Assembly (NCBI GenBank): GCA_025408425.1
Contig: JANXYX010000050.1
Span: forward strand, 1-64,000
DNA: 64,000 nt
Origin: Granulicella sp.
Lineage (GTDB): Bacteria; Acidobacteriota; Terriglobia; Terriglobales; Acidobacteriaceae
Direction of reading: 5' to 3'
Shown: positions 1-64,000 of the stretch, piece after piece
How positions within the stretch are numbered: the first letter of the stretch is position 1
Layout: each line of letters begins with the position of its first letter
Notes under the pieces: generated by a model
The model's database searches: none
What the model was told of the DNA's origin: nothing
What the model saw: the letters and a program-made list of their open reading frames with translations, nothing else
Position numbers and translations under genes: made by a program

Positions 1-2
1 GT

Positions 3-140
3 CTCATCGTCATGGACAAAGGTGCCATAGTCCTCTCGGGCCACCCCGATCCGACACTGTCCTCAGGGGTCGAGGCCTTTGGCCTTCGAAATCCGCTTCG
101 GCATCTTCGATCAATCAAGGACCTCGCGTGGCTAGACTGA
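3..140 (+). CDS. Partial ABC transporter ATP-binding protein, likely ECF-type (C-terminus only)
   Basis: Only the last 45 codons are in the window; the gene enters from the left edge. The readable end contains LIVMDKGAIVLSG, the strand after the H-loop that is typical of ABC ATPases (a 'VMDKG.I...G' segment). It overlaps the next gene, an EcfT-like membrane protein, by 13 bases, which is the normal ecfA-ecfT order. It would power uptake of a vitamin or metal ion through the EcfT subunit. The family call rests on this short motif and the neighbour, so the substrate is unknown. Confidence 0.55.
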   Translation, partial: LIVMDKGAIVLSGHPDPTLSSGVEAFGLRNPLRHLRSIKDLAWLD

Positions 141-418
141 AGGCAGCCTCCTCGCTTGACCCTGTGTGCCGCTTGCTCTGCCTGGTCCTGTTCTCTTCGG
201 CCTCCCTTGTCATGGTCCCCGTATTGGCCTGCATCTTCATCGCCCTGCTCCTCATCCTTATCTACGGGGAAGGCATCGCGCCCGCGCGCATCGCACGGGA
301 GGCTCTCTTCATCGTCGGCTTGGTCTCGTTCACCTTTGTATTGCAGGGCGTCTCAGTTCATCCCAGTCTGCGTCTCGACCCTGCTGGAATGCTGGATGCC
401 GGAGTGGACATAGGGTAG
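128..418 (+). pseudogene. Truncated EcfT-like energy-coupling transmembrane protein
   Basis: This 96-residue reading frame has two hydrophobic segments near residues 16-50 and 58-74, in the style of the N-terminus of EcfT/CbiQ membrane subunits. Those are usually about 230-270 residues long. The frame stops just before two direct repeats that resemble insertion-sequence ends (424-499). The missing C-terminal part, with the Ala-Arg-Gly coupling motifs, is not found downstream. The gene is therefore probably broken by the insertion of the island. The alternative is a short unrelated membrane protein, but its overlap with the ABC ATPase supports EcfT. Confidence 0.5.
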
Positions 419-423
419 CCTCG

Positions 424-499
424 TGTCAGATAAATGCGACAAATTTCTGACTACTTCAGTATAACGTCATGTCAGAAAAATGCAACAAATTTCTGACTA
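424..499. repeat. Two 30-bp direct repeats, insertion-sequence-end-like
   Basis: The sequence at 424-453 is repeated at 470-499 with two mismatches and a 46-bp period. Each copy begins TGTCAGA and ends TTCTGACTA, so GTCAGA and TCTGAC also form an inverted repeat inside each copy. Multiple terminal repeats of this kind occur at the ends of IS21-like elements. No transposase gene is present, so this may be a leftover end. It marks the junction between the broken EcfT gene and the island. Confidence 0.55.
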
Positions 500-654
500 T
501 GGTTCCTGGCGGCTTTCCGTGTTCGCAGGTCCCGGGGGACGGTCTCACGGTACAAACACTCGCTATTTCCATTGCCTGCACAAAAAGTGGATGGCATAAT
601 CGCTCATCCCTCATTTTCGTACACCTGAGAAGTTAGAAGGACAACCCGCCTTAC
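500..654. other. Left junction region of the island, promoter region of the three-gene operon
   Basis: No gene is seen between the direct repeats and the ATG at 655. The stretch is more AT-rich than the chromosomal genes to the right. The first gene has a usable ribosome site, AGAAGGACA, about 15 bases before its ATG. The promoter should lie here, but no clear -35/-10 pair can be named with confidence. Confidence 0.3.
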
Positions 655-1647
655 ATGAGCACTGATAAGCAGTCACGAGACGAGATTCGAGCGCGGATCA
701 AGCCCACATTAGACAAGGTTGCGGTAAAGGGATTAAGGGCGTGGCTTAAAGCCATAGGCCTATCAAGTTCTGCGTATACGCGACCAACAATCACCAATTT
801 GGTTGCGGATGAGATCGCTGAAAAGAGATTAGCGGAAGATGCACTGGAAAGAGCGCTGATCGGCTTTGAAGAGGCCAGCGACATGCGCATCTACCTTTAC
901 AAGCTAGATGAGTTGCCAAAAGCAGATACCAGGAAGTGGCTCCCAAATCGCCTCCTGAATGCAGGTTTCGCGCTAACAAAAATCCGCACATTCGCGGGCG
1001 AGAAGACGAAACCGATGTCGCCTGTATACGCCGAGTTGGAAGGTGAATTATTGCGTGTGAAGTGGGCCGAGGAGCACGAGAGCCTAAAGATTGACGACAA
1101 AACGGGGACTGTAGTCAAAGAGCCGGTGCCCAGACGAATAGTCTTGATAGCTGACCTTGCGGCCAAGACGGCAGAGTTGCGAATGAACCCTCCTGAGACT
1201 CGGCACGCCTACGAAGACGCAACAGGTAGAACACCTTCCGAACTTTACTATCAGGCATATCTCGATAAAGTTTCTGATCTATTGGAATGCACGCTTCTTC
1301 CAATCGAATGGCGGCCAGTCGTACGACAATTGGTTGAAGAAGAGGAGCCGCGCGTTGTTCGCATTCACATCGACAACCACACAAACCAGAGCAACACGAG
1401 AGCCAAAACCCACTCATCACGGGCCGATGTGCGAGACGACCCCGATTGGAAACTTGCGTATCAAAACAACGGTGAATCGTGGGCTTGGGATGCGCAATCG
1501 TTCTACTGGCTACCCAAAGTTTCCAACGGGTTTCTGACTCGCGAGCTTTACTCGCATATTGATGCCGAAACCGGGTACGTTAAAGTCAATGCGGATTGTA
1601 GCGACGAAGAGGTGAACTATGTTGTCTCGCAAATTCGAGCGCGCTAA
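655..1647 (+). CDS. Unknown protein, 330 aa, first gene of the island operon
   Basis: Family not recognised. It has no signal peptide or membrane segment, so it is probably cytosolic. Residues 20-55 (LRAWLKAIGLSSS... then TITNLVADEIAEK) look like a SAP-like helix-extended-helix, which would suggest DNA binding; this is inference. Residues 120-175 look beta-rich. Residues 195-232 are helical and acidic, ending in VEEEEP. A polar linker near 240-262 leads to an aromatic tail with SWAWDAQSFYWLP near 275-287. The stop lies 29 bases inside the next gene, so translation is likely coupled. GC content is visibly lower than in the flanking chromosome, and a recombinase lies nearby, which together point to horizontal transfer. 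Confidence 0.8.
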   Translation: MSTDKQSRDEIRARIKPTLDKVAVKGLRAWLKAIGLSSSAYTRPTITNLVADEIAEKRLAEDALERALIGFEEASDMRIYLYKLDELPKADTRKWLPNRLLNAGFALTKIRTFAGEKTKPMSPVYAELEGELLRVKWAEEHESLKIDDKTGTVVKEPVPRRIVLIADLAAKTAELRMNPPETRHAYEDATGRTPSELYYQAYLDKVSDLLECTLLPIEWRPVVRQLVEEEEPRVVRIHIDNHTNQSNTRAKTHSSRADVRDDPDWKLAYQNNGESWAWDAQSFYWLPKVSNGFLTRELYSHIDAETGYVKVNADCSDEEVNYVVSQIRAR

Positions 1648-2002
1648 ACGTGATAACCCAGGTCTGTCCGACCTCCTAGACCAGCTCATGCAATACCTTG
1701 AGCGTCAGAAGCAAAGCGGACAGACTTTCTTCCTGCCAAAGCTTGCTGCTGCGAAACTCCGCCTGAATGACGGAGAAGCATACGTGCTCTTGGAGGTTTT
1801 AGCGCGCGCCGGTGTGCTAACACGCGCGTTCAATGTTTATTGCAAGAAGAGCGGAGAACTTCTTGCAACGGTGTCTAGCGAGGACAAGCTAAACGACATT
1901 CCGCATTGTGATGAGTGCGATGAGGATCATGAGGGAGACGGACTCCGGTTGGAACTCGCGTTCCAATTCCCTTCGGTGAGAGATGTCGGGATGGCTGCAT
2001 GA
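1619..2002 (+). CDS. Small protein with predicted winged helix and degenerate zinc ribbon
   Basis: The protein has 127 residues. Residues 38-70 (FLPKLAAAKLRLNDGEAYVL...) read as a winged-helix-like helical unit. They are followed by a ribbon: Cys75-Lys-Lys-Ser-Gly, then Cys97-Asp-Glu-Cys100 flanked by His96 and His104. A normal ribbon has two CxxC pairs. Here the second Cys of the first pair is Ser78, so metal binding may use His or be lost. A strand LRLELAFQF closes the domain. It overlaps the first gene by 29 bases and the third by 4. The arrangement suggests an adaptor or sensor between the other two proteins, but no family is recognised for certain. Confidence 0.8.
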   Translation: MLSRKFERAKRDNPGLSDLLDQLMQYLERQKQSGQTFFLPKLAAAKLRLNDGEAYVLLEVLARAGVLTRAFNVYCKKSGELLATVSSEDKLNDIPHCDECDEDHEGDGLRLELAFQFPSVRDVGMAA

Positions 2003-2478
2003 AACAGACCGCTCTAACTAAGAAGCGGAAAGCCTCGCCCTCACCGGATTTGAGCACGCAGGCCCATGAGCAGATCATGGATTACCTGCGACTGGCCGAC
2101 AAATCAAAAAATCCCGCCCTCATAGAGGCCGCCGTCAAGTTGGCTAACGAAAGGCAAAAGCAGCAGAAGAAGTCGGAAGCGAAAATCTCTCCAACGGTCG
2201 CCACAATTCTAGCCACCACAGTTATTGGTCTGGCGGCGTGGGCCTGCTGGTATGCAATCGTTCATCATCCTGATCGCACCGGCTTTTCGTTAGTCGTGGT
2301 TATATCGTCGCTGGCCATCGTCCTGATATGCCTATATGCGCTATTCTCTGGGCATCTTTCCCAACTGAACTTCATGTCTATGGTTCGGTGGGCCGGAGAG
2401 CGAATCAGCCGCCTGAACCCATTTGATAAAAGCCCGCCGCCCGCCCTCCCAGATGATGGCGCGGACGCCGAACCGTAG
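1999..2478 (+). CDS. Two-helix membrane protein, third gene of the island operon
   Basis: The protein has 159 residues. A charged N-terminal cytosolic part (1-66, with LANERQKQQKKSEAK) precedes two membrane helices near residues 68-88 and 97-119. A short tail rich in Pro and Asp follows. The start ATGA overlaps the previous stop. No enzyme motif is seen. Small two-helix proteins at the end of compact operons often act as membrane-disrupting effectors in bacterial conflict systems. That role is only inferred here from layout and size. Confidence 0.8.
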   Translation: MKQTALTKKRKASPSPDLSTQAHEQIMDYLRLADKSKNPALIEAAVKLANERQKQQKKSEAKISPTVATILATTVIGLAAWACWYAIVHHPDRTGFSLVVVISSLAIVLICLYALFSGHLSQLNFMSMVRWAGERISRLNPFDKSPPPALPDDGADAEP

Positions 2479-2565
2479 ATCCTGGTTGGAGGCGTACCGG
2501 ATTCCCGGCATCAAGAGATTGGAGCTGCACGAAGTACAGCCGCCAGCGGCGGCACGTGCAAGGGA

Positions 2566-2607
2566 GATTTGCCGCTAAAGAACGCCCCAGCGGGGCAGCG
2601 GCAAATC
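2566..2607. terminator. Long hairpin after the three-gene operon
   Basis: Arms GATTTGCCGCT (2566-2576) and AGCGGCAAATC (2597-2607) pair perfectly. Between them GCCCC (2584-2588) and GGGGC (2592-2596) can form an inner stem. No run of T follows, so intrinsic termination is uncertain. It could instead be a structural or recombination site of the island. A smaller GC hairpin lies at 2540-2553. The rest of 2479-2714 shows no gene. Confidence 0.45.
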
Positions 2608-2714
2608 AGAACAACTTCAGTGAGGAGAGTCCGGGCCGGACTTTGGAACAATTACCTCCCTGCGCCAGCCTCCGCCAGCGGCTCCGGCAAAAGACGGCTT
2701 CGGGAGGTTCACGG

Positions 2715-4142
2715 TCAGCGCGGCTTGTTACGCTGACCTCTTTTGGACTGATCGTGGCTCGCTGCCGCTTTCGACGCCTTGGCCTTGGTATCGTCCGGTT
2801 CCGGTTGCGGCAGTTCCCATCCCGCCATGCCCTGCAACACACGGTCGGCGTGCTTGATGGTGTTCACATGTCCATAGTGGCTTTCAATCATGAGGACGGA
2901 AGTTCCCATCTGCTCGGCGAGGAAGTACACGTCCACTCCTTCCTGCAATCGGAGCGTGGCGTAGGTATGCCGGAAACTATACGTCGAACGCGGAACTCCC
3001 TGCGTGCCTTCGCGCAGATTCGCCTCGTTCAGAAGATCCGCAATCAGCGAGCTGTAAAGAGTTTTTGCGGGCTTGCCTGTGACATTGGTAAATACCCTGT
3101 CGTCCGGTTCCATGGCTTTGGAGATTGTGCGGATGCGTTCTAAATAATCTCCGACGCTTTTGGGCGCGACCAGCTTGCGCGATTTGCCCTTGCCCTGCAC
3201 GAACAAGACAACGATCTCGCGGCCCTCGCGGTCTTTTGCAAGCATGATGTCGCGCCAACGGAGATTTTTCATCTCCGCCGGCCTCATGCCCGTGTTGCAG
3301 GCAATCAGAATCATGTTGTAGGTGACGGTACGATACCAAACGCTTGACGGCTTGTCGGCCTCGGCAATCCACTTGCGCCCGACCGTGTGGAGTTTGCGGT
3401 ACTCCTCCAGCGTGAACTCGTCACGCCTCATCGTCTTGAGCTTCGGGCGGTCGTCGAAACGCTGGCTTGCGGGGACATAGCGCTTCTTCACCGCATAGTT
3501 CATGATCGCCCCGAAAATCGACATCTCGAAGCGGATGGTGGAATCGCTGATGAAGGGAACCGCGTGAACATCCTGCGGCTTGATGGCAATCGGCTTCAAA
3601 ACCCTGATGCCCAGGGTCTGCTGAACCTTGGTGCGGCGTGCGGATTCGTGGTCTGCGAAAGACTGCGCTACGTCGGCCGTAACTTCCCGAACGCCATTGC
3701 GCTTGTGGCGTCCCGCGCCGTTCTCCCGCCGCCATGCCGGATAGCTGCCCCAGCGTTCGTCGCCGATAAGATGTACCTGTGTTGAACCTGCATACCTGTC
3801 TAAAGCGCCTTCGATGACGGCACGGAGTTTCTTGGGCCGCGCGGCGCTGATCTCTCCGCGTTTCGCCCGCGCCTCCTGCGTCAGGAGATACTCTTTCCCC
3901 ACCTCGCGAAAGGGATGGTTGAACACAGGGACGTCGTGCTTCAAGCGGAACCGGATGTCTGCATCATGGTCGAAGGCACGTTCCCGCGCCACATCGAGGT
4001 CGGTCGTCTTGAGCGAAACCGTCTTGTAACGGTCGGCTTTGGGGATCTTCATGCGGCAATACCACATCCGATGATCCACGTCGCCACGCCGGAAGAGAAC
4101 CAAGCCCGGCTTAAGTTCCGATTTGTCCGTGACGAATGCCAT
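2715..4142 (-). CDS. Tyrosine recombinase / phage-type integrase
   Basis: I chose the ATG at 4142 (protein begins MAFVTDKSEL, 475 residues); the frame is open further upstream, but that part has no integrase character. The N-terminal arm and core-binding parts fill residues 1-240. The catalytic domain shows Arg287 in NTGMRPAE, a Lys-rich turn GKGKSRK near 317-323, and SFRHTYATLR with Arg391. The nucleophile is Tyr423 in ESHYGH. The usual first His of the HxxR box is Tyr388 here. The C-terminus is basic. It should integrate or excise the island with the three unknown genes. No tRNA or clear att repeat was found next to it. Confidence 0.88.
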   Translation of the reverse strand: MAFVTDKSELKPGLVLFRRGDVDHRMWYCRMKIPKADRYKTVSLKTTDLDVARERAFDHDADIRFRLKHDVPVFNHPFREVGKEYLLTQEARAKRGEISAARPKKLRAVIEGALDRYAGSTQVHLIGDERWGSYPAWRRENGAGRHKRNGVREVTADVAQSFADHESARRTKVQQTLGIRVLKPIAIKPQDVHAVPFISDSTIRFEMSIFGAIMNYAVKKRYVPASQRFDDRPKLKTMRRDEFTLEEYRKLHTVGRKWIAEADKPSSVWYRTVTYNMILIACNTGMRPAEMKNLRWRDIMLAKDREGREIVVLFVQGKGKSRKLVAPKSVGDYLERIRTISKAMEPDDRVFTNVTGKPAKTLYSSLIADLLNEANLREGTQGVPRSTYSFRHTYATLRLQEGVDVYFLAEQMGTSVLMIESHYGHVNTIKHADRVLQGMAGWELPQPEPDDTKAKASKAAASHDQSKRGQRNKPR

Positions 4143-4284
4143 ATTCGCCTCTATCGCTTGACTCGTCCTGTGCAGATTCCGTGTAGATTTTTCTTGTAAG
4201 TCCTTGAATCTGTGTATCTGTGTAGGGCTCGTACAGATAGTATCAGAAGTATATCTTGCTTGTTTATAATTATTTACAATATAA
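4143..4284. promoter_or_regulatory. AT-rich region upstream of the integrase
   Basis: This stretch precedes the integrase on the minus strand and is AT-rich near 4240-4285, unlike the chromosome to the right. A short repeat CTGTGTA occurs twice near 4210-4223. It probably holds the integrase promoter and may contain the right edge of the island, but neither can be fixed exactly. Confidence 0.3.
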
Positions 4285-4340
4285 TTGTCATCCTGAGCGA
4301 AGCGGAGGACCTGCTTCTGCCCTTGCCGTTGCTTGTCCCC
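4285..4340 (+). repeat. Dispersed repeat, family 2 copy 1 (short tail)
   Basis: The block GTCATCCTGAGCGAAGCGG then AGGACCTGC (to about 4313) is followed by CTTGCC/GTTGCT hexamers. The same block with a long hexamer tail is at 4959-5102. A version without hexamers is inside the OPT gene at 18295-18332. It sits just downstream of recX, between recX and the integrase, and may mark where foreign DNA joins the chromosome. Confidence 0.6.
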
Positions 4341-4344
4341 CTCC

Positions 4345-4932
4345 TCAAAACTCCGGCAAGTCCTCATCCCGCTCCGCATAGCTATCCGAGTCCGCACCAC
4401 CCTCCATCGCATCCACATCCACCGGAACCTCCCACTCCCGCAGCACCTTATAGATCGCGCTTGAACTAAACCCCGCCCGCATCAACCGCCCCATCACCCG
4501 CGCCGTCTCCTTCTGCGCATTCACCCCACTCGGCTTCTTCATCCTCTTCCGAGCCACATACTCCCGCGCCAGCGCCACCTCATCCACCTCGTCATAAGCC
4601 GTCGCCAGAGTCGTCGCAATCAACTCCTTATGCACCCCCTTCTGCATCAGATCCTGCTGCACCCGCCGCTTGCCAAACTTCTCATTCTCTTTCCGCAGCC
4701 GCGTATAGTCCGCCGCAAACCGTGTATCGCTCAGATACCCCAGGTCTTTCAGACGAACGCACACCGCATCCATCGCCCGCTCCCCCGCCTCACCCTCTTC
4801 CGCACGATTCCGCATCAACCGCCGCAGGTCCCGCACTGTCCGCATCTTCCGCGCCAGCACTCCCACCGCATACTCAAACAACCCCGCCTCACCCACCGGC
4901 TCCCGCTTCTTAGCCCGCGCAAACGCCATCAC
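4345..4932 (-). CDS. recX: Regulatory protein RecX
   Basis: The 195-residue helical protein has the RecX signature: a stretch LARKMRTVRDLRRLMRNR near 27-44, then RLKDLGYLSDTRFAADYT, then GKRRVQQDLMQKGV. The family binds RecA and limits filament growth during recombination repair. Two starts are possible, GTG at 4932 (six bases after AGGAG) or ATG at 4929; both give almost the same protein. No recA lies beside it, so it stands alone here. The C-terminus is acidic (AERDEDLPEF). Confidence 0.9.
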   Translation of the reverse strand: MMAFARAKKREPVGEAGLFEYAVGVLARKMRTVRDLRRLMRNRAEEGEAGERAMDAVCVRLKDLGYLSDTRFAADYTRLRKENEKFGKRRVQQDLMQKGVHKELIATTLATAYDEVDEVALAREYVARKRMKKPSGVNAQKETARVMGRLMRAGFSSSAIYKVLREWEVPVDVDAMEGGADSDSYAERDEDLPEF

Positions 4933-4958
4933 GATGTACTCCTGTTATTCCAATAAAC

Positions 4959-5102
4959 ATTGTCATCTTGAGCAAAACGGCTCACGTCTTTGTGAGCCGT
5001 GAAATCGAGGACCTGCATTTTGCCTTTGCCGTTGCCTTTGCCTTTGCCGTTGCCGTTGCCGTCGCCTTTGCCTTTGCCGTTGTCGTTGCCGTTGCTCTTG
5101 CT
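4959..5102 (+). repeat. Dispersed repeat, family 2 copy 2 with hairpin and 14-unit hexamer tail
   Basis: The block begins TTGTCATCTTGAGC. It contains a perfect stem ACGGCTCAC/GTGAGCCGT (4977-5000) and reaches GAGGACCTGC at 5006-5015. From 5019 to 5102 there are 14 consecutive six-base units, mostly TTTGCC or GTTGCC. Such a tract can change length by slippage. No protein is credibly encoded. Confidence 0.75.
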
Positions 5103-5178
5103 TCTAGGTACCCCAAGGCTTCAGCCTTGGGCCTCTCAGCCCACCGTCAGCAAGAAGGGCTTTAGCCCCTGGGATATG
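5103..5178. repeat. Cluster of short hairpins between recX repeat and peptidase gene
   Basis: CCCAAGGCT and AGCCTTGGG form a perfect stem at 5112-5131. GGGCCTCTCAGCCC and AGGGCTTTAGCCCCT follow. The 'GGCTTCAGCC' core recurs at 19452-19471 as a separate perfect hairpin, so this is probably another small dispersed palindrome. It may also end transcription of the peptidase gene, which stops at 5202 on the minus strand. Confidence 0.45.
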
Positions 5179-5201
5179 CCTTCCTATCCCAGCCGACAAA
5201 T

Positions 5202-7481
5202 CTACTTCCCCGCATACCTCCCCGTCCTCGTCCAACGATCGCACCAATCCCCCACCGTCTCATACCAGAGCTTCGAGTTCTGCGGCTTCAAAACCCAATG
5301 CCCCTCATCCGGAAAATAAAGCATCTTGCTCGGAACCCCCAATCGCTGCAGCGCCGTAAACAACTGAAAGCTCTCGCTCACATCCAGCCGATAGTCCTTC
5401 TGCGAATGAATCACCAGCGTAGGCGTCTTCGCATCCTTGATATGCAACATCGGCGACCACTTCCGAAAAGGATCCGCCGCCGCCGGCAGATCCTGATACC
5501 GCCAGGGCTGCCCTGGCTCTTTATCCCACGCCGCTGCCCCCGTCGCAGGACCCCGCCGAAACTCCCACTCGTTGAACCACATCTCCTCCGTATCCCCATA
5601 CGCCGCCGCCGGGTTATACATCCCGTCATGCGTCACAATGCACTTGAACCGGTCCGTATGCGTCAAAATCCAGTCCGCCATAAACCCGCCATAGCTCGCC
5701 CCCAGCGCACACTCCCGAGTCTTATCGATAAACGGAAACTTTGCCTCCGCCGCATCCAGCCCCTTCATCAGATCGACATACGCCTTCCCACCCCAGTCCC
5801 CGCTCACCTCATCCACAAACTTCTGCCCATATCCCGTCGACCCACGCCGATTCACCCCTACCACCACATACCCGCTCGCCGCCATCAACTCCCAATTCCA
5901 CCGATAGCTCCACGAATCCCCCCATGCCGTCTGCGGCCCACCATGCATCAAAAACTTCACCGGATACTTCTTCCCCGGATCAAAGTTCGGCGGCCGCACC
6001 ACAAACCCCTGCACCTGGGTATCTTCGGCGCCTCCGAACCAGAAGGTATCCAATTTTGATAGATCGAGCTGAGCAACGAGTGCGTCGTTCATATGCGTCA
6101 GCGATCGAACATCCGTCTCACTGATAAAGATGTCACCTCCCTCAGCACCCGTACGTGTGTGGGTAATAATCACGATCTGGGCTGGACGGTTCACGAACAT
6201 CTGAGTCGCAATTACCGCCCCAGCCTTCGTGAATGCCAAACTCCCAAACTCACCCTCCACCGCAGTCCAAGCTCCAGGCGGCGTGAGGCTACCCCGGACC
6301 GGAAGAGCGTTAATCTGAACGACCTCTCTACCTCGATCTGGACTAGCAATCGCAATACTTTTCGAATCGGGAGCCCATGCGAATTCGTCAACCCAGTTGT
6401 CTTTTACAGGCTCGTACTTACTGTTCGTCATTCTTGGCAGAACATGATCAATTCGCCCACTCGCACGATCCATCACCACCAAATCAAACTTGTCCGACTC
6501 ATACCCAGCCCGAGCCTGCGACCGAAACGCCAACCACTTCCCATCCGGCGAATAAGCCGGCCCATCATCACTCCCCAACGAGGTAGAAACCTTCACCGCC
6601 TTAGCCCCGGCCTCATCCAGCCGCAGCGTAAACACATCATTATTCGTACTCGCCGCAGGCACCGCGTCGAGGTTAGCCACGTAAGCAATCTCCTTCGAAT
6701 CCGGAGCCCAAGCATACCCAATCGGCCCACTCACAAAGTACGTAGGCGTCTCCGCATCCCCCACCACACTCCGCGGAGTCAAATCCCGCACTTGCAAACC
6801 ATCGCTAGCCGACATCACCAACACATGACTCCGCTTCTCCCCCATGTAATGGTCCCAGTGCCGATACAGCAGATGCTCAAACACCTGCGCCTTCACCGGA
6901 CTCTTAGCCGCCGCCTCATCCTTAGCCTTATCGCAAGCATCCTCCTCCGCCCACGCAGCCTTATCGGAGCACTCCGGATAAACACTCGACACAAACAGCA
7001 ACCACTGCGAATCCGGCGACCAAACCGCCCCATCCGCACCCGTACTCACCGCCGTCAGCACCTTCCCTACCCCCACCTTCCCCGCACCTTCATCCCAAGC
7101 CGCCACCACAATCTGATCCCCGGCCGTCCACGAAACCCACTTCCCATCCGGCGAAAACCGTCCATTCGACTCCCCATTCCCGAAGGTCAGTTGGCGTTCA
7201 CCCTCCGCCTTTCCCCCGCCACCGTCAGGATTCGCCGTACGCGAAGTACCCCAAAGATGATTCACCTTCGAATTCTTCTCCAACGACACCTCCGTCACCG
7301 AGAACATCACCCACTTCCCACTCGCCGAAATCTGCGGATCGCTTACCCGCTTCATCGCCATCAAATCCTCAAACGTCATCGGCCGCTTACCCGCAGCCCC
7401 GGCAGCACCCTGCGCCAGGCCCGCCCCGCACCCCAAAACCAAAACCAAAACCGCCGCCAGCAAACCCACAAGATTCTTCAT
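5202..7481 (-). CDS. Secreted S9-family prolyl oligopeptidase-like peptidase
   Basis: The 759-residue protein starts with a signal peptide (MKNLVGLLAAVLVLVLGCGAG), so it is exported; a lipoprotein processed at the Cys near residue 18 is possible. A beta-propeller with repeated WSPDSQW/YSPDGKW motifs fills about 40-470. The C-terminal alpha/beta-hydrolase carries the triad Ser596 (GASYGGFMA), Asp696 (SQKDYRLD) and His728 (DEGHWV). Family members cleave short peptides, often at or near proline or as acyl-aminoacyl peptidases. The gene stands alone. Substrate choice cannot be read from the sequence. Confidence 0.92.
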   Translation of the reverse strand: MKNLVGLLAAVLVLVLGCGAGLAQGAAGAAGKRPMTFEDLMAMKRVSDPQISASGKWVMFSVTEVSLEKNSKVNHLWGTSRTANPDGGGGKAEGERQLTFGNGESNGRFSPDGKWVSWTAGDQIVVAAWDEGAGKVGVGKVLTAVSTGADGAVWSPDSQWLLFVSSVYPECSDKAAWAEEDACDKAKDEAAAKSPVKAQVFEHLLYRHWDHYMGEKRSHVLVMSASDGLQVRDLTPRSVVGDAETPTYFVSGPIGYAWAPDSKEIAYVANLDAVPAASTNNDVFTLRLDEAGAKAVKVSTSLGSDDGPAYSPDGKWLAFRSQARAGYESDKFDLVVMDRASGRIDHVLPRMTNSKYEPVKDNWVDEFAWAPDSKSIAIASPDRGREVVQINALPVRGSLTPPGAWTAVEGEFGSLAFTKAGAVIATQMFVNRPAQIVIITHTRTGAEGGDIFISETDVRSLTHMNDALVAQLDLSKLDTFWFGGAEDTQVQGFVVRPPNFDPGKKYPVKFLMHGGPQTAWGDSWSYRWNWELMAASGYVVVGVNRRGSTGYGQKFVDEVSGDWGGKAYVDLMKGLDAAEAKFPFIDKTRECALGASYGGFMADWILTHTDRFKCIVTHDGMYNPAAAYGDTEEMWFNEWEFRRGPATGAAAWDKEPGQPWRYQDLPAAADPFRKWSPMLHIKDAKTPTLVIHSQKDYRLDVSESFQLFTALQRLGVPSKMLYFPDEGHWVLKPQNSKLWYETVGDWCDRWTRTGRYAGK

Positions 7482-7531
7482 CCCGAGAGTCTACCCCCAC
7501 CCACATCCCCATACTTGACTTCGCCACCCCC

Positions 7532-7567
7532 CAGCCAGGCACCAGCCAGGTACCAGCCAGGCACCAG
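7532..7567. repeat. Three 11-bp tandem units upstream of the peptidase
   Basis: CAGCCAGGCAC, CAGCCAGGTAC and CAGCCAGGCAC follow each other at 7532-7564, then CAG. The rest of 7482-7698 holds no gene; it includes G-rich runs at 7664-7680. The peptidase promoter must lie in this stretch. Confidence 0.6.
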
Positions 7568-7698
7568 TACCGCGCCAGCCCCCAACCCATGTCCCAAATC
7601 GCACTCCGCTATACCATCAAGTCCACCCCTATCCCCCATCGATAGAAGACTTTGCGCAATAACAGGGGGGGAGGGGGGGTACCCCTAAGCCCCACCGC

Positions 7699-9087
7699 TC
7701 AAGCCACCTCCCGCACCACACTCTCCTCCACCACCACCCCAGCCACCGGCAACTCCACCACCACCGCCGCTCCCCGCGGATGCAGGTTGAACGCACTAAT
7801 CTCCCCGCCATGCTCCTTCACAATCCCATAGCAAATACTCAACCCCAGCCCCGCACCCTGCCCCAACTCCCGCGTCGTATAGAACGGATCGAACACCCGC
7901 GCCGGCTCCACAAACCCCGCCCCCGTATCACTCACAATCACCTGCAACCCCCGCTCATCATGCGTCACCGAAACCCGTATCGCATGCTCTTCCCCACCAG
8001 CCGCCCCCACCGCCTGCGCCGCATTATTCAGCAGATGCTCCATCACCGTCCGCAGCCGATCTCGGCTCCCCCGCACCGCCGGAACATCCTCCCCCACCTG
8101 CACCATCAGCCGTACCCCCCGCCCCGCCAACGTCTCCTCACACGCCGACACCAGCTCAGATACCAGTGCCCCCATCATCACCGGCTCCTCAATCAAAGTC
8201 GCCGGACGCCAGAAGTCCAGCAGGCTCTGCACCGTCTCCCGCATCCGCAGTGCCTCCCGCACAATCGTCTCGGCATCCTTCTGCACCCGGGCCTCTTCCG
8301 TCGTCTCCGCAATCAACTCCGCAAAACCCAGCACCGCCGTCAGAGGATTGTTCAGCGCATGCGCCACTCCTCCCGCGAGTTGTCCCAGGCTCGCCAGCTT
8401 CTCCTGCCGCAACAACCGGTCCGCCAGCGCCGCATTCTCCATCGTCCGCGCCAGCTTCACCGCCAGCGCCTCCAGCGGCCCCATCTCCCCTCCACCACGC
8501 TTGCCGCGATCATCCGCACACACCACCAACGCCCCCACCAGCCGCCCCCCCATCGTCCATAGCGGAGCCACCATCGCCACCGGCCTCTCGCTCTCCCCCA
8601 GAAACTCCCCTAGCCTATCCACCTCCTCCAACCTCATCGCAAAGCTCTTCGTCCCCACCGCCACCCCAGCCTGCCCCGCTAGCGGTTCACTCTCGCCTCG
8701 CAGAGCCACTACCCGCCCACCCCAACCATTCAGCGCCGCCACCGCCCTGTCATCGACACCCACGCTCCCAGCCACAAAAAGTCTTCCATCGGCATCCCGT
8801 GCCAACATCGCCACCTTCCGAAACGCACTCGTGTCCGCCACCACCCGGCACACTCTCTTCCCCAACACCCGCACATCGCCATCCGCCGGCAGCTGGGCAT
8901 CCAGGCGTGCATACGCCTCCAACTCCTCTCGAGTCTGCCGGTTCCGTCGCCGCATCCCCGCGTTCAGCCGCATCTGACGCCCCAGCATCCCCAGAGAACC
9001 CGCCAGACAAACCGCGCCCACAGCCTCCGCCGAGTGCCGCATCAACAGCCCAAAAACCAACATCATCAGCTCTCGAAACTCACTCAT
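7699..9087 (-). CDS. Orphan sensor histidine kinase with GAF-like domain
   Basis: I chose the ATG at 9087 because GGAGA lies seven bases before it; TTG and GTG codons sit just upstream in frame. The 462-residue protein has an N-terminal hydrophobic segment (about 5-35). A GAF-like sensor region follows (about 60-210). The H-box is GGVAHALNNPLTAVLG with the phospho-accepting His. The ATPase domain has N-box LLNNAAQAVG, DTGAGF and GLGLSICYG. The cytosolic kinase would phosphorylate a response regulator, but none is encoded nearby. The NNPL form of the H-box is typical of NtrB-like kinases. Confidence 0.9.
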   Translation of the reverse strand: MSEFRELMMLVFGLLMRHSAEAVGAVCLAGSLGMLGRQMRLNAGMRRRNRQTREELEAYARLDAQLPADGDVRVLGKRVCRVVADTSAFRKVAMLARDADGRLFVAGSVGVDDRAVAALNGWGGRVVALRGESEPLAGQAGVAVGTKSFAMRLEEVDRLGEFLGESERPVAMVAPLWTMGGRLVGALVVCADDRGKRGGGEMGPLEALAVKLARTMENAALADRLLRQEKLASLGQLAGGVAHALNNPLTAVLGFAELIAETTEEARVQKDAETIVREALRMRETVQSLLDFWRPATLIEEPVMMGALVSELVSACEETLAGRGVRLMVQVGEDVPAVRGSRDRLRTVMEHLLNNAAQAVGAAGGEEHAIRVSVTHDERGLQVIVSDTGAGFVEPARVFDPFYTTRELGQGAGLGLSICYGIVKEHGGEISAFNLHPRGAAVVVELPVAGVVVEESVVREVA

Positions 9088-9192
9088 CACCAAATCTCCA
9101 TCTCCGGCGTCTATTCTTATGATGCGTAGTCAACGGCCTGGAGACACCACCCCAGCGCCTCTGCTCCGTCGTAACTCAGGAGTTCACTCAAC

Positions 9193-10104
9193 ATGAAGCA
9201 GCCCGTCACCCACGCTGTGCTCTCTGCCAGCCTCCTCGCACTCTCGCTCCTCACGCTATCGGCGCATCCCTCCACCGCCTTCGCCGCTGTCGCAAATTCA
9301 GCCACCGCCACCGCCGACGACCCCGCCGGATTCGGCCCGCTCGACCCCACGCCCCCCACCGGCCTCACCCCGCAGGAGATCATCCAGAAGTTCGCCGCAC
9401 GCGAGTCCGTCTTCAACCTCGCCCGCCAGAACTACATCTTCCGCCAGGCCGTCAAAGTCCAGACCATCTCCGACGACACCAACCGCCCCGACGGCGAGTA
9501 CCAGCAAGTCACCGACATCACCTTCAACCGCGAAGGCAAGCGCGAAGAACACGTCGTATTCGCACCCCAGAACACCCTCGAGCGCGTAATGATGTCACCC
9601 GCCGACATGCAGGACATTGAGCACCGCCTCCCCTTCGTCCTCACCACCGAAGACCTCCCCCAGTACGACATCACCTACCTAGGCCGCCAGAAGGTCGACG
9701 AGCTTGACACCTACGTCTTCTCAGCCGGCCCCAAGGTCATCGAGAAGAACAAGCGTTACTTCCAGGGCAAGGTCTGGGTCGATCAGCAGGACTTCCAGAT
9801 CGTTCTCGTCAACGGCAAAAACGTCCCTGACGACAAGCGCAAAGGCCACGAAGACCTCTCCCCACCCTTCACCACTTACTATGAGCAGGTCGACGGCAAG
9901 TACTGGTTCCCCACCTACACCAAGGCCGAGGGCAACCTCCACTTCGCCGGTGGCGAAGGATACCTCGCTCAGGATGTCCACCTCCGCACCGTAGTCAAAT
10001 ACACCGACTACAAGCAGTTCAGAGCCACCAGCAGGATCATCTACAACGGCGAAGACATCACCAACAAAGGTGAGAAGCAAACTACTCCGCCACCACCCAA
10101 ATAG
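9193..10104 (+). CDS. Secreted LolA/LppX-like fold protein of unknown function
   Basis: The 303-residue protein has a signal peptide (about 1-32, ending AFA-AVA). Two features recall outer-membrane lipoprotein-sorting-like proteins found in many Acidobacteria: the beta-rich body, with EYQQVTDITFNREGKREEH, and the motif YFQGKVWVDQQDFQIVLVNGK. These proteins may carry lipids or lipoproteins across the periplasm. The gene is monocistronic and is followed by a strong hairpin. GGAG stands ten bases before the ATG. The fold assignment is by pattern only. Confidence 0.7.
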   Translation: MKQPVTHAVLSASLLALSLLTLSAHPSTAFAAVANSATATADDPAGFGPLDPTPPTGLTPQEIIQKFAARESVFNLARQNYIFRQAVKVQTISDDTNRPDGEYQQVTDITFNREGKREEHVVFAPQNTLERVMMSPADMQDIEHRLPFVLTTEDLPQYDITYLGRQKVDELDTYVFSAGPKVIEKNKRYFQGKVWVDQQDFQIVLVNGKNVPDDKRKGHEDLSPPFTTYYEQVDGKYWFPTYTKAEGNLHFAGGEGYLAQDVHLRTVVKYTDYKQFRATSRIIYNGEDITNKGEKQTTPPPPK

Positions 10105-10116
10105 CCCCAGACGACT

Positions 10117-10140
10117 GTGGCCGCCTGCTCAGGCGGCCAC
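10117..10140. terminator. Strong GC-rich hairpin between convergent genes
   Basis: GTGGCCGCCT and AGGCGGCCAC pair perfectly around a four-base loop GCTC. It lies 13 bases after the secreted-protein gene and before the convergent HNH gene, so it may serve both. A T-run is lacking. Confidence 0.6.
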
Positions 10141-10211
10141 TCTATCAATCTCAACCAGCCATTCATAAACGCCTGCCGGTCAAACGGTCACGTCCCCATC
10201 AACCTGTTTCG

Positions 10212-10889
10212 TCAGGCCGCCGTCACTACCGCCGTCTCTACCTCCGACTCAAAGTACAGATACTTCCGCCATGCCGCATCCGCGCTCCCAATCATCCGCA
10301 TAATATGCCGCGAAGTGTGCAGGCTGAACGGCCTCGGCTCCCGCAGCAGCTTCATGTCCGTCAACTCATGCAGCATCTGGTTCCCTTTCCGCCGATTGCA
10401 GTTATGGCAGCACGCCACCAGGTTCTCCCACGTCGACAGCCCGCCTCGCGACCGCGGAATCACGTGGTCCAGCGTCAACTCCCCCGCCGTCAGCACAATG
10501 TTGCAGTACTGGCAGGCATTCCGGTCCCGCAGCAGAATATTCTTCCGGCTCAGCGCCCGCGTCTGGTGCGGAATCCGCCGATACTCCAGCAGCCGAATCA
10601 CGCTCGGCATCGCCACCCGCATCCGTGCCGCATGCAGCATCGCGCCCTGCTCTTCTTCCGTCCGAGCCACCCCCTTCAGCACCAGCACCAGCGCCCGCCG
10701 GGCACCACAGATATTGATCGGCTCATAGCTCGCATTCAGCACCAGCACCGGAGTCTGCATCGCCGGCTGACGAAACACCCCTGCCCGCGCATCCACCTCC
10801 GTCGCCTTGCCCGCTGCCCCATGCTGCGAGCCATATCCCGCGTGCCGATTGCCACTAAGTCTCTGCTTCCGCATCTTCCCCGTTTGCAT
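10212..10889 (-). CDS. HNH endonuclease family protein
   Basis: The ATG at 10889 is preferred because GGAGGG lies seven bases upstream (225 residues). The core shows RDRNACQYC near the middle, then [13 protein letters not shown] and [16 protein letters not shown]. This is the classic HNH layout with two CxxC zinc pairs. The N-terminal part [20 protein letters not shown] is typical of the chromosomal 'HNH endonuclease' found widely in Acidobacteria and cyanobacteria. It may cut DNA; the biological target is unknown. It is not in an obvious defence cluster. Confidence 0.87.
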
Positions 10890-10943
10890 CTCAAAGCCCT
10901 CCGGTTCCAATCTCTGTTAGCGATTACTTCCAATCTCTAGCGC

Positions 10944-11891
10944 CTAAGCCTCACCCCAGCGCGCCACCATCTCCGTCTGCGCCCTGGCCAGCGTCGCAAC
11001 CCAAACCTTCCGCGCTCCCGCTCGCCGCAGCACCCGCGCACACTCCCGGGCCGTCGCGCCCGTCGTATAAATGTCATCCAGCAACAGCACCTCGCGCCCC
11101 ACAATCCCCGCGCCATCCCGCACCGCAAACGCCCCCTGCAAATTCCGCCGTCTGCCCTTCGGCGTCAGCGAGAACTGGCTCTCCGTATCCCGCACTCGCC
11201 GCAACACCCCATGCGCCGCCCGCAACTCCCACCCCAGCCTGCTCTTCTTCAACGCCGCCACCGCCACATCCGCCAGCAGAACCGCCTGGTTATAGCCACG
11301 CTGCCGCTCCTTCGCCGGATACAGAGGCACTGCCACAACCATCAACTCACGCGCCGCAGGCCCCTCCAACATCTCCATCGCCGCCGCCAGCTTAAGCCCC
11401 AGCGGCCTCGCCACCGCTCGCATCCCCTCATACTTCAGCAGATGCACCATCTCCCGCAGCTCGTTCTCATACACCCCATACGCCACCGCCCGCTCAAACT
11501 CCGGCGGCACCATCCGGCAGGGCGAACACAACAAGCCCTCAATAGGAAACTGTCCCGCATAGCGCAGGCCTTCCATATCCAGCGCCTCACCGCAGCGCCC
11601 ACACAATGTCATCGTTTGAAGAGAGATCCGCGCCACGCATGCATCGCAGACGGCAGCAAGTCCAGCCCGTGTCAGTGGCCCACCACACGCACGGCAATCA
11701 GCAGGAAAAAACGTTGTTACCAGATCATCCGCAATCGTACGAGCCCACCGACTCGAACTTTGCAGTACACGTGCCACCGCACGCCACTCCGAAACCCCGC
11801 TGGAGTTCAACCCAGGTGGTCCACCGGGTGGAGACCCAGTGTTACTTCCGAGCGCATTGTCATTCAAGCATTCGCTGAAGACGCACCTCAC
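10944..11891 (-). CDS. comF: ComF-family phosphoribosyltransferase-like protein
   Basis: The conserved part begins near residue 50 with FFPADCRACGGPL, a zinc finger completed by LCGRCG and LLCSPC. The phosphoribosyltransferase domain contains GYNQAVLLA and the PRPP loop LLLDDIYTTGAT. ComF is needed for DNA uptake in competent bacteria and contributes to replication-fork handling elsewhere. The open frame begins at a GTG at 11891, but the first 35 or so residues (SPPGGPPG...) look non-coding. A GTG near 11780 with GGAG upstream is a better start. It follows the HNH gene by 54 bases on the same strand. Confidence 0.85.
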   Translation of the reverse strand: MRCVFSECLNDNALGSNTGSPPGGPPGLNSSGVSEWRAVARVLQSSSRWARTIADDLVTTFFPADCRACGGPLTRAGLAAVCDACVARISLQTMTLCGRCGEALDMEGLRYAGQFPIEGLLCSPCRMVPPEFERAVAYGVYENELREMVHLLKYEGMRAVARPLGLKLAAAMEMLEGPAARELMVVAVPLYPAKERQRGYNQAVLLADVAVAALKKSRLGWELRAAHGVLRRVRDTESQFSLTPKGRRRNLQGAFAVRDGAGIVGREVLLLDDIYTTGATARECARVLRRAGARKVWVATLARAQTEMVARWGEA

Positions 11892-12046
11892 TCGCCAGCG
11901 CTCCAGGCCATTCAGACCGCGCTATGCCCGAAGTATAAGCCCACCCCCGCCCCAAACGCCAATCAATTTCCCGCAACAACCCACCACATCGCCCCATTCC
12001 CCACAGAATCTGCGCGATAGCACCAACCCCTCTGCCGGGCCTTGTA

Positions 12047-12241
12047 CTACAAGCAACCAGCTCGAATCCGTACCGGAGACAATTCACCAACCGCCTCACC
12101 CGACCTGAGCATCTCGATACGCTCCCGAATCTCATCGCATACCGACACAACATTCATCCCTCCAAAGTACGGCGGAGACTGCTCCAGTCGACGCAGCGCA
12201 GCCTGCAACAATCTCTCAGCCCCCAGCAGATTGTTTCGCTG
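12047..12241 (-). pseudogene. C-terminal remnant of a DUF309 protein
   Basis: Reading on the minus strand, the last 64 codons contain NLLGAERLLQAALRRLEQSP then PPYFGG and VCDEIRERIEML. This matches the helical C-terminal half of DUF309 proteins (usually 130-170 residues). The 5' half is replaced at about 12240 by the 111-bp repeat, where the frame turns into repeat sequence. No 5' half is seen beyond the second repeat copy. The gene is therefore broken, probably when the repeat-flanked cassette arrived. Confidence 0.65.
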
Positions 12242-12350
12242 GCGGGTGGCCCACACATCAAACCCACCAACACCGCCGGGTGCCCCATTCATGCAGTCTC
12301 ATCGCATGAGTGGGCATTCGCGAAGCGAACCGCTTTCACCAACGCCCACC
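12240..12350 (+). repeat. 111-bp direct repeat, left copy, containing double-hairpin repeat copy A
   Basis: Bases 12240-12350 are identical to 14036-14146. Inside lies the dispersed double hairpin (12278-12331): CCCATTCATGC/GCATGAGTGGG, then a small TTCGCGAAGCGAA palindrome. The two long copies flank the RHS toxin cassette, so recombination between them could delete or exchange it. From 12351 to 12438 no intact gene is seen; a short open frame ending at 12442 may be a gene scrap. Confidence 0.9.
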
Positions 12351-12438
12351 CACCCACATCCCACCCGCTCGAGGACGATGTGAACCCGACCGGGCTACCG
12401 CAGGTGATGGAAGAGATCGTCAACCGAGCCGTGCAACG

Positions 12439-13529
12439 GTGAGCTGGAATGCGGTGGCGCAGCCGATCGTTGTGAATGGCGTCTCCGCTACCTACGATGC
12501 ACTGGGCCGGATGGTGGAAGCTGGATCGGGTACGACGTATGTGCAGGTGGTGTTTAGACCTTCGGGTGATAAATTGGCAATTGTGCAGAATGGAGTGTTG
12601 TCGAAAGGAACGGTTCCGTTGCCCGGCGGTGCCTCGGCGATCTATAACGCCAGCGGCCTAAGCTACATCCGGCACAAGGACTGGCTGGGGAGTTCTCGTT
12701 TAGCCACAACCTGGAACCATGCAGTCTATGCCAAGGAAGCCTACGCACCATTTGGCGAGACCTACAACGAAGCCGGCACTGCCGACCGCTCCTTCACCGG
12801 GCAGGATCAGGACACGACGCAGGGAATCTACGACTTCTTATGTAGGCGGTACGATCAATCAGCGGGAAGGTGGATGTCGCCCGATCCCTCGGGGTGGAGT
12901 GCCGTCAAGCTGACATCTCCCCAGTCGCTGAATCGGTACGCCTATGCACTGAACAATCCGCTGGGATTGACTGATCCTACGGGGCTGTACACACGTGGCG
13001 ATAGTTGCAATGGAACTGTCTACTCAGCAGTTTGTGAATGGATCTTAGTTATTGAGATCGGCAATATTCCAACTGACGGAAGCAATTTGGGGCTAGTTTC
13101 CTATGTTGGTGGTGATGGCGGTGGGACTGCCCCAATTAACCTCACCAGACTTATTGCTAACGCTCAGAACAATCTGCCTAAAGCCTGCGATCAAGCATTT
13201 GCGAGTAGCATCTCTAAGTACACAAATGCAAATTTCTTTAATCAACTCCTGATCAATCCCATTGTTCAAATACCGAACCCTACTTCCCTGAGAGATCCAA
13301 GTACGGCAATGATGCCGTAACTTCTCCGGGTACTGGGCAGATAACACTGCGCTCGAACTTTTTCAATCTTCCACCCTTCTATCAGCAGATGACACTAGTA
13401 CACGAGGGAATCCACAGCTATACCGGATGGACGGATGCTCAAGTCATGTCAAATCTGAATATTCCTAACGACGGGAATGGAACTTCAGCTATAACGGATT
13501 GGATTGCGGGAGGATGCAAGAGCCGATGA
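12439..13529 (+). pseudogene. Orphan RHS-repeat tip with frameshifted HExxH C-terminal domain
   Basis: Only the end of an RHS/YD-repeat protein is present. It shows YDALGRMVEAGSG, KDWLGSSRLATT, YAPFGETYNEAG, RRYDQSAGRWMSPDP and NRYAYALNNPLGLTDPTGLY, the hallmark of the RHS core just before a variable toxin tip. The first frame stops at 13318-13320. From about 13299 the -1 frame continues with LVHEGIHSYTGW (HExxH, a zinc metallopeptidase motif) to the TGA at 13527. One frameshift near 13290-13305 explains this. The 5' bulk of the gene is absent. It is either a silent toxin cassette or a sequencing error at the shift. Confidence 0.75.
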
Positions 13530-13972
13530 AGATTAGAGATTTTTTACTTGTTGCCATTAGTGTTGTACTATCCTCAATCGCATGTATGGTTTGCATTAAA
13601 TTCTTTGGTTATTCGGAGTCTAAGCCGCTTCGTGTTCCAAAGGTCGAGATTGTCGACAAGTCGGGAGCCGTCCGCTTAATTATCGGGATACAGGATTCAG
13701 TAAATGGTACAGATCAACCAGAGCTTGTTATGAAGGATAAGGGCGGTAGAGAGGTGATGGGCCTTCTTCTGACGCCTTCCGGTAAGGGTAAAATGGTCTT
13801 CAGTACTGATAACACCGAGGCAAAGGTAGCATTGGGATTTTTGTCTGGCAGCGATGTAGCCGGGCAAACTGAAGAGGGCGGCTCCTGGGGTATGCGGATT
13901 CGTGGTGAGAACGGCGAGACCAGGACAGTTGGAGATCCTATTACGGATGACCACAGTAGTCGCCCCAAGTAA
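13526..13972 (+). CDS. Candidate immunity protein for the RHS toxin
   Basis: The ATG at 13526 overlaps the TGA of the shifted toxin frame (ATGA), which fits toxin-immunity coupling; an earlier in-frame codon at 13499 is less likely. The 148-residue protein has one N-terminal membrane helix (about 4-26, FLLVAISVVLSSIACMVCI). A beta-rich part with KVEIVDKSGAVRLIIG and a Gly-rich tail follows. It would be anchored with its domain outside the cytoplasm, where a metallopeptidase toxin could act. Codon use is AT-richer than in neighbours. No immunity family is recognised; the role is inferred from position. Confidence 0.6.
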   Translation: MKIRDFLLVAISVVLSSIACMVCIKFFGYSESKPLRVPKVEIVDKSGAVRLIIGIQDSVNGTDQPELVMKDKGGREVMGLLLTPSGKGKMVFSTDNTEAKVALGFLSGSDVAGQTEEGGSWGMRIRGENGETRTVGDPITDDHSSRPK

Positions 13973-14035
13973 CGTGAACCGCAATTCCAAGCTTCCGAAT
14001 GGTCAAACTGTTGGCGATGTAGTTCGACAACAACG

Positions 14036-14146
14036 TGGCGGGTGGCCCACACATCAAACCCACCAACACCGCCGGGTGCCCCATTCATGCAGTCTCATCG
14101 CATGAGTGGGCATTCGCGAAGCGAACCGCTTTCACCAACGCCCACC
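14036..14146 (+). repeat. 111-bp direct repeat, right copy, containing double-hairpin repeat copy B
   Basis: This copy is identical over 111 bases to 12240-12350. The double-hairpin core is at 14074-14127. It begins 63 bases after the immunity gene stop and ends ten bases before the 3' end of the convergent glycosyltransferase gene. Confidence 0.9.
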
Positions 14147-14156
14147 ACCCACACCC

Positions 14157-16157
14157 TTACCCACCGCCCATCTTCTTTTTCACTCTCGCCCCCCACTTGT
14201 CTCTCCCACCACTCTCCATCGTCTCTACCACCGCCATCGCCTTCAGATAGTGCGTCTTCGCCTCGTCCTTCCGTCCCGCCGCACTCAGCGCATCTCCCAT
14301 CCCAATCTCCTCCCGCAGCCCGCCAGGATTCAACTGCTCTGCAATCTGCGCCTCCTTCAACGCCTCCGCAACCTTGCCCGCCTTCAGCAGCGCCGCAGCC
14401 TCCTGCGTATGACTCAACGCCGCAGCTTGCGGAATCGCAAACTCCCCGTCAAACACAAAGATCCCATCCTGAATAAATGCCGTCGGCTTCACTGACCGAA
14501 ATCCCTCCAGAGGATTCAGCGCACTCGCCCCAAATTCAAACCCGTTCAAATCTCCCGCGCTGATAAACACCGGCCCATGAATCACCGGAGGCACCGGTAT
14601 CGGCTCCCGCGAGAACCACGAGTCCGGAGTCGGCAGCCGCTTGCACGGAATCCCATAGTCCGACGGCAGCACAAACGGTGCCACAAAATAAGCAATCCAG
14701 CACTCCTTGATCCCACGCTGGTCCACATACGCCTTTGTCGCCTTCAACTGCTGGCCCCAGTCCGTATTCGAGTCCGTCAGATACCGGTACGTCTTCGTCG
14801 GCCCGCCCCAAACCTCGTTTGAGTAAGCCATATAGTTTGGGTACGCCAGCAGCGAAGACCCCGCATGCAGCACCACCAGCCCACCCACAACCCAGCTCCA
14901 CCGCCTGTCCCGGCGCACCAGGGCCATCGCCCCGCCTGCCGCCAGCAACGCAAAAAACACATACAGCGGCAGAATATGCCGCGCACCAATATTCAAACTC
15001 GAACCCATCGCAATCAGCAGATAGAAGATCGGCGGTATCGTCAGGAACAAAACCTCGCGCCGGCGCCCCAGCCACCCCTTGGCGGTCGCCCAGATCGAAA
15101 ACGCCAGCAGCCCTAAAAATCCCAGCGTCGACTTGATCGCGAACACCGCCGGAAAATAAAACCACACCCCATGCGAATACACCTTGCCGAAGATATAGCT
15201 CGGCATCTCATTCGCCATCGCCCGCACATCCGCCAGACCATACAAAAACGACTCAGGAAGAATATGCCACCGTCCCAGTAACAATATCCCCTTGGCCTCC
15301 AGCGGCCGCAACGGCATCACATACTCCGCCAGCGTCGGATCAAGCCGCAACCCAGCCGGCCGCGCCGCATACCGGAACCCATAGAACCCCCACAGCACCA
15401 CCACCGCAATCACCACCACCACCCCAATCGCACCTGTCAGTTGCTGTGCCATCCGACCTCGGCTTCTCCCCTCTTCCCTCCCCACAAACCAAACCTCGCT
15501 CGCCGCCAGCAACACCAGCATCGGCAGCAACAATACCGCCGAGTGCTTCGACGCCAGCGCCAACCCCGACATCACACCCACCAGCACAAGCCGTCCCGCC
15601 GATGGCACCTTCACATACCGGTAGAACGCATACACCGCCCCAAACAGCATGCACGACACCGCCATATCCGTCGTCACATAGGCCCCATGCGCCAGCAGAC
15701 TCGGCTCAAACACAAACAGCGTCATCGCCAGCAGCCCTGCGCCTGTACTAAACATCTCTTGCCCTGCCAAAAACACCAGCATCGCCAACAGCAATGTCAG
15801 CAGCCCCGGCAGTAGCCGCACACGAAAGGTCAGCGTGTCCGCGCTATACTCCGGCGCATTCCCAAACAGCAGCTCTCTCCCATCCAGATACGCTTCGGTC
15901 TTGAAGAAGCGTCCCTGCAACGGCGGGACCTTCAGATGCAGCGGCAGCAGCGGAATCGTACCCAGCATCTTCACCAGCGGCGGATGTTCCGGGTTCAATC
16001 CGTAGTCCCCCGTCTTCCAGCTCTGATACCCAGCAAAGATATGGTCGCCCTCATCCCACGTCAGCGACTGCCCCCGAATCGTCGACACGACCTCAACGCT
16101 CAGCACCACCAGCAGCAGCAACACCAACCCCGCGACATATCCTCGCTTCATCCCCAT
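14157..16157 (-). CDS. GT39-like membrane glycosyltransferase with C-terminal TPR
   Basis: The 666-residue protein starts with a membrane helix. The periplasmic loop LTWDEGDHIFAGY carries the Asp-Glu pair, and NPEHPPLVKML is typical of dolichyl-phosphate-mannose-type (GT39/PMT/ArnT) enzymes. About ten more membrane helices follow to residue 470. A soluble part then ends in TPR-like helices (AAALLKAGKVAEALKEAQIA... then GDALSAAGRKDEAKTHYLKA). Such enzymes move sugars from polyprenyl-phosphate donors onto proteins or lipids at the outer face of the membrane. It starts opposite the OPT gene. ATGs at 16157 and 16151 are both possible. Confidence 0.85.
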   Translation of the reverse strand: MGMKRGYVAGLVLLLLVVLSVEVVSTIRGQSLTWDEGDHIFAGYQSWKTGDYGLNPEHPPLVKMLGTIPLLPLHLKVPPLQGRFFKTEAYLDGRELLFGNAPEYSADTLTFRVRLLPGLLTLLLAMLVFLAGQEMFSTGAGLLAMTLFVFEPSLLAHGAYVTTDMAVSCMLFGAVYAFYRYVKVPSAGRLVLVGVMSGLALASKHSAVLLLPMLVLLAASEVWFVGREEGRSRGRMAQQLTGAIGVVVVIAVVVLWGFYGFRYAARPAGLRLDPTLAEYVMPLRPLEAKGILLLGRWHILPESFLYGLADVRAMANEMPSYIFGKVYSHGVWFYFPAVFAIKSTLGFLGLLAFSIWATAKGWLGRRREVLFLTIPPIFYLLIAMGSSLNIGARHILPLYVFFALLAAGGAMALVRRDRRWSWVVGGLVVLHAGSSLLAYPNYMAYSNEVWGGPTKTYRYLTDSNTDWGQQLKATKAYVDQRGIKECWIAYFVAPFVLPSDYGIPCKRLPTPDSWFSREPIPVPPVIHGPVFISAGDLNGFEFGASALNPLEGFRSVKPTAFIQDGIFVFDGEFAIPQAAALSHTQEAAALLKAGKVAEALKEAQIAEQLNPGGLREEIGMGDALSAAGRKDEAKTHYLKAMAVVETMESGGRDKWGARVKKKMGGG

Positions 16158-16292
16158 CGGTACGTCACCTCAACCAGTCGTTTAATTCACCCCGCGAGAA
16201 TACCGCAACAACCCTATCCCCCGTCGCACCCCACTGATACACTCCCATCCAGTCGCACCATCGCATACAAAAGCGGGAGCAACCCCATCTAC

Positions 16293-18596
16293 ATGCCAGC
16301 AGCCACTGACTTCAAGCCCTTCGTTCCCGCCACTGCCTCCCGCCCCGAACTCACCTACCGCGCCCTCATCCTCGGCGCCCTCTTCGGCGTCCTCTTCGGA
16401 GCAGTCACCGTCTACGTCGGCCTCCGCGCAGGTCTCACCGTAGCCGCGTCCATCCCCATCTCTGTCCTCTCCATCTCCATCCTCCGAGCCTTCGGCAAGG
16501 CCTCTATCCTCGAGAACAACATCGTCCAGTCCACCGGAAACGCCGGTCAATCCATCGCCTCCGGAGTCATCTTCACCCTTCCCGCCCTCATCTTTCTAGG
16601 CTTTGATTTGGAGGCTTCAAGAATCTTCGCCCTCGCCCTCTTCGGCGGATGGCTCGGCGTCCTCTTCATGATTCCTCTCCGCCGCCAGCTCATCGTCGAA
16701 GAGCACGGAACCCTCATCTACCCCGAAGGCACCGCCTGTGCCGACGTCCTCATCGCCGGCGAACGCGGCGGATCCTTCGCCTCCCGCGTCTTCCTCGGCC
16801 TCGGACTCGGCGGCCTCTACACCCTCTTCCAGAACGACAATCTCTTCGCCCTCTGGCCCTCCCAGCCCGACTACCAGCCCGACCTCGGCGTCCAGCACCT
16901 CCTCAAAGGCTCAGCCCTCCGTGCCGACTGCACTCCCGAGTACCTCGGCGTCGGCTACATCATCGGCATCCGCGTCGCCGCCATCATGCTCGCTGGCGGA
17001 GTCTTCTCCTGGCTCGTCCTCATGCCCGCCATCTACTTCTTCGGCTCCCACCTCGCCACTCCCCTCTACCCCGGAACCGTCCTCATCAAGGACATGTCCC
17101 CCTCCGACCTCTGGCGAACCTACGTCCGCCCCATGGGTGCCGGAGCAGTCGCCGCCGCCGGTCTCATCACCCTCCTCCGCACCCTCCCCACCATCGTCTC
17201 CGCCCTCACTCAGGGCTTCAAAAAAGTCGGCAATAAAATCACTGCCGCAGCCCCGTCCCGCATAGAGAGCGATCTCCCTCCCATCGTCGTCTTCGGCGGA
17301 TCCATCCTTCTCGTCCTGCTCATGTTCCTCTTCCTCCAGTTCAAACCCATCCCCGGAGCCCAGGTAGGCGCTCTCGCCAACTTCGCCGCCGCACTCCTCG
17401 TCGTCGTCTTCGGATTCCTCTTCGTCACCGTCTCCTCCCGCATCGTCGGTATCGTCGGCAGCTCCGCATCACCCGTCTCTGGTATGACCATCGCCACCCT
17501 CATGGCCACCGCCGCAATCTTCCTCGTCAAAGGCTGGACAGCTCCCGCCTTCGGTGCACTCGCCATCACCATCGGTGGAGTCGTCTGCATCGCCGCCTCC
17601 AACGCCGGAGACACCTCGCAAGACCTCAAAACCGGCTACCTCATCGGAGCCACCCCCTGGAAGCAGCAACTCGCCATCATGATCGGCGTCATCGTCTCCC
17701 TCTTCTCCATCGGAGCCACCCTCAACGCCATGAACAAGGGCCTCGAAACCTTCCAGCGCCTCCCCCACCCCATCGTCTTCTCCCTGGCCCAACTCCCCGA
17801 CGGCGTCCAAAACAACGGTCAATTCACCCGAGATCACCTCACCCTCACCGCCCACAACGCCGACAACCACTCCAAAGAAGAATTAAGTAACACCCGCAGT
17901 TACATCCTCCTCAACGTCATCGGCTCCACCACCCTCGACGACGGCAAGTACCTCTACAACCCCGCCACCCACCAGATCGAAGTCCAGTGGATCCAGGGCA
18001 TCGGCAGCGAGAAAGCAGCCGCCCCGCAAGGCCGCCTCATGGCCACCGTCATCAACGGAATCCTCTCCCGCAAACTCCCCTGGGCACTCGTCCTCCTCGG
18101 CGTAGCCGTCGTCATCGTCGTAGAACTCCTCGGCATCCGCTCCCTCACCTTCGCCGTAGGTGCCTACCTCTCCATCGCCACCACCCTCGCCATCTTCGTC
18201 GGCGGAGTCGTCCGCTGGATAGTAGACCGAGCCATGCTCCACCAACGCGCCAAAGAAGCCGCAGCAAAGCAAGCCGCCACCGCCAACCAGACATCGTCAT
18301 CCTTCGCCGAAGGCGGAGGACCTGCTTCTGCACTCCCCGCCGACGCCACCAACCTCACCCCGGACTCCGAAGAAGTCTCCCCCGGCTCCCTCTACGCCTC
18401 AGGCCTGATCGCCGCCGGAGGCATCGTAGGTCTCATAGGCGTCTGCATCAAACTCTACGAAGCCGCCACCGACCGCACAATCCCCCGCTTCTCAGACCAC
18501 AACCCCCTCCACCACGACTACATCAGCGTCCTGATGTTCGCCGCCCTGGCCTTCAGTCTCTACTACTTCGCCAGAAAACCCCTCGAAACTAAATAG
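16293..18596 (+). CDS. OPT-family oligopeptide transporter
   Basis: I chose the ATG at 16293 (protein MPAATDFKPF, 767 residues) because GGGAG lies upstream and the earlier frame lacks membrane character. About 14-16 membrane helices are visible. The signature region includes GLRAGLTVAASIPISVLSI, ENNIVQSTGNAGQSIASG and EGTACADVLIAGE. Members take up oligopeptides or metal chelates with protons. A hydrophilic loop near residues 665-690 contains TSSSFAEGGGPASALPAD, encoded by a dispersed repeat (18295-18332), so the element has been taken into the coding sequence without breaking the frame. No partner gene adjoins it. Confidence 0.93.
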   Translation: MPAATDFKPFVPATASRPELTYRALILGALFGVLFGAVTVYVGLRAGLTVAASIPISVLSISILRAFGKASILENNIVQSTGNAGQSIASGVIFTLPALIFLGFDLEASRIFALALFGGWLGVLFMIPLRRQLIVEEHGTLIYPEGTACADVLIAGERGGSFASRVFLGLGLGGLYTLFQNDNLFALWPSQPDYQPDLGVQHLLKGSALRADCTPEYLGVGYIIGIRVAAIMLAGGVFSWLVLMPAIYFFGSHLATPLYPGTVLIKDMSPSDLWRTYVRPMGAGAVAAAGLITLLRTLPTIVSALTQGFKKVGNKITAAAPSRIESDLPPIVVFGGSILLVLLMFLFLQFKPIPGAQVGALANFAAALLVVVFGFLFVTVSSRIVGIVGSSASPVSGMTIATLMATAAIFLVKGWTAPAFGALAITIGGVVCIAASNAGDTSQDLKTGYLIGATPWKQQLAIMIGVIVSLFSIGATLNAMNKGLETFQRLPHPIVFSLAQLPDGVQNNGQFTRDHLTLTAHNADNHSKEELSNTRSYILLNVIGSTTLDDGKYLYNPATHQIEVQWIQGIGSEKAAAPQGRLMATVINGILSRKLPWALVLLGVAVVIVVELLGIRSLTFAVGAYLSIATTLAIFVGGVVRWIVDRAMLHQRAKEAAAKQAATANQTSSSFAEGGGPASALPADATNLTPDSEEVSPGSLYASGLIAAGGIVGLIGVCIKLYEAATDRTIPRFSDHNPLHHDYISVLMFAALAFSLYYFARKPLETK
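18295..18332 (+). repeat. Dispersed repeat, family 2 copy 3, inside the OPT coding sequence
   Basis: The bases CGTCATCC, then GGCGGAGGACCTGCTTCTG, match the family-2 block at 4285-4320. The middle differs slightly (TTCGCCGAA instead of TGAGCGAA) and there is no hexamer tail. It is in frame and lies in a loop between membrane helices. Confidence 0.6.
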
Positions 18597-18607
18597 GTCG
18601 ATATGCC

Positions 18608-18664
18608 GGATGCCCCATTCATGCAGTCCCATCGCATGAGTGGGACATCGCGCAAAGCGCGACC
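18608..18664 (+). repeat. Double-hairpin dispersed repeat, copy C
   Basis: The first stem is CCCATTCATGC/GCATGAGTGGG around a nine-base loop; the second is TCGCGC/GCGCGA around AAA. It lies between the stop of the OPT gene and the convergent antitoxin gene, and could end transcription from both sides. Related copies are at 12278, 14074, 19334 and 40295. Confidence 0.8.
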
Positions 18665-18672
18665 ACCTTCCC

Positions 18673-18966
18673 TCAAGCAGCGTCCAAATCCACCCGTACA
18701 CGCCGCCCCAGCGCCGTAGCAATATTCACCAGAGCATCCAGCGAAAACCGCGATACTCTCCCTCGCAGCAGATCATTGATCCGAGGCTGCGTCACCCCAC
18801 ATCGCTTCGCCGCCTCCGTCTGAGTCCATCCGCTCTCCTTCACGATCCCTGCAATCGTATGCATCAACTCCGCCCGCACCCGCAGGTTCGCCGCCTCCTC
18901 CGGAGTATCCGCAATCGCATCCCAAACGCTCGCATACCGTTCAACCTTCTTCGCAGCCTTCTTCAT
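18673..18966 (-). CDS. XRE-family antitoxin of a type II toxin-antitoxin pair
   Basis: The 97-residue protein has a helix-turn-helix: ESGWTQTEAAKRCGVTQPRI followed by NDLLRGRVSRFSLDALVNIA. This matches XRE antitoxins that pair with Gp49/RelE-like toxins. It would bind the operator upstream of the toxin gene (19296-19317) and neutralise the toxin. The start ATG overlaps the toxin stop by four bases. Toxin-first order is usual for the HigBA type. Confidence 0.87.
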   Translation of the reverse strand: MKKAAKKVERYASVWDAIADTPEEAANLRVRAELMHTIAGIVKESGWTQTEAAKRCGVTQPRINDLLRGRVSRFSLDALVNIATALGRRVRVDLDAA

Positions 18967-19289
18967 CTCCGCTCCTTCATCAACTCCGTAAACCGAGCCT
19001 TCGCCTTATCGATGTCCCGCTGTGCCGTCGTCTGGGTCTTCTTCTGAAACGCGTGCAGTACATACACCGCATCCGCCAGCCTTGCCGTATAGATCACTCG
19101 GAACGTCCCCGACTCATCCCAGAGCCGTATCTCTTCGACTCCTTTGCCGATACTCGGCATCGGCTTGAAGTCCGTTGGCTTCATTCCACGTTGCACACGA
19201 TCAATCTGAAAGCCCGCATCCCGACGGGCCTCCTCCGAAAACTCTCGAATCGCCTTCAGTGAGTCGCCCAGAAACTCAACATCCTTCAT
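18963..19289 (-). CDS. RelE/Gp49-like toxin
   Basis: The 108-residue protein shows FLGDSLKAIREFSEEARRDAGFQI, then GVEEIRLWDESGTFRVIYTARLADAVYVLHAFQKK. This is the core of the phage-derived Gp49/HigB family (Pfam PF05973). The family is related to RelE and inhibits translation by cleaving mRNA at the ribosome. It is first in the two-gene unit and is followed by the antitoxin with an ATGA overlap. Both genes lie between two copies of a dispersed palindrome. Confidence 0.88.
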   Translation of the reverse strand: MKDVEFLGDSLKAIREFSEEARRDAGFQIDRVQRGMKPTDFKPMPSIGKGVEEIRLWDESGTFRVIYTARLADAVYVLHAFQKKTQTTAQRDIDKAKARFTELMKERR

Positions 19290-19295
19290 CCCGCA

Positions 19296-19317
19296 ATTAT
19301 ACTCATACCAGTATAAT
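19296..19317. promoter_or_regulatory. Palindromic operator of the toxin-antitoxin operon
   Basis: ATTATACT and AGTATAAT form a perfect inverted repeat with six bases between. It lies only seven bases upstream of the toxin start on the minus strand. TATAAT within it can serve as a -10 box, so antitoxin binding would block RNA polymerase. Confidence 0.65.
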
Positions 19318-19333
19318 CATATGCCCGGGTACC

Positions 19334-19390
19334 GGGTGCCCCATTCATGCAGCCTCATCGCATGAGTGGGACATCGCGCAAAGCGCGACC
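19334..19390 (+). repeat. Double-hairpin dispersed repeat, copy D
   Basis: This copy is almost identical to copy C (18608-18664), with GGGTGCC at the left edge and stems CCCATTCATGC/GCATGAGTGGG and TCGCGC/GCGCGA. It lies upstream of the toxin-antitoxin promoter, so the pair is bracketed by two copies in the same orientation. Confidence 0.8.
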
Positions 19391-19451
19391 GCCTTCCGTC
19401 AACCCCACCACCAACACAAAACAAACCGAACCAAGCTCGACCTCACGGAAG

Positions 19452-19471
19452 GGCACGGCTTCAGCCGTGCC
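19452..19471. repeat. Small palindrome upstream of the DUF2059 gene
   Basis: GGCACGGCT and AGCCGTGCC pair perfectly around TC. The same 'GGCTTCAGCC' centre occurs at 5118-5127. It is likely a short dispersed palindrome or transcription stop; the rest of 19391-19596 shows no gene. Confidence 0.5.
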
Positions 19472-19596
19472 AAAAGCCACCCCGCCGCAGGCGCTACCGC
19501 GCAGCCGAAGCGACCCATCTATCGCCCGTCGCCACAAATCCCCCCAAAACCCTACAATAAGAAGCCGCCACCACGCTCACCACCAAAGGAATCCAA

Positions 19597-20139
19597 ATGA
19601 CTCGCAAACTCCTCTCCCTTGCCGCCCTCCTCTGCTTCGTCCTACCCCTCGCCCACGCCGACGAAGCCAGCAAGCGCGCCAAAATCGATGAGATGTTCAC
19701 CGTCCTCAAGATGGACCGCACCATGAAGCAGCTTATGAACCAGGGCTTCAACCAGAGCCAGCAGATGGTCAAGAGCCTCACCGGCAACCAGCCCCTCTCC
19801 GCCGCCGACCAGAAACTCGTCGATGACTACCTCACCAAAAGCACCACCCTCATCACCGAATCCCTCAGCTGGGACAAGCTCAAACCCGCCTACATCGACC
19901 TCTACGCCGCCGCCTACTCCGAACAGGAAGTCGACGGAATCATCGCCTTCTATAAGTCCCCCATCGGTCAATCCGTGCTAACCAAGGGTCCGGAACTCAT
20001 CAGCAAGTCCAGCCAGATCGTCGGCGCCCGCGTGCAGGAACTCCAGCCCCACATGCGCGAACTCATGACCAACTTCAAGAACGACATAACCGCCGCGCAC
20101 GCTGACAAAACGACCCCGCCACCCACCCTCAAGCCCTAG
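19597..20139 (+). CDS. Secreted DUF2059 protein
   Basis: The 180-residue protein has a signal peptide (1-21, ending AHA-DEA). The helical body carries KRAKIDEMFTVLKMDRTMKQ and AYSEQEVDGIIAFYKSPIGQ. The second is the DUF2059 hallmark (helix ending FY.SP.G). The family is periplasmic and its function is not known. AAAGGA lies about eight bases before the ATG. It is monocistronic. Confidence 0.85.
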   Translation: MTRKLLSLAALLCFVLPLAHADEASKRAKIDEMFTVLKMDRTMKQLMNQGFNQSQQMVKSLTGNQPLSAADQKLVDDYLTKSTTLITESLSWDKLKPAYIDLYAAAYSEQEVDGIIAFYKSPIGQSVLTKGPELISKSSQIVGARVQELQPHMRELMTNFKNDITAAHADKTTPPPTLKP

Positions 20140-20310
20140 CCGGAGCCTCGAAACCCCAGCTCAAAAAAAATAGTGCCGTATTCAGCCCAAAAGCAGCATG
20201 TCAAGCCCCAAAAACACCTAACTACATGCAAACAAAGCACATAGAATGTGACTGGCAGTTAACGCCAATCCACTAAAATAGAACTAAGAGATCAAATCGA
20301 AGCTCCAGAA

Positions 20311-20340
20311 GATAGGCCCGGCCACCCAGCCGGGCCTATC
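20311..20340 (+). terminator. Strong hairpin in a 360-base intergenic stretch
   Basis: GATAGGCCCGGC and GCCGGGCCTATC pair perfectly around CACCCA, followed by TCCTTTGTTTCC. It lies 170 bases after the DUF2059 gene, so it may end a small RNA transcribed from within 20180-20310 rather than the gene itself. The remainder of 20140-20499 is AT-richer and holds no protein gene; a second G/C palindrome (GGGGGTACCCCC) is at 20451-20462. Confidence 0.5.
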
Positions 20341-20499
20341 TCCTTTGTTTCCTAATATTTGCCTGTAAATCCTTTGTTTAGAGCATTTTAGCAAGGGTCA
20401 ATTTTGGCATGTCATTGCATCAAAACAACTTAGCCTGGGGTACACCCCCAGGGGGTACCCCCCGAAAGCGCAAATGAAAAGCACAAATATCGCTAACAG

Positions 20500-21378
20500 C
20501 TACCGCCCGCCACCCTCCTGCCGCTTCAACTCCTTCTCAAACGCACCTTGCCGCTCCTCCACCGCAGCCTGGTAGCCCGCTGGATCGACAAAGACATTCC
20601 GCCCACCCTGCTTCATCGCCGCATACTTCTCCAACATCCCGAAGTACAGCCCATGCGCCCCCAGAAAGATGTCGCATGGCAGCCCCTTCAAGACGCGAAA
20701 CGTCGTCTCATAGTCCTTTGCGATCCCCGGATACGAAGCCGCCTGCCCCGGCCGCCCCACCAGCCGGAATCCCGGATTCACATTCCAGCTCCCCACAATC
20801 ACCGCCTCATAACGCTTCCCACCATCCATCACCTGCATCGTCCACGTCGTACATCCGCGCGTATGCCCGGGAGTCTTGTGCGCCACCAGCACCACCCCAC
20901 CCAGCCGCACCTCATCCCCATCATGCAGCACCCGATCCACCTTCGCTGCCGGATACCGATACTGCGCCTCCTTCCCATAGTGGAAGTCAGACTTCCCACC
21001 ACTCTCCACCACCGCCACATCCCCATCCATCACCATGTACCGGGCCCCGGTCAGCGCCTTCACCTTCGCGCTCCCCGCATCATGGTCCCAGTGCGCATGA
21101 CTGATCAGCAAAATCTTCACATCACTGAACTTGAATCCAAGGCTCTCCACACTCTTCTGGATCAGCGGCACTGAACTCTCCAGGCTGCTGTTGATCAGAA
21201 TGTCTCCCTCCGGCGTAGTCACCAGATACGACGCCAGGTCCTTACTCCCCACGTAATACAGGTTGTCCGCAATCCGAAACGCAGGAAACGGCGCTGTCCA
21301 AGCCGGATTGTCCTCCGCCACCGCACCGCCCACCATCCCCAGCACAACCAACAACACCGCAATCCTCATCCCACGCAT
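20500..21378 (-). CDS. Subclass B3 metallo-beta-lactamase
   Basis: The 292-residue protein has a signal peptide (about 1-21) and should act in the periplasm. Zinc ligands are His94, His96, Asp98 and His99 (HAHWDHDAG), His172 (TPGHTRG) and His242 (GAHGLYF). The GSWNVNPGFRLV stretch after the third ligand is characteristic of subclass B3. The family hydrolyses penicillins, cephalosporins and carbapenems with two zinc ions. There is no mobile-element context, so it looks like a resident soil gene. ATGs at 21378 and 21369 are both possible. Activity on a given drug cannot be judged from sequence. Confidence 0.88.
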   Translation of the reverse strand: MRGMRIAVLLVVLGMVGGAVAEDNPAWTAPFPAFRIADNLYYVGSKDLASYLVTTPEGDILINSSLESSVPLIQKSVESLGFKFSDVKILLISHAHWDHDAGSAKVKALTGARYMVMDGDVAVVESGGKSDFHYGKEAQYRYPAAKVDRVLHDGDEVRLGGVVLVAHKTPGHTRGCTTWTMQVMDGGKRYEAVIVGSWNVNPGFRLVGRPGQAASYPGIAKDYETTFRVLKGLPCDIFLGAHGLYFGMLEKYAAMKQGGRNVFVDPAGYQAAVEERQGAFEKELKRQEGGGR

Positions 21379-21477
21379 CGCTCACCAAACCTTTCCTAAT
21401 CAATTTACTGACTATCTCCACTTTTTTTTAGTCCATCACAACATCTGCTGCGTCAAATACCCTAAGTCCTCAAACAC

Positions 21478-21957
21478 ATGCCCACAGTTCTAGTTCTCTT
21501 CCAGTCCGACACCGAACTTACGGAGCAGCTCGCCCTCGCTGTCGCCGTCGGAGCAGTCGAGGCCGAAGCAGGCATCCGCCTCCGTCGTCTGGCCTCTCCA
21601 GACGCCGCAGAGATCGCCCACAGAGGCTACGGTCAGCTTCAGGAGGCAGACCTCCTCTGGGCAGACACCATCGCCATCGGCCTAGAGAGACACACACCAC
21701 GTCCCGGCGAACTCGACCCGCTCCTCCAGCAACTCTCCCAGCTCGGCCCAGCCAAGCTCACCGGCAAGCGAGCCTGGACCTTCAACCCCGCTGGCCTCGC
21801 CGCCTCTCCCTCACCGTCCCAGACCCTCATAGAGGCCGCCCTGGAGTTCGCCGGCATAACCCTGCTTCCCACCACCCCACTCGCCGCAGCCAACACCACC
21901 GACCTCACCACCCAGATGAACCTCGCCGGCCACCTCTCCGCCACTACTCTCCCCTAG
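21478..21957 (+). CDS. Flavodoxin/WrbA-fold-like protein
   Basis: The 159-residue cytosolic protein begins MPTVLVLFQSDTELTEQLALAVAVGA, then ADLLWADTIAIGLER. This resembles a WrbA/flavodoxin fold, where a loop after the first strand binds FMN phosphate and a second strand ends near Trp. The usual Gly-rich loops (TxTGNT, SPTRFG) are weak or changed, so FMN binding is uncertain. It precedes a MarR regulator and pirin, a set often linked to redox or quinone stress. Confidence 0.55.
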   Translation: MPTVLVLFQSDTELTEQLALAVAVGAVEAEAGIRLRRLASPDAAEIAHRGYGQLQEADLLWADTIAIGLERHTPRPGELDPLLQQLSQLGPAKLTGKRAWTFNPAGLAASPSPSQTLIEAALEFAGITLLPTTPLAAANTTDLTTQMNLAGHLSATTLP

Positions 21958-21975
21958 CGCAGCAATCACATTCCT

Positions 21976-22010
21976 GAATCTTATTTCGATGTCAAGATAT
22001 CTGATGTAGT
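21976..22010. promoter_or_regulatory. Possible MarR operator upstream of marR-like gene
   Basis: The segment TTTCGATGTCAAGATATC contains an imperfect inverted repeat, TTCGA...TCAAGA, of the kind bound by MarR proteins. It lies directly upstream of the MarR-family gene and would allow self-repression. Confidence 0.3.
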
Positions 22011-22027
22011 AGCAGTTGGAAACCACC

Positions 22028-22525
22028 ATGAGCAAGACAACCGACATCACGGCTCCCCGCCTTTGGCTTGTACTCGCCAGAGCCTACGGCTCCATCTCCT
22101 CCTATGTGGAGCGATGCGTCGCCGCGAGCGGCCTCATCCTCAGCGACTTCATGGTCCTCGAAGTCCTCCTCCACAAGGGGCCGCTCACCATGTCAGGCAT
22201 AGGCGACAAGGTCCTCCTGGCCAGTGCCTCAATGACCTCTGCCATCGACCGCCTGGAGAAACGCGGCCTTGTCCGCCGCAGATCCTGCAACTCCGATCGC
22301 CGTATCCGCCTGGTCGAACTGACTCCCGAAGGCACCAGGTTCATCTCGGAGGTCTACGCCCAACATGAAAAGGATCTTGAATTCATCACAAGAGAGCTCA
22401 CCTGCGAAGAGCGCAGAACGCTCCATGCCGCACTCAAGAAACTAGGGCTGGCCGCCAAGGCAGAAGTCCCGCCCCAGCACGAAGAAATATCTCTGCCGCC
22501 ACCCCGTTCCAGGAAACAGCAGTAA
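22028..22525 (+). CDS. MarR-family transcriptional regulator
   Basis: The 165-residue protein has the winged helix GPLTMSGIGDKVLLASASMT, then SAIDRLEKRGLVRRRSCNSDRR with the wing arginines. The start is the ATG at 22028; a TTG twelve bases earlier is less likely. Members repress operons for drug, phenolic or peroxide response and dissociate on ligand binding or Cys oxidation. Cys residues near the N-terminus (VERCVAASG) and after the recognition helix (RRSCNSD) could be redox sensors. It is followed after 20 bases by pirin, likely its target. Confidence 0.9.
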   Translation: MSKTTDITAPRLWLVLARAYGSISSYVERCVAASGLILSDFMVLEVLLHKGPLTMSGIGDKVLLASASMTSAIDRLEKRGLVRRRSCNSDRRIRLVELTPEGTRFISEVYAQHEKDLEFITRELTCEERRTLHAALKKLGLAAKAEVPPQHEEISLPPPRSRKQQ

Positions 22526-22545
22526 GCAGAAAGCGAGCAAATATC

Positions 22546-23250
22546 ATGCTGACCATTCGCAAAAGCGACGAAAGAGGCCATGCCGATCACGGATGGCTGA
22601 ACTCTCACCACACCTTCTCCTTCGCCAACTATCATGACCCCGCGCACATGGGATACCGTTCCCTCCGCGTCATCAATGAAGATCGCGTCGCCGAGGGCCG
22701 AGGCTTCGGCGCCCACGCTCACCGGGACATGGAGATCCTCAGCTACGTCCTCAAAGGCACCCTCGCCCACAAGGACAGCATGGGGCACGTCGAGCAGCTC
22801 GGCCCCAATGAGATCCAGAAGATGTCCGCCGGCAGCGGCGTCGTTCACAGCGAGTTCAACGGCTCCGACACTGAACCTGTACACTTCCTCCAGATATGGA
22901 TCGAGCCCAAAACCCGCGGCACGACTCCCAGCTACGAGCAGCTCAAGTTCGAGCCTGCAGAGAAGCTCAATCGCTTCAAGCTGCTCGCCTCCCCCAAGCC
23001 CGTAGCCGGTTCCGCGACCATCAATCAGGATGCCAATGTTGCTGTTGCGGAACTAACCCCCGGAACATCTCTCTCTTATGATCTAGGCGTCAGCCGTCAC
23101 GCGTGGCTCCATGTCATCCATGGAGACGTCACCGTCAACGGAACGCCGCTCACGACCGGAGACGCCATCGCTGCGGATAACGAGCAGCGACTCGATCTCA
23201 CCGCAAACGGTGCCTCCAATAGCGAAGTCATCCTCTTCGACCTCGCCTAA
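22546..23250 (+). CDS. Pirin-family protein (quercetin dioxygenase-like)
   Basis: The 234-residue bicupin has the pirin signature GFGAHAHRDMEILSYVLKG, with the metal-binding His-x-His and later Glu, and SGVVHSEFN. It is close in layout to the E. coli YhhW protein. Members can cleave quercetin or act as redox-sensitive cofactors. The gene probably shares a transcript with the MarR gene upstream and the YceI gene downstream. Confidence 0.9.
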   Translation: MLTIRKSDERGHADHGWLNSHHTFSFANYHDPAHMGYRSLRVINEDRVAEGRGFGAHAHRDMEILSYVLKGTLAHKDSMGHVEQLGPNEIQKMSAGSGVVHSEFNGSDTEPVHFLQIWIEPKTRGTTPSYEQLKFEPAEKLNRFKLLASPKPVAGSATINQDANVAVAELTPGTSLSYDLGVSRHAWLHVIHGDVTVNGTPLTTGDAIAADNEQRLDLTANGASNSEVILFDLA

Positions 23251-23312
23251 AGTTTTCGCCCTCGGCTAGATTTTCTCAACCTCAACCCACACCACACGCA
23301 AGGAGAAACAAT

Positions 23313-23894
23313 ATGAACCGTCGCATCTTCTCATCGGCCCTCGTAGCCGCTCTGCTCTTCACAGGCGTACAAGCTTTCGCACAGGCCTCCTCCTGGACCA
23401 TCGACACGAACCACTCTCAGGCGAACTTCCAGGTCCGTCACTTGGGCATCAGCAATGTTCGCGGCAAAATCAGCGGCGTCAAGGGCACCATCGTCTGGGA
23501 TGAGGCGAACATGAGCAAGTCCAGCGTTGAAGCCACCCTCGACGCCACCTCCGTCAACACCGGGACCGAACCCCGCGACAAGCACCTCAGGTCTGCGGAC
23601 TTCTTCAACGTCGAGAAGTTCCCCACCATCACCTTCAAATCAACTGCTATTACCCTCGCCAACGGAAAGCTGCAGGTCGTCGGGGATCTTACTATCGCCG
23701 GTATTACCAAGAGCGTTACTCTCGACGTCGATGGCCCCACACCCCCGCAGAAGGGCAATGGCGGCAAGCTCGTCATCGGCCTCTCGGTCAGCGGAACCAT
23801 CAAGCGGACTGACTTCAACTTCGGTTCCAAGTTCCCGTCCGCAATGATAAGCGACGACGTCAAGTTCACCATCGACGTCGAAGCAGGCAAGTAA
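23313..23894 (+). CDS. YceI-family periplasmic lipid-binding protein
   Basis: The 193-residue protein has a signal peptide (1-24, ending AFA-QAS). The lipocalin-like YceI fold shows SWTIDTNHSQANFQVRHLGI, VEATLDATSVNTGTEPRDKH and DFFNVEKFPTITFKS. The family binds isoprenoids such as polyprenyl quinones in the periplasm. AAGGAGA lies eight bases before the ATG. It ends the marR-pirin-yceI run, which a terminator closes. Confidence 0.93.
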   Translation: MNRRIFSSALVAALLFTGVQAFAQASSWTIDTNHSQANFQVRHLGISNVRGKISGVKGTIVWDEANMSKSSVEATLDATSVNTGTEPRDKHLRSADFFNVEKFPTITFKSTAITLANGKLQVVGDLTIAGITKSVTLDVDGPTPPQKGNGGKLVIGLSVSGTIKRTDFNFGSKFPSAMISDDVKFTIDVEAGK

Positions 23895-23935
23895 ACTTCT
23901 ACGCCGCGACCTCGGTTCGAACCAGCGCCACCAAG

Positions 23936-23975
23936 AAGCTGATCCTGCGTGATTCATCGCGTGGGATCAGCTTTT
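23936..23975 (+). terminator. Intrinsic terminator after yceI
   Basis: AAGCTGATCC (23936-23945) pairs with GGATCAGCTT (23964-23973), followed by TT. It lies 42 bases after the YceI stop and just before the glucosidase gene. Confidence 0.75.
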
Positions 23976-24028
23976 GATCCTTGAACCACTCCCCTGCAGC
24001 GAAGCCGCTATTGACCGAGATATCTTCC

Positions 24029-25657
24029 ATGCCACCAAGTGATCAAATACCCACCCCTGCATCTAAACCCAGCATGAACGACCTCAAGCGCCTATGGTGG
24101 CAGGACGGCGTCACCTACCAGATCTACCCGCGCTCCTTTCAGGACAGCAACGGAGACGGCATCGGAGACCTGAACGGTATCTTCGCCCGCCTCGACTACC
24201 TTGTAACGCTCGGTATCGACGCCGTCTGGATCTCACCCTTCAACCCGTCACCAATGGCCGACTTCGGCTACGACGTCGCCGACTACCGCAACGTCGACCC
24301 CATCTTCGGAACCCTCGACGACTTCGACCGCCTCCTCGTAGGAGTCCACTCCCGAGGCCTCAAACTCATCCTCGACTTTGTTCCAAATCATTCCTCAGAC
24401 CAGCACCCCTGGTTCCTGGAAAGCCGGAGCACTCGTGACAACCCCAAACGCGACTGGTATCTCTGGAGTGATCCTGCCCCCAATGGTGGCCCACCAAATA
24501 ACTGGACCTCTCACTTCGGAGGCTCAGGCTGGGCCTTCGACCAGACAACCGGCCAATACTTCTATCACTCCTTCCTCGCGCAACAACCCGATCTCAACTG
24601 GCGCAACCCAGAAGTCCGTTCCGCGATCTACGACGCAATGCGATTCTGGCTCGACCGTGGCATCGACGGCTTCCGCATGGACGTCCTATGGCTCCTCATC
24701 AAGGATGATCAACTCCGCGACAATCCACCCCATCCCCAGTGGAATGGTGCGCTCCTCCCGCTCTACACCGCCGACCGCCCCGAAATTCATCAGATAGTCG
24801 CGGAGATGCGCACCATCTTGGCCGCTTATCCTGAGCGCGTCCTCATCGGAGAAATCTATCTTCCCCTCCGTGACCTGATCGCCTACTACGGCTTCGACCC
24901 CAATACCGTTGACCTCCGCGGAGCAGATATGCCGTTCAACTTCCACCTCATCCAGACTCCGTGGAACGCCAACAGCATCGCCGAACTCATCCGCAACTAC
25001 GAGGCCCAGCTGCCCAGGAACGCATGGCCCAACTGGGTGCTCGGCAATCACGATCAAACCCGCCTCGCCACTCGCATCGGCGAGCATCAGGCCCGCGTCG
25101 CCGCCATGCTGCTGTTGACCTTGCGCGGCACCCCCACACTCTATAACGGGGACGAACTTGGCATGACCAACGGCACCATCACCCCCGATCAAATTCAAGA
25201 CCCTGCCGAAAAGAACCAGCCCGGCCAAGGTATGGGACGCGACGCCGAACGCACCCCCATGCTCTGGGATCGGTCAGCCGGCGCTGGATTCACCACTGGA
25301 GAACCCTGGCTACCACTCAACGCCGACTACGCCAACACTTGCGTTGAGGTTCAGTCCCAGGCTCCTCGCTCCATGCTCGCCCTCTACCGTCGCCTGCTCG
25401 AACTCCGCCGTAAGCACCCAGCCCTTCATGCCGGGGTCATCGACCACGTCACCGCTGAATCTGGCGTCCTGTCCTATCGCCGTCACTTCAACGACCAGCA
25501 CCTGCAAGTCTTCCTTAACCTGACGGACGATCTGCAAACAATCACCTGCGAGGATGGTCGGGTCCTCCTCACCACAATCCTCGACGGCGAAGGCGGCCAG
25601 GTCGGCGGCAAACTCATCCTCGAAGCCAGCGAAGGACTTCTGATCGCCCTGGATTAG
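24029..25657 (+). CDS. GH13 alpha-glucosidase / oligo-glucosidase
   Basis: The ATG at 24029 is preferred (542 residues); TTG at 23981 and ATG at 24074 are alternatives. The barrel has QIYPRSFQDSNGDGIGDL and DFVPNHSS. Catalytic residues are Asp218 (GIDGFRMDV), Glu275 (LIGEIYLP) and Asp342 (GNHDQTR). These are typical of oligo-1,6-glucosidase or alpha-glucosidase enzymes that release glucose from short alpha-glucans. No signal peptide is seen, so it acts inside the cell. It converges with the LysR gene, with 15 bases between stops. Confidence 0.92.
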   Translation: MPPSDQIPTPASKPSMNDLKRLWWQDGVTYQIYPRSFQDSNGDGIGDLNGIFARLDYLVTLGIDAVWISPFNPSPMADFGYDVADYRNVDPIFGTLDDFDRLLVGVHSRGLKLILDFVPNHSSDQHPWFLESRSTRDNPKRDWYLWSDPAPNGGPPNNWTSHFGGSGWAFDQTTGQYFYHSFLAQQPDLNWRNPEVRSAIYDAMRFWLDRGIDGFRMDVLWLLIKDDQLRDNPPHPQWNGALLPLYTADRPEIHQIVAEMRTILAAYPERVLIGEIYLPLRDLIAYYGFDPNTVDLRGADMPFNFHLIQTPWNANSIAELIRNYEAQLPRNAWPNWVLGNHDQTRLATRIGEHQARVAAMLLLTLRGTPTLYNGDELGMTNGTITPDQIQDPAEKNQPGQGMGRDAERTPMLWDRSAGAGFTTGEPWLPLNADYANTCVEVQSQAPRSMLALYRRLLELRRKHPALHAGVIDHVTAESGVLSYRRHFNDQHLQVFLNLTDDLQTITCEDGRVLLTTILDGEGGQVGGKLILEASEGLLIALD

Positions 25658-25672
25658 AGTTGAAGCAACACC

Positions 25673-26581
25673 TCAGTTACCGCTGCTCTTCTGGATCCGC
25701 TCTTTGTTCTCCCTCACCAGCCGAAGAAAGTCCCGCTGAATCGGCCCCGCATTCTCCGGGTTCCAAGCCACCGCGATCCCGATATGCGTCGTCTCTGGCT
25801 GCAACTCGCAGAACACCACACCCGGAGTCCGCAGATGCCGCACCCCAGACGGCACCAGTGCAACTCCCTCCCCTGACTCAACAAGTGTCAATACGCTCGA
25901 CCACGTCGATGAGCTGTTCACGATCTGCGGACTGAACCCAGCCGACGAACACAGCGCCAGCATACTGTCATATAAAGCAGGGGTGTTCTCCCGCTCGCAG
26001 GTCACAAAACGTTCTCCTGCCAGTGCATCCACTCGCACCGGGCCACCTGCCAGTCGATGATCCTTTGGCAAAGCCACCACAATCGGATCGCGGTACAACA
26101 ACTCGGCCTGCAACGTCCGGTCAAATGGCGGCTCAAGCGGTCGAGTAAATCCCACATCGATCTTGCCAGTCGTCAGCGCGTCCATCTGCACCAGGGTATG
26201 CATCTCATAAAGAGACAACTTCACATTTGGATATAGCTTGCGGTACTCCCGGATGATTCGTGCAAAAAATCCGCCCGCTCCCCATAGGAAAAATCCGATC
26301 GCCAGCGTACCCACCTGCCCCTGCATCGAGCGCTTCGTCATATCTACGGCACGATCCGCAGCAATTAGAGTCTTCCGCGCCTCCGCCAGAAACACTTGAC
26401 CTTGCGGGGTCAGACGCGTTCGGCGAGTTCCGCGATCCAGCAAAGCGCCACCAATCTCACGCTCAAGATCCGCAATCTGCTCACTGATAGCCGATTGTGA
26501 GACGTGCAACTCTCGACCAGCTTTGCTGAATGTTCCAAAGTCCGCTACAGCACAGAAATACCGAAGATGTCGCAGTTCCAT
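25673..26581 (-). CDS. LysR-family regulator, divergent from RND efflux operon
   Basis: I chose the ATG at 26581 (MELRHLRYF, 302 residues), the standard LysR start; the open frame upstream is not coding. The helix-turn-helix is GTFSKAGRELHVSQSAISEQ, then IADLEREIGGALLDRG. The effector domain follows. It probably controls the divergent efflux operon in response to a small aromatic or drug-like ligand. An inverted repeat of LysR-box form lies between the two genes. Confidence 0.93.
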   Translation of the reverse strand: MELRHLRYFCAVADFGTFSKAGRELHVSQSAISEQIADLEREIGGALLDRGTRRTRLTPQGQVFLAEARKTLIAADRAVDMTKRSMQGQVGTLAIGFFLWGAGGFFARIIREYRKLYPNVKLSLYEMHTLVQMDALTTGKIDVGFTRPLEPPFDRTLQAELLYRDPIVVALPKDHRLAGGPVRVDALAGERFVTCERENTPALYDSMLALCSSAGFSPQIVNSSSTWSSVLTLVESGEGVALVPSGVRHLRTPGVVFCELQPETTHIGIAVAWNPENAGPIQRDFLRLVRENKERIQKSSGN

Positions 26582-26615
26582 AGCAAGGCTCCGTCGCAAT
26601 TCAAGTCTATCGGTT

Positions 26616-26638
26616 TTTCCGTTGAATCTTGACGGAAA
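26616..26638. promoter_or_regulatory. LysR-type operator between lysR and RND operon
   Basis: TTTCCGT and ACGGAAA form a perfect inverted repeat with nine bases between. It holds the T-N11-A form bound by LysR proteins. It lies 35 bases from the regulator start and about 80 bases from the efflux start. Confidence 0.6.
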
Positions 26639-26719
26639 TAACTGTGAAACCCAACTATGGTCTGACCTGTCTATTCTAGAAAGACACAGCTCCGTTTCTT
26701 TTTGAGGTTTGTTTTTAAT

Positions 26720-29700
26720 ATGTGGATCGTAAAGATAGCTCTCACCAGGCCATATACCTTCATTGTGCTCGCGATTCTTATCCTCATCGCGGCGCCCGTG
26801 GTGATCATCGGCACACCAACCGACATCTTTCCGAACATCGACATCCCTGTCATCTCCATCGCTTGGGCCTATACCGGTCTCAATCCAGAAGAGCTTGAAG
26901 GCAGACTCACCACTCCTTACGAAAAGACCCTCACCACGCTGGTAGATAACATCCAGCACATCGAATCCACCACCATCACCGGGCAAGTGATCATCAAGAT
27001 CTATCTCCAGCCGGGCGCCAGCCTTGACACGGCAAACGCACAGGTTGCCAGTGCCTCACAGTACGTTCTTCGCCAGTTGCCTCCAGGGATCCTTCCCCCG
27101 CAGATCATCAACTTCAGCGCCTCCAGCGTACCAATCCTGCAGCTTGGCCTTTCGGGAGCAGGGCTTGGCGAGCAACAACTCAATGACTATGGCGTCAACT
27201 TCGTCAGGCCCCAGTTGATCACCGTTCCGGGTGCTGTCGTGCCGCTGCCCTACGGTGGCAAACAGCGCTCCATCATGCTCCTTCTCGACCCCAAGCTCCT
27301 CCAGGCCAAAGCACTCTCTCCTATCGATGTCCTCAACGCGATGGCGCAGCAGAATGTCGTCCAGCCGGGAGGCACCGCCAAGATCGGCGTCGACGAGTAC
27401 GACATCCATATCAACTCCTCACCATTGACGCTCGAAGGCATCAGCAACCTCCCCATACGCCAGGTCAACGGATCGACGATCTATCTCCATGACGTTGCAA
27501 GTGTCACCGACGGAAGCATCCCCCAGACCAACATCGTCCGTCAGGACGGTCACCGCGGTGTCTTGATCACCATCCTCAAGTCCGGCAGCGCCTCCACCCT
27601 CAGCGTCGTCGGCGGCATTCGCGCCCTCCTTCCCAGAATCAGCGCAATTCTCCCGCCAGCTCTCGCGGTCAAGCCCATCGGCGACCAGTCCATCTTCGTT
27701 CGCGCTTCCATCTCGGGCGTTGTCCGCGAGGCCGTCATCGCCGCGGTCCTCACCGGCCTCATGATCCTGCTTTTTCTCGGCAGCTGGCGCAGCACCATCA
27801 TCATCGCCGTCTCGATCCCGCTCTCCATCCTTACCTCTATCACCGTGCTCGGCTTGCTAGGCCAGACCATCAACATCATGACCCTCGGCGGCCTCGCGCT
27901 GGCCGTCGGTATCCTCGTCGACGACGCCACCGTCACCATCGAAAACATCGAACGCTACCTCGAAGAGGGCCACGGTCTGCACGATGCCATCCTCGACGGC
28001 GCTGCTCAAATCTCCGTGCCCGCCCTCGTCTCGACACTCTGCATCTGTATCGTCTTTCTGCCGATGTTCTTCCTCAGTGGTGTATCGCGGTACCTCTTCG
28101 TCCCACTGGCAGAAGCCGTAGTCTTTGCCATGCTCGCCTCGTACATCCTCTCCCGTACCCTCGTACCGACGCTAGCCATGTACCTGCTCAAGGTCCACGA
28201 CCACCATGCCGTGCCATCCAACAACATCTTCTCCCGCTTTCAGCGCGGCTTTGAACGCCTGTTCGAGAGAGTTCGCAGTGGCTATCAAGATCTACTCACT
28301 CGCCTCGTCGCTGCACGAAAGGTCTTCATTCCAGTCTTTCTGCTGCTCTGCGTCTCCATCTTCTTGCTCGTCCCATTCCTTGGACAAAACTTCTTCCCCA
28401 GCACCGACAACGGGTCATTCATCCTGCATCTCCGCGCCAAGAGCGGAACTCGTATCGAAGAGACCGCCCGACTCTGCGATCTAGTGGAGAAAAACATTCG
28501 TGAGACCGTCCCGCCAGCCGAGATGGACAATATCCTCGATAACATCGGTCTCCCCTACAGCACGCTCAACACCCAGCACGCAACCTCCGGCCTCATCGGA
28601 CCCGGCGATGCGGATATCCTCGTCTCCCTTAAGGAGAATCACCACCCCACCGACGGCTATCTTGCAAAACTGCGCAATACTCTGCCACGCGATTTCCCCG
28701 GCGTTACGTTTTACTTCCTGCCCGCAGACATCGTCACACAAATCCTCAACTTCGGACTGCCCGCACCGATCGACATTCAATTGGAAGGCACGGATATCGC
28801 CGGCAATCGCAAGATCGCCGATAAGATGCTGGCCCAGCTCCACCAGGTTCCGGGCCTTGTCGATCTGCGCATTCAGCAGCCCGACGACTACCCCGTCTTC
28901 AACGTCAATGTCGATCGCACCAAGGCGCAGCAGGGAGGCTACACCATCCGCGATGTCGGCGGCAGCCTCCTCAACATCCTCAGTGGCAGCACCCAGTTGA
29001 CCCCAATGTTCTTTCTCAACTTCAAAAACGGCGTTAACTATCCCATGGTCGCGGAGGCTCCGCAGTACGACATCCAGTCGCTTAACGACCTGCAGAACGT
29101 CCCCCTCTCCTCGCCCAACAGCAAGCAGCCTGAAATCCTCGCCGACGTCGCCAGCATCAGCCGCAGCACGGAGATGCCCGTCATCTCGCACTACAACATC
29201 CGCCGCACACTCGATATCTACGGAGGTGTTCAGGGCAGCGACCTCGGCGCTGTGAGCAAGCAGATCAACAAAATCGTCGCCGCCAATGAAAAGTCTCTGC
29301 CACGCGGCAGCTTCGTCAGGGTTCGCGGGCAGATCGAAACCATGCAAAGTTCCTACTTTGGTCTTATCGCCGGACTGGCCTTCGCCATTGTGCTCGTCTA
29401 CCTGCTCATTGTGGTCAATTTTCAGTCCTGGCTAGATCCCTTCATCATCATCACTGCGCTTCCGGCCGCGCTCGCCGGCATCGTCCTCATCCTCTTCGCG
29501 ACTCATACGACGCTCAGCGTGCCCGCGCTCATGGGCGCCATCATGTGCATGGGCGTCGCTACAGCAAACAGTATCCTTGTCGTCTCCTTCGCCAAAGACC
29601 GGCTACTCCATCATGGAGACGCCGTTCTGGCAGCCATCGAAGCCGGTGCAACCCGCTTCCGCCCTGTCGCCATGACCGCTCTGGCAATGATCATTGGCAT

Positions 29701-29899
29701 GATCCCCATGGCACTCGGTGCCGGCGAAGGTGGCGAACAAAACGCTCCTCTGGGCCGTGCCGTTATTGGCGGCCTCATCTGTGCCACCGTGGCCACCCTC
29801 ATCTTTGTCCCAGCAGTCTTCAGCCTCCTCCACGGACAACACAAACTAGATCCCTCAGTCGCTTCTCCCGATGACGAGTTCACCACCGCAGCCGCCTGA
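26720..29899 (+). CDS. RND efflux permease (AcrB/HAE-1 type)
   Basis: The ATG at 26720 (MWIVKIALTRPYT, 1059 residues) is preferred over a TTG 18 bases earlier. Twelve membrane helices in the RND pattern surround two large periplasmic loops. GGLALAVGILVDDATVTIENIERYL contains the Asp-Asp of helix 4 used for proton relay. The second half repeats with SVPALMGAIMCMGVATANSI. It would export drugs or other hydrophobic compounds across the envelope together with the adaptor and channel encoded next. Confidence 0.95.
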   Translation: MWIVKIALTRPYTFIVLAILILIAAPVVIIGTPTDIFPNIDIPVISIAWAYTGLNPEELEGRLTTPYEKTLTTLVDNIQHIESTTITGQVIIKIYLQPGASLDTANAQVASASQYVLRQLPPGILPPQIINFSASSVPILQLGLSGAGLGEQQLNDYGVNFVRPQLITVPGAVVPLPYGGKQRSIMLLLDPKLLQAKALSPIDVLNAMAQQNVVQPGGTAKIGVDEYDIHINSSPLTLEGISNLPIRQVNGSTIYLHDVASVTDGSIPQTNIVRQDGHRGVLITILKSGSASTLSVVGGIRALLPRISAILPPALAVKPIGDQSIFVRASISGVVREAVIAAVLTGLMILLFLGSWRSTIIIAVSIPLSILTSITVLGLLGQTINIMTLGGLALAVGILVDDATVTIENIERYLEEGHGLHDAILDGAAQISVPALVSTLCICIVFLPMFFLSGVSRYLFVPLAEAVVFAMLASYILSRTLVPTLAMYLLKVHDHHAVPSNNIFSRFQRGFERLFERVRSGYQDLLTRLVAARKVFIPVFLLLCVSIFLLVPFLGQNFFPSTDNGSFILHLRAKSGTRIEETARLCDLVEKNIRETVPPAEMDNILDNIGLPYSTLNTQHATSGLIGPGDADILVSLKENHHPTDGYLAKLRNTLPRDFPGVTFYFLPADIVTQILNFGLPAPIDIQLEGTDIAGNRKIADKMLAQLHQVPGLVDLRIQQPDDYPVFNVNVDRTKAQQGGYTIRDVGGSLLNILSGSTQLTPMFFLNFKNGVNYPMVAEAPQYDIQSLNDLQNVPLSSPNSKQPEILADVASISRSTEMPVISHYNIRRTLDIYGGVQGSDLGAVSKQINKIVAANEKSLPRGSFVRVRGQIETMQSSYFGLIAGLAFAIVLVYLLIVVNFQSWLDPFIIITALPAALAGIVLILFATHTTLSVPALMGAIMCMGVATANSILVVSFAKDRLLHHGDAVLAAIEAGATRFRPVAMTALAMIIGMIPMALGAGEGGEQNAPLGRAVIGGLICATVATLIFVPAVFSLLHGQHKLDPSVASPDDEFTTAAA

Positions 29900-29959
29900 T
29901 CAGCCTGTCAACTTGCACTTTGATGGACCCAGCAATACTTTGAAGGAGGCCCCCCAATA

Positions 29960-31201
29960 ATGAATACCGACATGACCACTCCATCAGCCGATTATGAAGC
30001 TCAGGTGACCGCCCCCGCTCTCCAGCCGCGCGGCCTCACTGCCGGCACCTGGATTGGCATTGCAGTCATCGCCATTGTTCTCCTTGTCGTCATCGTCGCC
30101 GGCATTCTCTCCCGCTCCGCCTCCGAGCGCTCTCTGCAACACCAGACCACCGAAGCCGCTATCCCCACCGTTCAGGTCGTCTACCCCTCCGGGTCAATCC
30201 TCTCGTCCGAAATCTCCCTCCCTGGCAACACACAGGCCTTCACCGAAACCCCCATCTACTCGCGCACCAACGGCTACCTTAAAAGCTGGTACTTCGATAT
30301 CGGCGCCCATGTCCGCAAGGGTCAACTCATGGCCGAGATCGAAACCCCGGAACTCGACCAACAACTCCAGGTCGCCGAGGCAGATCTCAAAAGCGTTCAA
30401 GCTAATCTCGACCTTGCGAACACCACCTCAACCCGCTATCAAAATCTGCTCAAGACCAACTCCGTCTCCAAGCAGGAGACAGACGTCGCAATGAGCGATG
30501 CCTCCGCTAAAAAAGCTGCTGTTGACGCCTCGATGGCAAACGTCCGACGCCTCCAGCAACTCCAGTCGTTTGAAAAGGTGTACGCCCCCTTCGACGGAAT
30601 CGTCACCGCCCGAAACACAGATATCGGATCCCTCATCTCTGGCGGCTCCAACTCCACTCCAAAGGAACTCTTCCACCTCGCAGCCATCGGTAAAATCCGC
30701 GTCTACGTAGCCGTCCCCGAGGTCTACTCCCCAATCATCCGGACCGGAGACAAAGCTGCGCTTACGCTCGATGAGTATCCAGGCAGACCTTTTACCGGAA
30801 CCATCGTACGAAACTCCAGCGCCATCGATCAGGCGTCCCGCACCCTCAACGTAGAGGTCGATATCGACAACCCGAACGGCGACCTTCTCCCCGGCGCATA
30901 CGTATTCGTTCACTTCAAAGTACCCGAGCACGCGCAAAGCCTCAGCCTTCCTTCAAACACGCTCCTCTTCCGTGCGGAAGGCCTACGTGTCGGCGTCGTC
31001 CGTGACGGCCACGCCCGTCTCGTACCTGTCACCATCGGCAAGGATGCCGGCTCCACAGTCGAGATTACCTCCGGCCTGCAAGCAACTGACCCCGTGATTC
31101 TGGATCCGTCCGACTCCCTCGCCGACGGCCAGGAAGTCCACATCGCCAGCCAACCCCGTCCCACACCCCAATCACAACATGGCAAGGAAGGTGCTCTATG
31201 A
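29960..31201 (+). CDS. RND periplasmic adaptor subunit (HlyD/MFP family)
   Basis: The 413-residue protein has one N-terminal membrane helix (about 30-52). A lipoyl-like domain with FDIGAHVRKGQLMAEIETPELDQQL, a coiled-coil hairpin (105-165) and a beta-barrel ending in SGLQATDPVILDPSD follow. It bridges the inner-membrane pump and the outer-membrane channel. AAGGAGG precedes the ATG. Its stop overlaps the start of the channel gene by four bases. Confidence 0.94.
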   Translation: MNTDMTTPSADYEAQVTAPALQPRGLTAGTWIGIAVIAIVLLVVIVAGILSRSASERSLQHQTTEAAIPTVQVVYPSGSILSSEISLPGNTQAFTETPIYSRTNGYLKSWYFDIGAHVRKGQLMAEIETPELDQQLQVAEADLKSVQANLDLANTTSTRYQNLLKTNSVSKQETDVAMSDASAKKAAVDASMANVRRLQQLQSFEKVYAPFDGIVTARNTDIGSLISGGSNSTPKELFHLAAIGKIRVYVAVPEVYSPIIRTGDKAALTLDEYPGRPFTGTIVRNSSAIDQASRTLNVEVDIDNPNGDLLPGAYVFVHFKVPEHAQSLSLPSNTLLFRAEGLRVGVVRDGHARLVPVTIGKDAGSTVEITSGLQATDPVILDPSDSLADGQEVHIASQPRPTPQSQHGKEGAL

Positions 31202-32661
31202 GCACTTCCGCTCACTCCCGGCCCGCGACACTAGCTGCACTCCTGGTCCTCCTGCTTACAGGCTGCATGGTGGGTCCCAAATACGCTAAACCTACGGTCC
31301 CAATGGCCCCTGTCAATACGGAGCCACCACCCGATGCATTCAAAGAAGACCCCAACTGGCATCCCGCCCAGCCCGCCGACAGTACTTTCCGCGGCGACTG
31401 GTGGACCATCTTTGGAGACCCTCAGCTCAATGCCCTCGAGCCGCAGATCGCCACCGCCAATCAGACCCTCAAGGCCGCAGAAGCCCGCTTCCGCGAGGCC
31501 CGCGCCCAGATCCGCTACAACCGCGCCAGCCTCGCTCCCACCGTCGGCGTAACACTCTTTGCCGGTGGGGAACGCATCTCCGCAAACCACCCCTACTTCA
31601 ACTCATCACTCGCAAACGCAGGGTCAGCCGTCATTCAACTTCCGGTCGACCTCAACTATGAGATCGATCTCTGGGGTCGCATCCGCCGCAGCGTCAGCGC
31701 CGCGCGCGAAGAAGCCCAGGCCAATGCAGCCGATCTGCAAACAGCGCTGCTCAGCCTGCAGGCCGAACTCGCCATCGACTACTTCGAAGCCCGCACAGCA
31801 GATGCCCAGGAGAAGCTCCTCAACGACACCGTTAAGGACTACGAAGAAGCCTTCCGCATTACCACCAACCGCTTCGAAGGTGGCGTCTCCGGCGAGTCCG
31901 ACGTCGACCAGGCCAAGACTCAGCTCGAAGCCGCAAGAGTCCAGGCCAACGATATCGCCGTCGTCCGCGCTCAGTACGAGCACGCCATCGCCGTATTGCT
32001 TGGCCAGCTGCCTGCATCCTTTACCCTCGCCCCTTCACCCCTCCTGGCCCAGCCGCCAATCATCCCGCCAGGACTCCCCTCCCAGCTGCTGGAGCGCCGC
32101 CCAGACATCGCTGCCGCCGAGCGCCGCGTCGCCGAGGCCAACGATCGCGTAGGCATTGCCCGCGCTGCCTACTACCCCACCATCTCCATCAGCGCCGTCG
32201 CAGGCTTTGAAGGAACCGCCCTGACCAACTTGCTCAACGCCTCCAGTTATCTCTGGTCAATCGGCACCATGGCCTCGCAAACTGTCTTCGACTTCGGTCG
32301 CCGTCGCGCCATCAACGAGCAGGCCGCAGCCAGCTACGACGAGACCGTCGCCAACTACCGCCAGACCACGCTCACCGCCTTCCGTCAGGTCGAAGATAAC
32401 CTCGCGGCACTTCGCGTCCTCCAGCAGGAAGCCGCGCACCAGCACCAGGCCACGCAAGCCGCGCAGGCGGCACAACAGATCTTCAACAACCGCTACGTCG
32501 GCGGCATTGATACCTATCTTCAGGTCGTCACAGCCCAGACCACCGCCCTCGCCAACGAGCGCAACGACATCGACATCATGCGACGCCAGATGGACGCCAG
32601 CGTGCTGCTCGTCAAAGCCCTTGGCGGCGGCTGGAACGTCTCCAACCTGCCCAAACTCTAA
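31198..32661 (+). CDS. Outer-membrane efflux channel lipoprotein (NodT/TolC family)
   Basis: The 487-residue protein has a lipobox LLLLTGCMVGPKYAKP (Cys near residue 22), the standard NodT start. The two OEP repeats contain helices with QTLKAAEARFREARAQI and VANYRQTTLTAFRQVEDNLAALR. It forms the trimeric outer-membrane exit duct. Its end overlaps the convergent histidine kinase gene by four bases. The order permease-adaptor-channel is unusual compared with the common adaptor-permease-channel order. Confidence 0.94.
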   Translation: MSTSAHSRPATLAALLVLLLTGCMVGPKYAKPTVPMAPVNTEPPPDAFKEDPNWHPAQPADSTFRGDWWTIFGDPQLNALEPQIATANQTLKAAEARFREARAQIRYNRASLAPTVGVTLFAGGERISANHPYFNSSLANAGSAVIQLPVDLNYEIDLWGRIRRSVSAAREEAQANAADLQTALLSLQAELAIDYFEARTADAQEKLLNDTVKDYEEAFRITTNRFEGGVSGESDVDQAKTQLEAARVQANDIAVVRAQYEHAIAVLLGQLPASFTLAPSPLLAQPPIIPPGLPSQLLERRPDIAAAERRVAEANDRVGIARAAYYPTISISAVAGFEGTALTNLLNASSYLWSIGTMASQTVFDFGRRRAINEQAAASYDETVANYRQTTLTAFRQVEDNLAALRVLQQEAAHQHQATQAAQAAQQIFNNRYVGGIDTYLQVVTAQTTALANERNDIDIMRRQMDASVLLVKALGGGWNVSNLPKL

Positions 32662-34115
32662 GCGCTCATCCGCTCCAACGGCAGCGAAAACGAAAATACT
32701 GACCCATGTTCAGGCTGGCTCGTCACCTCGATCGAGCCGCCATGCGCCTCCACAATCGCCTTCGCAATCGCCAGCCCCATCCCCGTTCCCTGCACACGAT
32801 ACCGCTGCCCCTGCCCCCGGTAGAACTTGTCGAAGATCATCGTCCGCTCCAGATCGTCGATCCCCACTCCACGGTCCGCAACGCTTGTTACCAGCCTCTC
32901 CTTCACTACCTCTGCGCTGACAAAGATCGGACTCGTCTCCGGCGAATACTTCGCAGCATTCTCCAGCAGGTGCTGCAGAACCTTCGCAATCCGCTCCAGG
33001 TCCATCTGCACCATCGGCAGCGAATCCGGCAACCTCACATCAACAGGATGCGTCTTCAATTGCGCATGCAACTCCTCCATCGCCACATCCACCGCCTGTC
33101 GTATGGAATGCGGCTGCAGATCCAACTTGATGGCATGCGCATCCAGCTCCGCCATCTCCATCGCTTGACCCACCAGCCGATCCAGCCGCCCAGCCTCTTC
33201 TTCAATCACCTCCATCAGCTCTGAGCTCTGCTCCTTGTCCAGCCGGTCATTCGACCGCAAGCTCGTAATCGCCGCGGTAATCGAAGTCAGGGGCGTCCGC
33301 AGTTCATGTGCCACTGAGTCCAGCAATGCATTCCGCAGCCGTTCGCTCTCCCGCGACGCCTCCACACGCGCCAGAGTCTCCATCGCTCCCGCCCGCTCCA
33401 TCGCTATCGCTGCCAGTCCACACACCGCATCCAACGCTTCTGGTGACATTCCAGCCCCGGTAACTCCCAGCGCCCCAATCGGACGCTGGCCCAGCAATAT
33501 TGGGACCAGCGTCAAATCCCGCGCCTCATCCCGCCGATGGTCCCGCGTAAACACTGCATCCCGTAACTCCGCTGCGGTCACATCCATGTAGCTCGGGCTC
33601 GATCGGTACACGCGGTCCTTCTCCCGCAGATAAAGTGCTGCACCCGCAAGGTTGAATGTCCCGGCCATCATCTGCGGCAGCTGGTTCAACAGGTCGATCA
33701 CATTGCCCGTCACCAGCATCTTCTGGCTGAATTCATAGAGCCGTTCCGCCTCTCGCTGGCGGCGGTGGGACATCTCGGCCTCTGTCCGCGCCCGCTCCGC
33801 CAACTGACTCGCAACAATGCCGGTCAGCAGGAAAGTACACAGCGCCAACCAGTTGCGCCCCTCCCGAATAGTGAACGTAAGCACCGGTGGCAGGAAAAAA
33901 AAGTTGAACGCAGCCGAGCACAAGAACGACACGTACACTGCGTGGCGCAGGCCCCAGTTAGCCGCGACCACCAGGATGACGATCAATAACGTCAACGCCA
34001 CTGTCGTCTCGCTCGCGTGCGCCCAAAGGAAGTACACGGCTACAATTACTGCGACAATGACTGTCGACGCACCGTAGCGAACTAGGCTGCGAGTAATAGA
34101 TCTTTGCACCCCCAT
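32658..34115 (-). CDS. KdpD C-terminal half: DUF4118-GAF-histidine kinase
   Basis: The 485-residue protein begins with membrane helices of the DUF4118/KdpD type (about 12-105, with LRHAVYVSFLCSAAFNFFFLPP). A GAF-like region follows (130-245). The kinase core has H-box DSVAHELRTPLTSITAAITS, N-box HLLENAAKYSPE, DRGVGI and GTGMGLAIAKAI. It matches the second half of KdpD, missing the N-terminal KdpD and USP domains, which are encoded by the next gene facing the other way. It should phosphorylate the KdpE-like regulator. A GTG at codon 3 may be the true start. Confidence 0.92.
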   Translation of the reverse strand: MGVQRSITRSLVRYGASTVIVAVIVAVYFLWAHASETTVALTLLIVILVVAANWGLRHAVYVSFLCSAAFNFFFLPPVLTFTIREGRNWLALCTFLLTGIVASQLAERARTEAEMSHRRQREAERLYEFSQKMLVTGNVIDLLNQLPQMMAGTFNLAGAALYLREKDRVYRSSPSYMDVTAAELRDAVFTRDHRRDEARDLTLVPILLGQRPIGALGVTGAGMSPEALDAVCGLAAIAMERAGAMETLARVEASRESERLRNALLDSVAHELRTPLTSITAAITSLRSNDRLDKEQSSELMEVIEEEAGRLDRLVGQAMEMAELDAHAIKLDLQPHSIRQAVDVAMEELHAQLKTHPVDVRLPDSLPMVQMDLERIAKVLQHLLENAAKYSPETSPIFVSAEVVKERLVTSVADRGVGIDDLERTMIFDKFYRGQGQRYRVQGTGMGLAIAKAIVEAHGGSIEVTSQPEHGSVFSFSLPLERMSA

Positions 34116-34129
34116 ATATTAGCGCTATG
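34107..34129. promoter_or_regulatory. Shared divergent promoter core between the two kdpD halves, possibly leaderless
   Basis: Only 11 bases separate the two ATGs. On the plus strand TATATT (34115-34120) lies six bases before the ATG at 34127. On the minus strand TAATAT (34121-34116) lies six bases before a GTG at 34109, codon 3 of the kinase. Neither gene has a ribosome binding site. Both transcripts may therefore start at the initiation codon. The -35 boxes are not clear. Confidence 0.4.
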
Positions 34130-35281
34130 GCCACACGATACACTCCGCCGTCTACCACAAAGAGCCCAGAAGAATGGTTGGAAAAGGTTGCGCCCGAAAA
34201 AACTCAGGGCACATTCAAGCTCTTCCTCGGCTACGCCCCCGGTGTCGGCAAAACCTACAACATGCTCTCGGAGGCCATCCGCCGCCACGCCCGCAGCGAG
34301 GACATCGTCATCGGCGTCGTTGAAACCCACGGCCGCCCCCGCACCGCGGAACTAGCCGCCCAACTTGAGCAGGTTCCCCTCCGCACCATCGAATACAAAG
34401 GCGTCACCTTCCAAGAGATGGACGTCGATGCCATCATCGCTCGCCGCCCCCAGATTGTCCTCATCGACGAACTCGCCCACACCAACATCGAGGGCAGCAA
34501 GCACCGCAAACGCTATGAGGATGTGCTGGAAGTCCTCGCCGCAAAGATCGACGTCCTCGCCACCATGAACGTGCAGCACGTCGAGAGCGTAGCCCCCACC
34601 GTACAAAGCGTCACCGGTATTCAGATCCGCGAGACCGTCCCCGACTGGCTCGTCCAGCGCGCTGACGAGATCGTCATGGCCGATCTCACCCCCGAGGCCC
34701 TCCAGACCCGCATGCGCCGAGGCGACATCTACGGCGTCGACCGCGCCGAAAAAGCCCTCGCTAACTTCTTCCGCCGCGGCAACCTCATCGCCCTCCGCGA
34801 ACTCGCCCTCCAGCACGTCACCAAGGCCGTCGACCGTACCCTCACCGCCTACATGGATTCAAAACGCATCCAGGCCAACTGGGCCGTTCGTGAACGTGTC
34901 GCCGTCTGCATCAGCTCCAACAGCACCTCGCAAATGCTCATCGCACGCGGAGCCCGAGTAGCTGAGGGCGTCGGCGGCGAGCTCTTTGTCCTGCACATTG
35001 AAACCGATCGCGACCGTGGGAAAGAAGATCAAAACACCCTCGCTGCCAACATGCAGTTTGCGCGCAACCTCAACGCGCAGGTCTTCACTATCAAAGGCAA
35101 GAGCGTAGCCCACGCAGCTGCGGAGTTCGTCCGCGACAAGCGCATCACCCACATCATCTTCGGACGATCCGCGGTCAGTGGCCTCAAGCAATATCTCTAC
35201 TATTGGGCCATTCAACACTTCTTGTCGGAAGCTCCCAACGTCGACGTTCACATCGTTACGCAACATCGGGAGCACGAATGA
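34127..35281 (+). CDS. KdpD N-terminal half: KdpD sensor domain plus USP domain
   Basis: The 384-residue soluble protein has the Walker A loop FLGYAPGVGKTYNML (residues 33-47), Walker B PQIVLIDELAHTN, and ATMNVQHVES, all diagnostic of the KdpD N-terminal domain. A universal-stress-like domain (about 250-380) follows, with SSNSTSQMLIARGARVAE and IIFGRSAVSGLKQYL. In the usual KdpD this domain senses K+ or cyclic-di-AMP and controls the kinase. Here it is a separate protein with no membrane part, encoded divergently from the kinase and overlapping kdpE. Confidence 0.93.
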   Translation: MATRYTPPSTTKSPEEWLEKVAPEKTQGTFKLFLGYAPGVGKTYNMLSEAIRRHARSEDIVIGVVETHGRPRTAELAAQLEQVPLRTIEYKGVTFQEMDVDAIIARRPQIVLIDELAHTNIEGSKHRKRYEDVLEVLAAKIDVLATMNVQHVESVAPTVQSVTGIQIRETVPDWLVQRADEIVMADLTPEALQTRMRRGDIYGVDRAEKALANFFRRGNLIALRELALQHVTKAVDRTLTAYMDSKRIQANWAVRERVAVCISSNSTSQMLIARGARVAEGVGGELFVLHIETDRDRGKEDQNTLAANMQFARNLNAQVFTIKGKSVAHAAAEFVRDKRITHIIFGRSAVSGLKQYLYYWAIQHFLSEAPNVDVHIVTQHREHE

Positions 35282-35988
35282 AATCCACCAACACCCCGCC
35301 TAAAATTCTCATCGTCGACGACGAACCCCAGATCACGCGCGTCCTGCGCACCGCTCTTTCCACCCAGGGATACACGCTTCAAATCGCCGCCAACGGCATC
35401 GAAGGACTTGAGGCCGCACAAGCCTGGCAACCCGATCTCGTCATCACCGACCTCTCCATGCCACAGATGAACGGCGTCGAACTCTGCCGCGAAATCCGCG
35501 CGCTCTCGCAAGTCCCCATCATCGTCCTCTCCGTCCGCAACCAGGATCGCCAGAAGATCGAAGCCCTCGACGCAGGCGCCGATGACTACGTCACCAAACC
35601 CTTTAGCATTCAGGAGCTTCAGGCCCGCGTCCGTGCCCAACTCCGCCGCCGGACCGCTTCCACGCCACCGCCCCCGGAAGTTATCGTGGCAGGGGACTTC
35701 CACATCGACGTCACCCAACACCGCGTCATCGTTCGCGGCAAAGAGGTCCACCTCACGCCGAAGCAGTTCGACCTGCTCGTCTGCCTCGCCGAACACCCCG
35801 GCCAGATGCTCACGCATCGCGCTCTCCTCCAGTCCGTCTGGGGAACCAATGCCGACCAGCCGGAATATCTCCGCGTCAACATCGGCCAACTACGCAAGAA
35901 GATCGAGACCACTGACGAACCCCGCTACATCCTCACCGAGCCTTGGGTAGGCTACCGCTTCCGGCCCACTGGCAACGACGAATTCTAA
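35278..35988 (+). CDS. kdpE: KdpE-like OmpR-family response regulator
   Basis: The ATG overlaps the preceding TGA (ATGA). The 236-residue protein has a receiver domain with Asp-Asp (LIVDDEP), the phospho-acceptor Asp (LVITDLSMP) and Lys (YVTKPF). A C-terminal winged helix follows: LTPKQFDLLVCLAEHPGQML, then YLRVNIGQLRKKIE and YRF. The adjacent potassium operon makes KdpE the natural reading. It would bind upstream of the kdp genes, where a tandem 11-bp repeat starts eight bases after its stop. Confidence 0.94.
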   Translation: MKSTNTPPKILIVDDEPQITRVLRTALSTQGYTLQIAANGIEGLEAAQAWQPDLVITDLSMPQMNGVELCREIRALSQVPIIVLSVRNQDRQKIEALDAGADDYVTKPFSIQELQARVRAQLRRRTASTPPPPEVIVAGDFHIDVTQHRVIVRGKEVHLTPKQFDLLVCLAEHPGQMLTHRALLQSVWGTNADQPEYLRVNIGQLRKKIETTDEPRYILTEPWVGYRFRPTGNDEF

Positions 35989-35995
35989 GTCCCGC

Positions 35996-36017
35996 TTTAT
36001 AACTTCTTTATAACTTC
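35996..36017 (+). promoter_or_regulatory. Tandem 11-bp repeat, candidate KdpE binding site
   Basis: TTTATAACTTC is repeated twice without a gap. The 11-base period places both copies on the same face of the helix, as OmpR-type regulators need, and the T-rich TTTATA core resembles the E. coli KdpE site. The remaining part up to 36235 holds the kdp promoter and leader; TTTATAG at 36046-36052 could be a -10 region. No gene is seen in 35989-36235. Confidence 0.5.
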
Positions 36018-36235
36018 CCTACGCACTCTTTATGTGTCCTGGCGTTTTATAGACCTATTGCCACTCGCAACAGTGATGGCAATCACTTTGCCATGGTCTA
36101 CATGCCACTACAATCTCCGACAACGGTTAGAACCCATTCGCTTGCGTCCGCGCACACAGGCCTGCACCCAATCAACGCGGAGCACGCGTCGTCACGCGTC
36201 ACCAGCATCATCACCGCAACCCCCAGGAGCACACC

Positions 36236-36337
36236 ATGTGGGACATCCTAATGCTCGTATCCTCCATCACTTTCTTCATAATCGCCATCGCATACACCGC
36301 CGGCTTTGACCACCTCGGCACCAAGGGGAGCAAATAA
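36236..36337 (+). CDS. 33-residue membrane microprotein at the head of the kdp operon
   Basis: The ATG at 36236 follows CAGGAGCACACC, a good ribosome site. The product (MWDILMLVSSITFFIIAIAY, then TAGFDHLGTKGSK) has one membrane helix with a short charged tail. Its stop TAATG overlaps the kdpF start by one base, so the two are translated together. It is too short for usual gene finders. It may be a second small stabilising or regulatory subunit of the Kdp pump; that role is inferred from position. Confidence 0.7.
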   Translation: MWDILMLVSSITFFIIAIAYTAGFDHLGTKGSK

Positions 36338-36423
36338 TGATCGAGACTCTTCTACTCTCGCTCGTCACACTTGCCCTCCTCGTCTACCTCGTCTACGCGC
36401 TTCTGCGCCCCGAAAAGTTCTAG
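36337..36423 (+). CDS. kdpF: KdpF small subunit of the potassium pump
   Basis: The 28-residue product (MIETLLLSLVTLALLVYLVY, then ALLRPEKF) ends in the YLVYALLRPEKF pattern typical of KdpF. It is a single membrane helix that stabilises the KdpABC complex. It starts inside the stop codon of the microprotein gene and lies 28 bases before kdpA. Confidence 0.9.
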   Translation: MIETLLLSLVTLALLVYLVYALLRPEKF

Positions 36424-36451
36424 CAAGCTCCGATAAGGGAAGCCCCTCAAA

Positions 36452-38227
36452 ATGACCGCTAACGGCTGGTTTCAAATCTTCTTCTTCTTCGCCCTCGTCA
36501 TCATCTGCGCGAAGCCTCTCGGCATCTACATGGCCCGCGTCTTCGAGCGCGAGCGCACCTTCGCCGACCCACTCTTCCGCCCAATCGAGCGCCTCATCTA
36601 TCGGCTTACCGGCATCGACGAGTCGCACGAAATGCGTTGGACCGAGTATGGCATCGTCATGCTGATCTTCAGTCTGGTCACGCTGCTGGTCACCTACGCG
36701 ATCGAACGAGTGCAGTACTTCCTTCCGCTCAACCCACAGCACCTCGCGGGAGTCGCGCCAGACCTCGCCCTCAACACTGCCGCCTCCTTCACCACCAACA
36801 CCAACTGGCAGTCCTACGTCCCAGAGACCACCATGAGCTATCTCACCCAGATGCTCACCCTCGCCTATCACAACTTCTTCTCCGCAGCCGTCGGCATGGC
36901 CCTTGTCATCGCTCTCATCCGCGGCATCGCCCGCCGCGAGTCAAAGACCCTCGGCAACTTCTGGGTCGACACCACCCGTGCCTCCCTCTGGGTCCTCCTC
37001 CCCAGCTGCCTTATCTACGCGCTGCTCCTCGTCTCGCAGGGGGTCGTCCAGAACTTCCGCCCCTACGACCAGGCCACGCTAGTCCAGCCTCAATCTGTAA
37101 CCACCACCAGCACAGATGGAAAATCGACTACGCAAATTGTAACCACCCAGAGCATCGCCCAGGGCCCCGTAGCCTCGCAGGAAGCCATCAAGATGCTCGG
37201 CACCAACGGCGGCGGCTTCTTCAACGCCAACAGCGCGCATCCATTTGAGAACCCCACACCCCTCTCGAACCTGATGCAGATGTTCTCCATCTTCCTCATC
37301 CCCGGGGCACTCACCGTCACTCTAGGCCGAATGGTGCGCTCTCCCGCCCACGGCTGGGCCGTCTTCGCTGCCATGGCCGCACTCTTCTTCGCAGGAGTCT
37401 TCGTCGCCTACCACGCCGAAGCCCAACCCAACCCCCTCCTCCACGCGGTCAATCAACGTACTTCGACCCTGCAGTCCGGCGGCAACATGGAGGGCAAAGA
37501 GGTTCGCTTCGGCATCGCCAACTCCGCGCTCTTCGCCACCGTAACTACCGACGCAAGTTGCGGCGCCGTCAACTCCATGCACGACTCCTTCATGCCCCTC
37601 GGCGGCCTCGTCCCACTCGTCAATATCATGCTCGGCGAAGTCATCTTCGGAGGCGTCGGCGCAGGCCTCTACGGCATGCTCATCTTCGTCGTCCTCGCCG
37701 TCTTCATCGCCGGCCTCATGGTCGGCCGCACGCCGGAGTACCTCGGCAAAAAGATCGAGTCCTACGACGTCAAGATGGCCATGCTCTACGTGCTCATCTT
37801 CCCGCTCTCCATCCTCGGCTTCTCCGCCCTCGCGCTCATGATGCCCAACCTCGGCCTCGCCTCGCTCAACAACGCCGGCCCCCACGGCCTCTCTGAGATC
37901 CTCTACGCCTACACCTCGGCCACCGGCAACAACGGTTCTGCCTTCGCCGGACTCAGTGCCAACACCCACTGGTACAACTTGTCGCTCGGCGCTGCCATGC
38001 TCATCGGTCGCTTCTTCATGATCATCCCCATGCTCGCCGTCGCCGGAAACCTCGCGCAGAAAAAGCTCGTACCGCCGTCACCCGGAACCTTCCCCGTGCA
38101 CACGCCGCTCTTCACCGTGCTGCTCGTCGGAGTCGTCCTCATCGTCGGTGCACTCACCTTCTTCCCCGCCCTCTCGCTCGGTCCTGTCCTCGAGCACCTC
38201 CTCATGCACGCCGGCAAGGCCTTCTAA
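36452..38227 (+). CDS. kdpA: KdpA potassium channel-like subunit
   Basis: The 591-residue membrane protein shows selectivity-filter-like segments, including [36 protein letters not shown] and [10 protein letters not shown]. These are the four P-loops that select K+. It is slightly longer than the E. coli protein (557). It takes K+ from outside and hands it on to KdpB. AAGGGAAG lies upstream of its ATG. The next gene, kdpB, starts 22 bases after its stop. Confidence 0.97.
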
Positions 38228-38249
38228 GCCAGAAAGAAAAACACACACC

Positions 38250-40289
38250 ATGGCACACGCACAACAACGTTCTCTTTGGGACACACAAATCGTCCGTCGC
38301 GCTTTCGTCGACGCGCTCGTCAAACTCAGCCCACGCACCATGATGAAGAACCCCGTCATGTTCGTGGTCGAGATCGGCAGCGTCATCACCAGCATCTACC
38401 TGCTGCGCGACGTCATCTCCCATCACGGCTCCTTTCGCTTCGACCTCCAGATCACTCTCTGGCTCTGGTTCACCGTCCTCTTCGCCAACTTCGCAGAGGC
38501 CATGGCCGAAGGTCGCGGCAAGGCCCAGGCAGATGCCCTCCGCCGTGCCAAGTCCGAGACCATCGCCGTCCGACTCCGCGCAGACGGCTCTTCAGAAAAC
38601 ATCGCCAGCTCCGATCTCCGCGCGGGTGACATAGTCTTTGTCATCGCAGGCGGCATGATACCTGGCGACGGCGAAGTCATCGAGGGCGTAGCCTCCGTCG
38701 ACGAGTCCGCGATCACCGGCGAATCCGCTCCCGTCATCCGCGAGTCCGGCGGCGACCGCTCCGCCGTCACTGGCGGCACCCGCGTCCTCTCCGACCATAT
38801 CAAAGTCCGCATTACCTCCAACCCCGGCGAAACCTTCCTCGACCGCATGATCGCACTCGTCGAAGGCGCCGAGCGTCAGAAGACACCCAATGAGATCGCC
38901 CTCAACATCCTTCTCGCGGGTCTCACCATCATCTTCCTGCTCGCCGTCGTCACCCTGCAGCCCATCGCCATCTACTCCACCGCCCCACAGTCCGTATTCG
39001 TCCTTATCTCGCTCCTCGTCTGCCTCATCCCCACCACTATCGGCGGCCTGCTCTCAGCCATAGGCATCGCGGGAATGGACCGACTCGTCCAGCACAACGT
39101 CCTCGCCATGTCCGGTCGCGCCGTCGAAGCCGCAGGCGACGTCAACACCCTCCTCCTGGACAAGACCGGCACCATCACCCTAGGCAACCGTCAGGCATCC
39201 GAGTTCATCCCCGCTCCCGGCGTCAGCAAAGCCCAGCTAGCCGACGCCGCCCAACTCTCCTCTCTGCCCGATGAGACGCCAGAAGGCCGCAGCATCGTCG
39301 TCCTCGCCAAAGAGCTATACGGCCTCCGCGGCCGCGAACTCTCCGACCTCCAGGCCGAGTTCGTCCCCTTCTCCGCAGTCACCCGCATGTCCGGCGTCAA
39401 CATGGACGGACGCATCATCCGAAAAGGCGCATCCGACACCATCTCCGCCTTCCTCAAAGAAAATGGAGGCACCCTCCCCGACGAAGTCCGTGCCGCCGTC
39501 GAAGTCGTCGCCCGCTCCGGTGGCACGCCACTAGTCGTCGCTGAAAATCGGCAAGCCCTCGGTGTCATCCACCTCAAGGACATCGTCAAAGGCGGCATGA
39601 AAGAGCGCTTCGCCCAACTCCGCGCCATGGGCATCAAGACCATCATGATCACCGGCGACAATCCCCTCACCGCCGCCGCCATCGCCCGCGAGGCAGGAGT
39701 AGACGACTTCCTCGCCGAAGCCAAACCCAAGGACAAGATGGACCTCATCCGCCGCGAACAAGGCGACGGAAAACTAGTCGCCATGACCGGTGACGGCACA
39801 AACGACGCTCCCGCCCTCGCTCAGGCAGACGTAGGCGTCGCCATGAACTCAGGCACCCAGGCCGCCAAAGAAGCCGGCAACATGGTCGACCTCGACTCCA
39901 ATCCCACCAAGCTCATCGAGATCGTCGAGATCGGCAAACAGCTCCTCATGACCCGCGGAGCCCTCACCACCTTCTCCATCGCCAACGACGTCGCCAAGTA
40001 CTTCGCCATCATCCCCGCCATGTTCGCCGGAGTCTTCCCCGTCCTCAACGAGCTCAACATCATGCACCTCAAAACTCCGGAGTCCGCAATCCTCTCCGCC
40101 GTCATCTTCAACGCCATCATTATCATCGGCCTCATCCCGCTCGCCCTCCGCGGCGTTAGCTACAAGGCCATGTCGGCAGAGTCCCTCCTCCGCCGCAACC
40201 TCCTCATCTACGGTGTCGGCGGCCTCATCGCCCCCTTCCTCGGTATCAAGCTCATCGACATCCTCATCACCGCCGTCCACCTCGCATAA
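38250..40289 (+). CDS. kdpB: KdpB P-type ATPase subunit
   Basis: The ATG at 38250 gives 679 residues. The phosphorylation site is [17 protein letters not shown] (AITGESAPV) belongs to the actuator domain, and [20 protein letters not shown] to the hinge. GASDTI occurs in the nucleotide domain. It drives K+ uptake with ATP in the KdpFABC complex. After its stop comes a dispersed double hairpin before kdpC, which is unusual inside this operon. Confidence 0.97.
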
Positions 40290-40294
40290 ATCCC

Positions 40295-40350
40295 GGGTGC
40301 CCCATTCATGCGGCTTCATCGCATGAGTGGGCATCGCGCAAAGCCCGACC
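40295..40350 (+). repeat. Double-hairpin dispersed repeat, copy E, between kdpB and kdpC
   Basis: GGGTGCCCCATTCATGCGG..., with the stem CCCATTCATGC/GCATGAGTGGG, is followed by a degenerate second hairpin (TCGCGCAAAGCCCGA). It starts five bases after the kdpB stop. It may lower read-through into kdpC or protect the upstream mRNA end. Bases 40290-40416 contain nothing else recognisable apart from the kdpC ribosome site. Confidence 0.8.
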
Positions 40351-40416
40351 GCACTCTTCAACCAGATCGAAACTTCATCCGCAGTAACAAGACACGAAGC
40401 AACAAAGGATCAACCC

Positions 40417-41001
40417 ATGAAGCGCAACATCCTCACCGCCATCCTCTACACCGTAGTCACCACCGTCCTCTTCGGCATCATCTACCCCTTCGTCGTCACC
40501 GGCCTCGCCCAGGCTCTCTTCAAGGACAAAGCCAACGGCCAGCTCATCCAGCAAAACGGACACCTCATCGGCTCCCACATCATTGGCCAACCCTTCTCCG
40601 CGCCCGGCTACTTCCACTCTCGACCCTCAACCGCAGGCAACGGCTACGACGCCGCCAACTCCGGCGGTTCTAACTACTCCCCCACCAATAAAAAACTCAT
40701 TGACCGCATCGCCGCCGACGTAGCCGCCAACCAGCTCGACCATCCCAACACCGAAGTCCCTATCGACCTCGTCACCGCCTCCGCCTCCGGCCTCGATCCC
40801 GACATCACCCCCGCCGCCGCCGAATTCCAGGTCACCCGCATCGCCCACGAGCGCCACCTCCCCGAGAGCACCGTCAACCAACTCATCGCCGCCCACACCC
40901 AGGGCCGCCAACTAGGCTTCCTCGGTGAACCCCGCGTCAACGTCCTCGAACTAAACCTGGACCTTGACCAAACCGCACCGATCACCCCACGAATCAAATA
41001 G
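40417..41001 (+). CDS. kdpC: KdpC subunit of the potassium pump
   Basis: The ATG at 40417 with AAAGGA ten bases upstream is chosen (194 residues). One N-terminal membrane helix (about 6-30) is followed by GQPFSAPGYFHSRPSTAG, then NSGGSNYSPTNKKL. PIDLVTASASGLDPDITPAAA is the KdpC signature. KdpC caps the pump and raises K+ affinity. It closes the kdp operon, followed by 70 bases to the next gene. Confidence 0.96.
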   Translation: MKRNILTAILYTVVTTVLFGIIYPFVVTGLAQALFKDKANGQLIQQNGHLIGSHIIGQPFSAPGYFHSRPSTAGNGYDAANSGGSNYSPTNKKLIDRIAADVAANQLDHPNTEVPIDLVTASASGLDPDITPAAAEFQVTRIAHERHLPESTVNQLIAAHTQGRQLGFLGEPRVNVLELNLDLDQTAPITPRIK

Positions 41002-41071
41002 CAAGCCAACTAGGTCTGACCAGCCAGAAGCCCAATAAACCTCTTTATGGTCAGACCTCTTTTCTGCTAGC

Positions 41072-42808
41072 ATGGCCTGCCATATGGAATCCTTCAACTC
41101 CGCACGTCGTGAACTTCTCAAGTTTGGCGGTATTGGTCTAGCCGCTTCTGCCGTCACCCTCCCTGCCTTCGCAGCCGCCAAGCCCTCCGCCATCTCCGCC
41201 ACACCCCTCTTCTTCGACGTCCACACCTACGGAGCCACCGGCGACGGCAAGACCGTCGACACCCCCGCCATCAACAAGGCCATCGAAGCCGCAGCAGCCG
41301 TAGGCGGAGGTACCGTCATCTTCCCCGCCGGCACCTACGTCTGCTTCTCCATCCGCCTCAAGAGCCACGTCGACCTCTACCTCTCCCAGGGCTGCACCAT
41401 CCTCGCCGCCGAATCTCCCCTCCCCGGCCAGACCACCGGCTACATGGGCGGATCCTACGACGCCGCCGAACCCAAAACCTCCTACGACGCCTACCAGGAC
41501 TACGGCCACAACCACTGGCACAACTCCCTCATCTGGGGCGAGGACATCCACGATATCTCCATCACCGGCCCCGGCCTCATCTACGGCAAAGGCCTCAGCT
41601 TCGGCGCCGGCCCCGGCCGCGTCGGACCTCCCCGCGCCGGCTTCGGTCCCGAGCGCCAACCCGGCACACCACCCCCGCCCCCCGTCCGGCCACCGCGCGG
41701 CAACTACCCCATGTATCAGGCCGAGCAGTCCGGCGTAGGCAACAAGGCCATCGCCCTCAAAAACTGCCGCAACGTCAACTTCCGCGACTTCTCCATCCTC
41801 AAGGGCGGACACTTCGGCCTCCTCCTCACCGGCGTCGACAACCTCACCATAGACAACCTCAAGATCGACACCGACCGTGACGGCATGGACATCGACTGTT
41901 GCAAGAACGTCCACGTCTCCAACTGCACCGTCAACTCCCCCTGGGACGACGGCATCTGCCCCAAGTCCAGCTTCGCCCTCGGCTACAACCGCGCCACCGA
42001 GAACGTCACCATCACCAACTGCTACGTCACCGGCTGCTACGAGCTAGGCACCGTCCTCGACGGCACCTACAAAAAGTTCGCCCCCGACGCCAAGGTCTAC
42101 CGCACCGGACGCATCAAGTGCGGCACCGAGTCCAACGGCGGCTTCAAGAACATCACCATCTCCAACTGCGTCTTCGACGGATGCCAGGGCCTCGCCCTCG
42201 AATCGGAAGACGGAGCCCTCTGCGAAGACATCACCATCTCCAACATCACTCAACGCGATGTAATCGAAGCCCCCATCTTCTTCCGTCTCGGCGCCCGTCT
42301 CCGCGGCCCCAAAGGCACCGGAGACCAAAGCACCAACGTCGGCACCCTGCAGCGCATCCTCGTCAACAACTTCGTAAGCTACAACACCAACTCCCGCGTC
42401 TGCTCCATCCTCAGCGGAATCCCCGGCTACGAGATCAAGGACATCAAGCTCTCCAACATCTACATCCAGCATCAGGGCGGAGACTACGCCGACCTCGTCA
42501 AAGTAGTTCCCCCGGAAAACGTCGATAAGTATCCCGACCCCGGCATGTTCGGCCCCATGCCTGCCGGCGGATTCTTCTTCCGCCACGTTCGCAACCTCGA
42601 ACTCAGCCATGTCGAAGTCGCCCCCATGAACGCCGACCCGCGTCCGTCCTTCTACCTGCAGGACGTCACCCGCGCCGACTTCATCGCCGTCACTGCCCCC
42701 ACCGCCCCCTACGCCTTCGCACTCAACAAGGTCACCGACATGCGCGTCGCCCTCTGTCGAGCCGCCAAGGATACCCAACTAGCCACCGCCGACCACCAAA
42801 CCCTCTAG
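41072..42808 (+). CDS. Secreted GH28 polygalacturonase-like enzyme with Tat signal
   Basis: The 578-residue protein has a twin-arginine leader (SARRELLKFGGIGLAASAV) and is exported folded. The right-handed beta-helix shows the GH28 catalytic set: DTDRDGMDID, SPWDDGICPKS and GRIKCGTES. FDVHTYGATGDGKTVDTPAI is the usual N-terminal motif. A Pro- and Gly-rich loop near 180-212 is an added insert. Members split pectin-type galacturonans, either within the chain or at its end. It stands alone and is closed by a terminator. ATG at 41084 is an alternative start. Confidence 0.92.
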   Translation: MACHMESFNSARRELLKFGGIGLAASAVTLPAFAAAKPSAISATPLFFDVHTYGATGDGKTVDTPAINKAIEAAAAVGGGTVIFPAGTYVCFSIRLKSHVDLYLSQGCTILAAESPLPGQTTGYMGGSYDAAEPKTSYDAYQDYGHNHWHNSLIWGEDIHDISITGPGLIYGKGLSFGAGPGRVGPPRAGFGPERQPGTPPPPPVRPPRGNYPMYQAEQSGVGNKAIALKNCRNVNFRDFSILKGGHFGLLLTGVDNLTIDNLKIDTDRDGMDIDCCKNVHVSNCTVNSPWDDGICPKSSFALGYNRATENVTITNCYVTGCYELGTVLDGTYKKFAPDAKVYRTGRIKCGTESNGGFKNITISNCVFDGCQGLALESEDGALCEDITISNITQRDVIEAPIFFRLGARLRGPKGTGDQSTNVGTLQRILVNNFVSYNTNSRVCSILSGIPGYEIKDIKLSNIYIQHQGGDYADLVKVVPPENVDKYPDPGMFGPMPAGGFFFRHVRNLELSHVEVAPMNADPRPSFYLQDVTRADFIAVTAPTAPYAFALNKVTDMRVALCRAAKDTQLATADHQTL

Positions 42809-42824
42809 CCACACAACCACACAC

Positions 42825-42866
42825 AAAAAAGCGCCGCCTCTCACTCAGAGACGGCGCTTTTCGTTT
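42825..42866. terminator. Bidirectional-type terminator after the GH28 gene
   Basis: AAAAGCGCCG and CGGCGCTTTT pair, with additional CTC/GAG pairing inside, followed by CGTTT. It lies about 20 bases after the stop. Confidence 0.85.
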
Positions 42867-43041
42867 ATCCCACAAACCCTCGGGTGGGAACGTACACCTC
42901 AGTACCAATCCCCAATAGAATTATCTACTCCGCGCTCCCACCCTCCAGCCAACGCACCGAAACCCATTGTGTTGCAGCCCACTCCATGTTTTCATCGTTG
43001 CAACAAAAAGAACGACAGCCAGCCAGTCTCAGGAGTTCTGA

Positions 43042-43731
43042 ATGCAATATCACGTCTCACGCAAAGGCCAGACCTACGGCCCATACACCCTCGAAGATCT
43101 CCAGCGCTACGTGGCCTCCGGCAACATCCTCCCCACAGACCTCGCCAAAAGCGACGAAATGTCGGATTGGCTACCAGTCGCCCAGATTCTCGGAACGCAA
43201 TCCCCAGCCCCACCCTTGGGCGCCACCGCGCCACCCTACCCTCCTGTGCCATACGCCAACCCTTCCGGCATCGACTACCCAGACCCGCCCAACCTGCCCT
43301 GGGGTCTTCTCCTGCTCATCGACTTCATCACCTGCGGAATCTTCCAGGTCATCTGGAACATCATCATCGCCTTTTGGGCCCGACGAATCCAGCCACAGAG
43401 CACCGCGCTCTACTATTACATCGCAGCAGTCGTCCTCACCTGCGCCAATGTAGGCTCCTCCTTCGGCAATGTCTTGGCCGCCGTGCATCACGAGCCAGTG
43501 CACCCGAACATCATTGGCCTCATCCTCACTCTAGCCACTTGGGTCGTCCGGCTAATCGCACGCTTCAATCTCCGCGGCACACTCGAACAACATTACAACG
43601 GCCCCGAACCCCTCGGCCTCCGTCTCAGCGGCGTCATGACCTTCTTCTTCGGCGGTATCTACTTCATGTACAAGCTCAACAGCATCAACGAAATCAAACA
43701 ATCCCTCCGCTATCGCAACAGCGCACGATGA
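43042..43731 (+). CDS. GYF-like (DUF4339) domain membrane protein
   Basis: The 229-residue protein starts with MQYHVSRKGQTYGPYTLEDLQRYV, then LPTDLAKSDEMSDWLPV. This is the GYF_2/DUF4339 fold known from many bacterial membrane proteins. A Pro-rich linker (53-82) and about four membrane helices follow. The start of the soluble part suggests binding to a proline-rich partner at the inside of the membrane. It overlaps the next gene, a DUF2752 protein, by ATGA. Confidence 0.82.
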   Translation: MQYHVSRKGQTYGPYTLEDLQRYVASGNILPTDLAKSDEMSDWLPVAQILGTQSPAPPLGATAPPYPPVPYANPSGIDYPDPPNLPWGLLLLIDFITCGIFQVIWNIIIAFWARRIQPQSTALYYYIAAVVLTCANVGSSFGNVLAAVHHEPVHPNIIGLILTLATWVVRLIARFNLRGTLEQHYNGPEPLGLRLSGVMTFFFGGIYFMYKLNSINEIKQSLRYRNSAR

Positions 43732-44129
43732 TCCTGCCCTCCAGCCGCAGTCGTCTCGCCACCACTATGCGGACGGCTGCGTCCCTGGCCATCATTGCGC
43801 TCTCAGCCATAGTGCTCCTTTACTACCCACCCGACCGATACAACTTCTACCCACGCTGCCCCATATTCCTGTATCTCCATCTCCAATGCCCCGGCTGCGG
43901 ATCCACCCGCGCTCTTGCCGCACTCCTTCACGGCCACCTCCGCGAAGCCCTGCACTTCAACGCCCTCACCACCCTACTGCTCCCGTTGGTAGTCCTCTAC
44001 ATAGCCCCCGTGTACCCCAGCCTTTGGCGCCAAAACTCAATCAACTGGCCCAGGCCCGGCAACGGAATCATCTACGCCGTCCTCACCCTCACTTTCGCCT
44101 TCACCATCCTCCGTAACCTGCCCACCTGA
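43728..44129 (+). CDS. DUF2752 membrane protein
   Basis: The 133-residue protein has three membrane helices and the DUF2752 motif YPRCPIFLYLHLQCPGCGST, then RALAALLHGHLREALHFNAL. The function of the family is unknown; its CPGCG motif and conserved His and Asn suggest metal or redox chemistry in the membrane. It is translationally coupled to the GYF-domain gene upstream. The open frame reaches far upstream of 43728, but that portion is antisense-like noise. Confidence 0.87.
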   Translation: MILPSSRSRLATTMRTAASLAIIALSAIVLLYYPPDRYNFYPRCPIFLYLHLQCPGCGSTRALAALLHGHLREALHFNALTTLLLPLVVLYIAPVYPSLWRQNSINWPRPGNGIIYAVLTLTFAFTILRNLPT

Positions 44130-44155
44130 ACCAACTCTCGCAGGCCAAACGTAAA

Positions 44156-44208
44156 ACGGCCCTGGCCTGAGCCAGAGCCGTTCCAATCATCACGGCAGTC
44201 GCCGTGAT
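44156..44208 (-). terminator. Two hairpins between convergent DUF2752 and bactofilin genes
   Basis: ATCACGGC/GCCGTGAT (44189-44208) and ACGGCCCTGGC/GCCAGAGCCGT (44156-44181) follow the bactofilin stop in its direction, and the second is followed by TTTTAC on the minus strand. This is a credible terminator for bactofilin. Confidence 0.7.
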
Positions 44209-44215
44209 AAGTCGT

Positions 44216-44737
44216 CTATGCTTCCGTCTTTGCCGGCTCAGCCGCAGCCGAACCGCCCTTAAGGTCCGTCCCACCCGGCTTGCGGATGTCGATGCCGCCC
44301 TTGAAGAATGCGCCATCTTCAATCGAGATACGCGCAGCAATCACATCGCCCGTCAGTGAACCTTCGCTGCGAATGTCAACACGATCACTCGCCTGGCAAT
44401 TTCCGCGAACCTTACCCAGAACCACAATCTCGCGTGCCACAATGTTCGCTGCAACCTGGCCATTACGGCCCACGGTGACGCGGTTGCCCGGTAGGTTGAT
44501 CGCACCTTCCACTTTGCCGTCGATATACAGCGACTCGGATCCTGACAGCTCGCCCTTGACCACCAGCGACTTCCCGATCGTTGCCTGCTCGCCAGTCGGA
44601 ACCGCGGCCGCTGCCGTTGCTCCGCCAACCGTCGGACGTGCTTGGCTGGACTCAAAAGTTGCGCCCGTAGGAGGCGTTGGGCGTACAGGCTCGGGAGTCG
44701 AAGGGGAGCTGCTTCCGGGCTGATTTGGTTTCCACAT
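44216..44737 (-). CDS. Bactofilin
   Basis: The 173-residue protein has a disordered Pro- and Ser-rich N-terminus (1-48). A beta-helical core follows: TIGKSLVVKGELSGSESLYI, then KVEGAINLPGNRVTVGRNGQ, ANIVAREIVVLGKVRGNCQA and DIRSEGSLTGDVIAARISIE. The repeating short strands with Gly at turns are the bactofilin (PF04519) signature. Bactofilins polymerise at the membrane and help set cell shape or place other proteins. The C-terminus ends in Ala- and Lys-rich residues. It stands alone. Confidence 0.93.
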   Translation of the reverse strand: MWKPNQPGSSSPSTPEPVRPTPPTGATFESSQARPTVGGATAAAAVPTGEQATIGKSLVVKGELSGSESLYIDGKVEGAINLPGNRVTVGRNGQVAANIVAREIVVLGKVRGNCQASDRVDIRSEGSLTGDVIAARISIEDGAFFKGGIDIRKPGGTDLKGGSAAAEPAKTEA

Positions 44738-45087
44738 AGTCGGTTTGTTTCCTTTCGTCTCTGCTCGAATATTTGCCGTTGCGGGCTGAGGTTTGCCTAG
44801 CTGTTATGCTCGCCTAACCTGGCTGACTCGTGCGGCCATCACAGCCACACGTTCTCTCCACAATACTACTTCCGACCCCTGTGCACGGAAGCAAAACACA
44901 ACAAAATCCGCGTCTTTATTCACTCAAATTCAACACCTGGGAACTTCCAACCCACTCTCGTTACATATCTTTCCACCACCCTCCCATTTTTTCCCAATCG
45001 CCAAAGAATCTCTCCACACCATCCTCCAGAGTGCCTCTCGAGATCGCGGCCTTGAATTCACACTCGCGCCACCGTACTCTGGCCAAC
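44738..45087. other. Intergenic region between bactofilin and a secreted protein gene
   Basis: This 350-base stretch separates two divergent genes and should hold both promoters. It is AT-richer than its surroundings around 44880-45010. Open frames here lack coding character. No hairpin or repeat stands out. Confidence 0.5.
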
Positions 45088-45783
45088 ATGCAGATTCTCC
45101 GCTCCGCTCCTGTGCTCCTGCTACTGGTACTTCCCTGCGCCCGGCTACTCTGTGCCGCGCCCAAAGTCCACACCGTCACCCTCGGAGCCATCCACAAAGT
45201 TCCCTACACCCCGCCGGACGCTACTCCTGCCACCAAATCAGACGAGTCCTCAACCCTGAGGGTTCGCCCTCTCTTCGTCGATGACCGCCAAAAGGAGTGG
45301 ACCACCGGAGACTCCCACGAAGTTACCGACCGCACCTTCACCATCCGCCGCGTCCTTCGCCTCAACGACGCTCTCCCCACCGACCCCGCACCCCACTGGA
45401 TCTGGCAGCCAGGCCCCTGGCTTCAGATAGACCGAGTCACCGGCCACATTACCGCCCTCCACCTGCCCAACTTCGATCCCGCCGTCTCCGACGCCATCTG
45501 GTTCCGCGACTACGCCGCCTACTGCGGCATCACCACCACTACAAAAGGTGGCCTCTACGCCGTCGTCGCCCAGCTCGGGGCCCGTCGGCCAGTCGTCCAG
45601 AAACAGCTCGGCAAGTGGCCACAAGCCGACCACTTCATTCCCGTCTGCCAGCCAGCCAAATGGCAACGACTCCCCATCCGTGTCACCCTCCAGCCCACCG
45701 CAGGCGAAGCGCTCACCTTCGATGTAGTCGGATCTGCCTCACTCGTCGAAGAAGGCGATAGCTCCACCTCGGAAGATCAATAG
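45088..45783 (+). CDS. Secreted protein of unknown function
   Basis: The ATG at 45088 (MQILRSAPVLLLLVLPCARL) opens a signal peptide; the upstream extension is not coding. The 231-residue protein continues with KVHTVTLGAIHKVPYTPPDA and repeated beta strands, including SHEVTDRTFTIRRVLRLNDA and DRVTGHITALHLPNFDPAVS. No catalytic motif or known family is recognised. It resembles small periplasmic proteins common in Acidobacteria. A zinc-ribbon gene follows 45 bases later on the same strand. Confidence 0.7.
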   Translation: MQILRSAPVLLLLVLPCARLLCAAPKVHTVTLGAIHKVPYTPPDATPATKSDESSTLRVRPLFVDDRQKEWTTGDSHEVTDRTFTIRRVLRLNDALPTDPAPHWIWQPGPWLQIDRVTGHITALHLPNFDPAVSDAIWFRDYAAYCGITTTTKGGLYAVVAQLGARRPVVQKQLGKWPQADHFIPVCQPAKWQRLPIRVTLQPTAGEALTFDVVGSASLVEEGDSSTSEDQ

Positions 45784-45828
45784 ACCACGCCCCATCACAA
45801 GCCAACTAGAATCAGGAGAGGAGTCTCC

Positions 45829-46041
45829 ATGCGCTATCTCGACAAGTCCGCTCTCGGTCAGCACGAGGACTGGTACGGCAACAACGCTGCAGTCTGCTGC
45901 ACCTCATGCGGCAAAGTCTTCATCGTCTCAGCCGTGCTTCACCGCAAAGGACGAAGCTGCCCCGCCTGCGGTCTCTGCACCGCAACCATCACTAAATCCC
46001 AGGTCGCCATCACCGACCCCACCGATCAGGACGCAGGCTAG
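45829..46041 (+). CDS. Small zinc-ribbon protein
   Basis: The 70-residue protein has CCTSCGK near residues 23-29 and CPACGL near 44-49, a complete pair of CxxC knuckles, so it should bind one zinc ion. AGGAGAGG lies about seven bases before the ATG. It might bind nucleic acid or a protein. No family name is certain. It may be co-transcribed with the secreted-protein gene. Confidence 0.75.
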   Translation: MRYLDKSALGQHEDWYGNNAAVCCTSCGKVFIVSAVLHRKGRSCPACGLCTATITKSQVAITDPTDQDAG

Positions 46042-46088
46042 TCCACTCCTCGCCAAATACAGGCTATCCACTGCATGCCACAAGAAAA

Positions 46089-46125
46089 ACTCCTCTGCTC
46101 TTAGGGAAACTGAAAGCAGAGGAGT
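46089..46125. terminator. Hairpin between zinc-ribbon gene and GH3 gene
   Basis: ACTCCTCTGC and GCAGAGGAGT pair perfectly around a 17-base loop. It lies between the two convergent genes, 48 bases after the first and 45 bases before the end of the second. Confidence 0.65.
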
Positions 46126-46169
46126 CCTGTAACGTATTCCATCCAGCAGGCTTGATCAACTGTCCCGCC

Positions 46170-48914
46170 TTAGTGAATCACTACGCTCTCCGATATCGGC
46201 AAGTCACGGGATGAACCACCAACAAACACCATCCGCGCTCCTGTCGCCTTCACCCATCTGTCGCCCACGGTGAACCAATACTGCAGGCACCGCAGAGGCA
46301 CATGCAAAGTAACAGACTTTGACTGCCCCGCCGCCAGATGAATCCGATCAAATGCAGCCAGAGCGTGAAGCGCAAAGTCGGCACCCGCGGTCGCGCTGAC
46401 CGGAGCACCAAGGTAAACCTGCGGCACCTCGTCGCTGGCAACGCTGCCAGTGTTCTGAACCGTAAAGCTCACCTCCAGACCACCGTCTGAAGCCGGAACC
46501 ACCTTCAGGCCCCGATAGCTGAACGTCGTATAAGACAGCCCATATCCAAACGGAAACAGCGGTTCGATCTTCTGCTTATCAAACCAGCGATAGCCAACGT
46601 TGACGCCTTCGCTGAAGGTCGTCTTCCCGTCAACTCCATTGGACGACCGCTCCGGATAAGACGGATCCGTAGCAGCGTAGTCCTCAAGCCGCTTGGCCCA
46701 GGTAAATGGCAGCCGTCCAGCCGGACTCGTCTTACCCAGCAGGACGTTCGCCGTCGCCCACCCACCTTCATCGCCGGGCCACCACATCTGCAACACCGCC
46801 TTCACCTTGCTCAGCCAGGGTAGCGCTATCGGCTGGCTGATATTCAGCACAACAATCGTGTTTGGATTCACCGCAGCAATCTCTTCGATAAACTGGTCCT
46901 GATCGCCCGGCAGTGCGAAATCCGGGCGGCCCCGAGTCCACGCAAACACCACTGCCGTCTTAGCCGCCTTAGCCGCAGCAATAGCAGCATCGTGGTCGGC
47001 TTGCCGCTGCTCCGGCGTCATCCACGCCAGGCGCACCTGCTGCGGATTGCCAGACGTGTCCTCCGAAGCAGTTGCCTTCAGCGAATGCGGTCCAGCCGTC
47101 AGATTAACAGCCACGCGAACGTTGTCCAGGCCATCAGTCGTAGGCATCAGTCCATCCTTGCCCGCCAGCACCGTATCACCGTGGACACCACCGCGCATGC
47201 CATTCGCTCCAGCTACATCCTTGCCATCGATGCTCACGCCTCCCGCAGCGCCCAGCAATTGCAGATAGATCCAGTACGAGCCAGCCGTCGGAACGGTCAA
47301 CGTACCCTCCCATGTGGCTTCGCTCGTCGCAGGAAGAGCCCTCCCATTCGTCTTGGTGAAGTCCAGTTGTGCATCAACCTGCGTCGCACCCGATTTGTCC
47401 CGGCGCAACAGGCCCGGCTGTCCATCGTGGGTCAACGCCGCAGCAGGAATCGCAACACCGGTCATATCATCGGCGACTGCATAAGTAATCTTCGCCGCAG
47501 GTGCACCCTTGCGAAGCGCCTCGAGCGGACCAACCTGACGCTCAGGCCAGCCGGTCGAACGCTCCCCCGCCGTACCAATCGCAACCACCTGTCCGGCGCC
47601 CGGTCCAATCAGCGCCAGCGACTGCAGATCTCCAGCCTTCAAGGGCAATGCTGCGCCATCGTTCTTCAACAGCACCGCCGCATCCTCGCCCGTCTTCTGG
47701 ATAATCTTTGCGTTCGCTTCAACAGCGTGCGGTTGAACGGTGTGCGCAGGAGGATGATCAAGATAGCCAAACTTATTGATCTCGTACAGCACACGGCCAG
47801 CAGCCTCGGTGATGCGCCGCTCTTTCAACTCACCAGCCTGCATCAGAGTCCACAGGTTGATGTGTGGATCCTTCGCACTTCCAAACCCTCCGAAGTTGAA
47901 CTTGAACGGCGGCTCCTCCGGCAGATCGCGACCGATAAAGCCAGCCAGCAGCGCTGTATTGAAGGCTGGTGGCGGCGCCGTAGAGGGCTTGTCCGTGCCG
48001 AAGAACGTATAGATCATCGAGCCCAGAGCACTGGTCGGCGCAGGCGTACCCGGCATCTCCATATCTAAACCGTTGTTGATGAAGTTGGGAGCATGCACCG
48101 CTCCCCAGTCCGACGTAACAAAGCCCTTGAATCCCATCTCATAGCGCAGAATCCTGTCCAGCGTCACTCCATTGCCGCAGGCATACTCTCCGTTCAACTT
48201 GTTGTAGGAGCACATGATCGACGAGACTCCCGCCGCCACCGCATCCTCAAACGGTGCGACGTAGATCTCGTGCAACGTCTGCGGGTCAATAAACACGTTG
48301 CTCCCATCCGTGTCATACCCCACATAATGCTTGGCCTGCGACATGATGTTCTGGCCCTGAATACCACGAATCTCCTGCGCCCCAATCACACCGGTCAACA
48401 CCGGATCCTCGCCGTAAGTGTTGTACCCTCGGCGGAACGTGATATCGCGATCTATATTGATGAACGGCTCCAGCACGACGTCGATACCCAACGACTTCGC
48501 CTCGCGCGCGATCACGACGCCATTCTGCTCTGCATCGTCCTTGCTAAACGTCGCGGCCAAACCCATCGTCGCAGTCTCAGCCTGCGACGGCAGCCGCGTC
48601 AGCACCCCCGGAGGTCCATCCGACATTCGAATCGGAGGAATCCCCAACCGCGGTACACCGGTCAAATATCCAGCCTGGCCCTGGTTCGTTGCCGGGTCCT
48701 CTGATGCACCCCGGATCAACGCCATCTTCTCCTCCAGCGTCATCTGGCTCAGCAGTTTATCCACCCGCGCATCGCCTGTAACCTCCGGAATCGCAACCTG
48801 TGCTGCACCGATCACCCCACTTATTCCGGATGCTGCGCAAAACACAACGGAGGCCAGACGCATTGCACCACCCAACAGGTATCTCTTGCTGCCTTGCATC
48901 ATTTCATCTCTCAT
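46170..48914 (-). CDS. Secreted GH3 beta-glucosidase with PA14 insert
   Basis: The 914-residue enzyme has a leader with a hydrophobic stretch near 15-38, probably cleaved. The TIM barrel holds SQAKHYVGYDTDGS and the nucleophile Asp in GFVTSDWGAVH. The alpha/beta sandwich domain is interrupted by a PA14-like module (about 500-620, with TVPTAGSYWIYLQLLGAAGG). A fibronectin-III-like end follows (VSFTVQNTGSVASDEVPQVY). Members release glucose or xylose from beta-linked oligosaccharides. GGGAG stands five bases before the ATG at 48914. Together with GH28 it suggests plant-polymer use. Confidence 0.94.
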   Translation of the reverse strand: MRDEMMQGSKRYLLGGAMRLASVVFCAASGISGVIGAAQVAIPEVTGDARVDKLLSQMTLEEKMALIRGASEDPATNQGQAGYLTGVPRLGIPPIRMSDGPPGVLTRLPSQAETATMGLAATFSKDDAEQNGVVIAREAKSLGIDVVLEPFINIDRDITFRRGYNTYGEDPVLTGVIGAQEIRGIQGQNIMSQAKHYVGYDTDGSNVFIDPQTLHEIYVAPFEDAVAAGVSSIMCSYNKLNGEYACGNGVTLDRILRYEMGFKGFVTSDWGAVHAPNFINNGLDMEMPGTPAPTSALGSMIYTFFGTDKPSTAPPPAFNTALLAGFIGRDLPEEPPFKFNFGGFGSAKDPHINLWTLMQAGELKERRITEAAGRVLYEINKFGYLDHPPAHTVQPHAVEANAKIIQKTGEDAAVLLKNDGAALPLKAGDLQSLALIGPGAGQVVAIGTAGERSTGWPERQVGPLEALRKGAPAAKITYAVADDMTGVAIPAAALTHDGQPGLLRRDKSGATQVDAQLDFTKTNGRALPATSEATWEGTLTVPTAGSYWIYLQLLGAAGGVSIDGKDVAGANGMRGGVHGDTVLAGKDGLMPTTDGLDNVRVAVNLTAGPHSLKATASEDTSGNPQQVRLAWMTPEQRQADHDAAIAAAKAAKTAVVFAWTRGRPDFALPGDQDQFIEEIAAVNPNTIVVLNISQPIALPWLSKVKAVLQMWWPGDEGGWATANVLLGKTSPAGRLPFTWAKRLEDYAATDPSYPERSSNGVDGKTTFSEGVNVGYRWFDKQKIEPLFPFGYGLSYTTFSYRGLKVVPASDGGLEVSFTVQNTGSVASDEVPQVYLGAPVSATAGADFALHALAAFDRIHLAAGQSKSVTLHVPLRCLQYWFTVGDRWVKATGARMVFVGGSSRDLPISESVVIH

Positions 48915-49137
48915 TTAAACTCCCGATCGTTTCGCTAAATTACCCGTCTCTGGCTCAAAAGTAGGCAGCAATCCGCCGAAGCAGAGGTTGTGCCTCCTTA
49001 GAATGTCTTGTAACTACTCATGGTTCGTGCTGAATAGAGCAGCCGTAGTCTCAGCAGCAGCGGCAGCTAACATAGCCCCTGCGAGGATTGACTGGCAAGG
49101 GGCGCGCATCACCACAATTCGAACCCCGCACACGCCC

Positions 49138-49587
49138 CTAGCTCGCCACACCCGAGATGTAAGCTTCCAGATGACGGATCGTCCGCTCCTGTTCCGAGAT
49201 GACAGCGTTCACCAGATCACCGATCGAGATCACCCCCACCACCGCGCCCTCTTCCACCACCGGGAGATGGCGAATCCGGTTGTCCGTGATAATCCGCATG
49301 CACTCCCCCACCGTACTCTGTCGCGTTACTGAGATCACCGGGCTGCTCATAATCTCCGCCACCGCCGTCTCCTTCGACAGGCGCCCCATCAGAATCACCT
49401 TGCGCGCGTAGTCTCTCTCCGACATAATGCCCAACAGCTTCCCCTGCTCCATTACCAGCAAGGCACCCACCTGCTTCTCTGCCATCATCTCAATGCACTC
49501 GTAGACGGACGCACTCGGCTTCACCGACCAGGTACTTCCGGTCTTCTGCCGTAACACCGCCCCAATTGTCGTTGCCAATTCACTCAT
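49138..49587 (-). CDS. CBS-domain protein
   Basis: The ATG at 49587 ([12 protein letters not shown], 149 residues) has GAGGTG upstream. Two CBS motifs are visible: [20 protein letters not shown], then [14 protein letters not shown]; and [20 protein letters not shown], then [16 protein letters not shown] pairs bind adenosine nucleotides and regulate enzymes or channels. No partner gene is adjacent, so its target is unknown. The 223 bases before it (48915-49137) hold no gene. Confidence 0.92.
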
Positions 49588-49724
49588 CAGGCACCTCGGG
49601 CATCGAATATTACCCCCGCAATACACGACCGTCAATCGCCTGACTCCACCTGCAAGAAAACAATCCAATTTCAGCGGATGTCACCCACCGTAACCCGCCA
49701 CGTCGCCAGGAATATCATCAACGT

Positions 49725-50414
49725 ATGCCATCTCCCATCCTCGACCTCGAAGACCTACTCAAAGAAGCCGAAGTAGCCCATGGCCATCTCTGCGCCGGTC
49801 AAATCCTTGGTGTCCGCATGGCCATGCTCGGCTGCCAGCGTCTGGGCGTCGAAGACCCACGCGGTCGTCTCTCCCCAAAAGACCGCAAGCGCCTCGTCAC
49901 CTTCGTTGAGATCGATCGATGTGCCACCGACGCCATCGCTGTCGTCACCGGCTGTCGCCTCGGCAAACGCGCCCTCAAGTTCCGCGACTGGGGCAAGATG
50001 GCCGCCACCTTCGTTGACCTCTCCTCGCCCCTGCAAACCATCGGCGAAGCCACCGTCTACAAAGCCATCCGCATCGCCGCGCTTGAGTCCTCCAAAGCCC
50101 GCGCCCGCGAGCTCTACCCCCACATCGAAAACAAGAACCAGCAGCAGATGCTCGCCTACCGCGAACTCCCCCTCACCGATCTCTTCAGCGAAGAGTGGGT
50201 CCGCGTACCTCTTCACCCCCGCGAGATGCCCGGCTACAAATCCCAACGCATCGCCTGCGCCCTCTGTGGAGAAGGCATCAACTACGACCGCCAGATCATC
50301 CGCGAAGATCAGCTCCTCTGCCACGGCTGCGCCTATCCCGCAGACCGCTACTACCAGCCCCTCACCCCGGATGAACTGGCCGAACACCTCTCTGCAACTG
50401 CATCGCCTGCTTAA
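49725..50414 (+). CDS. FmdE-family protein (formylmethanofuran dehydrogenase subunit E-like)
   Basis: The 229-residue protein has the FmdE core HGHLCAGQILGVRMAMLG near residues 19-36, then EIDRCATDAIAVVTGCRLGK with conserved Cys, and KFRDWGKMAATF. The C-terminus adds a zinc finger, CALCGEGINYDR...CHGCAY. In methanogens the domain works with molybdenum or tungsten enzymes. In bacteria it often accompanies formate dehydrogenase or molybdopterin genes, but none lies nearby. The function here is uncertain. Confidence 0.85.
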   Translation: MPSPILDLEDLLKEAEVAHGHLCAGQILGVRMAMLGCQRLGVEDPRGRLSPKDRKRLVTFVEIDRCATDAIAVVTGCRLGKRALKFRDWGKMAATFVDLSSPLQTIGEATVYKAIRIAALESSKARARELYPHIENKNQQQMLAYRELPLTDLFSEEWVRVPLHPREMPGYKSQRIACALCGEGINYDRQIIREDQLLCHGCAYPADRYYQPLTPDELAEHLSATASPA

Positions 50415-50421
50415 ACAGCAC

Positions 50422-50446
50422 GGCCGGTGCAAACTTCGCACCGGCC
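50422..50446. terminator. Hairpin after the FmdE-like gene
   Basis: GGCCGGTGC and GCACCGGCC pair around AAACTTC, eight bases after the FmdE stop. It can end transcription of both this gene and the convergent RD-rich gene. Confidence 0.7.
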
Positions 50447-50499
50447 CACTGAACCTCGTTGTTTGCGATCAACCAACACCAGCGATCGCAGCCTGACTT

Positions 50500-50898
50500 T
50501 TACCGGCGACCGTCACGATCTCCATCGCGGTCGCGACGCTCGTAGCGGTCATCACGATCGTGTCCGCGACGTTCGAAACGGTCATCCCGATCATGTCCGC
50601 GGTAGCCATATCCGCCATATCCATAAGCACGCTGCCGTTCAAACTGTTCTTCCCGCTCATGCCGCTCCCAGGCCTCATGCTGCAGATAAGCCTGTTGACG
50701 GGCAAACTCTTCCTGCCGCTCATGCTCCCAGTACTCGCGGCGGCCATCGTCACCGTAGTACGCCGGCCCGCCAAGATGAACTCCAACCTGCCATCCCTGC
50801 GCCTCTGCCTTTACCGGAGCTGCCAACACAAACGCACCCGCCAGCAAACCAACCGTCATCACCTTCGCTACCATCGCCTTCACGTTTGTGCGTTTCAT
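50500..50898 (-). CDS. Secreted charged low-complexity protein
   Basis: The 132-residue protein has a signal peptide (about 1-34, ending AEAQG). The rest is rich in Glu, Arg, Tyr and Asp, with repeats such as RGHDRDDRFERRGHDRDDRY near the C-terminus and REEQFERQRAYGYGGYGY. It likely lies in the periplasm or outer membrane as an unstructured or ion-binding protein. No enzyme motif is present. AGGAG stands upstream of the ATG. The high repeat content makes the family unclear. Confidence 0.65.
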   Translation of the reverse strand: MKRTNVKAMVAKVMTVGLLAGAFVLAAPVKAEAQGWQVGVHLGGPAYYGDDGRREYWEHERQEEFARQQAYLQHEAWERHEREEQFERQRAYGYGGYGYRGHDRDDRFERRGHDRDDRYERRDRDGDRDGRR

Positions 50899-51103
50899 AC
50901 TGCCTCCTGGGTCCGGCTCTTACTTCTTGATACCGGCCACAGCAAATTGAACACTCATTCATTTATTACGTTGCGCGCAACCTTTTCGAACAACCCGTGT
51001 TGTCGTTCCACCTTCTGCCAAACCTTCACTGGTATTAAGCAAAAAGGCACCGTAGCCCCAAAAGAGGCACGATGCCCTTAGACAACTGCTCTGCCATTCC
51101 TTA

Positions 51104-51430
51104 CTATTTATCAGCGCCAGGAGCACGGTACTTCGTTGGTAGTTCAAGCGCCTGATCGATCTCGTCCCCAGTCAGCAACGTGGTAACCGTCATTTGAAAA
51201 GTTCCCGACGCCCCGACTGCAATCGACAGCCCGGCCACGGTTGCATTGTCAGGAGCATCAACAATCAAAACCACATCCGCGCCATTACAACCGAAATACA
51301 TACACTCCAGCTTGCCCTTCATCCCCTTCACCGAAGCTTTTACAGCAGCTATGCGGCCAGTGGCCTTGTCCTTCATCAAACCCTTCAAGCCCTCAGCGCT
51401 GTAACTCCCTTGCATTAGATACTTTGGCAT
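51104..51430 (-). CDS. GYD-domain protein
   Basis: The ATG at 51430 (MPKYLMQGSYSAEGLKGLMK) is preferred with GGAG nine bases upstream. The 108 residues form a ferredoxin-like dimeric fold with YFGCNGADVVLIVDAPDNAT, the GYD (PF08734) pattern. The family function is unknown. The open frame runs far upstream to 51742, but that part shows no coding character. Confidence 0.87.
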   Translation of the reverse strand: MPKYLMQGSYSAEGLKGLMKDKATGRIAAVKASVKGMKGKLECMYFGCNGADVVLIVDAPDNATVAGLSIAVGASGTFQMTVTTLLTGDEIDQALELPTKYRAPGADK

Positions 51431-51802
51431 CGTCTTGTTCTCCAGGTTGGAATTAATTCGTGCCAAAGGTATCACACGAAGCCTTACCCATGGGATGAAA
51501 TCCTGCCCATACATCAGACGATTAAAGAGACGACCCCACACGCTCCACCGCGCCTGTACCTCCACCGCCTTCCCCAGGTACTCCACCACCGCATCCACCC
51601 CAGCAGAAACCCCTTCCCCCACTCCATGCCCCGCTCTCAACAGAAAAACCCAAAGCCAGTCGCCGTCTCCGTAAATCCCCTCAAGCAGTCTTAGTCCCAA
51701 CCCAGGCATCCTACTTTCTATCGCCGCCCCTTGACCGCTCATCTAGACTGGAACCATAGAGTCGCAATCCACACTCAAGCACCTCCCCGAAAGGAATCAC
51801 TC
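51431..51802. other. Intergenic region with no credible gene
   Basis: This 372-base stretch between the divergent GYD and RcnB-like genes has one open frame on the minus strand, continuous with GYD. Its protein lacks a family and a ribosome site. The promoters of both neighbours must lie here. Confidence 0.5.
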
Positions 51803-52297
51803 TTGATAAAACTCCCCTATCGCCCCCTGCTCCTCGCAGCAGTCGCAATTTGCCTTACACTCCCATCTGCCCAGGCAGTCGCACAAGGAAACAGCGGCGA
51901 ACACGGACACGGCAACGGACATGGACACGGCCATGACAACGATCAGGAAAATGACAACCAGCATGGCAACGGCAATGGGCACGGCAACGCTCGGGGCCAC
52001 GACAAGCAAGACCAGCGCTACTTCCGCGACCAGGATCACGACTACCTCGTCCGCAACTACGACGGCCCACGCAACCTGCCACCCGGCCTGCGCAAAAAGT
52101 ACTATCGCAATGGAACCCTGCCCCCCGGCTGGCAGAACCGTTTCCGCCCCATGCCTACTGTCGTCATTCAAGAACTGCCACCCGTCCCATACGGCTATCA
52201 GCGTGGCTACTATGACGGATATGCCGTGGTCATCGATCCCCGCACCCGAGTCATCTACGACGCAATCGATATCGTAGGCGCCCTCACCGGCCACTAA
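51803..52297 (+). CDS. Secreted His/Asn/Gly-rich RcnB-like protein
   Basis: A TTG start at 51803 is chosen because AAAGGA lies seven bases upstream and a signal peptide follows at once (LPYRPLLLAAVAICLTLPSA). The 164-residue product then has a repeat of Gly, His, Asn and Asp (about 30-70) that could bind metal. The end carries RNLPPGLRKKYYRNGTLPPG, a pattern seen in RcnB-like and YXWGXW-type periplasmic proteins. It probably sits in the periplasm; any role in metal handling is inferred. Confidence 0.7.
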   Translation: MIKLPYRPLLLAAVAICLTLPSAQAVAQGNSGEHGHGNGHGHGHDNDQENDNQHGNGNGHGNARGHDKQDQRYFRDQDHDYLVRNYDGPRNLPPGLRKKYYRNGTLPPGWQNRFRPMPTVVIQELPPVPYGYQRGYYDGYAVVIDPRTRVIYDAIDIVGALTGH

Positions 52298-52310
52298 CCC
52301 TCCGGCGGAC

Positions 52311-52342
52311 AGGTGTCCGGTCACGTCAAAGACCGGGCACCT
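52311..52342. terminator. Hairpin after the RcnB-like gene
   Basis: AGGTGTCCGGT and ACCGGGCACCT pair with one G-U, around CACGTCAAAG. It lies 13 bases after the stop. Confidence 0.6.
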
Positions 52343-52446
52343 GAGCCATCCTCAACAGAACGTCATAAACCCACGCCAGAGTCCGGAACGCGTCACACAT
52401 CAGAATCACCCGGAACCTTCCTGCTCACTATTTCCGCAGCGCAGCT

Positions 52447-55125
52447 ATGGTAGCCTCCTGCATGGGGATGCAATATTCTGGCCACCTGCAGCCTCTACCG
52501 CGTTCGATGCCCATGACCCCAAAAAAGCTTAGAGCATCAGCCTGCCTGACCATCTCACTTCTGATACTCACCAGCCAGTACGGCATGGCTCAAGGTCCCG
52601 CCTCCGATTCCTCGTCTTCGTCACCCGCAACCACCTCGATCCAGACTTCGGCCTCAGCCACTCTCCCCGAAGCCCCCCAGCCACAAACCACTCCCACACG
52701 GCTGTCCATATCTCGTGCCACCGAGCGCGAAGACATCACCCTTGCTGGCTTTCCCCGCCGTTTTCTAGCCGACCAAAAAGCCATCTGGTCCAGCCCACTC
52801 CACATTCGTCCCATCGATGCTGAATGGCTCCTCCCTTTATCCGTTAGCACCGGCCTTCTCCTCGGCACCGACCAGCACACCATGAACGCCCTGATCCACT
52901 CCAATACCACCGCCCAGAATCGAGCCAGCACCTTCTCCAACGGCGGCATCGTCGCTCTCGGAGCCATCCCTGCTGGCATGTACCTCTGGAGCAGCCTCGG
53001 CCACGACGCCCCGCAGGCACACGAAACCAGCCTCCTTGCAGGAGAAGCTCTCGCAAACACCCTCGCAGTCACCGAAGTATTCAAGTTCATCTCTCGCCGC
53101 GACCGCCCCTTCGTCAACAATGCCGAGGGAAATTTCTTCTCCTCCAGCCCCACAGAGTCCTCCTTCCCTTCCAATCACGCCGCAGCCGCCTGGGCCCTCG
53201 CCGCCGTCATTGGCGACGAGTACCCCGGCTGGATCACCCGTACCGCTGTCTACGGGCTCGCCGCCGGCGTAAGCGTCAGCCGCGTCATCGCTGAAAAACA
53301 CTTCCCCTCCGATGTCCTGATCGGGAGTGCCGCAGGTTGGCTCATCGGCCGCTACGTCTATCGCACGCACCACAACTTCAATCTCAACCCCTTCGATCCG
53401 GCACCCATGCCCGGCGACTACGGTGCTCCACGCCCCACACGCCAGGCCTCCGTCCATCTCCCGCCAGACCCCATTCTCCGCCGCGCCCCCACCCCCATCA
53501 ACATGGAAGACGGTGACCCGGACGCCATCGGCTCCACCAACGTCCCCATGGATAGCTGGATCTATCCTGCCCTCGAACGACTCTCCTCATTGGGCTTCAT
53601 CCCCGGACAAAGCGTCTCCATCCGCCCCTGGACACGCCAGGAGTGCCTCCGCCAACTCAACCTCGCCGAAGACCTGGCCAGTACACCCGATGCGTTCAGC
53701 CCCTCGCTCCTCGCTGAAGCTCACCGCCTCATGAACGACCTTCACTTCGAGCTCGCCACCGAGAAGCCCAGTTACCAATCCCTCGATCTAGAATCCGTCT
53801 ACGCCCGCGTAGGCACCATCGTTGGTCCAGCCCTCACCGATAGCTACCACTTCGGCCAGACCTGGTGGAATGACTTTGGACGGCCCCTCGGACGCGGCAC
53901 CAGCGCCATCGCCGGCTTCTCCTACCGCGCCCACCACGGCCGCCTCTTCTTCTACAACCGCAACGAACTTCAGCACGGCCCAGGAGTCCTCGCCGAAACC
54001 CCAGCCATCAACCAACTTATCAATTCGCTAGACCGCCTCAGCACTGATGCTCCCTATATCCAGCCAGTACCCGGCAGCGCAGCCTACAATCGCCTACGCC
54101 CCATCGAGCTCTACGCCGGCATAGCCATGGGCGGCAATGCCCTCTCAATCGGCAAGCAGGAGCTCTACTGGGGGCCAACCACCATGGGACCACTTGCTTT
54201 CTCCAGCAACGCAGAGCCCAACTACAACCTCCGCTTCGTCTCCACACGCCCCCACCCCCTTCCCTTCTTTCCATCCATCGGAACCTACCGCTTCGATATC
54301 GTCTTGGGTAAACTCTCCGGACACTCTTATCCGGAGCGCCCCTGGTTCAACGGCCAGAAAGCCGACTTCAACTTCGGCGACAACCTCGAAATCAGCTTTA
54401 CCCGCTGGTCACTCTTCTGGGGAGTAGGACACCCAATCACGCTCCATAGCTTCAAGGCCAATATCTTCAGCGTCAGTTCCACCGGCTCCTACACAGGCAA
54501 CGCCGGCTCACCCTACGGGGATCGCCAGGACCCAGGCGACCGCAAGAGCAACTTCGACTTCCGCTACCGTCTTCCCGGCCTGCGCAAACTCGTCACCCTC
54601 TACGCCGATGCCTACTCCGACGACGATCCCAACCCCATCGACGCTCCCCGCCGTGCCGTCTGGAATCCGGGGATCTACCTCGCCCGCCTTCCTTTTCTGC
54701 CCCACATGGATCTCCGCGTCGAATCCGTCAGCTCCACAGGTCTCGCCACCGACTTCGGCGGCGGCCATTACTTCATCAGCGGAGTCTATCTCGACGCCAA
54801 CACCAACAAGGGATTCCTTCTAGGTAACGCCATCGGACGCGACGCCCGCGCCATCGAAGCCCGCAGCGGCTACTGGGTCTCAGCCCGCACCCACATCGAA
54901 GCCGGCTACCGCCAGAACAAAGGCGGCACCCGATTCCTTCCCGGCGGCGCCACCATCACCGACGGCTTCGTCAACGGAGCCTACGCCATCAACTCCCATC
55001 TCCGCGCGCAAATCTTCACCCAATATGAGCGCTTCCTGATCCCCTCATACCTACCCGGCTCCCACAACAACACCAGCGCCTGGCTCCAACTCACTTGGGA
55101 ACCGAAAGTCCACCTGCAACGCTAG
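52447..55125 (+). CDS. PAP2 phosphatase fused to a Wzi-like outer-membrane barrel
   Basis: The 892-residue protein has a signal-like segment near residues 30-48. The first half is a PAP2 lipid phosphatase with the three motifs KFISRRDRPF, SSFPSNHAAAAW and SRVIAEKHFPSDVLIGS. From about 355 it becomes a capsule-assembly Wzi-like barrel, with GGNALSIGKQELYWGPTTMG, GTYRFDIVLGKLSG and RFLPGGATITDGFVNGAYAI. Wzi holds capsule polysaccharide on the outer membrane; PAP2 enzymes act on undecaprenyl or other lipid phosphates. Having both in one chain suggests joined lipid and surface-polymer handling. The nearby polysaccharide genes fit this. A start at 52507 or 52513 is possible. Confidence 0.88.
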   Translation: MVASCMGMQYSGHLQPLPRSMPMTPKKLRASACLTISLLILTSQYGMAQGPASDSSSSSPATTSIQTSASATLPEAPQPQTTPTRLSISRATEREDITLAGFPRRFLADQKAIWSSPLHIRPIDAEWLLPLSVSTGLLLGTDQHTMNALIHSNTTAQNRASTFSNGGIVALGAIPAGMYLWSSLGHDAPQAHETSLLAGEALANTLAVTEVFKFISRRDRPFVNNAEGNFFSSSPTESSFPSNHAAAAWALAAVIGDEYPGWITRTAVYGLAAGVSVSRVIAEKHFPSDVLIGSAAGWLIGRYVYRTHHNFNLNPFDPAPMPGDYGAPRPTRQASVHLPPDPILRRAPTPINMEDGDPDAIGSTNVPMDSWIYPALERLSSLGFIPGQSVSIRPWTRQECLRQLNLAEDLASTPDAFSPSLLAEAHRLMNDLHFELATEKPSYQSLDLESVYARVGTIVGPALTDSYHFGQTWWNDFGRPLGRGTSAIAGFSYRAHHGRLFFYNRNELQHGPGVLAETPAINQLINSLDRLSTDAPYIQPVPGSAAYNRLRPIELYAGIAMGGNALSIGKQELYWGPTTMGPLAFSSNAEPNYNLRFVSTRPHPLPFFPSIGTYRFDIVLGKLSGHSYPERPWFNGQKADFNFGDNLEISFTRWSLFWGVGHPITLHSFKANIFSVSSTGSYTGNAGSPYGDRQDPGDRKSNFDFRYRLPGLRKLVTLYADAYSDDDPNPIDAPRRAVWNPGIYLARLPFLPHMDLRVESVSSTGLATDFGGGHYFISGVYLDANTNKGFLLGNAIGRDARAIEARSGYWVSARTHIEAGYRQNKGGTRFLPGGATITDGFVNGAYAINSHLRAQIFTQYERFLIPSYLPGSHNNTSAWLQLTWEPKVHLQR

Positions 55126-55160
55126 CCCACTCTTGAACAGCCCTTCCTCAATCACCAGAA

Positions 55161-56237
55161 TCACCTATTCTGTCTTGCTGGTTCTGCAATCCCACCACCC
55201 GGCGTAACCACTCGTGGAGGCGACGGTATCCCTAGAGCCTTGCGCTCCAGCAGACCATTAAGTTCTAGCAACACCAACTCCGGCGTGATCTGATACATGC
55301 AGCCATTGTGCTGGCACGGAGCAAAGTCTCTCCCGTCATAGCACGGTCTGCAAGCAAAGTTCGCTCCACCCCATATTCCCGTCACCAGCTCCCTGCGTGG
55401 CAGAAAATTCCCCGGGTCTGTCGGACCAAATAACCCAACGATCGCAGCACGACTCAACCCTGCAAGATGCAGCGGGCCAGTATCATGCGAAATCACCACG
55501 TCACATTGATCACACGCCAAAATGACCTGCGGCAAGGTCAAAGCTCCAAGACAATCCACAACATCGATCTGCTCAAAATGCGGCCGCACCCATACATCAT
55601 CCGGCCCACCCAACAGCACGACCTCCCATCCTCGAGCCAGCAATGCCTTTGCCAGCGCCACATAGTTCTCTACCGGCCATCTGCGCAGCGTCTGCTGACG
55701 CATCATATTGCTGGCCCCGGCCGGTACCAGAGCAACTCTCTTCCTGCCGGTTTCAAATAGTGGCTGTACCGCTGGCAATCGATCTGGCCGAACCGGAGCC
55801 AAACTAGTCGCATTGCATCCATCTTCCCTGCCTAGCAACACTCGTGCATACTCGTCTGCATGACTACGGCCTGGGATCAGCATATGCTCACGAGAGCTAC
55901 GCGAAAGTCGCACCTTTCTTTCCGCTCTAACAGGAAGCGACAACACCTCATAACGCTCATCGTAGTAGAGCGTTGCGCACAAATCGTATCGCTTTCGCCC
56001 TACCGTCCACCATAAACCTGTGATGCTTTTCGCGCGTCCCAACATCTCACCAGTAAGAATGGATCGGTCATCCACCTCCACCACGTTCAACCAGGAATAG
56101 CAATCAAGCAACGGTCGAACTGCGTTCCCACACACCCAGTCAATTTCCGTTCCTGCCTCGTAGAGTAGCCGGACAGCAGGAAGAGCCATGACCACATCGC
56201 CAATGGCGCCGAATTTCAAAATGAGCGCCCTTTGCAC
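55161..56237 (-). CDS. GT9-family glycosyltransferase (heptosyltransferase-like)
   Basis: The 358-residue enzyme begins MQRALILKFGAIGDVVMALP, with the GDVVMA loop common to ADP-heptose:LPS heptosyltransferases. The donor-site region is VVISHDTGPLHLAGLSRAAI, then GLFGPTDPGNFLPRRE. A Cys-rich FACRPCYDGRDFAPCQHNGC follows, as in many GT9 members. It acts on the cytosolic side, adding a sugar to lipid-linked core or other glycans. It is divergent from the Wzy-like gene; the 272 bases between hold no gene. Confidence 0.92.
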   Translation of the reverse strand: MQRALILKFGAIGDVVMALPAVRLLYEAGTEIDWVCGNAVRPLLDCYSWLNVVEVDDRSILTGEMLGRAKSITGLWWTVGRKRYDLCATLYYDERYEVLSLPVRAERKVRLSRSSREHMLIPGRSHADEYARVLLGREDGCNATSLAPVRPDRLPAVQPLFETGRKRVALVPAGASNMMRQQTLRRWPVENYVALAKALLARGWEVVLLGGPDDVWVRPHFEQIDVVDCLGALTLPQVILACDQCDVVISHDTGPLHLAGLSRAAIVGLFGPTDPGNFLPRRELVTGIWGGANFACRPCYDGRDFAPCQHNGCMYQITPELVLLELNGLLERKALGIPSPPRVVTPGGGIAEPARQNR

Positions 56238-56509
56238 TATTCAAAAATCCTTGTCTACAAGTTGTTAGTGTCCGCTGGCTCACTATCCACGAACATGCCT
56301 TTGTAGTATACGGTAAGGTAAAGCAGCGGTTATTATGAGTCATCAACAGCTGCGGCACACGCCGGTCTTCCTCTAACATGTCATCCCGTCAAGACATCAC
56401 GCAGAGACAGATCGCAACCTCCAGAATGACGAAGCAACCACGAATGCTCTCCATCATTGCGTCCCCCCAAAGTCCGCTCCAAACGAACTCACAACAGAGG
56501 TCGCGTTAG

Positions 56510-57892
56510 ATGGCGAGTCCCACATCTGCACGCGCCAGACACAAATTCTTTCTAGCTACAATCTGCATCCTCGCTGCAACTCCCATTATCAAGATCGGCG
56601 ATATTCAGCTGCTCGAGGTCTTTCTCTTCCTTCACATCCTGTGGTTGGCCTTGGTCTTGGCCTTCCATCGCTTTCGAGTCCCGCTGAACGACCTCTGGCG
56701 CTCCATCGGAACCAGCTACGCCATCTTCTTCATCATCGTCCTCGGCCTCGCTTTGGCTTCACTGCGCTTCCCGTTTTATCCTCCCCAGCCAGATCTTAGC
56801 CTTCTAAAGCTGCCTTTCGTCCTTTCGATTGCTCGCGCCACGGAACTCTTCTTAGGCGTATTTCACATGCTGTACATCGCTTCGATCTTGCGCGATGACC
56901 ATCCCACCCGGCTCTACGCCGTTCGATTCTATTTCTGGACTGGCTTTGCAACCGCCTGCTTCGCGCTTCTTTCCTGTCCGCTATTACTGTCGACGGGCCT
57001 CGCCTGGGGCGTTTACTACCCCAATCTGCGGGCCCGAGGGCTGTTCAATGAAGGCGGGCCATACGGCCTCTTCCTCGTAAGCGTCGTGGTTGCTGGCCTT
57101 GTTCTCTATCGCAGCAAGGGGCTGACGAAAAAGCAGTTGATCGTTGCAGCTGCGGCCATTGTTCCAGTCTTCTTCATGACGCAATCGAAATCAGCGATCC
57201 TTGCCTGTCTTTTCCTATTCCTCCTGAATATCTTTATTGTCGGCAGTCTACGTTTGAAGACTTACCTCCTCGTCGGAGCCTCGATCTTCGCATTGTCCAT
57301 CGTCACGCTTACCGATTTCAACCGTAACTTCATCAGCTACATCAACGAATATCAGCTCGTTCAGGAGGTAGGTCCAAACCTCGACGAGAGCGCCTACGGA
57401 GGATTCGGAGGCCGGCTCGCAGGCGCCATCTTGATCCCACGGATGATCGCTGCCCACCCTGTAACCGGAGTTGGTCTCGGAAATTACCCAATTCTATTCA
57501 ACGATCCACGCTACCTCGAGGGCCTACCCTACACTTCTACATGGGAAGCCCCAGGTATAGGAATCGTAGGATACATCGCAGAACTTGGAATCCCACTCTT
57601 TCTCTATCTACTCCTCATCCTTTGCGTTCCGGTCTGGATGATACAACGCAAAAAGGCTGCCCCAATTATCTTGGTATTTGCAGCTGTTCAGCCTCTCGTC
57701 CACCTGTTCGGCACCCAGCTAAACTTCTACTATCCTTGGATCTGCTCAGGCTTTGCGCTCGCCTTCTTGGACTTCAAGGTCCCACTAACTTCAGGGGCAA
57801 GACGACCTCGAAGAATTCGTATATTTCAAACGTCGATAAGAGTATCCCACCAGCCCCTTTCCCATCCTGCAGATGAGGCCGCAAATAGTTAA
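56510..57892 (+). CDS. O-antigen ligase/polymerase-like membrane protein (Wzy/WaaL type)
   Basis: The 460-residue protein has about ten membrane helices and a large periplasmic loop near residues 270-345. That loop contains GRLAGAILIPRMIAAHPVTG, then VGLGNYPILFND, as in O-antigen ligase (PF04932) members. It would join polymer units at the outer face of the membrane, either in Wzy polymerisation or in ligation. The ATG is in context with GAGGTC. A terminator hairpin follows directly. Confidence 0.83.
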   Translation: MASPTSARARHKFFLATICILAATPIIKIGDIQLLEVFLFLHILWLALVLAFHRFRVPLNDLWRSIGTSYAIFFIIVLGLALASLRFPFYPPQPDLSLLKLPFVLSIARATELFLGVFHMLYIASILRDDHPTRLYAVRFYFWTGFATACFALLSCPLLLSTGLAWGVYYPNLRARGLFNEGGPYGLFLVSVVVAGLVLYRSKGLTKKQLIVAAAAIVPVFFMTQSKSAILACLFLFLLNIFIVGSLRLKTYLLVGASIFALSIVTLTDFNRNFISYINEYQLVQEVGPNLDESAYGGFGGRLAGAILIPRMIAAHPVTGVGLGNYPILFNDPRYLEGLPYTSTWEAPGIGIVGYIAELGIPLFLYLLLILCVPVWMIQRKKAAPIILVFAAVQPLVHLFGTQLNFYYPWICSGFALAFLDFKVPLTSGARRPRRIRIFQTSIRVSHQPLSHPADEAANS

Positions 57893-57917
57893 CGCTCCTC
57901 AGATTCTGAGGAGCGTT
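57891..57917. terminator. Bidirectional terminator between convergent genes
   Basis: AACGCTCCTCAGA and TCTGAGGAGCGTT pair almost end to end, followed by ATTG. It overlaps the end of the Wzy-like stop codon by two bases and lies 38 bases before the stop of the convergent transferase. Confidence 0.75.
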
Positions 57918-57954
57918 ATTGATCTTGTCCGCGAAAAACCTATCCCTCAGGGAG

Positions 57955-59166
57955 CTAATCCCGAATAAACAAAGCTTGGTTTCTCAATATGGAAATGAAA
58001 GATAGATAGCGCATCAGCAATTCATACCGCGCTGCGCCAAGCAGTTTTAGAGTAATCAGCATGAGCCGGTGCACCAGCTGTACCCGGCGGTCGTCTGGCT
58101 TGAACTCCCGCCAGGTCGAATTGGCGATCTTCTGCTTGCCGACCAGAAGCCTGTGCCTTCGAGCGAAGTCGTAGAAGCGACTTTTGGGATCGAAAGGATC
58201 CTCGCTAGCGAAGTCCCGCTCATGCGCGGCAAAGATTCTGCGCTGAAGACGAGTCACCACCGAGCCATCTCTAAAGACGTCGAAGCCATAAGGAATGGAG
58301 TCTCTACCCGGGACGCGATTGCGGATGATCTCCGCTTTGTAGTTGGAGAACAGCGAGGCCAGGTCTGGGCGGTCTGCCAGGGTAAATCGAGCAGTGTTCT
58401 TCGAAAGTATTGCGGAGTCATCCACGTCGATGCCGCTGAAATGAAAGAAGCACAGCGGCGTAATGCTATTGACCACGTAATTCCCATTGTTCTCGACTAG
58501 GCTTCGTTCCTGGAGATTCCAGAAGGCCATGTTGCAGCCAGGATCCCTGCAAATCCCGATTCCGTCAAACATGCCGGGCGCGAGATTGATCCATTTTTGA
58601 TCAACGAAGAGGCCGCTACGACCCTCGCTGAATCCCTCGCGAAGACAGCGAGCCTCCCACCAATCCAACATCCGGCTCGTCTCCGGGCTTCGCGCTACGG
58701 CGATAAAGCCAAGGTTGTAGGTGCCGTTGTAAAGATGGTCTCGTTCGCTGGGGGAGAAGTCATCTTCAGGCAAAGGAGCTGTGAGATGCGGGGTCAGGAC
58801 GACATTCGCCCACTTGAGCATTTCAAAGACCGGGGCCAGTGGACTGTACACAAATATGTCGGGATCAAGGTAGACCAGAGTCTCCAACCCATGGTGAGCC
58901 AGCAAATACTTCATGAAGGTCGGCTTGACATCCGTATTGAGCTCAAGGAGGTCGAACTTCATCGCCAGGCACTTGATGTCGGGCAACGATATCTCGTCCA
59001 TCAAAACGGCAGTGAATGGCTCGGAGTCAAATATCGCCTTCTCATGAAGGTCTGCAACAAGAAGCACAAAGAAAACCTGGTCGGGATGGTGGCGAAGGTA
59101 TGACTGGGCCAGCGTTCGCGCAAAGGGCAAGTAGTTGGGAGAGACAATCGTGCAGGCACCGGTCAT
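57955..59166 (-). CDS. Glycosyltransferase with nucleotide-sugar transferase fold
   Basis: The 403-residue protein opens TGACTIVSPNYLPFARTLAQ, the first Rossmann-like strand and helix. The metal-binding DPDIFV (a DxD motif, near residue 98-103) is followed by NGTYNLGFIAVARS and a DQKWINLAP segment. This is the pattern of GT8-like and related transferases. It probably adds a hexose during surface glycan assembly. A broken relative of its C-terminal segment is found at 62600-62760. No gene is seen in the 219 bases before it (59167-59385). Confidence 0.8.
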   Translation of the reverse strand: MTGACTIVSPNYLPFARTLAQSYLRHHPDQVFFVLLVADLHEKAIFDSEPFTAVLMDEISLPDIKCLAMKFDLLELNTDVKPTFMKYLLAHHGLETLVYLDPDIFVYSPLAPVFEMLKWANVVLTPHLTAPLPEDDFSPSERDHLYNGTYNLGFIAVARSPETSRMLDWWEARCLREGFSEGRSGLFVDQKWINLAPGMFDGIGICRDPGCNMAFWNLQERSLVENNGNYVVNSITPLCFFHFSGIDVDDSAILSKNTARFTLADRPDLASLFSNYKAEIIRNRVPGRDSIPYGFDVFRDGSVVTRLQRRIFAAHERDFASEDPFDPKSRFYDFARRHRLLVGKQKIANSTWREFKPDDRRVQLVHRLMLITLKLLGAARYELLMRYLSFISILRNQALFIRD

Positions 59167-59385
59167 AAAGATAATCTCGACATTAGTGTTTCCAGCCGCA
59201 GAGTGGATTAGCGGCTCTGTTGATAGTAATTGACCAATATCCGCATTGCGGCACTCTGCTGGCCTAAATGGCTACCTGCGTCCCATGTAAGACCGAGGCG
59301 GAACGTGTTGCGGACAATACCCAGGATTGGGCGCCGTCGAGTTCAACTACTCTCGAATGAATTACGCATTACATCAGTTCCCGGG

Positions 59386-60063
59386 CTAGCGGGGGATGGG
59401 AATCCATTGTGCCGTAGTTTCGTCCCAGCGGCGGATGGGTCGGGCAGGTGCGCCTGCAGCTATCGTATTCGAGGGGATGGAGCCGGTCACGACGGAGTTG
59501 GCTCCAATGATGGCTCCGTCGCCAATGTCAGCTCCGGCAAGGATGGCGGCTCCGTCGCCAATCCAGACGTTGCGGCCAATGGTGACGGCTCGATCATTCG
59601 AAAGACGGCGCTCCACCGGTCGCTGGCTTGGGTGGCTCTGATCCGGACCGGAGTAGAGACCGTGGGCGTGATCGGAGATCACCACGCGACTGCCGCAGAG
59701 GAGGCCCTCCGCGATGGTGATTCGGTGGGTGCAGGCAATGTGAACATGGTCGGAGACATTGCAGTTGGGACCGATGTCGAGTGTCGGCTGATAGGCCTGC
59801 CCAGCAAAGGATGTAATGGCGTCGAGCCATAGGCCATTACCGGCCGAGAAGTTCTCTCCCAGGTGAATATGGTTGAGGCCGGCAAGCTTAGGATGCTTGC
59901 CGATGCGCAGGCCGCAGGTGCCGAGACGGCGCGCCAGAAGACGGTCGCGAGTGCGATGCAGAGCCGCTCTGAATACCTTACAGAGAGTCAGAAAGAGCCC
60001 ATTCTCCTTCGCGAAGGCGCGAAGCGAGCTGGTACAGGATGATGGTGCGAGTTCGGATGTCAT
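59386..60063 (-). CDS. WcaF-like hexapeptide acetyltransferase
   Basis: The 225-residue enzyme carries left-handed beta-helix repeats (VTIGRNVWIGDGAAILAGAD, then IGDGAIIGANSVVTGS) and ends with a Pro-Ile-rich tail, as in WcaF and other maltose/galactoside-type acetyltransferases. It transfers an acetyl group to sugar hydroxyls of the exopolysaccharide. Its start overlaps the preceding GT2 gene stop by four bases, so the two are likely co-translated. Confidence 0.9.
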   Translation of the reverse strand: MTSELAPSSCTSSLRAFAKENGLFLTLCKVFRAALHRTRDRLLARRLGTCGLRIGKHPKLAGLNHIHLGENFSAGNGLWLDAITSFAGQAYQPTLDIGPNCNVSDHVHIACTHRITIAEGLLCGSRVVISDHAHGLYSGPDQSHPSQRPVERRLSNDRAVTIGRNVWIGDGAAILAGADIGDGAIIGANSVVTGSIPSNTIAAGAPARPIRRWDETTAQWIPIPR

Positions 60064-60944
60064 CGCTTCCCTTCTGCCTCTTTCACAGATCCATCTCTCG
60101 TGCCTGCATCGGTGTACTCCCGCAGAATCTGGGTCGCCTCACGGCTATAGGCTGGTTCGCTGCTGGAGGCAGGCCCGCACTGGAAAAGTTGAAGATGCTT
60201 CGCCTCTCGCGTGAGTTGGTAAAAAAACATCAAGCCAGCCCAGTAAACTCCGCGCCAGCCGTCCCTCCAGCCCAGGTTCAAAAAGTATCCACGGAGCGAG
60301 GAGATGGGCGGCAACAACAGCAGACGCCACACTGAAGCAATCTTACCTTCACGGTAGACCTGATCAGCTTCCGTCGTGGTATACCGGTCCATTTTCTCAA
60401 TCAACTGGGAAGCGGTCGCAGCATGAAAGTGGCAGATCGCATAACTGCCACGAAACTTTATCGTATGCACTCGAGACCCCGTCTCCGGTTTTGGAAACGA
60501 ATGGATGCGATCGGAAAACCGTAAAGTATTTCTTTTGAAAAAACGCACCTGCAGATCCTGATCGGGTGAGTGCTGGCCATAGAGCATCGGCTTTCCCATG
60601 ATGTAGTTCATCCGCGGTATACGGCAGACATCCGCGCAGTCGCTTTCAGCGATCCGCCGCAATTCCACGCTGAGTGGGTAAGGAACCATCTCGTCAGCAT
60701 CTAGAATAAGAATCCATTCACCCCGTGCATATCCCACAGCTGTCGCTCTGGCAGGCTCGACGAAGCCTACCCTGGGATGCTCGAACAGTGTCGCTCCCAA
60801 AGCCCGGGCTCGTTCTACAGTGCGGTCGTCGCTCAGCATATCCACGACAATCACTTCATCGACCCAGGGCTTTACTGACGAGATTACTCGAGAGATGTTG
60901 TCTTCCTCGTTCAAGGTTACGATCACTGCTGAAATTCTGGGCAA
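60060..60944 (-). CDS. GT2-family glycosyltransferase (WaaE/KdtX-like)
   Basis: The 294-residue enzyme opens PRISAVIVTLNEEDNISRVI. The donor motifs are VVDMLSDDRTVERA and LILDADEMVP, the DxD. The later RFSDRIHSFPKPETGS and the helix-rich tail with LLLPPISSLRGYFLNLGWRD match the LPS core WaaE group. It adds a glucose-like sugar in the cytosol. The gene is linked to the acetyltransferase by an ATGA overlap. Confidence 0.9.
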   Translation of the reverse strand: MPRISAVIVTLNEEDNISRVISSVKPWVDEVIVVDMLSDDRTVERARALGATLFEHPRVGFVEPARATAVGYARGEWILILDADEMVPYPLSVELRRIAESDCADVCRIPRMNYIMGKPMLYGQHSPDQDLQVRFFKRNTLRFSDRIHSFPKPETGSRVHTIKFRGSYAICHFHAATASQLIEKMDRYTTTEADQVYREGKIASVWRLLLLPPISSLRGYFLNLGWRDGWRGVYWAGLMFFYQLTREAKHLQLFQCGPASSSEPAYSREATQILREYTDAGTRDGSVKEAEGKR

Positions 60945-61047
60945 GTCTTCTCTCCTTGTGAGAATTCCACTCTCATCTAGCCGTAATGATGCGAACGCAC
61001 AAAACAGTCCTTCAGCATATCCGAAATGGAGCGCGACCAGAGCACCC

Positions 61048-62538
61048 TTATACAGTCTGCCTGATAAGACGCGTTAGGATTCGTGTTTGCCTGGGAAATC
61101 CAAACCAGAGAATTGCGGCGTAGACGATAAGCCCGAGCGACACATACGCAATCAGAGTCGCTATCTGGTGGATCGGCCAGACTCGCTGGAGCAGGAACAT
61201 CAGGCCACCGATAGCCATCGCAATCGGCCAGGATGGCCAGTAACTGGGCAGCACCGAAAGAGACACTTCGCGCCACACCGCCCAGTAAAGACCAATATTC
61301 GTGATCTGCACAGCCATTACCGCGAATCCGAAGCCGATCACGCCAAACTTCATGATCAGCGGTACCCCGAAAGCCCAGGTTGTGACCATCCAGACAATCG
61401 TCAGTAACAGAGTGACATGCGATTTTCCGACCGCGTTCATCAAGCCAAGCAGGGGAGCCGATCCACAAGACAGCACATTTGCTACTGCCAAACAATAGAA
61501 CAGGGGTAACGCAACCAGCCATTTGCTGGAGAAGATCAGCACAGTGATCGGTTGTGCCAACGCGATTGTGGTGATGACAAGCGGTGCGGCGAAGGCATTC
61601 GCCATCCACATTGCATGGGATGCGTATCGTCGCAGTTCCTTCTTATCGTACTGTAGACGGGCGAAGAAGGGCATGTAGAGACGCTGGAGAGGCGTCAACA
61701 TCATAGTAGGGTAGCCTGCCAGGGTTCCCGCCCATGAAATGTAACCCACGTAGGCCGCGCCAAGATACAGTCCCACGAAGATTGGCGTAATGCTGTCTTT
61801 CGCCAGGGAGATAAATTGGCCCGCTTGCAGCGCCATGCCAAACCGGAGATGCCTTCTGAGAGCCGTCGGATCCCAGCGCCATCCCATGGCCCAGGGCTTC
61901 ATGACGTTGGAGAGCAGCGCCCCGCACCCGGCACGCATCACCAGGGCAATGGCAAAACTCAGCACGCCTACTCCGAGCCACGCCAAAACGATAGCCACAA
62001 GATTGAAGGTTAAAGCCTGGGCCACTTCCACGATCGCAAGACTACGAAAGTCTAGCTCCCGCTCCATCAAGACTTGTGAGATGACCATCAGAGAAGTGAG
62101 AAGCAGCGCCACTCCTATGAGTCGAAAGAAGGTACTGCCATGGTTCGCCATGTGATAGCGGAAAGCAAGCCAGGGTGCCAACGCCCATATCCCCAGGAAG
62201 ATGAGCCCAACCACGGCCTGTTGCGCGGTGAAGACTGCACGGAAATCCGCGACGGAAGGGTGCTCTTCGGTGCGTATCAAGTTTGCGGCAAAGCCAGTGC
62301 CTCCAAAGATGCTCAGAAAAGCAGCGAAGAAAAGGACTACCCCGAAAAAGCCAAACTCGGTTGGAGTCAGTATCCTCGACAGGATGATCCCGCCAGCGAT
62401 GCTGCTGCCATATACCAAGCCTTGCCGAACGAACAACGCAGCTGCTCCCCGGGCGGCCTGGCTAGCAAACTGACTGCTTCCCGGTCGTCTCGCCTCCGTG
62501 GAAGACGATTTACCTGTCACTTCTCCTTCGTCCTGCAA
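61048..62538 (-). CDS. Wzx-like polysaccharide flippase
   Basis: The 496-residue protein has about twelve to fourteen membrane helices, a charged N-terminal tail and GGIILSRILTPTEFGFFGVV, then FGGTGFAANLIRTEEH near the start. These are hallmarks of the oligosaccharide flippase family (PF01943/PF13440). It moves lipid-linked repeat units across the inner membrane. It lies upstream of the GT2-acetyltransferase pair on the same strand, with 103 bases between. Confidence 0.9.
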   Translation of the reverse strand: MQDEGEVTGKSSSTEARRPGSSQFASQAARGAAALFVRQGLVYGSSIAGGIILSRILTPTEFGFFGVVLFFAAFLSIFGGTGFAANLIRTEEHPSVADFRAVFTAQQAVVGLIFLGIWALAPWLAFRYHMANHGSTFFRLIGVALLLTSLMVISQVLMERELDFRSLAIVEVAQALTFNLVAIVLAWLGVGVLSFAIALVMRAGCGALLSNVMKPWAMGWRWDPTALRRHLRFGMALQAGQFISLAKDSITPIFVGLYLGAAYVGYISWAGTLAGYPTMMLTPLQRLYMPFFARLQYDKKELRRYASHAMWMANAFAAPLVITTIALAQPITVLIFSSKWLVALPLFYCLAVANVLSCGSAPLLGLMNAVGKSHVTLLLTIVWMVTTWAFGVPLIMKFGVIGFGFAVMAVQITNIGLYWAVWREVSLSVLPSYWPSWPIAMAIGGLMFLLQRVWPIHQIATLIAYVSLGLIVYAAILWFGFPRQTRILTRLIRQTV

Positions 62539-62599
62539 ATAGCTGTCCCTCTTTGATCGATCGACTTACGTCATCCAACCACTATTCGCAATGGTAAAT

Positions 62600-62760
62600 G
62601 GCGTTGAGAATTTTAGTTTCCTTTGCCGCAAATGAGCGGGACTTCGGCAGCGAGGATTCTCTCGATTCCAAAAGCCGCTTCTACGAGTTCGCTAGAGGCA
62701 CAAGCTTCTCTCCGGAGGGTTCTCCCTCTGCTCGGCCATGCAATAATAGGCACGCGTAAT
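62600..62760 (+). pseudogene. Fragment of a glycosyltransferase gene related to the one at 57955-59166
   Basis: Read on the plus strand, this stretch encodes SFAANERDFGSEDSLDSKSR, then FYEFARG. It closely matches IFAAHERDFASEDPFDPKSR and FYDFARR in the intact transferase. Upstream ALRILV resembles TRLQRR there. Only this piece remains and it soon diverges to a stop. It is probably a relic of a duplicated transferase lost by rearrangement, and its orientation is opposite to the intact copy. Bases 62539-62599 show nothing. Confidence 0.7.
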
Positions 62761-62791
62761 ACATAGTATCTAGCGAGGTTTACTGCAGAAG

Positions 62792-62944
62792 TTTCTCGTT
62801 CCATCTGAATATCATGGCGCTGGTCGATTGGCTTCGCGTCATCTCAAAGTTCACGATTGGATAGCCGAAAAGCGTAAGTCCGTGACATTCATCCAGCCCA
62901 TCGCCGAATACGACGATCTAGCCTTTAAGGGAAATCATTCTTGA
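62792..62944 (+). pseudogene. Possible short remnant coding frame before the methyltransferase
   Basis: An open frame of about 50 codons contains EYHGAGRLASRHLKVHDWIA, then VTFIQPIAEYDDLAFKGNHS, and ends TGA inside the TTG start of the methyltransferase (TTGA). It begins after a stop and has no clear start codon with a ribosome site. It may be the tail of a lost gene. No family is named. Confidence 0.35.
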
Positions 62945-63696
62945 CTCAACTCGACATATTCCTCGCACGCGCAGTGAAAAGATACCTCACGCGAAAGCCC
63001 GTATTGCGCGCGGTTCGGCACTCGGAACCCAGCATCATCTGCTCAGCCGACGACGATGCACAAACGAATGACCTGCTCGTGGAGCTTAGCTTAAAGGCAA
63101 TTCAGGACGCCAGGAACACTAGCCTGCGCGATCTGGCGGAAAAGAACAAAGAACTGCCCGACGCCGTCTACTACGACGTATATCCCGGAAACCACTATCG
63201 ACTCCTTCAGGTGCTGGCGCGCAATTTGGCCAGGCGCCGCATCATCGAAGTTGGCACATTCACCGGCATGAGTTCGGCCTGCATGTTGCGTGGTATGCCA
63301 GAATCATGCAAACTCACTACCTTCGACCTGGTTGCATGGCGCCAGTTCGGCTCTCACCTGAGCGAAGAAGATTTTGCCTCGGGACGAATAACTCAGATTC
63401 TCGAAGACCTCTCCAACCCGAGCACCTTCGAGAAGCACTTGCCTCTCTTCAACGAATCGGAATTGATCTTCTGCGACGCGCCCAAGGATGGAATCTTCGA
63501 GCACAAGTTCCTAACCAACCTCACGCGAGTCAAACCTACGTCGACCTGTCTTCTCGTTCTGGACGATATCAGGCTCCTCAATATGATCGACGTTTGGAGA
63601 GCTATTAAATCTCCAAAGCTCGATCTGACCTCATTCGGACACTGGGCCGGCACCGGACTGGTCGACATCACTGAAGGTCTCAGGTTCGAGCTCTAA
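62941..63696 (+). CDS. Class I SAM-dependent methyltransferase
   Basis: The TTG start at 62941 has AAGGGAAA upstream and gives 251 residues. The SAM-binding loop is RRIIEVGTFTGMSSACMLRG (about 99-118), followed by TTFDLVAWRQFG with the acidic residue after the second strand. FNESELIFCDAPKDGIFEHK and SFGHWAGTGLVDIT resemble O-methyltransferases of polysaccharide loci. It likely adds a methyl group to a sugar or lipid intermediate of the surface polymer. The substrate is not known. Confidence 0.82.
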   Translation: MTQLDIFLARAVKRYLTRKPVLRAVRHSEPSIICSADDDAQTNDLLVELSLKAIQDARNTSLRDLAEKNKELPDAVYYDVYPGNHYRLLQVLARNLARRRIIEVGTFTGMSSACMLRGMPESCKLTTFDLVAWRQFGSHLSEEDFASGRITQILEDLSNPSTFEKHLPLFNESELIFCDAPKDGIFEHKFLTNLTRVKPTSTCLLVLDDIRLLNMIDVWRAIKSPKLDLTSFGHWAGTGLVDITEGLRFEL

Positions 63697-63762
63697 GACA
63701 GTCCCGAGTGCTGTCTTCTTCTCGAAGGCAGCACAGCTCCCTGGAGCCCACCATCGCGCAGC

Positions 63763-64000
63763 TTAGTTTGTAAGTGCTGTCACTTTCAGCCGATCTTCTT
63801 GTGATACCTGTAAAGCATGCCGGAGCAGAACCCAAACGAGTCCAAATAGTCCACCAACAACAGCAGCCAAACCGGTCCACAAGCTGCGCTTTGGTCCAGA
63901 CTTCGTATCCGGCACCACGGCACTATCTACCACCTGGACTAACGGTGCCGAGCGAGACTCCTCTAATTTCGCACCCTCATACTGGCGAAGTAACAAATCG
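63763..64000 (-). CDS. C-terminal part of a Wzz-like chain-length determinant (partial)
   Basis: The stretch reads DLLLRQYEGAKLEESRSAPL, then VQVVDSAVVPDTKSGPKRSL and the final membrane helix TGLAAVVGGLFGLVWVLLRH. This is the end of a Wzz/chain-length protein (PF02706-GNVR type): the periplasmic coiled coil gives way to the Pro-rich VVDSAVVP segment and the second membrane helix. The gene runs off the right edge. It would set the length of the polymer made by the locus. Confidence 0.85.
   Translation of the reverse strand, partial: DLLLRQYEGAKLEESRSAPLVQVVDSAVVPDTKSGPKRSLWTGLAAVVGGLFGLVWVLLRHALQVSQEDRLKVTALTN

Follow-up and report, generated by a model that had tools for sequence, protein, structure and literature searches.

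Which process is served by a compact operon of three overlapping genes that opens a contig of Granulicella sp.? The operon lies at the start of the window, that is the 64,000-nucleotide stretch of DNA analysed here, whose left edge is the first base of the contig. A sequence-only reading had suggested that its candidates for recognition, adaptor and membrane effector form a layout common in anti-phage systems. From gene structure, selection, co-conservation, exchange of the third gene, predicted folds and neighbourhoods, we conclude that the operon is on balance probably a modular, self-contained RexAB-like abortive-infection (phage-exclusion) cassette with an added adaptor, protein B.

A compact cassette that changed its location

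Three open reading frames, overlapping by 29 and 4 bases as claimed, follow each other on the plus strand, and the starts of A and B are backed by homologues (alignments A1 and A2). The features are:

655..1647, plus strand: gene A, 330 aa; a helical domain at the N-terminus (aa 1-76) with weak SAP likeness, then an RdgC/CENP-L/CENP-N-like fold (aa 77-330); predicted DNA-binding sensor
1619..2002, plus strand: gene B, 127 aa; winged helix and probable zinc site (C75, C97, C100, H104); predicted adaptor
1999..2478, plus strand: gene C, 159 aa; basic N-terminus, two TM-like segments, short tail (ORF, hydropathy); predicted membrane effector
1619..1647, plus strand: A/B overlap of 29 bases, 29/29 identical in a second genome (X5P3)
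564..2491, plus strand: extent of the transferable cassette; limits of the DNA match (91.2%) to Granulicella mallensis X5P3 (L003)
2715..4142, minus strand: tyrosine recombinase (integrase profile, E 3e-13); neighbour, outside the cassette match

The nearest named relative of the cassette is found in Granulicella mallensis X5P3 (Acidobacteriaceae). In this single pair compared, 322/330 residues of A (dN/dS 0.062), 120/127 of B (dN/dS 0.106) and 123/159 of C (dN/dS 0.219) are identical, C being the fastest-evolving of the trio; judged by these ratios, all three genes are under purifying selection. The DNA match spans positions 564–2491, i.e. the operon plus 91 bases before and 13 bases after it, and the location of the cassette changed between the two genomes. 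As read from this match, the segment is the unit that moved, and the cassette moves alone. Since the match ends at the operon ends, the recombinase lies outside the unit. Thus, the earlier assignment to a recombinase island is right in that a tyrosine recombinase follows the operon, encoded on the other strand, but the match rules it out as part of the cassette. This recombinase is one of 17 integrase matches in the genome, 16 of which are over the cut-off. The lower GC content that had been noted was reproduced (0.524 for the operon versus 0.588 for 4.5–64 kb), values as low occurring in 2.6% of 190 overlapping windows of equal size. Elsewhere in the window, GCCTTTGCCGTT-type repeat units occupy 5010–5113 ahead of gene 5202–7481, and at 13001–14000 local GC falls to 0.467 and GC skew changes.

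The three genes co-occur in bacterial and viral loci

Searches in Pfam, NCBIfam, PADLOC and PHROGs gave no convincing match for A, B or C of the window, nor did any PADLOC 2.0.0 model match. These profile searches rule out a housekeeping or known-family identity: a clear metabolic or housekeeping match, which the earlier reading had named as a check, was found for none of the three proteins. In a set of 5.8 billion proteins, A has 142 relatives at E ≤0.01 (the best 120 of 142 are listed) and B has 58; a divergent alignment gives a partly overlapping set of 48 A proteins. We grouped the A loci examined into four subtypes, types 1–3 comprising 14 bacterial loci:

Type 1: window, G236 (= L003), G284, G110 (= L005), G983 (= L004), Edaphobacter aggregans (L006)
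Type 2: G095, G486, G288, G977
Type 3: G1005, G130, G944; G271 matched the type-3 query
Type 4: viral contigs L053–L057 and L062

An intact A-B-C trio is present in 10/14 bacterial loci (window, G236, G284, G486, G1005, G095, G110, G977, G130 and G944). All three genes are at least partly present in 12/14; in G983 the B frame is interrupted, and the G288 contig ends within C. The remaining two loci have a disrupted A (split into two ORFs in G271, truncated in E. aggregans), and no B or C was seen there. A, B and a third gene were found in 6/6 viral contigs. Where counted, the A/B and B/C junctions range from a 41-base overlap to a 3-base gap. This co-occurrence and the lack of a housekeeping family support the suggested anti-phage layout, through which the cassette would act against phages.

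The cross-type comparisons used an A profile pooled from types 1 and 2, with the window protein first. It matches A of types 3 and 4 together at E 7e-10 over 286 columns and type 4 alone weakly (E 2.5e-4, probability 43); type 3 matches type 4 at E 9.4e-38. A first, weak match to G1005 A (E 4.4e-6 over 95 positions) was confirmed by comparing type 2 with L045 A (probability 95.5, E 1.6e-8 over 283 columns). B was correctly described as a winged-helix/zinc-ribbon-like adaptor candidate, as it is a predicted winged helix and C75, C97, C100 and H104 are invariant in 52 sequences (A2). Types 1 and 2 retain the zinc cysteines, which types 3 and 4 lack. Profile comparison with six viral B proteins relates types 1 and 2 to types 3 and 4 at E 9e-8 over 112 columns; type 4 alone gives E 1.1e-3 and type 3 alone no profile match, and homology of B across types therefore rests on the joint profile, position and length. 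A weak beta-lactamase hit for B was judged to be chance.

A is rare and patchy in the genomes sampled. Carriers number 6/299 in the Acidobacteriaceae (family) sample, 4/399 in the class sample and 3/396 in the phylum sample; the divergent profile finds 10/398 in a family sample, and type-3 A occurs in 3/396 genomes of the phylum sample. These samples overlap and include the window genome, which gave no hit in the type-3 phylum sample. A of the window and of L051 matched none of 50,697 phage or 72,556 plasmid records, and L054 A none of the phage records. Scanning viral contigs with A1 and A3 gave no relative; the type-3 alignment gave five loci and a second scan one more, i.e. the six distinct contigs.

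The third gene is exchanged while A and B are kept

Hydropathy analysis bears out the description of C as a two-helix membrane protein, placing hydrophobic segments at aa 66–84 and 98–116 (bases 2194–2250 and 2290–2346). At least one TM-like segment is present in 9/9 C proteins scored. Among types 1 and 2, the script counts two segments in 6/8 proteins scored and one in L005 and L043, the latter seeming to have two by eye; C of type 1 and type 2 are related at E 3.6e-5. SduA_C and other weak hits for C were judged to be chance. The third gene of type 3 encodes three hydrophobic segments in L045, to whose protein those of L050 and L051 align, and profile comparison detected no relation to C of types 1 and 2. 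In L051 (G944) it occupies 7946–8485 and matches phrog_5814 (unknown function, E 1.1e-11), and hence its membrane part is found in other phages.

The third gene of type 4 encodes 292–300 aa and overlaps the upstream A-B pair by 14 bases in 6/6 distinct viral contigs. It carries an HGI motif and an AHSFG nucleophile elbow; from these motifs, and not from a profile match, we take the product to be a probable alpha/beta-hydrolase. The best hydrophobic segment of the type-4 proteins is C-terminal and scores >2 in 3/5 proteins scored; in L055 it is weaker, and in L057 another segment ranks first. The sixth protein was assessed by reading. At E 0.1, no PDB sequence matched the L054 hydrolase, and the L056 hydrolase had no match in 50,697 phage records. 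Since the third genes of types 1–2, 3 and 4 differ, A and B are kept while the third gene is exchanged.

The predicted fold of A may link the cassette to Rex-type proteins

The SAP-like stretch seen in A can be kept in a weak form: Pfam SAP (E 0.031) and Ish1 (E 0.015) each match 1/46 A1 members, in both cases protein P0115, and P0217, outside A1, has an Ish1 match at 0.08. RdgC and CENP-L/CENP-N are the top structure matches of predicted A; they are the best fold matches of the model and belong to a fold class common to lambda RexA. RexA itself (8twq) is absent among the matches listed, which we do not count as evidence of difference; placing A at the fold level with RdgC and CENP-L/CENP-N would place it with RexA too. 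The CENP-N alignment spans A from residue 10 and thus takes in the stretch with the weak SAP and Ish1 hits. At the sequence level, the RexA family (PF15969) had no match in window A, the 46 A1 members or the divergent A proteins scanned (control lambda RexA, 1.4e-96), the RdgC family (PF04381) none in window A or A1 members, and the CENP-N/L Pfam families none for A among the hits listed. Profile comparison of A with RexA and RdgC gave no match, and the positive control, RexA against RdgC, failed likewise. Thus, the earlier verdict that no family can be named stands for the sequences of A, B and C, but at the fold level A can tentatively be placed with RdgC, CENP-L/CENP-N and hence RexA.

Weak hits of A to a prion chain and an adaptor protein, and IntS9_C matches in 7/46 A1 members (best E 6.1e-4), were judged to be chance. 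The pI of A is 5.84; as RdgC (5.27) and CarolAnn gp44 (5.63) are acidic too, we dropped acidity as an argument against DNA binding by A.

The closest known system is RexAB (lambda; CarolAnn gp44/gp43; Sbash gp30/gp31; Pseudomonas putida PP_5643-5644). Its genes overlap in CarolAnn too, it is carried by prophages, and its proposed output is membrane damage. However, we found no sequence similarity between the two systems, the cassette adds a weakly SAP-like N-terminus to A and the winged-helix gene B, and many of its copies reside in Acidobacteriota chromosomes. RexB has four TM segments, whereas the third gene here encodes two or three hydrophobic segments or a hydrolase-like protein. As the tests for the RexA family (PF15969) and for four TM segments failed, we do not class the cassette as a RexAB member. 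A 2026 account counts only five RexAB-like systems (PMC12894663). RdgC, in turn, stands in E. coli without B and C partners, and was found in 0/21 genomes searched, that of the window included. CENP-N/CENP-L (Chl4/Iml3) are inner kinetochore proteins with a eukaryotic chromosome-segregation role and without a sequence link to A; the first domain of CENP-N is described as a pyrin domain (PMC5777823), whereas the N-terminal domain of A appears SAP-like.

The similarity of predicted A to kinetochore proteins and RdgC, and the membrane protein encoded in the same operon, could also speak for a DNA-maintenance or segregation module, in which A clamps DNA like RdgC or CENP-N/L, B gives specificity and C tethers the complex to the membrane. 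We regard this as very unlikely: presence is patchy (6/299 and 10/398 family genomes), location differs between two genomes, no plasmid record matched A of the window or of L051, the third gene can be hydrolase-like, and relatives occur in viral contigs, two of them beside a portal gene.

Neighbours of the cassette

A defence or toxin-antitoxin (TA) gene or remnant lies beside 6/14 bacterial loci (G095, G944, G1005, G977, G271 and the window). In G095, a TerY-P triad starts ~130–200 bases after C (TerY 2.7e-102, PP2C 9.6e-37, kinase part 2.4e-67); TerY occurs once in this genome and in 0/5 other carriers searched. TerY-P-like modules with an OB-fold are described as stand-alone anti-phage systems (PMC11090510), but the triad (vWA, PP2C, kinase) is a neighbour at 1/14 loci only, and the kinase of G095 carries an Ada-like zinc domain at its end rather than an OB-fold. 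On one side, the G944 cassette has a helicase and phage genes resembling RecE and RecT; on the other lies a NACHT protein whose Mrr match is below threshold. This NACHT protein is flanked by two pentapeptide-rich ORFs of similar layout (L051 10139–17268; the first was Pfam-tested), a region that may be a defence system of its own. A serine resolvase and a STAND-like protein below the Pfam cut-off adjoin the cassette in G1005; upstream of the type-3 cassette, L045 5204–8158 encodes a STAND-like NTPase of 984 aa with repeats of TPR type (below cut-offs). G977 has a BrnA antitoxin, and G271 part of HsdR and a YgjP-like peptidase. Flanks are ambiguous in G284 (serine resolvase, PIN, sub-threshold HNH) and G110 (serine recombinase fragment, phosphorylase-domain protein); a 597-aa phosphorylase-superfamily protein, whose C-terminal half has no assignment, and a 424-aa partner without Pfam match lie ~2–3 kb from the G110 cassette (L016 12586–15826). 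At G236, G486, G288, G983, G130 and E. aggregans, no defence or TA gene was recognised in flanks mostly read as ORFs, without profile search; two G983 flank genes had no Pfam match, and the G288 and G130 loci lie near contig ends. Without a matched control, this neighbourhood is suggestive and not a measured enrichment.

In the window, the flank of the cassette holds:

383..513, minus strand: what is left of an AbiE (type IV TA) promoter and the beginning of its antitoxin gene (start codon 411-409), resembling AbiEi/AbiEii of contig C31; neighbour, outside the cassette
416..499, no strand: two direct repeats (416-453 and 462-499), palindrome-like by reading, inside the AbiE remnant

The repeats are possibly an old operator and could still be bound by the C31 antitoxin. 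On C31 of the same genome (L002, G000:C31), the AbiEi/AbiEii pair adjoins a tyrosine-recombinase-like gene. A short ORF at 128–418 runs into the AbiE remnant; it resembles the start of what is presumably a CbiQ-like ECF transporter component, and a second copy was not found in the genome.

A TA module for its own maintenance, with C or the hydrolase as toxin, B as autoregulating DNA-binding antitoxin, A as accessory regulator and any phage effect secondary, would also fit the small overlapping genes, the pairing of a winged-helix protein with a small membrane protein, and the TA genes or remnants that flank the cassette in the window and G977. This explanation is unlikely, as A is the largest protein and the most constrained in the single pair compared (dN/dS 0.062), the 12 bacterial and 6 viral loci with unbroken A all hold B and a third gene at least partly, and A of the window and of L051 has no match in 72,556 plasmid records. 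To our knowledge, a DNA-clamp-like protein is not a usual TA component either.

Among the viral contigs, the cassette adjoins a portal gene in 2/6 (L053 and L054) and a baseplate-like gene in L057. The L053 portal is 95% identical to those of Pseudomonas phages, one annotated as gpQ, and the L054 portal was judged by its likeness to that of L053. The gpA-gpQ region of P2 is described as an anti-phage hotspot, home of old and tin (PMC9122126); in L053 and L054, the portal side was seen. That relatives occur in viral contigs and next to phage genes, that 4/14 bacterial loci have a recombinase or a fragment of one within ~250 bases (tblastn, five query recombinases), and that RexA is reported to act on the lambda switch (PMC11077077) could instead point to a mobile-element or prophage module for lysogeny control and not defence. 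We find this hardly probable, because the tested phage genes were seen at G944 only among the 14 bacterial loci, and the recombinase lies outside the cassette match.

A model for the RexAB-like cassette

Defence as the broad function of the cassette is likely, and somewhat more so than the abortive-infection reading itself. The scheme proposed here, with A as sensor, B as relay and C or the hydrolase as the component that attacks the membrane, follows by analogy from P. putida, where DNA-binding RexA is reported to trigger membrane-bound RexB, leading to membrane damage and growth stop (PMC12894663), and from CarolAnn, where the proposed activator of the pair is a phage protein (PMC6426606). 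That is, A would be cytosolic and combine a SAP-like N-terminus with an RdgC/RexA/CENP-N-like fold; it probably dimerises, holds or clamps DNA and may sense DNA-protein intermediates of phage replication or recombination. Contacting A or DNA, the winged-helix protein B would relay the signal to C in the inner membrane; once triggered, C would permeabilise or depolarise the membrane, thereby halting growth before the phage matures. In relatives, A and B would be retained and the effector swapped for a three-segment membrane protein or a probable alpha/beta-hydrolase. As these are a membrane protein or a probable hydrolase, the latter often carrying a hydrophobic segment at its C-terminus, the output shared by all types is likely to be damage to the membrane.

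Titles and abstract starts of the literature on a CENP-N/RdgC/RexA link, prokaryotic kinetochore origins and three-gene defence operons, with few subscription journals, contained no account that we recognised as this cassette. Its CENP-N-like predicted fold and similar domain order, placed in bacteria beside immunity genes, allow a more speculative view that we hold to be rather improbable: the DNA-clamping core of CENP-N/CENP-L would descend from A-type immunity proteins of bacteria and phages, the cassette being the surviving prokaryotic form, in which a helical N-terminal domain and a RexA/RdgC-like clamp act through a winged-helix adaptor on interchangeable membrane-attack effectors. If the RexAB-like reading is true, the cassette represents a new RexAB-like group that resides in chromosomes and prophages, has a third component and can exchange its effectors. 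Sensing by A and B would then be separated from killing by C or the hydrolase, and the old question of what Rex-type proteins sense would become testable through effector swaps.
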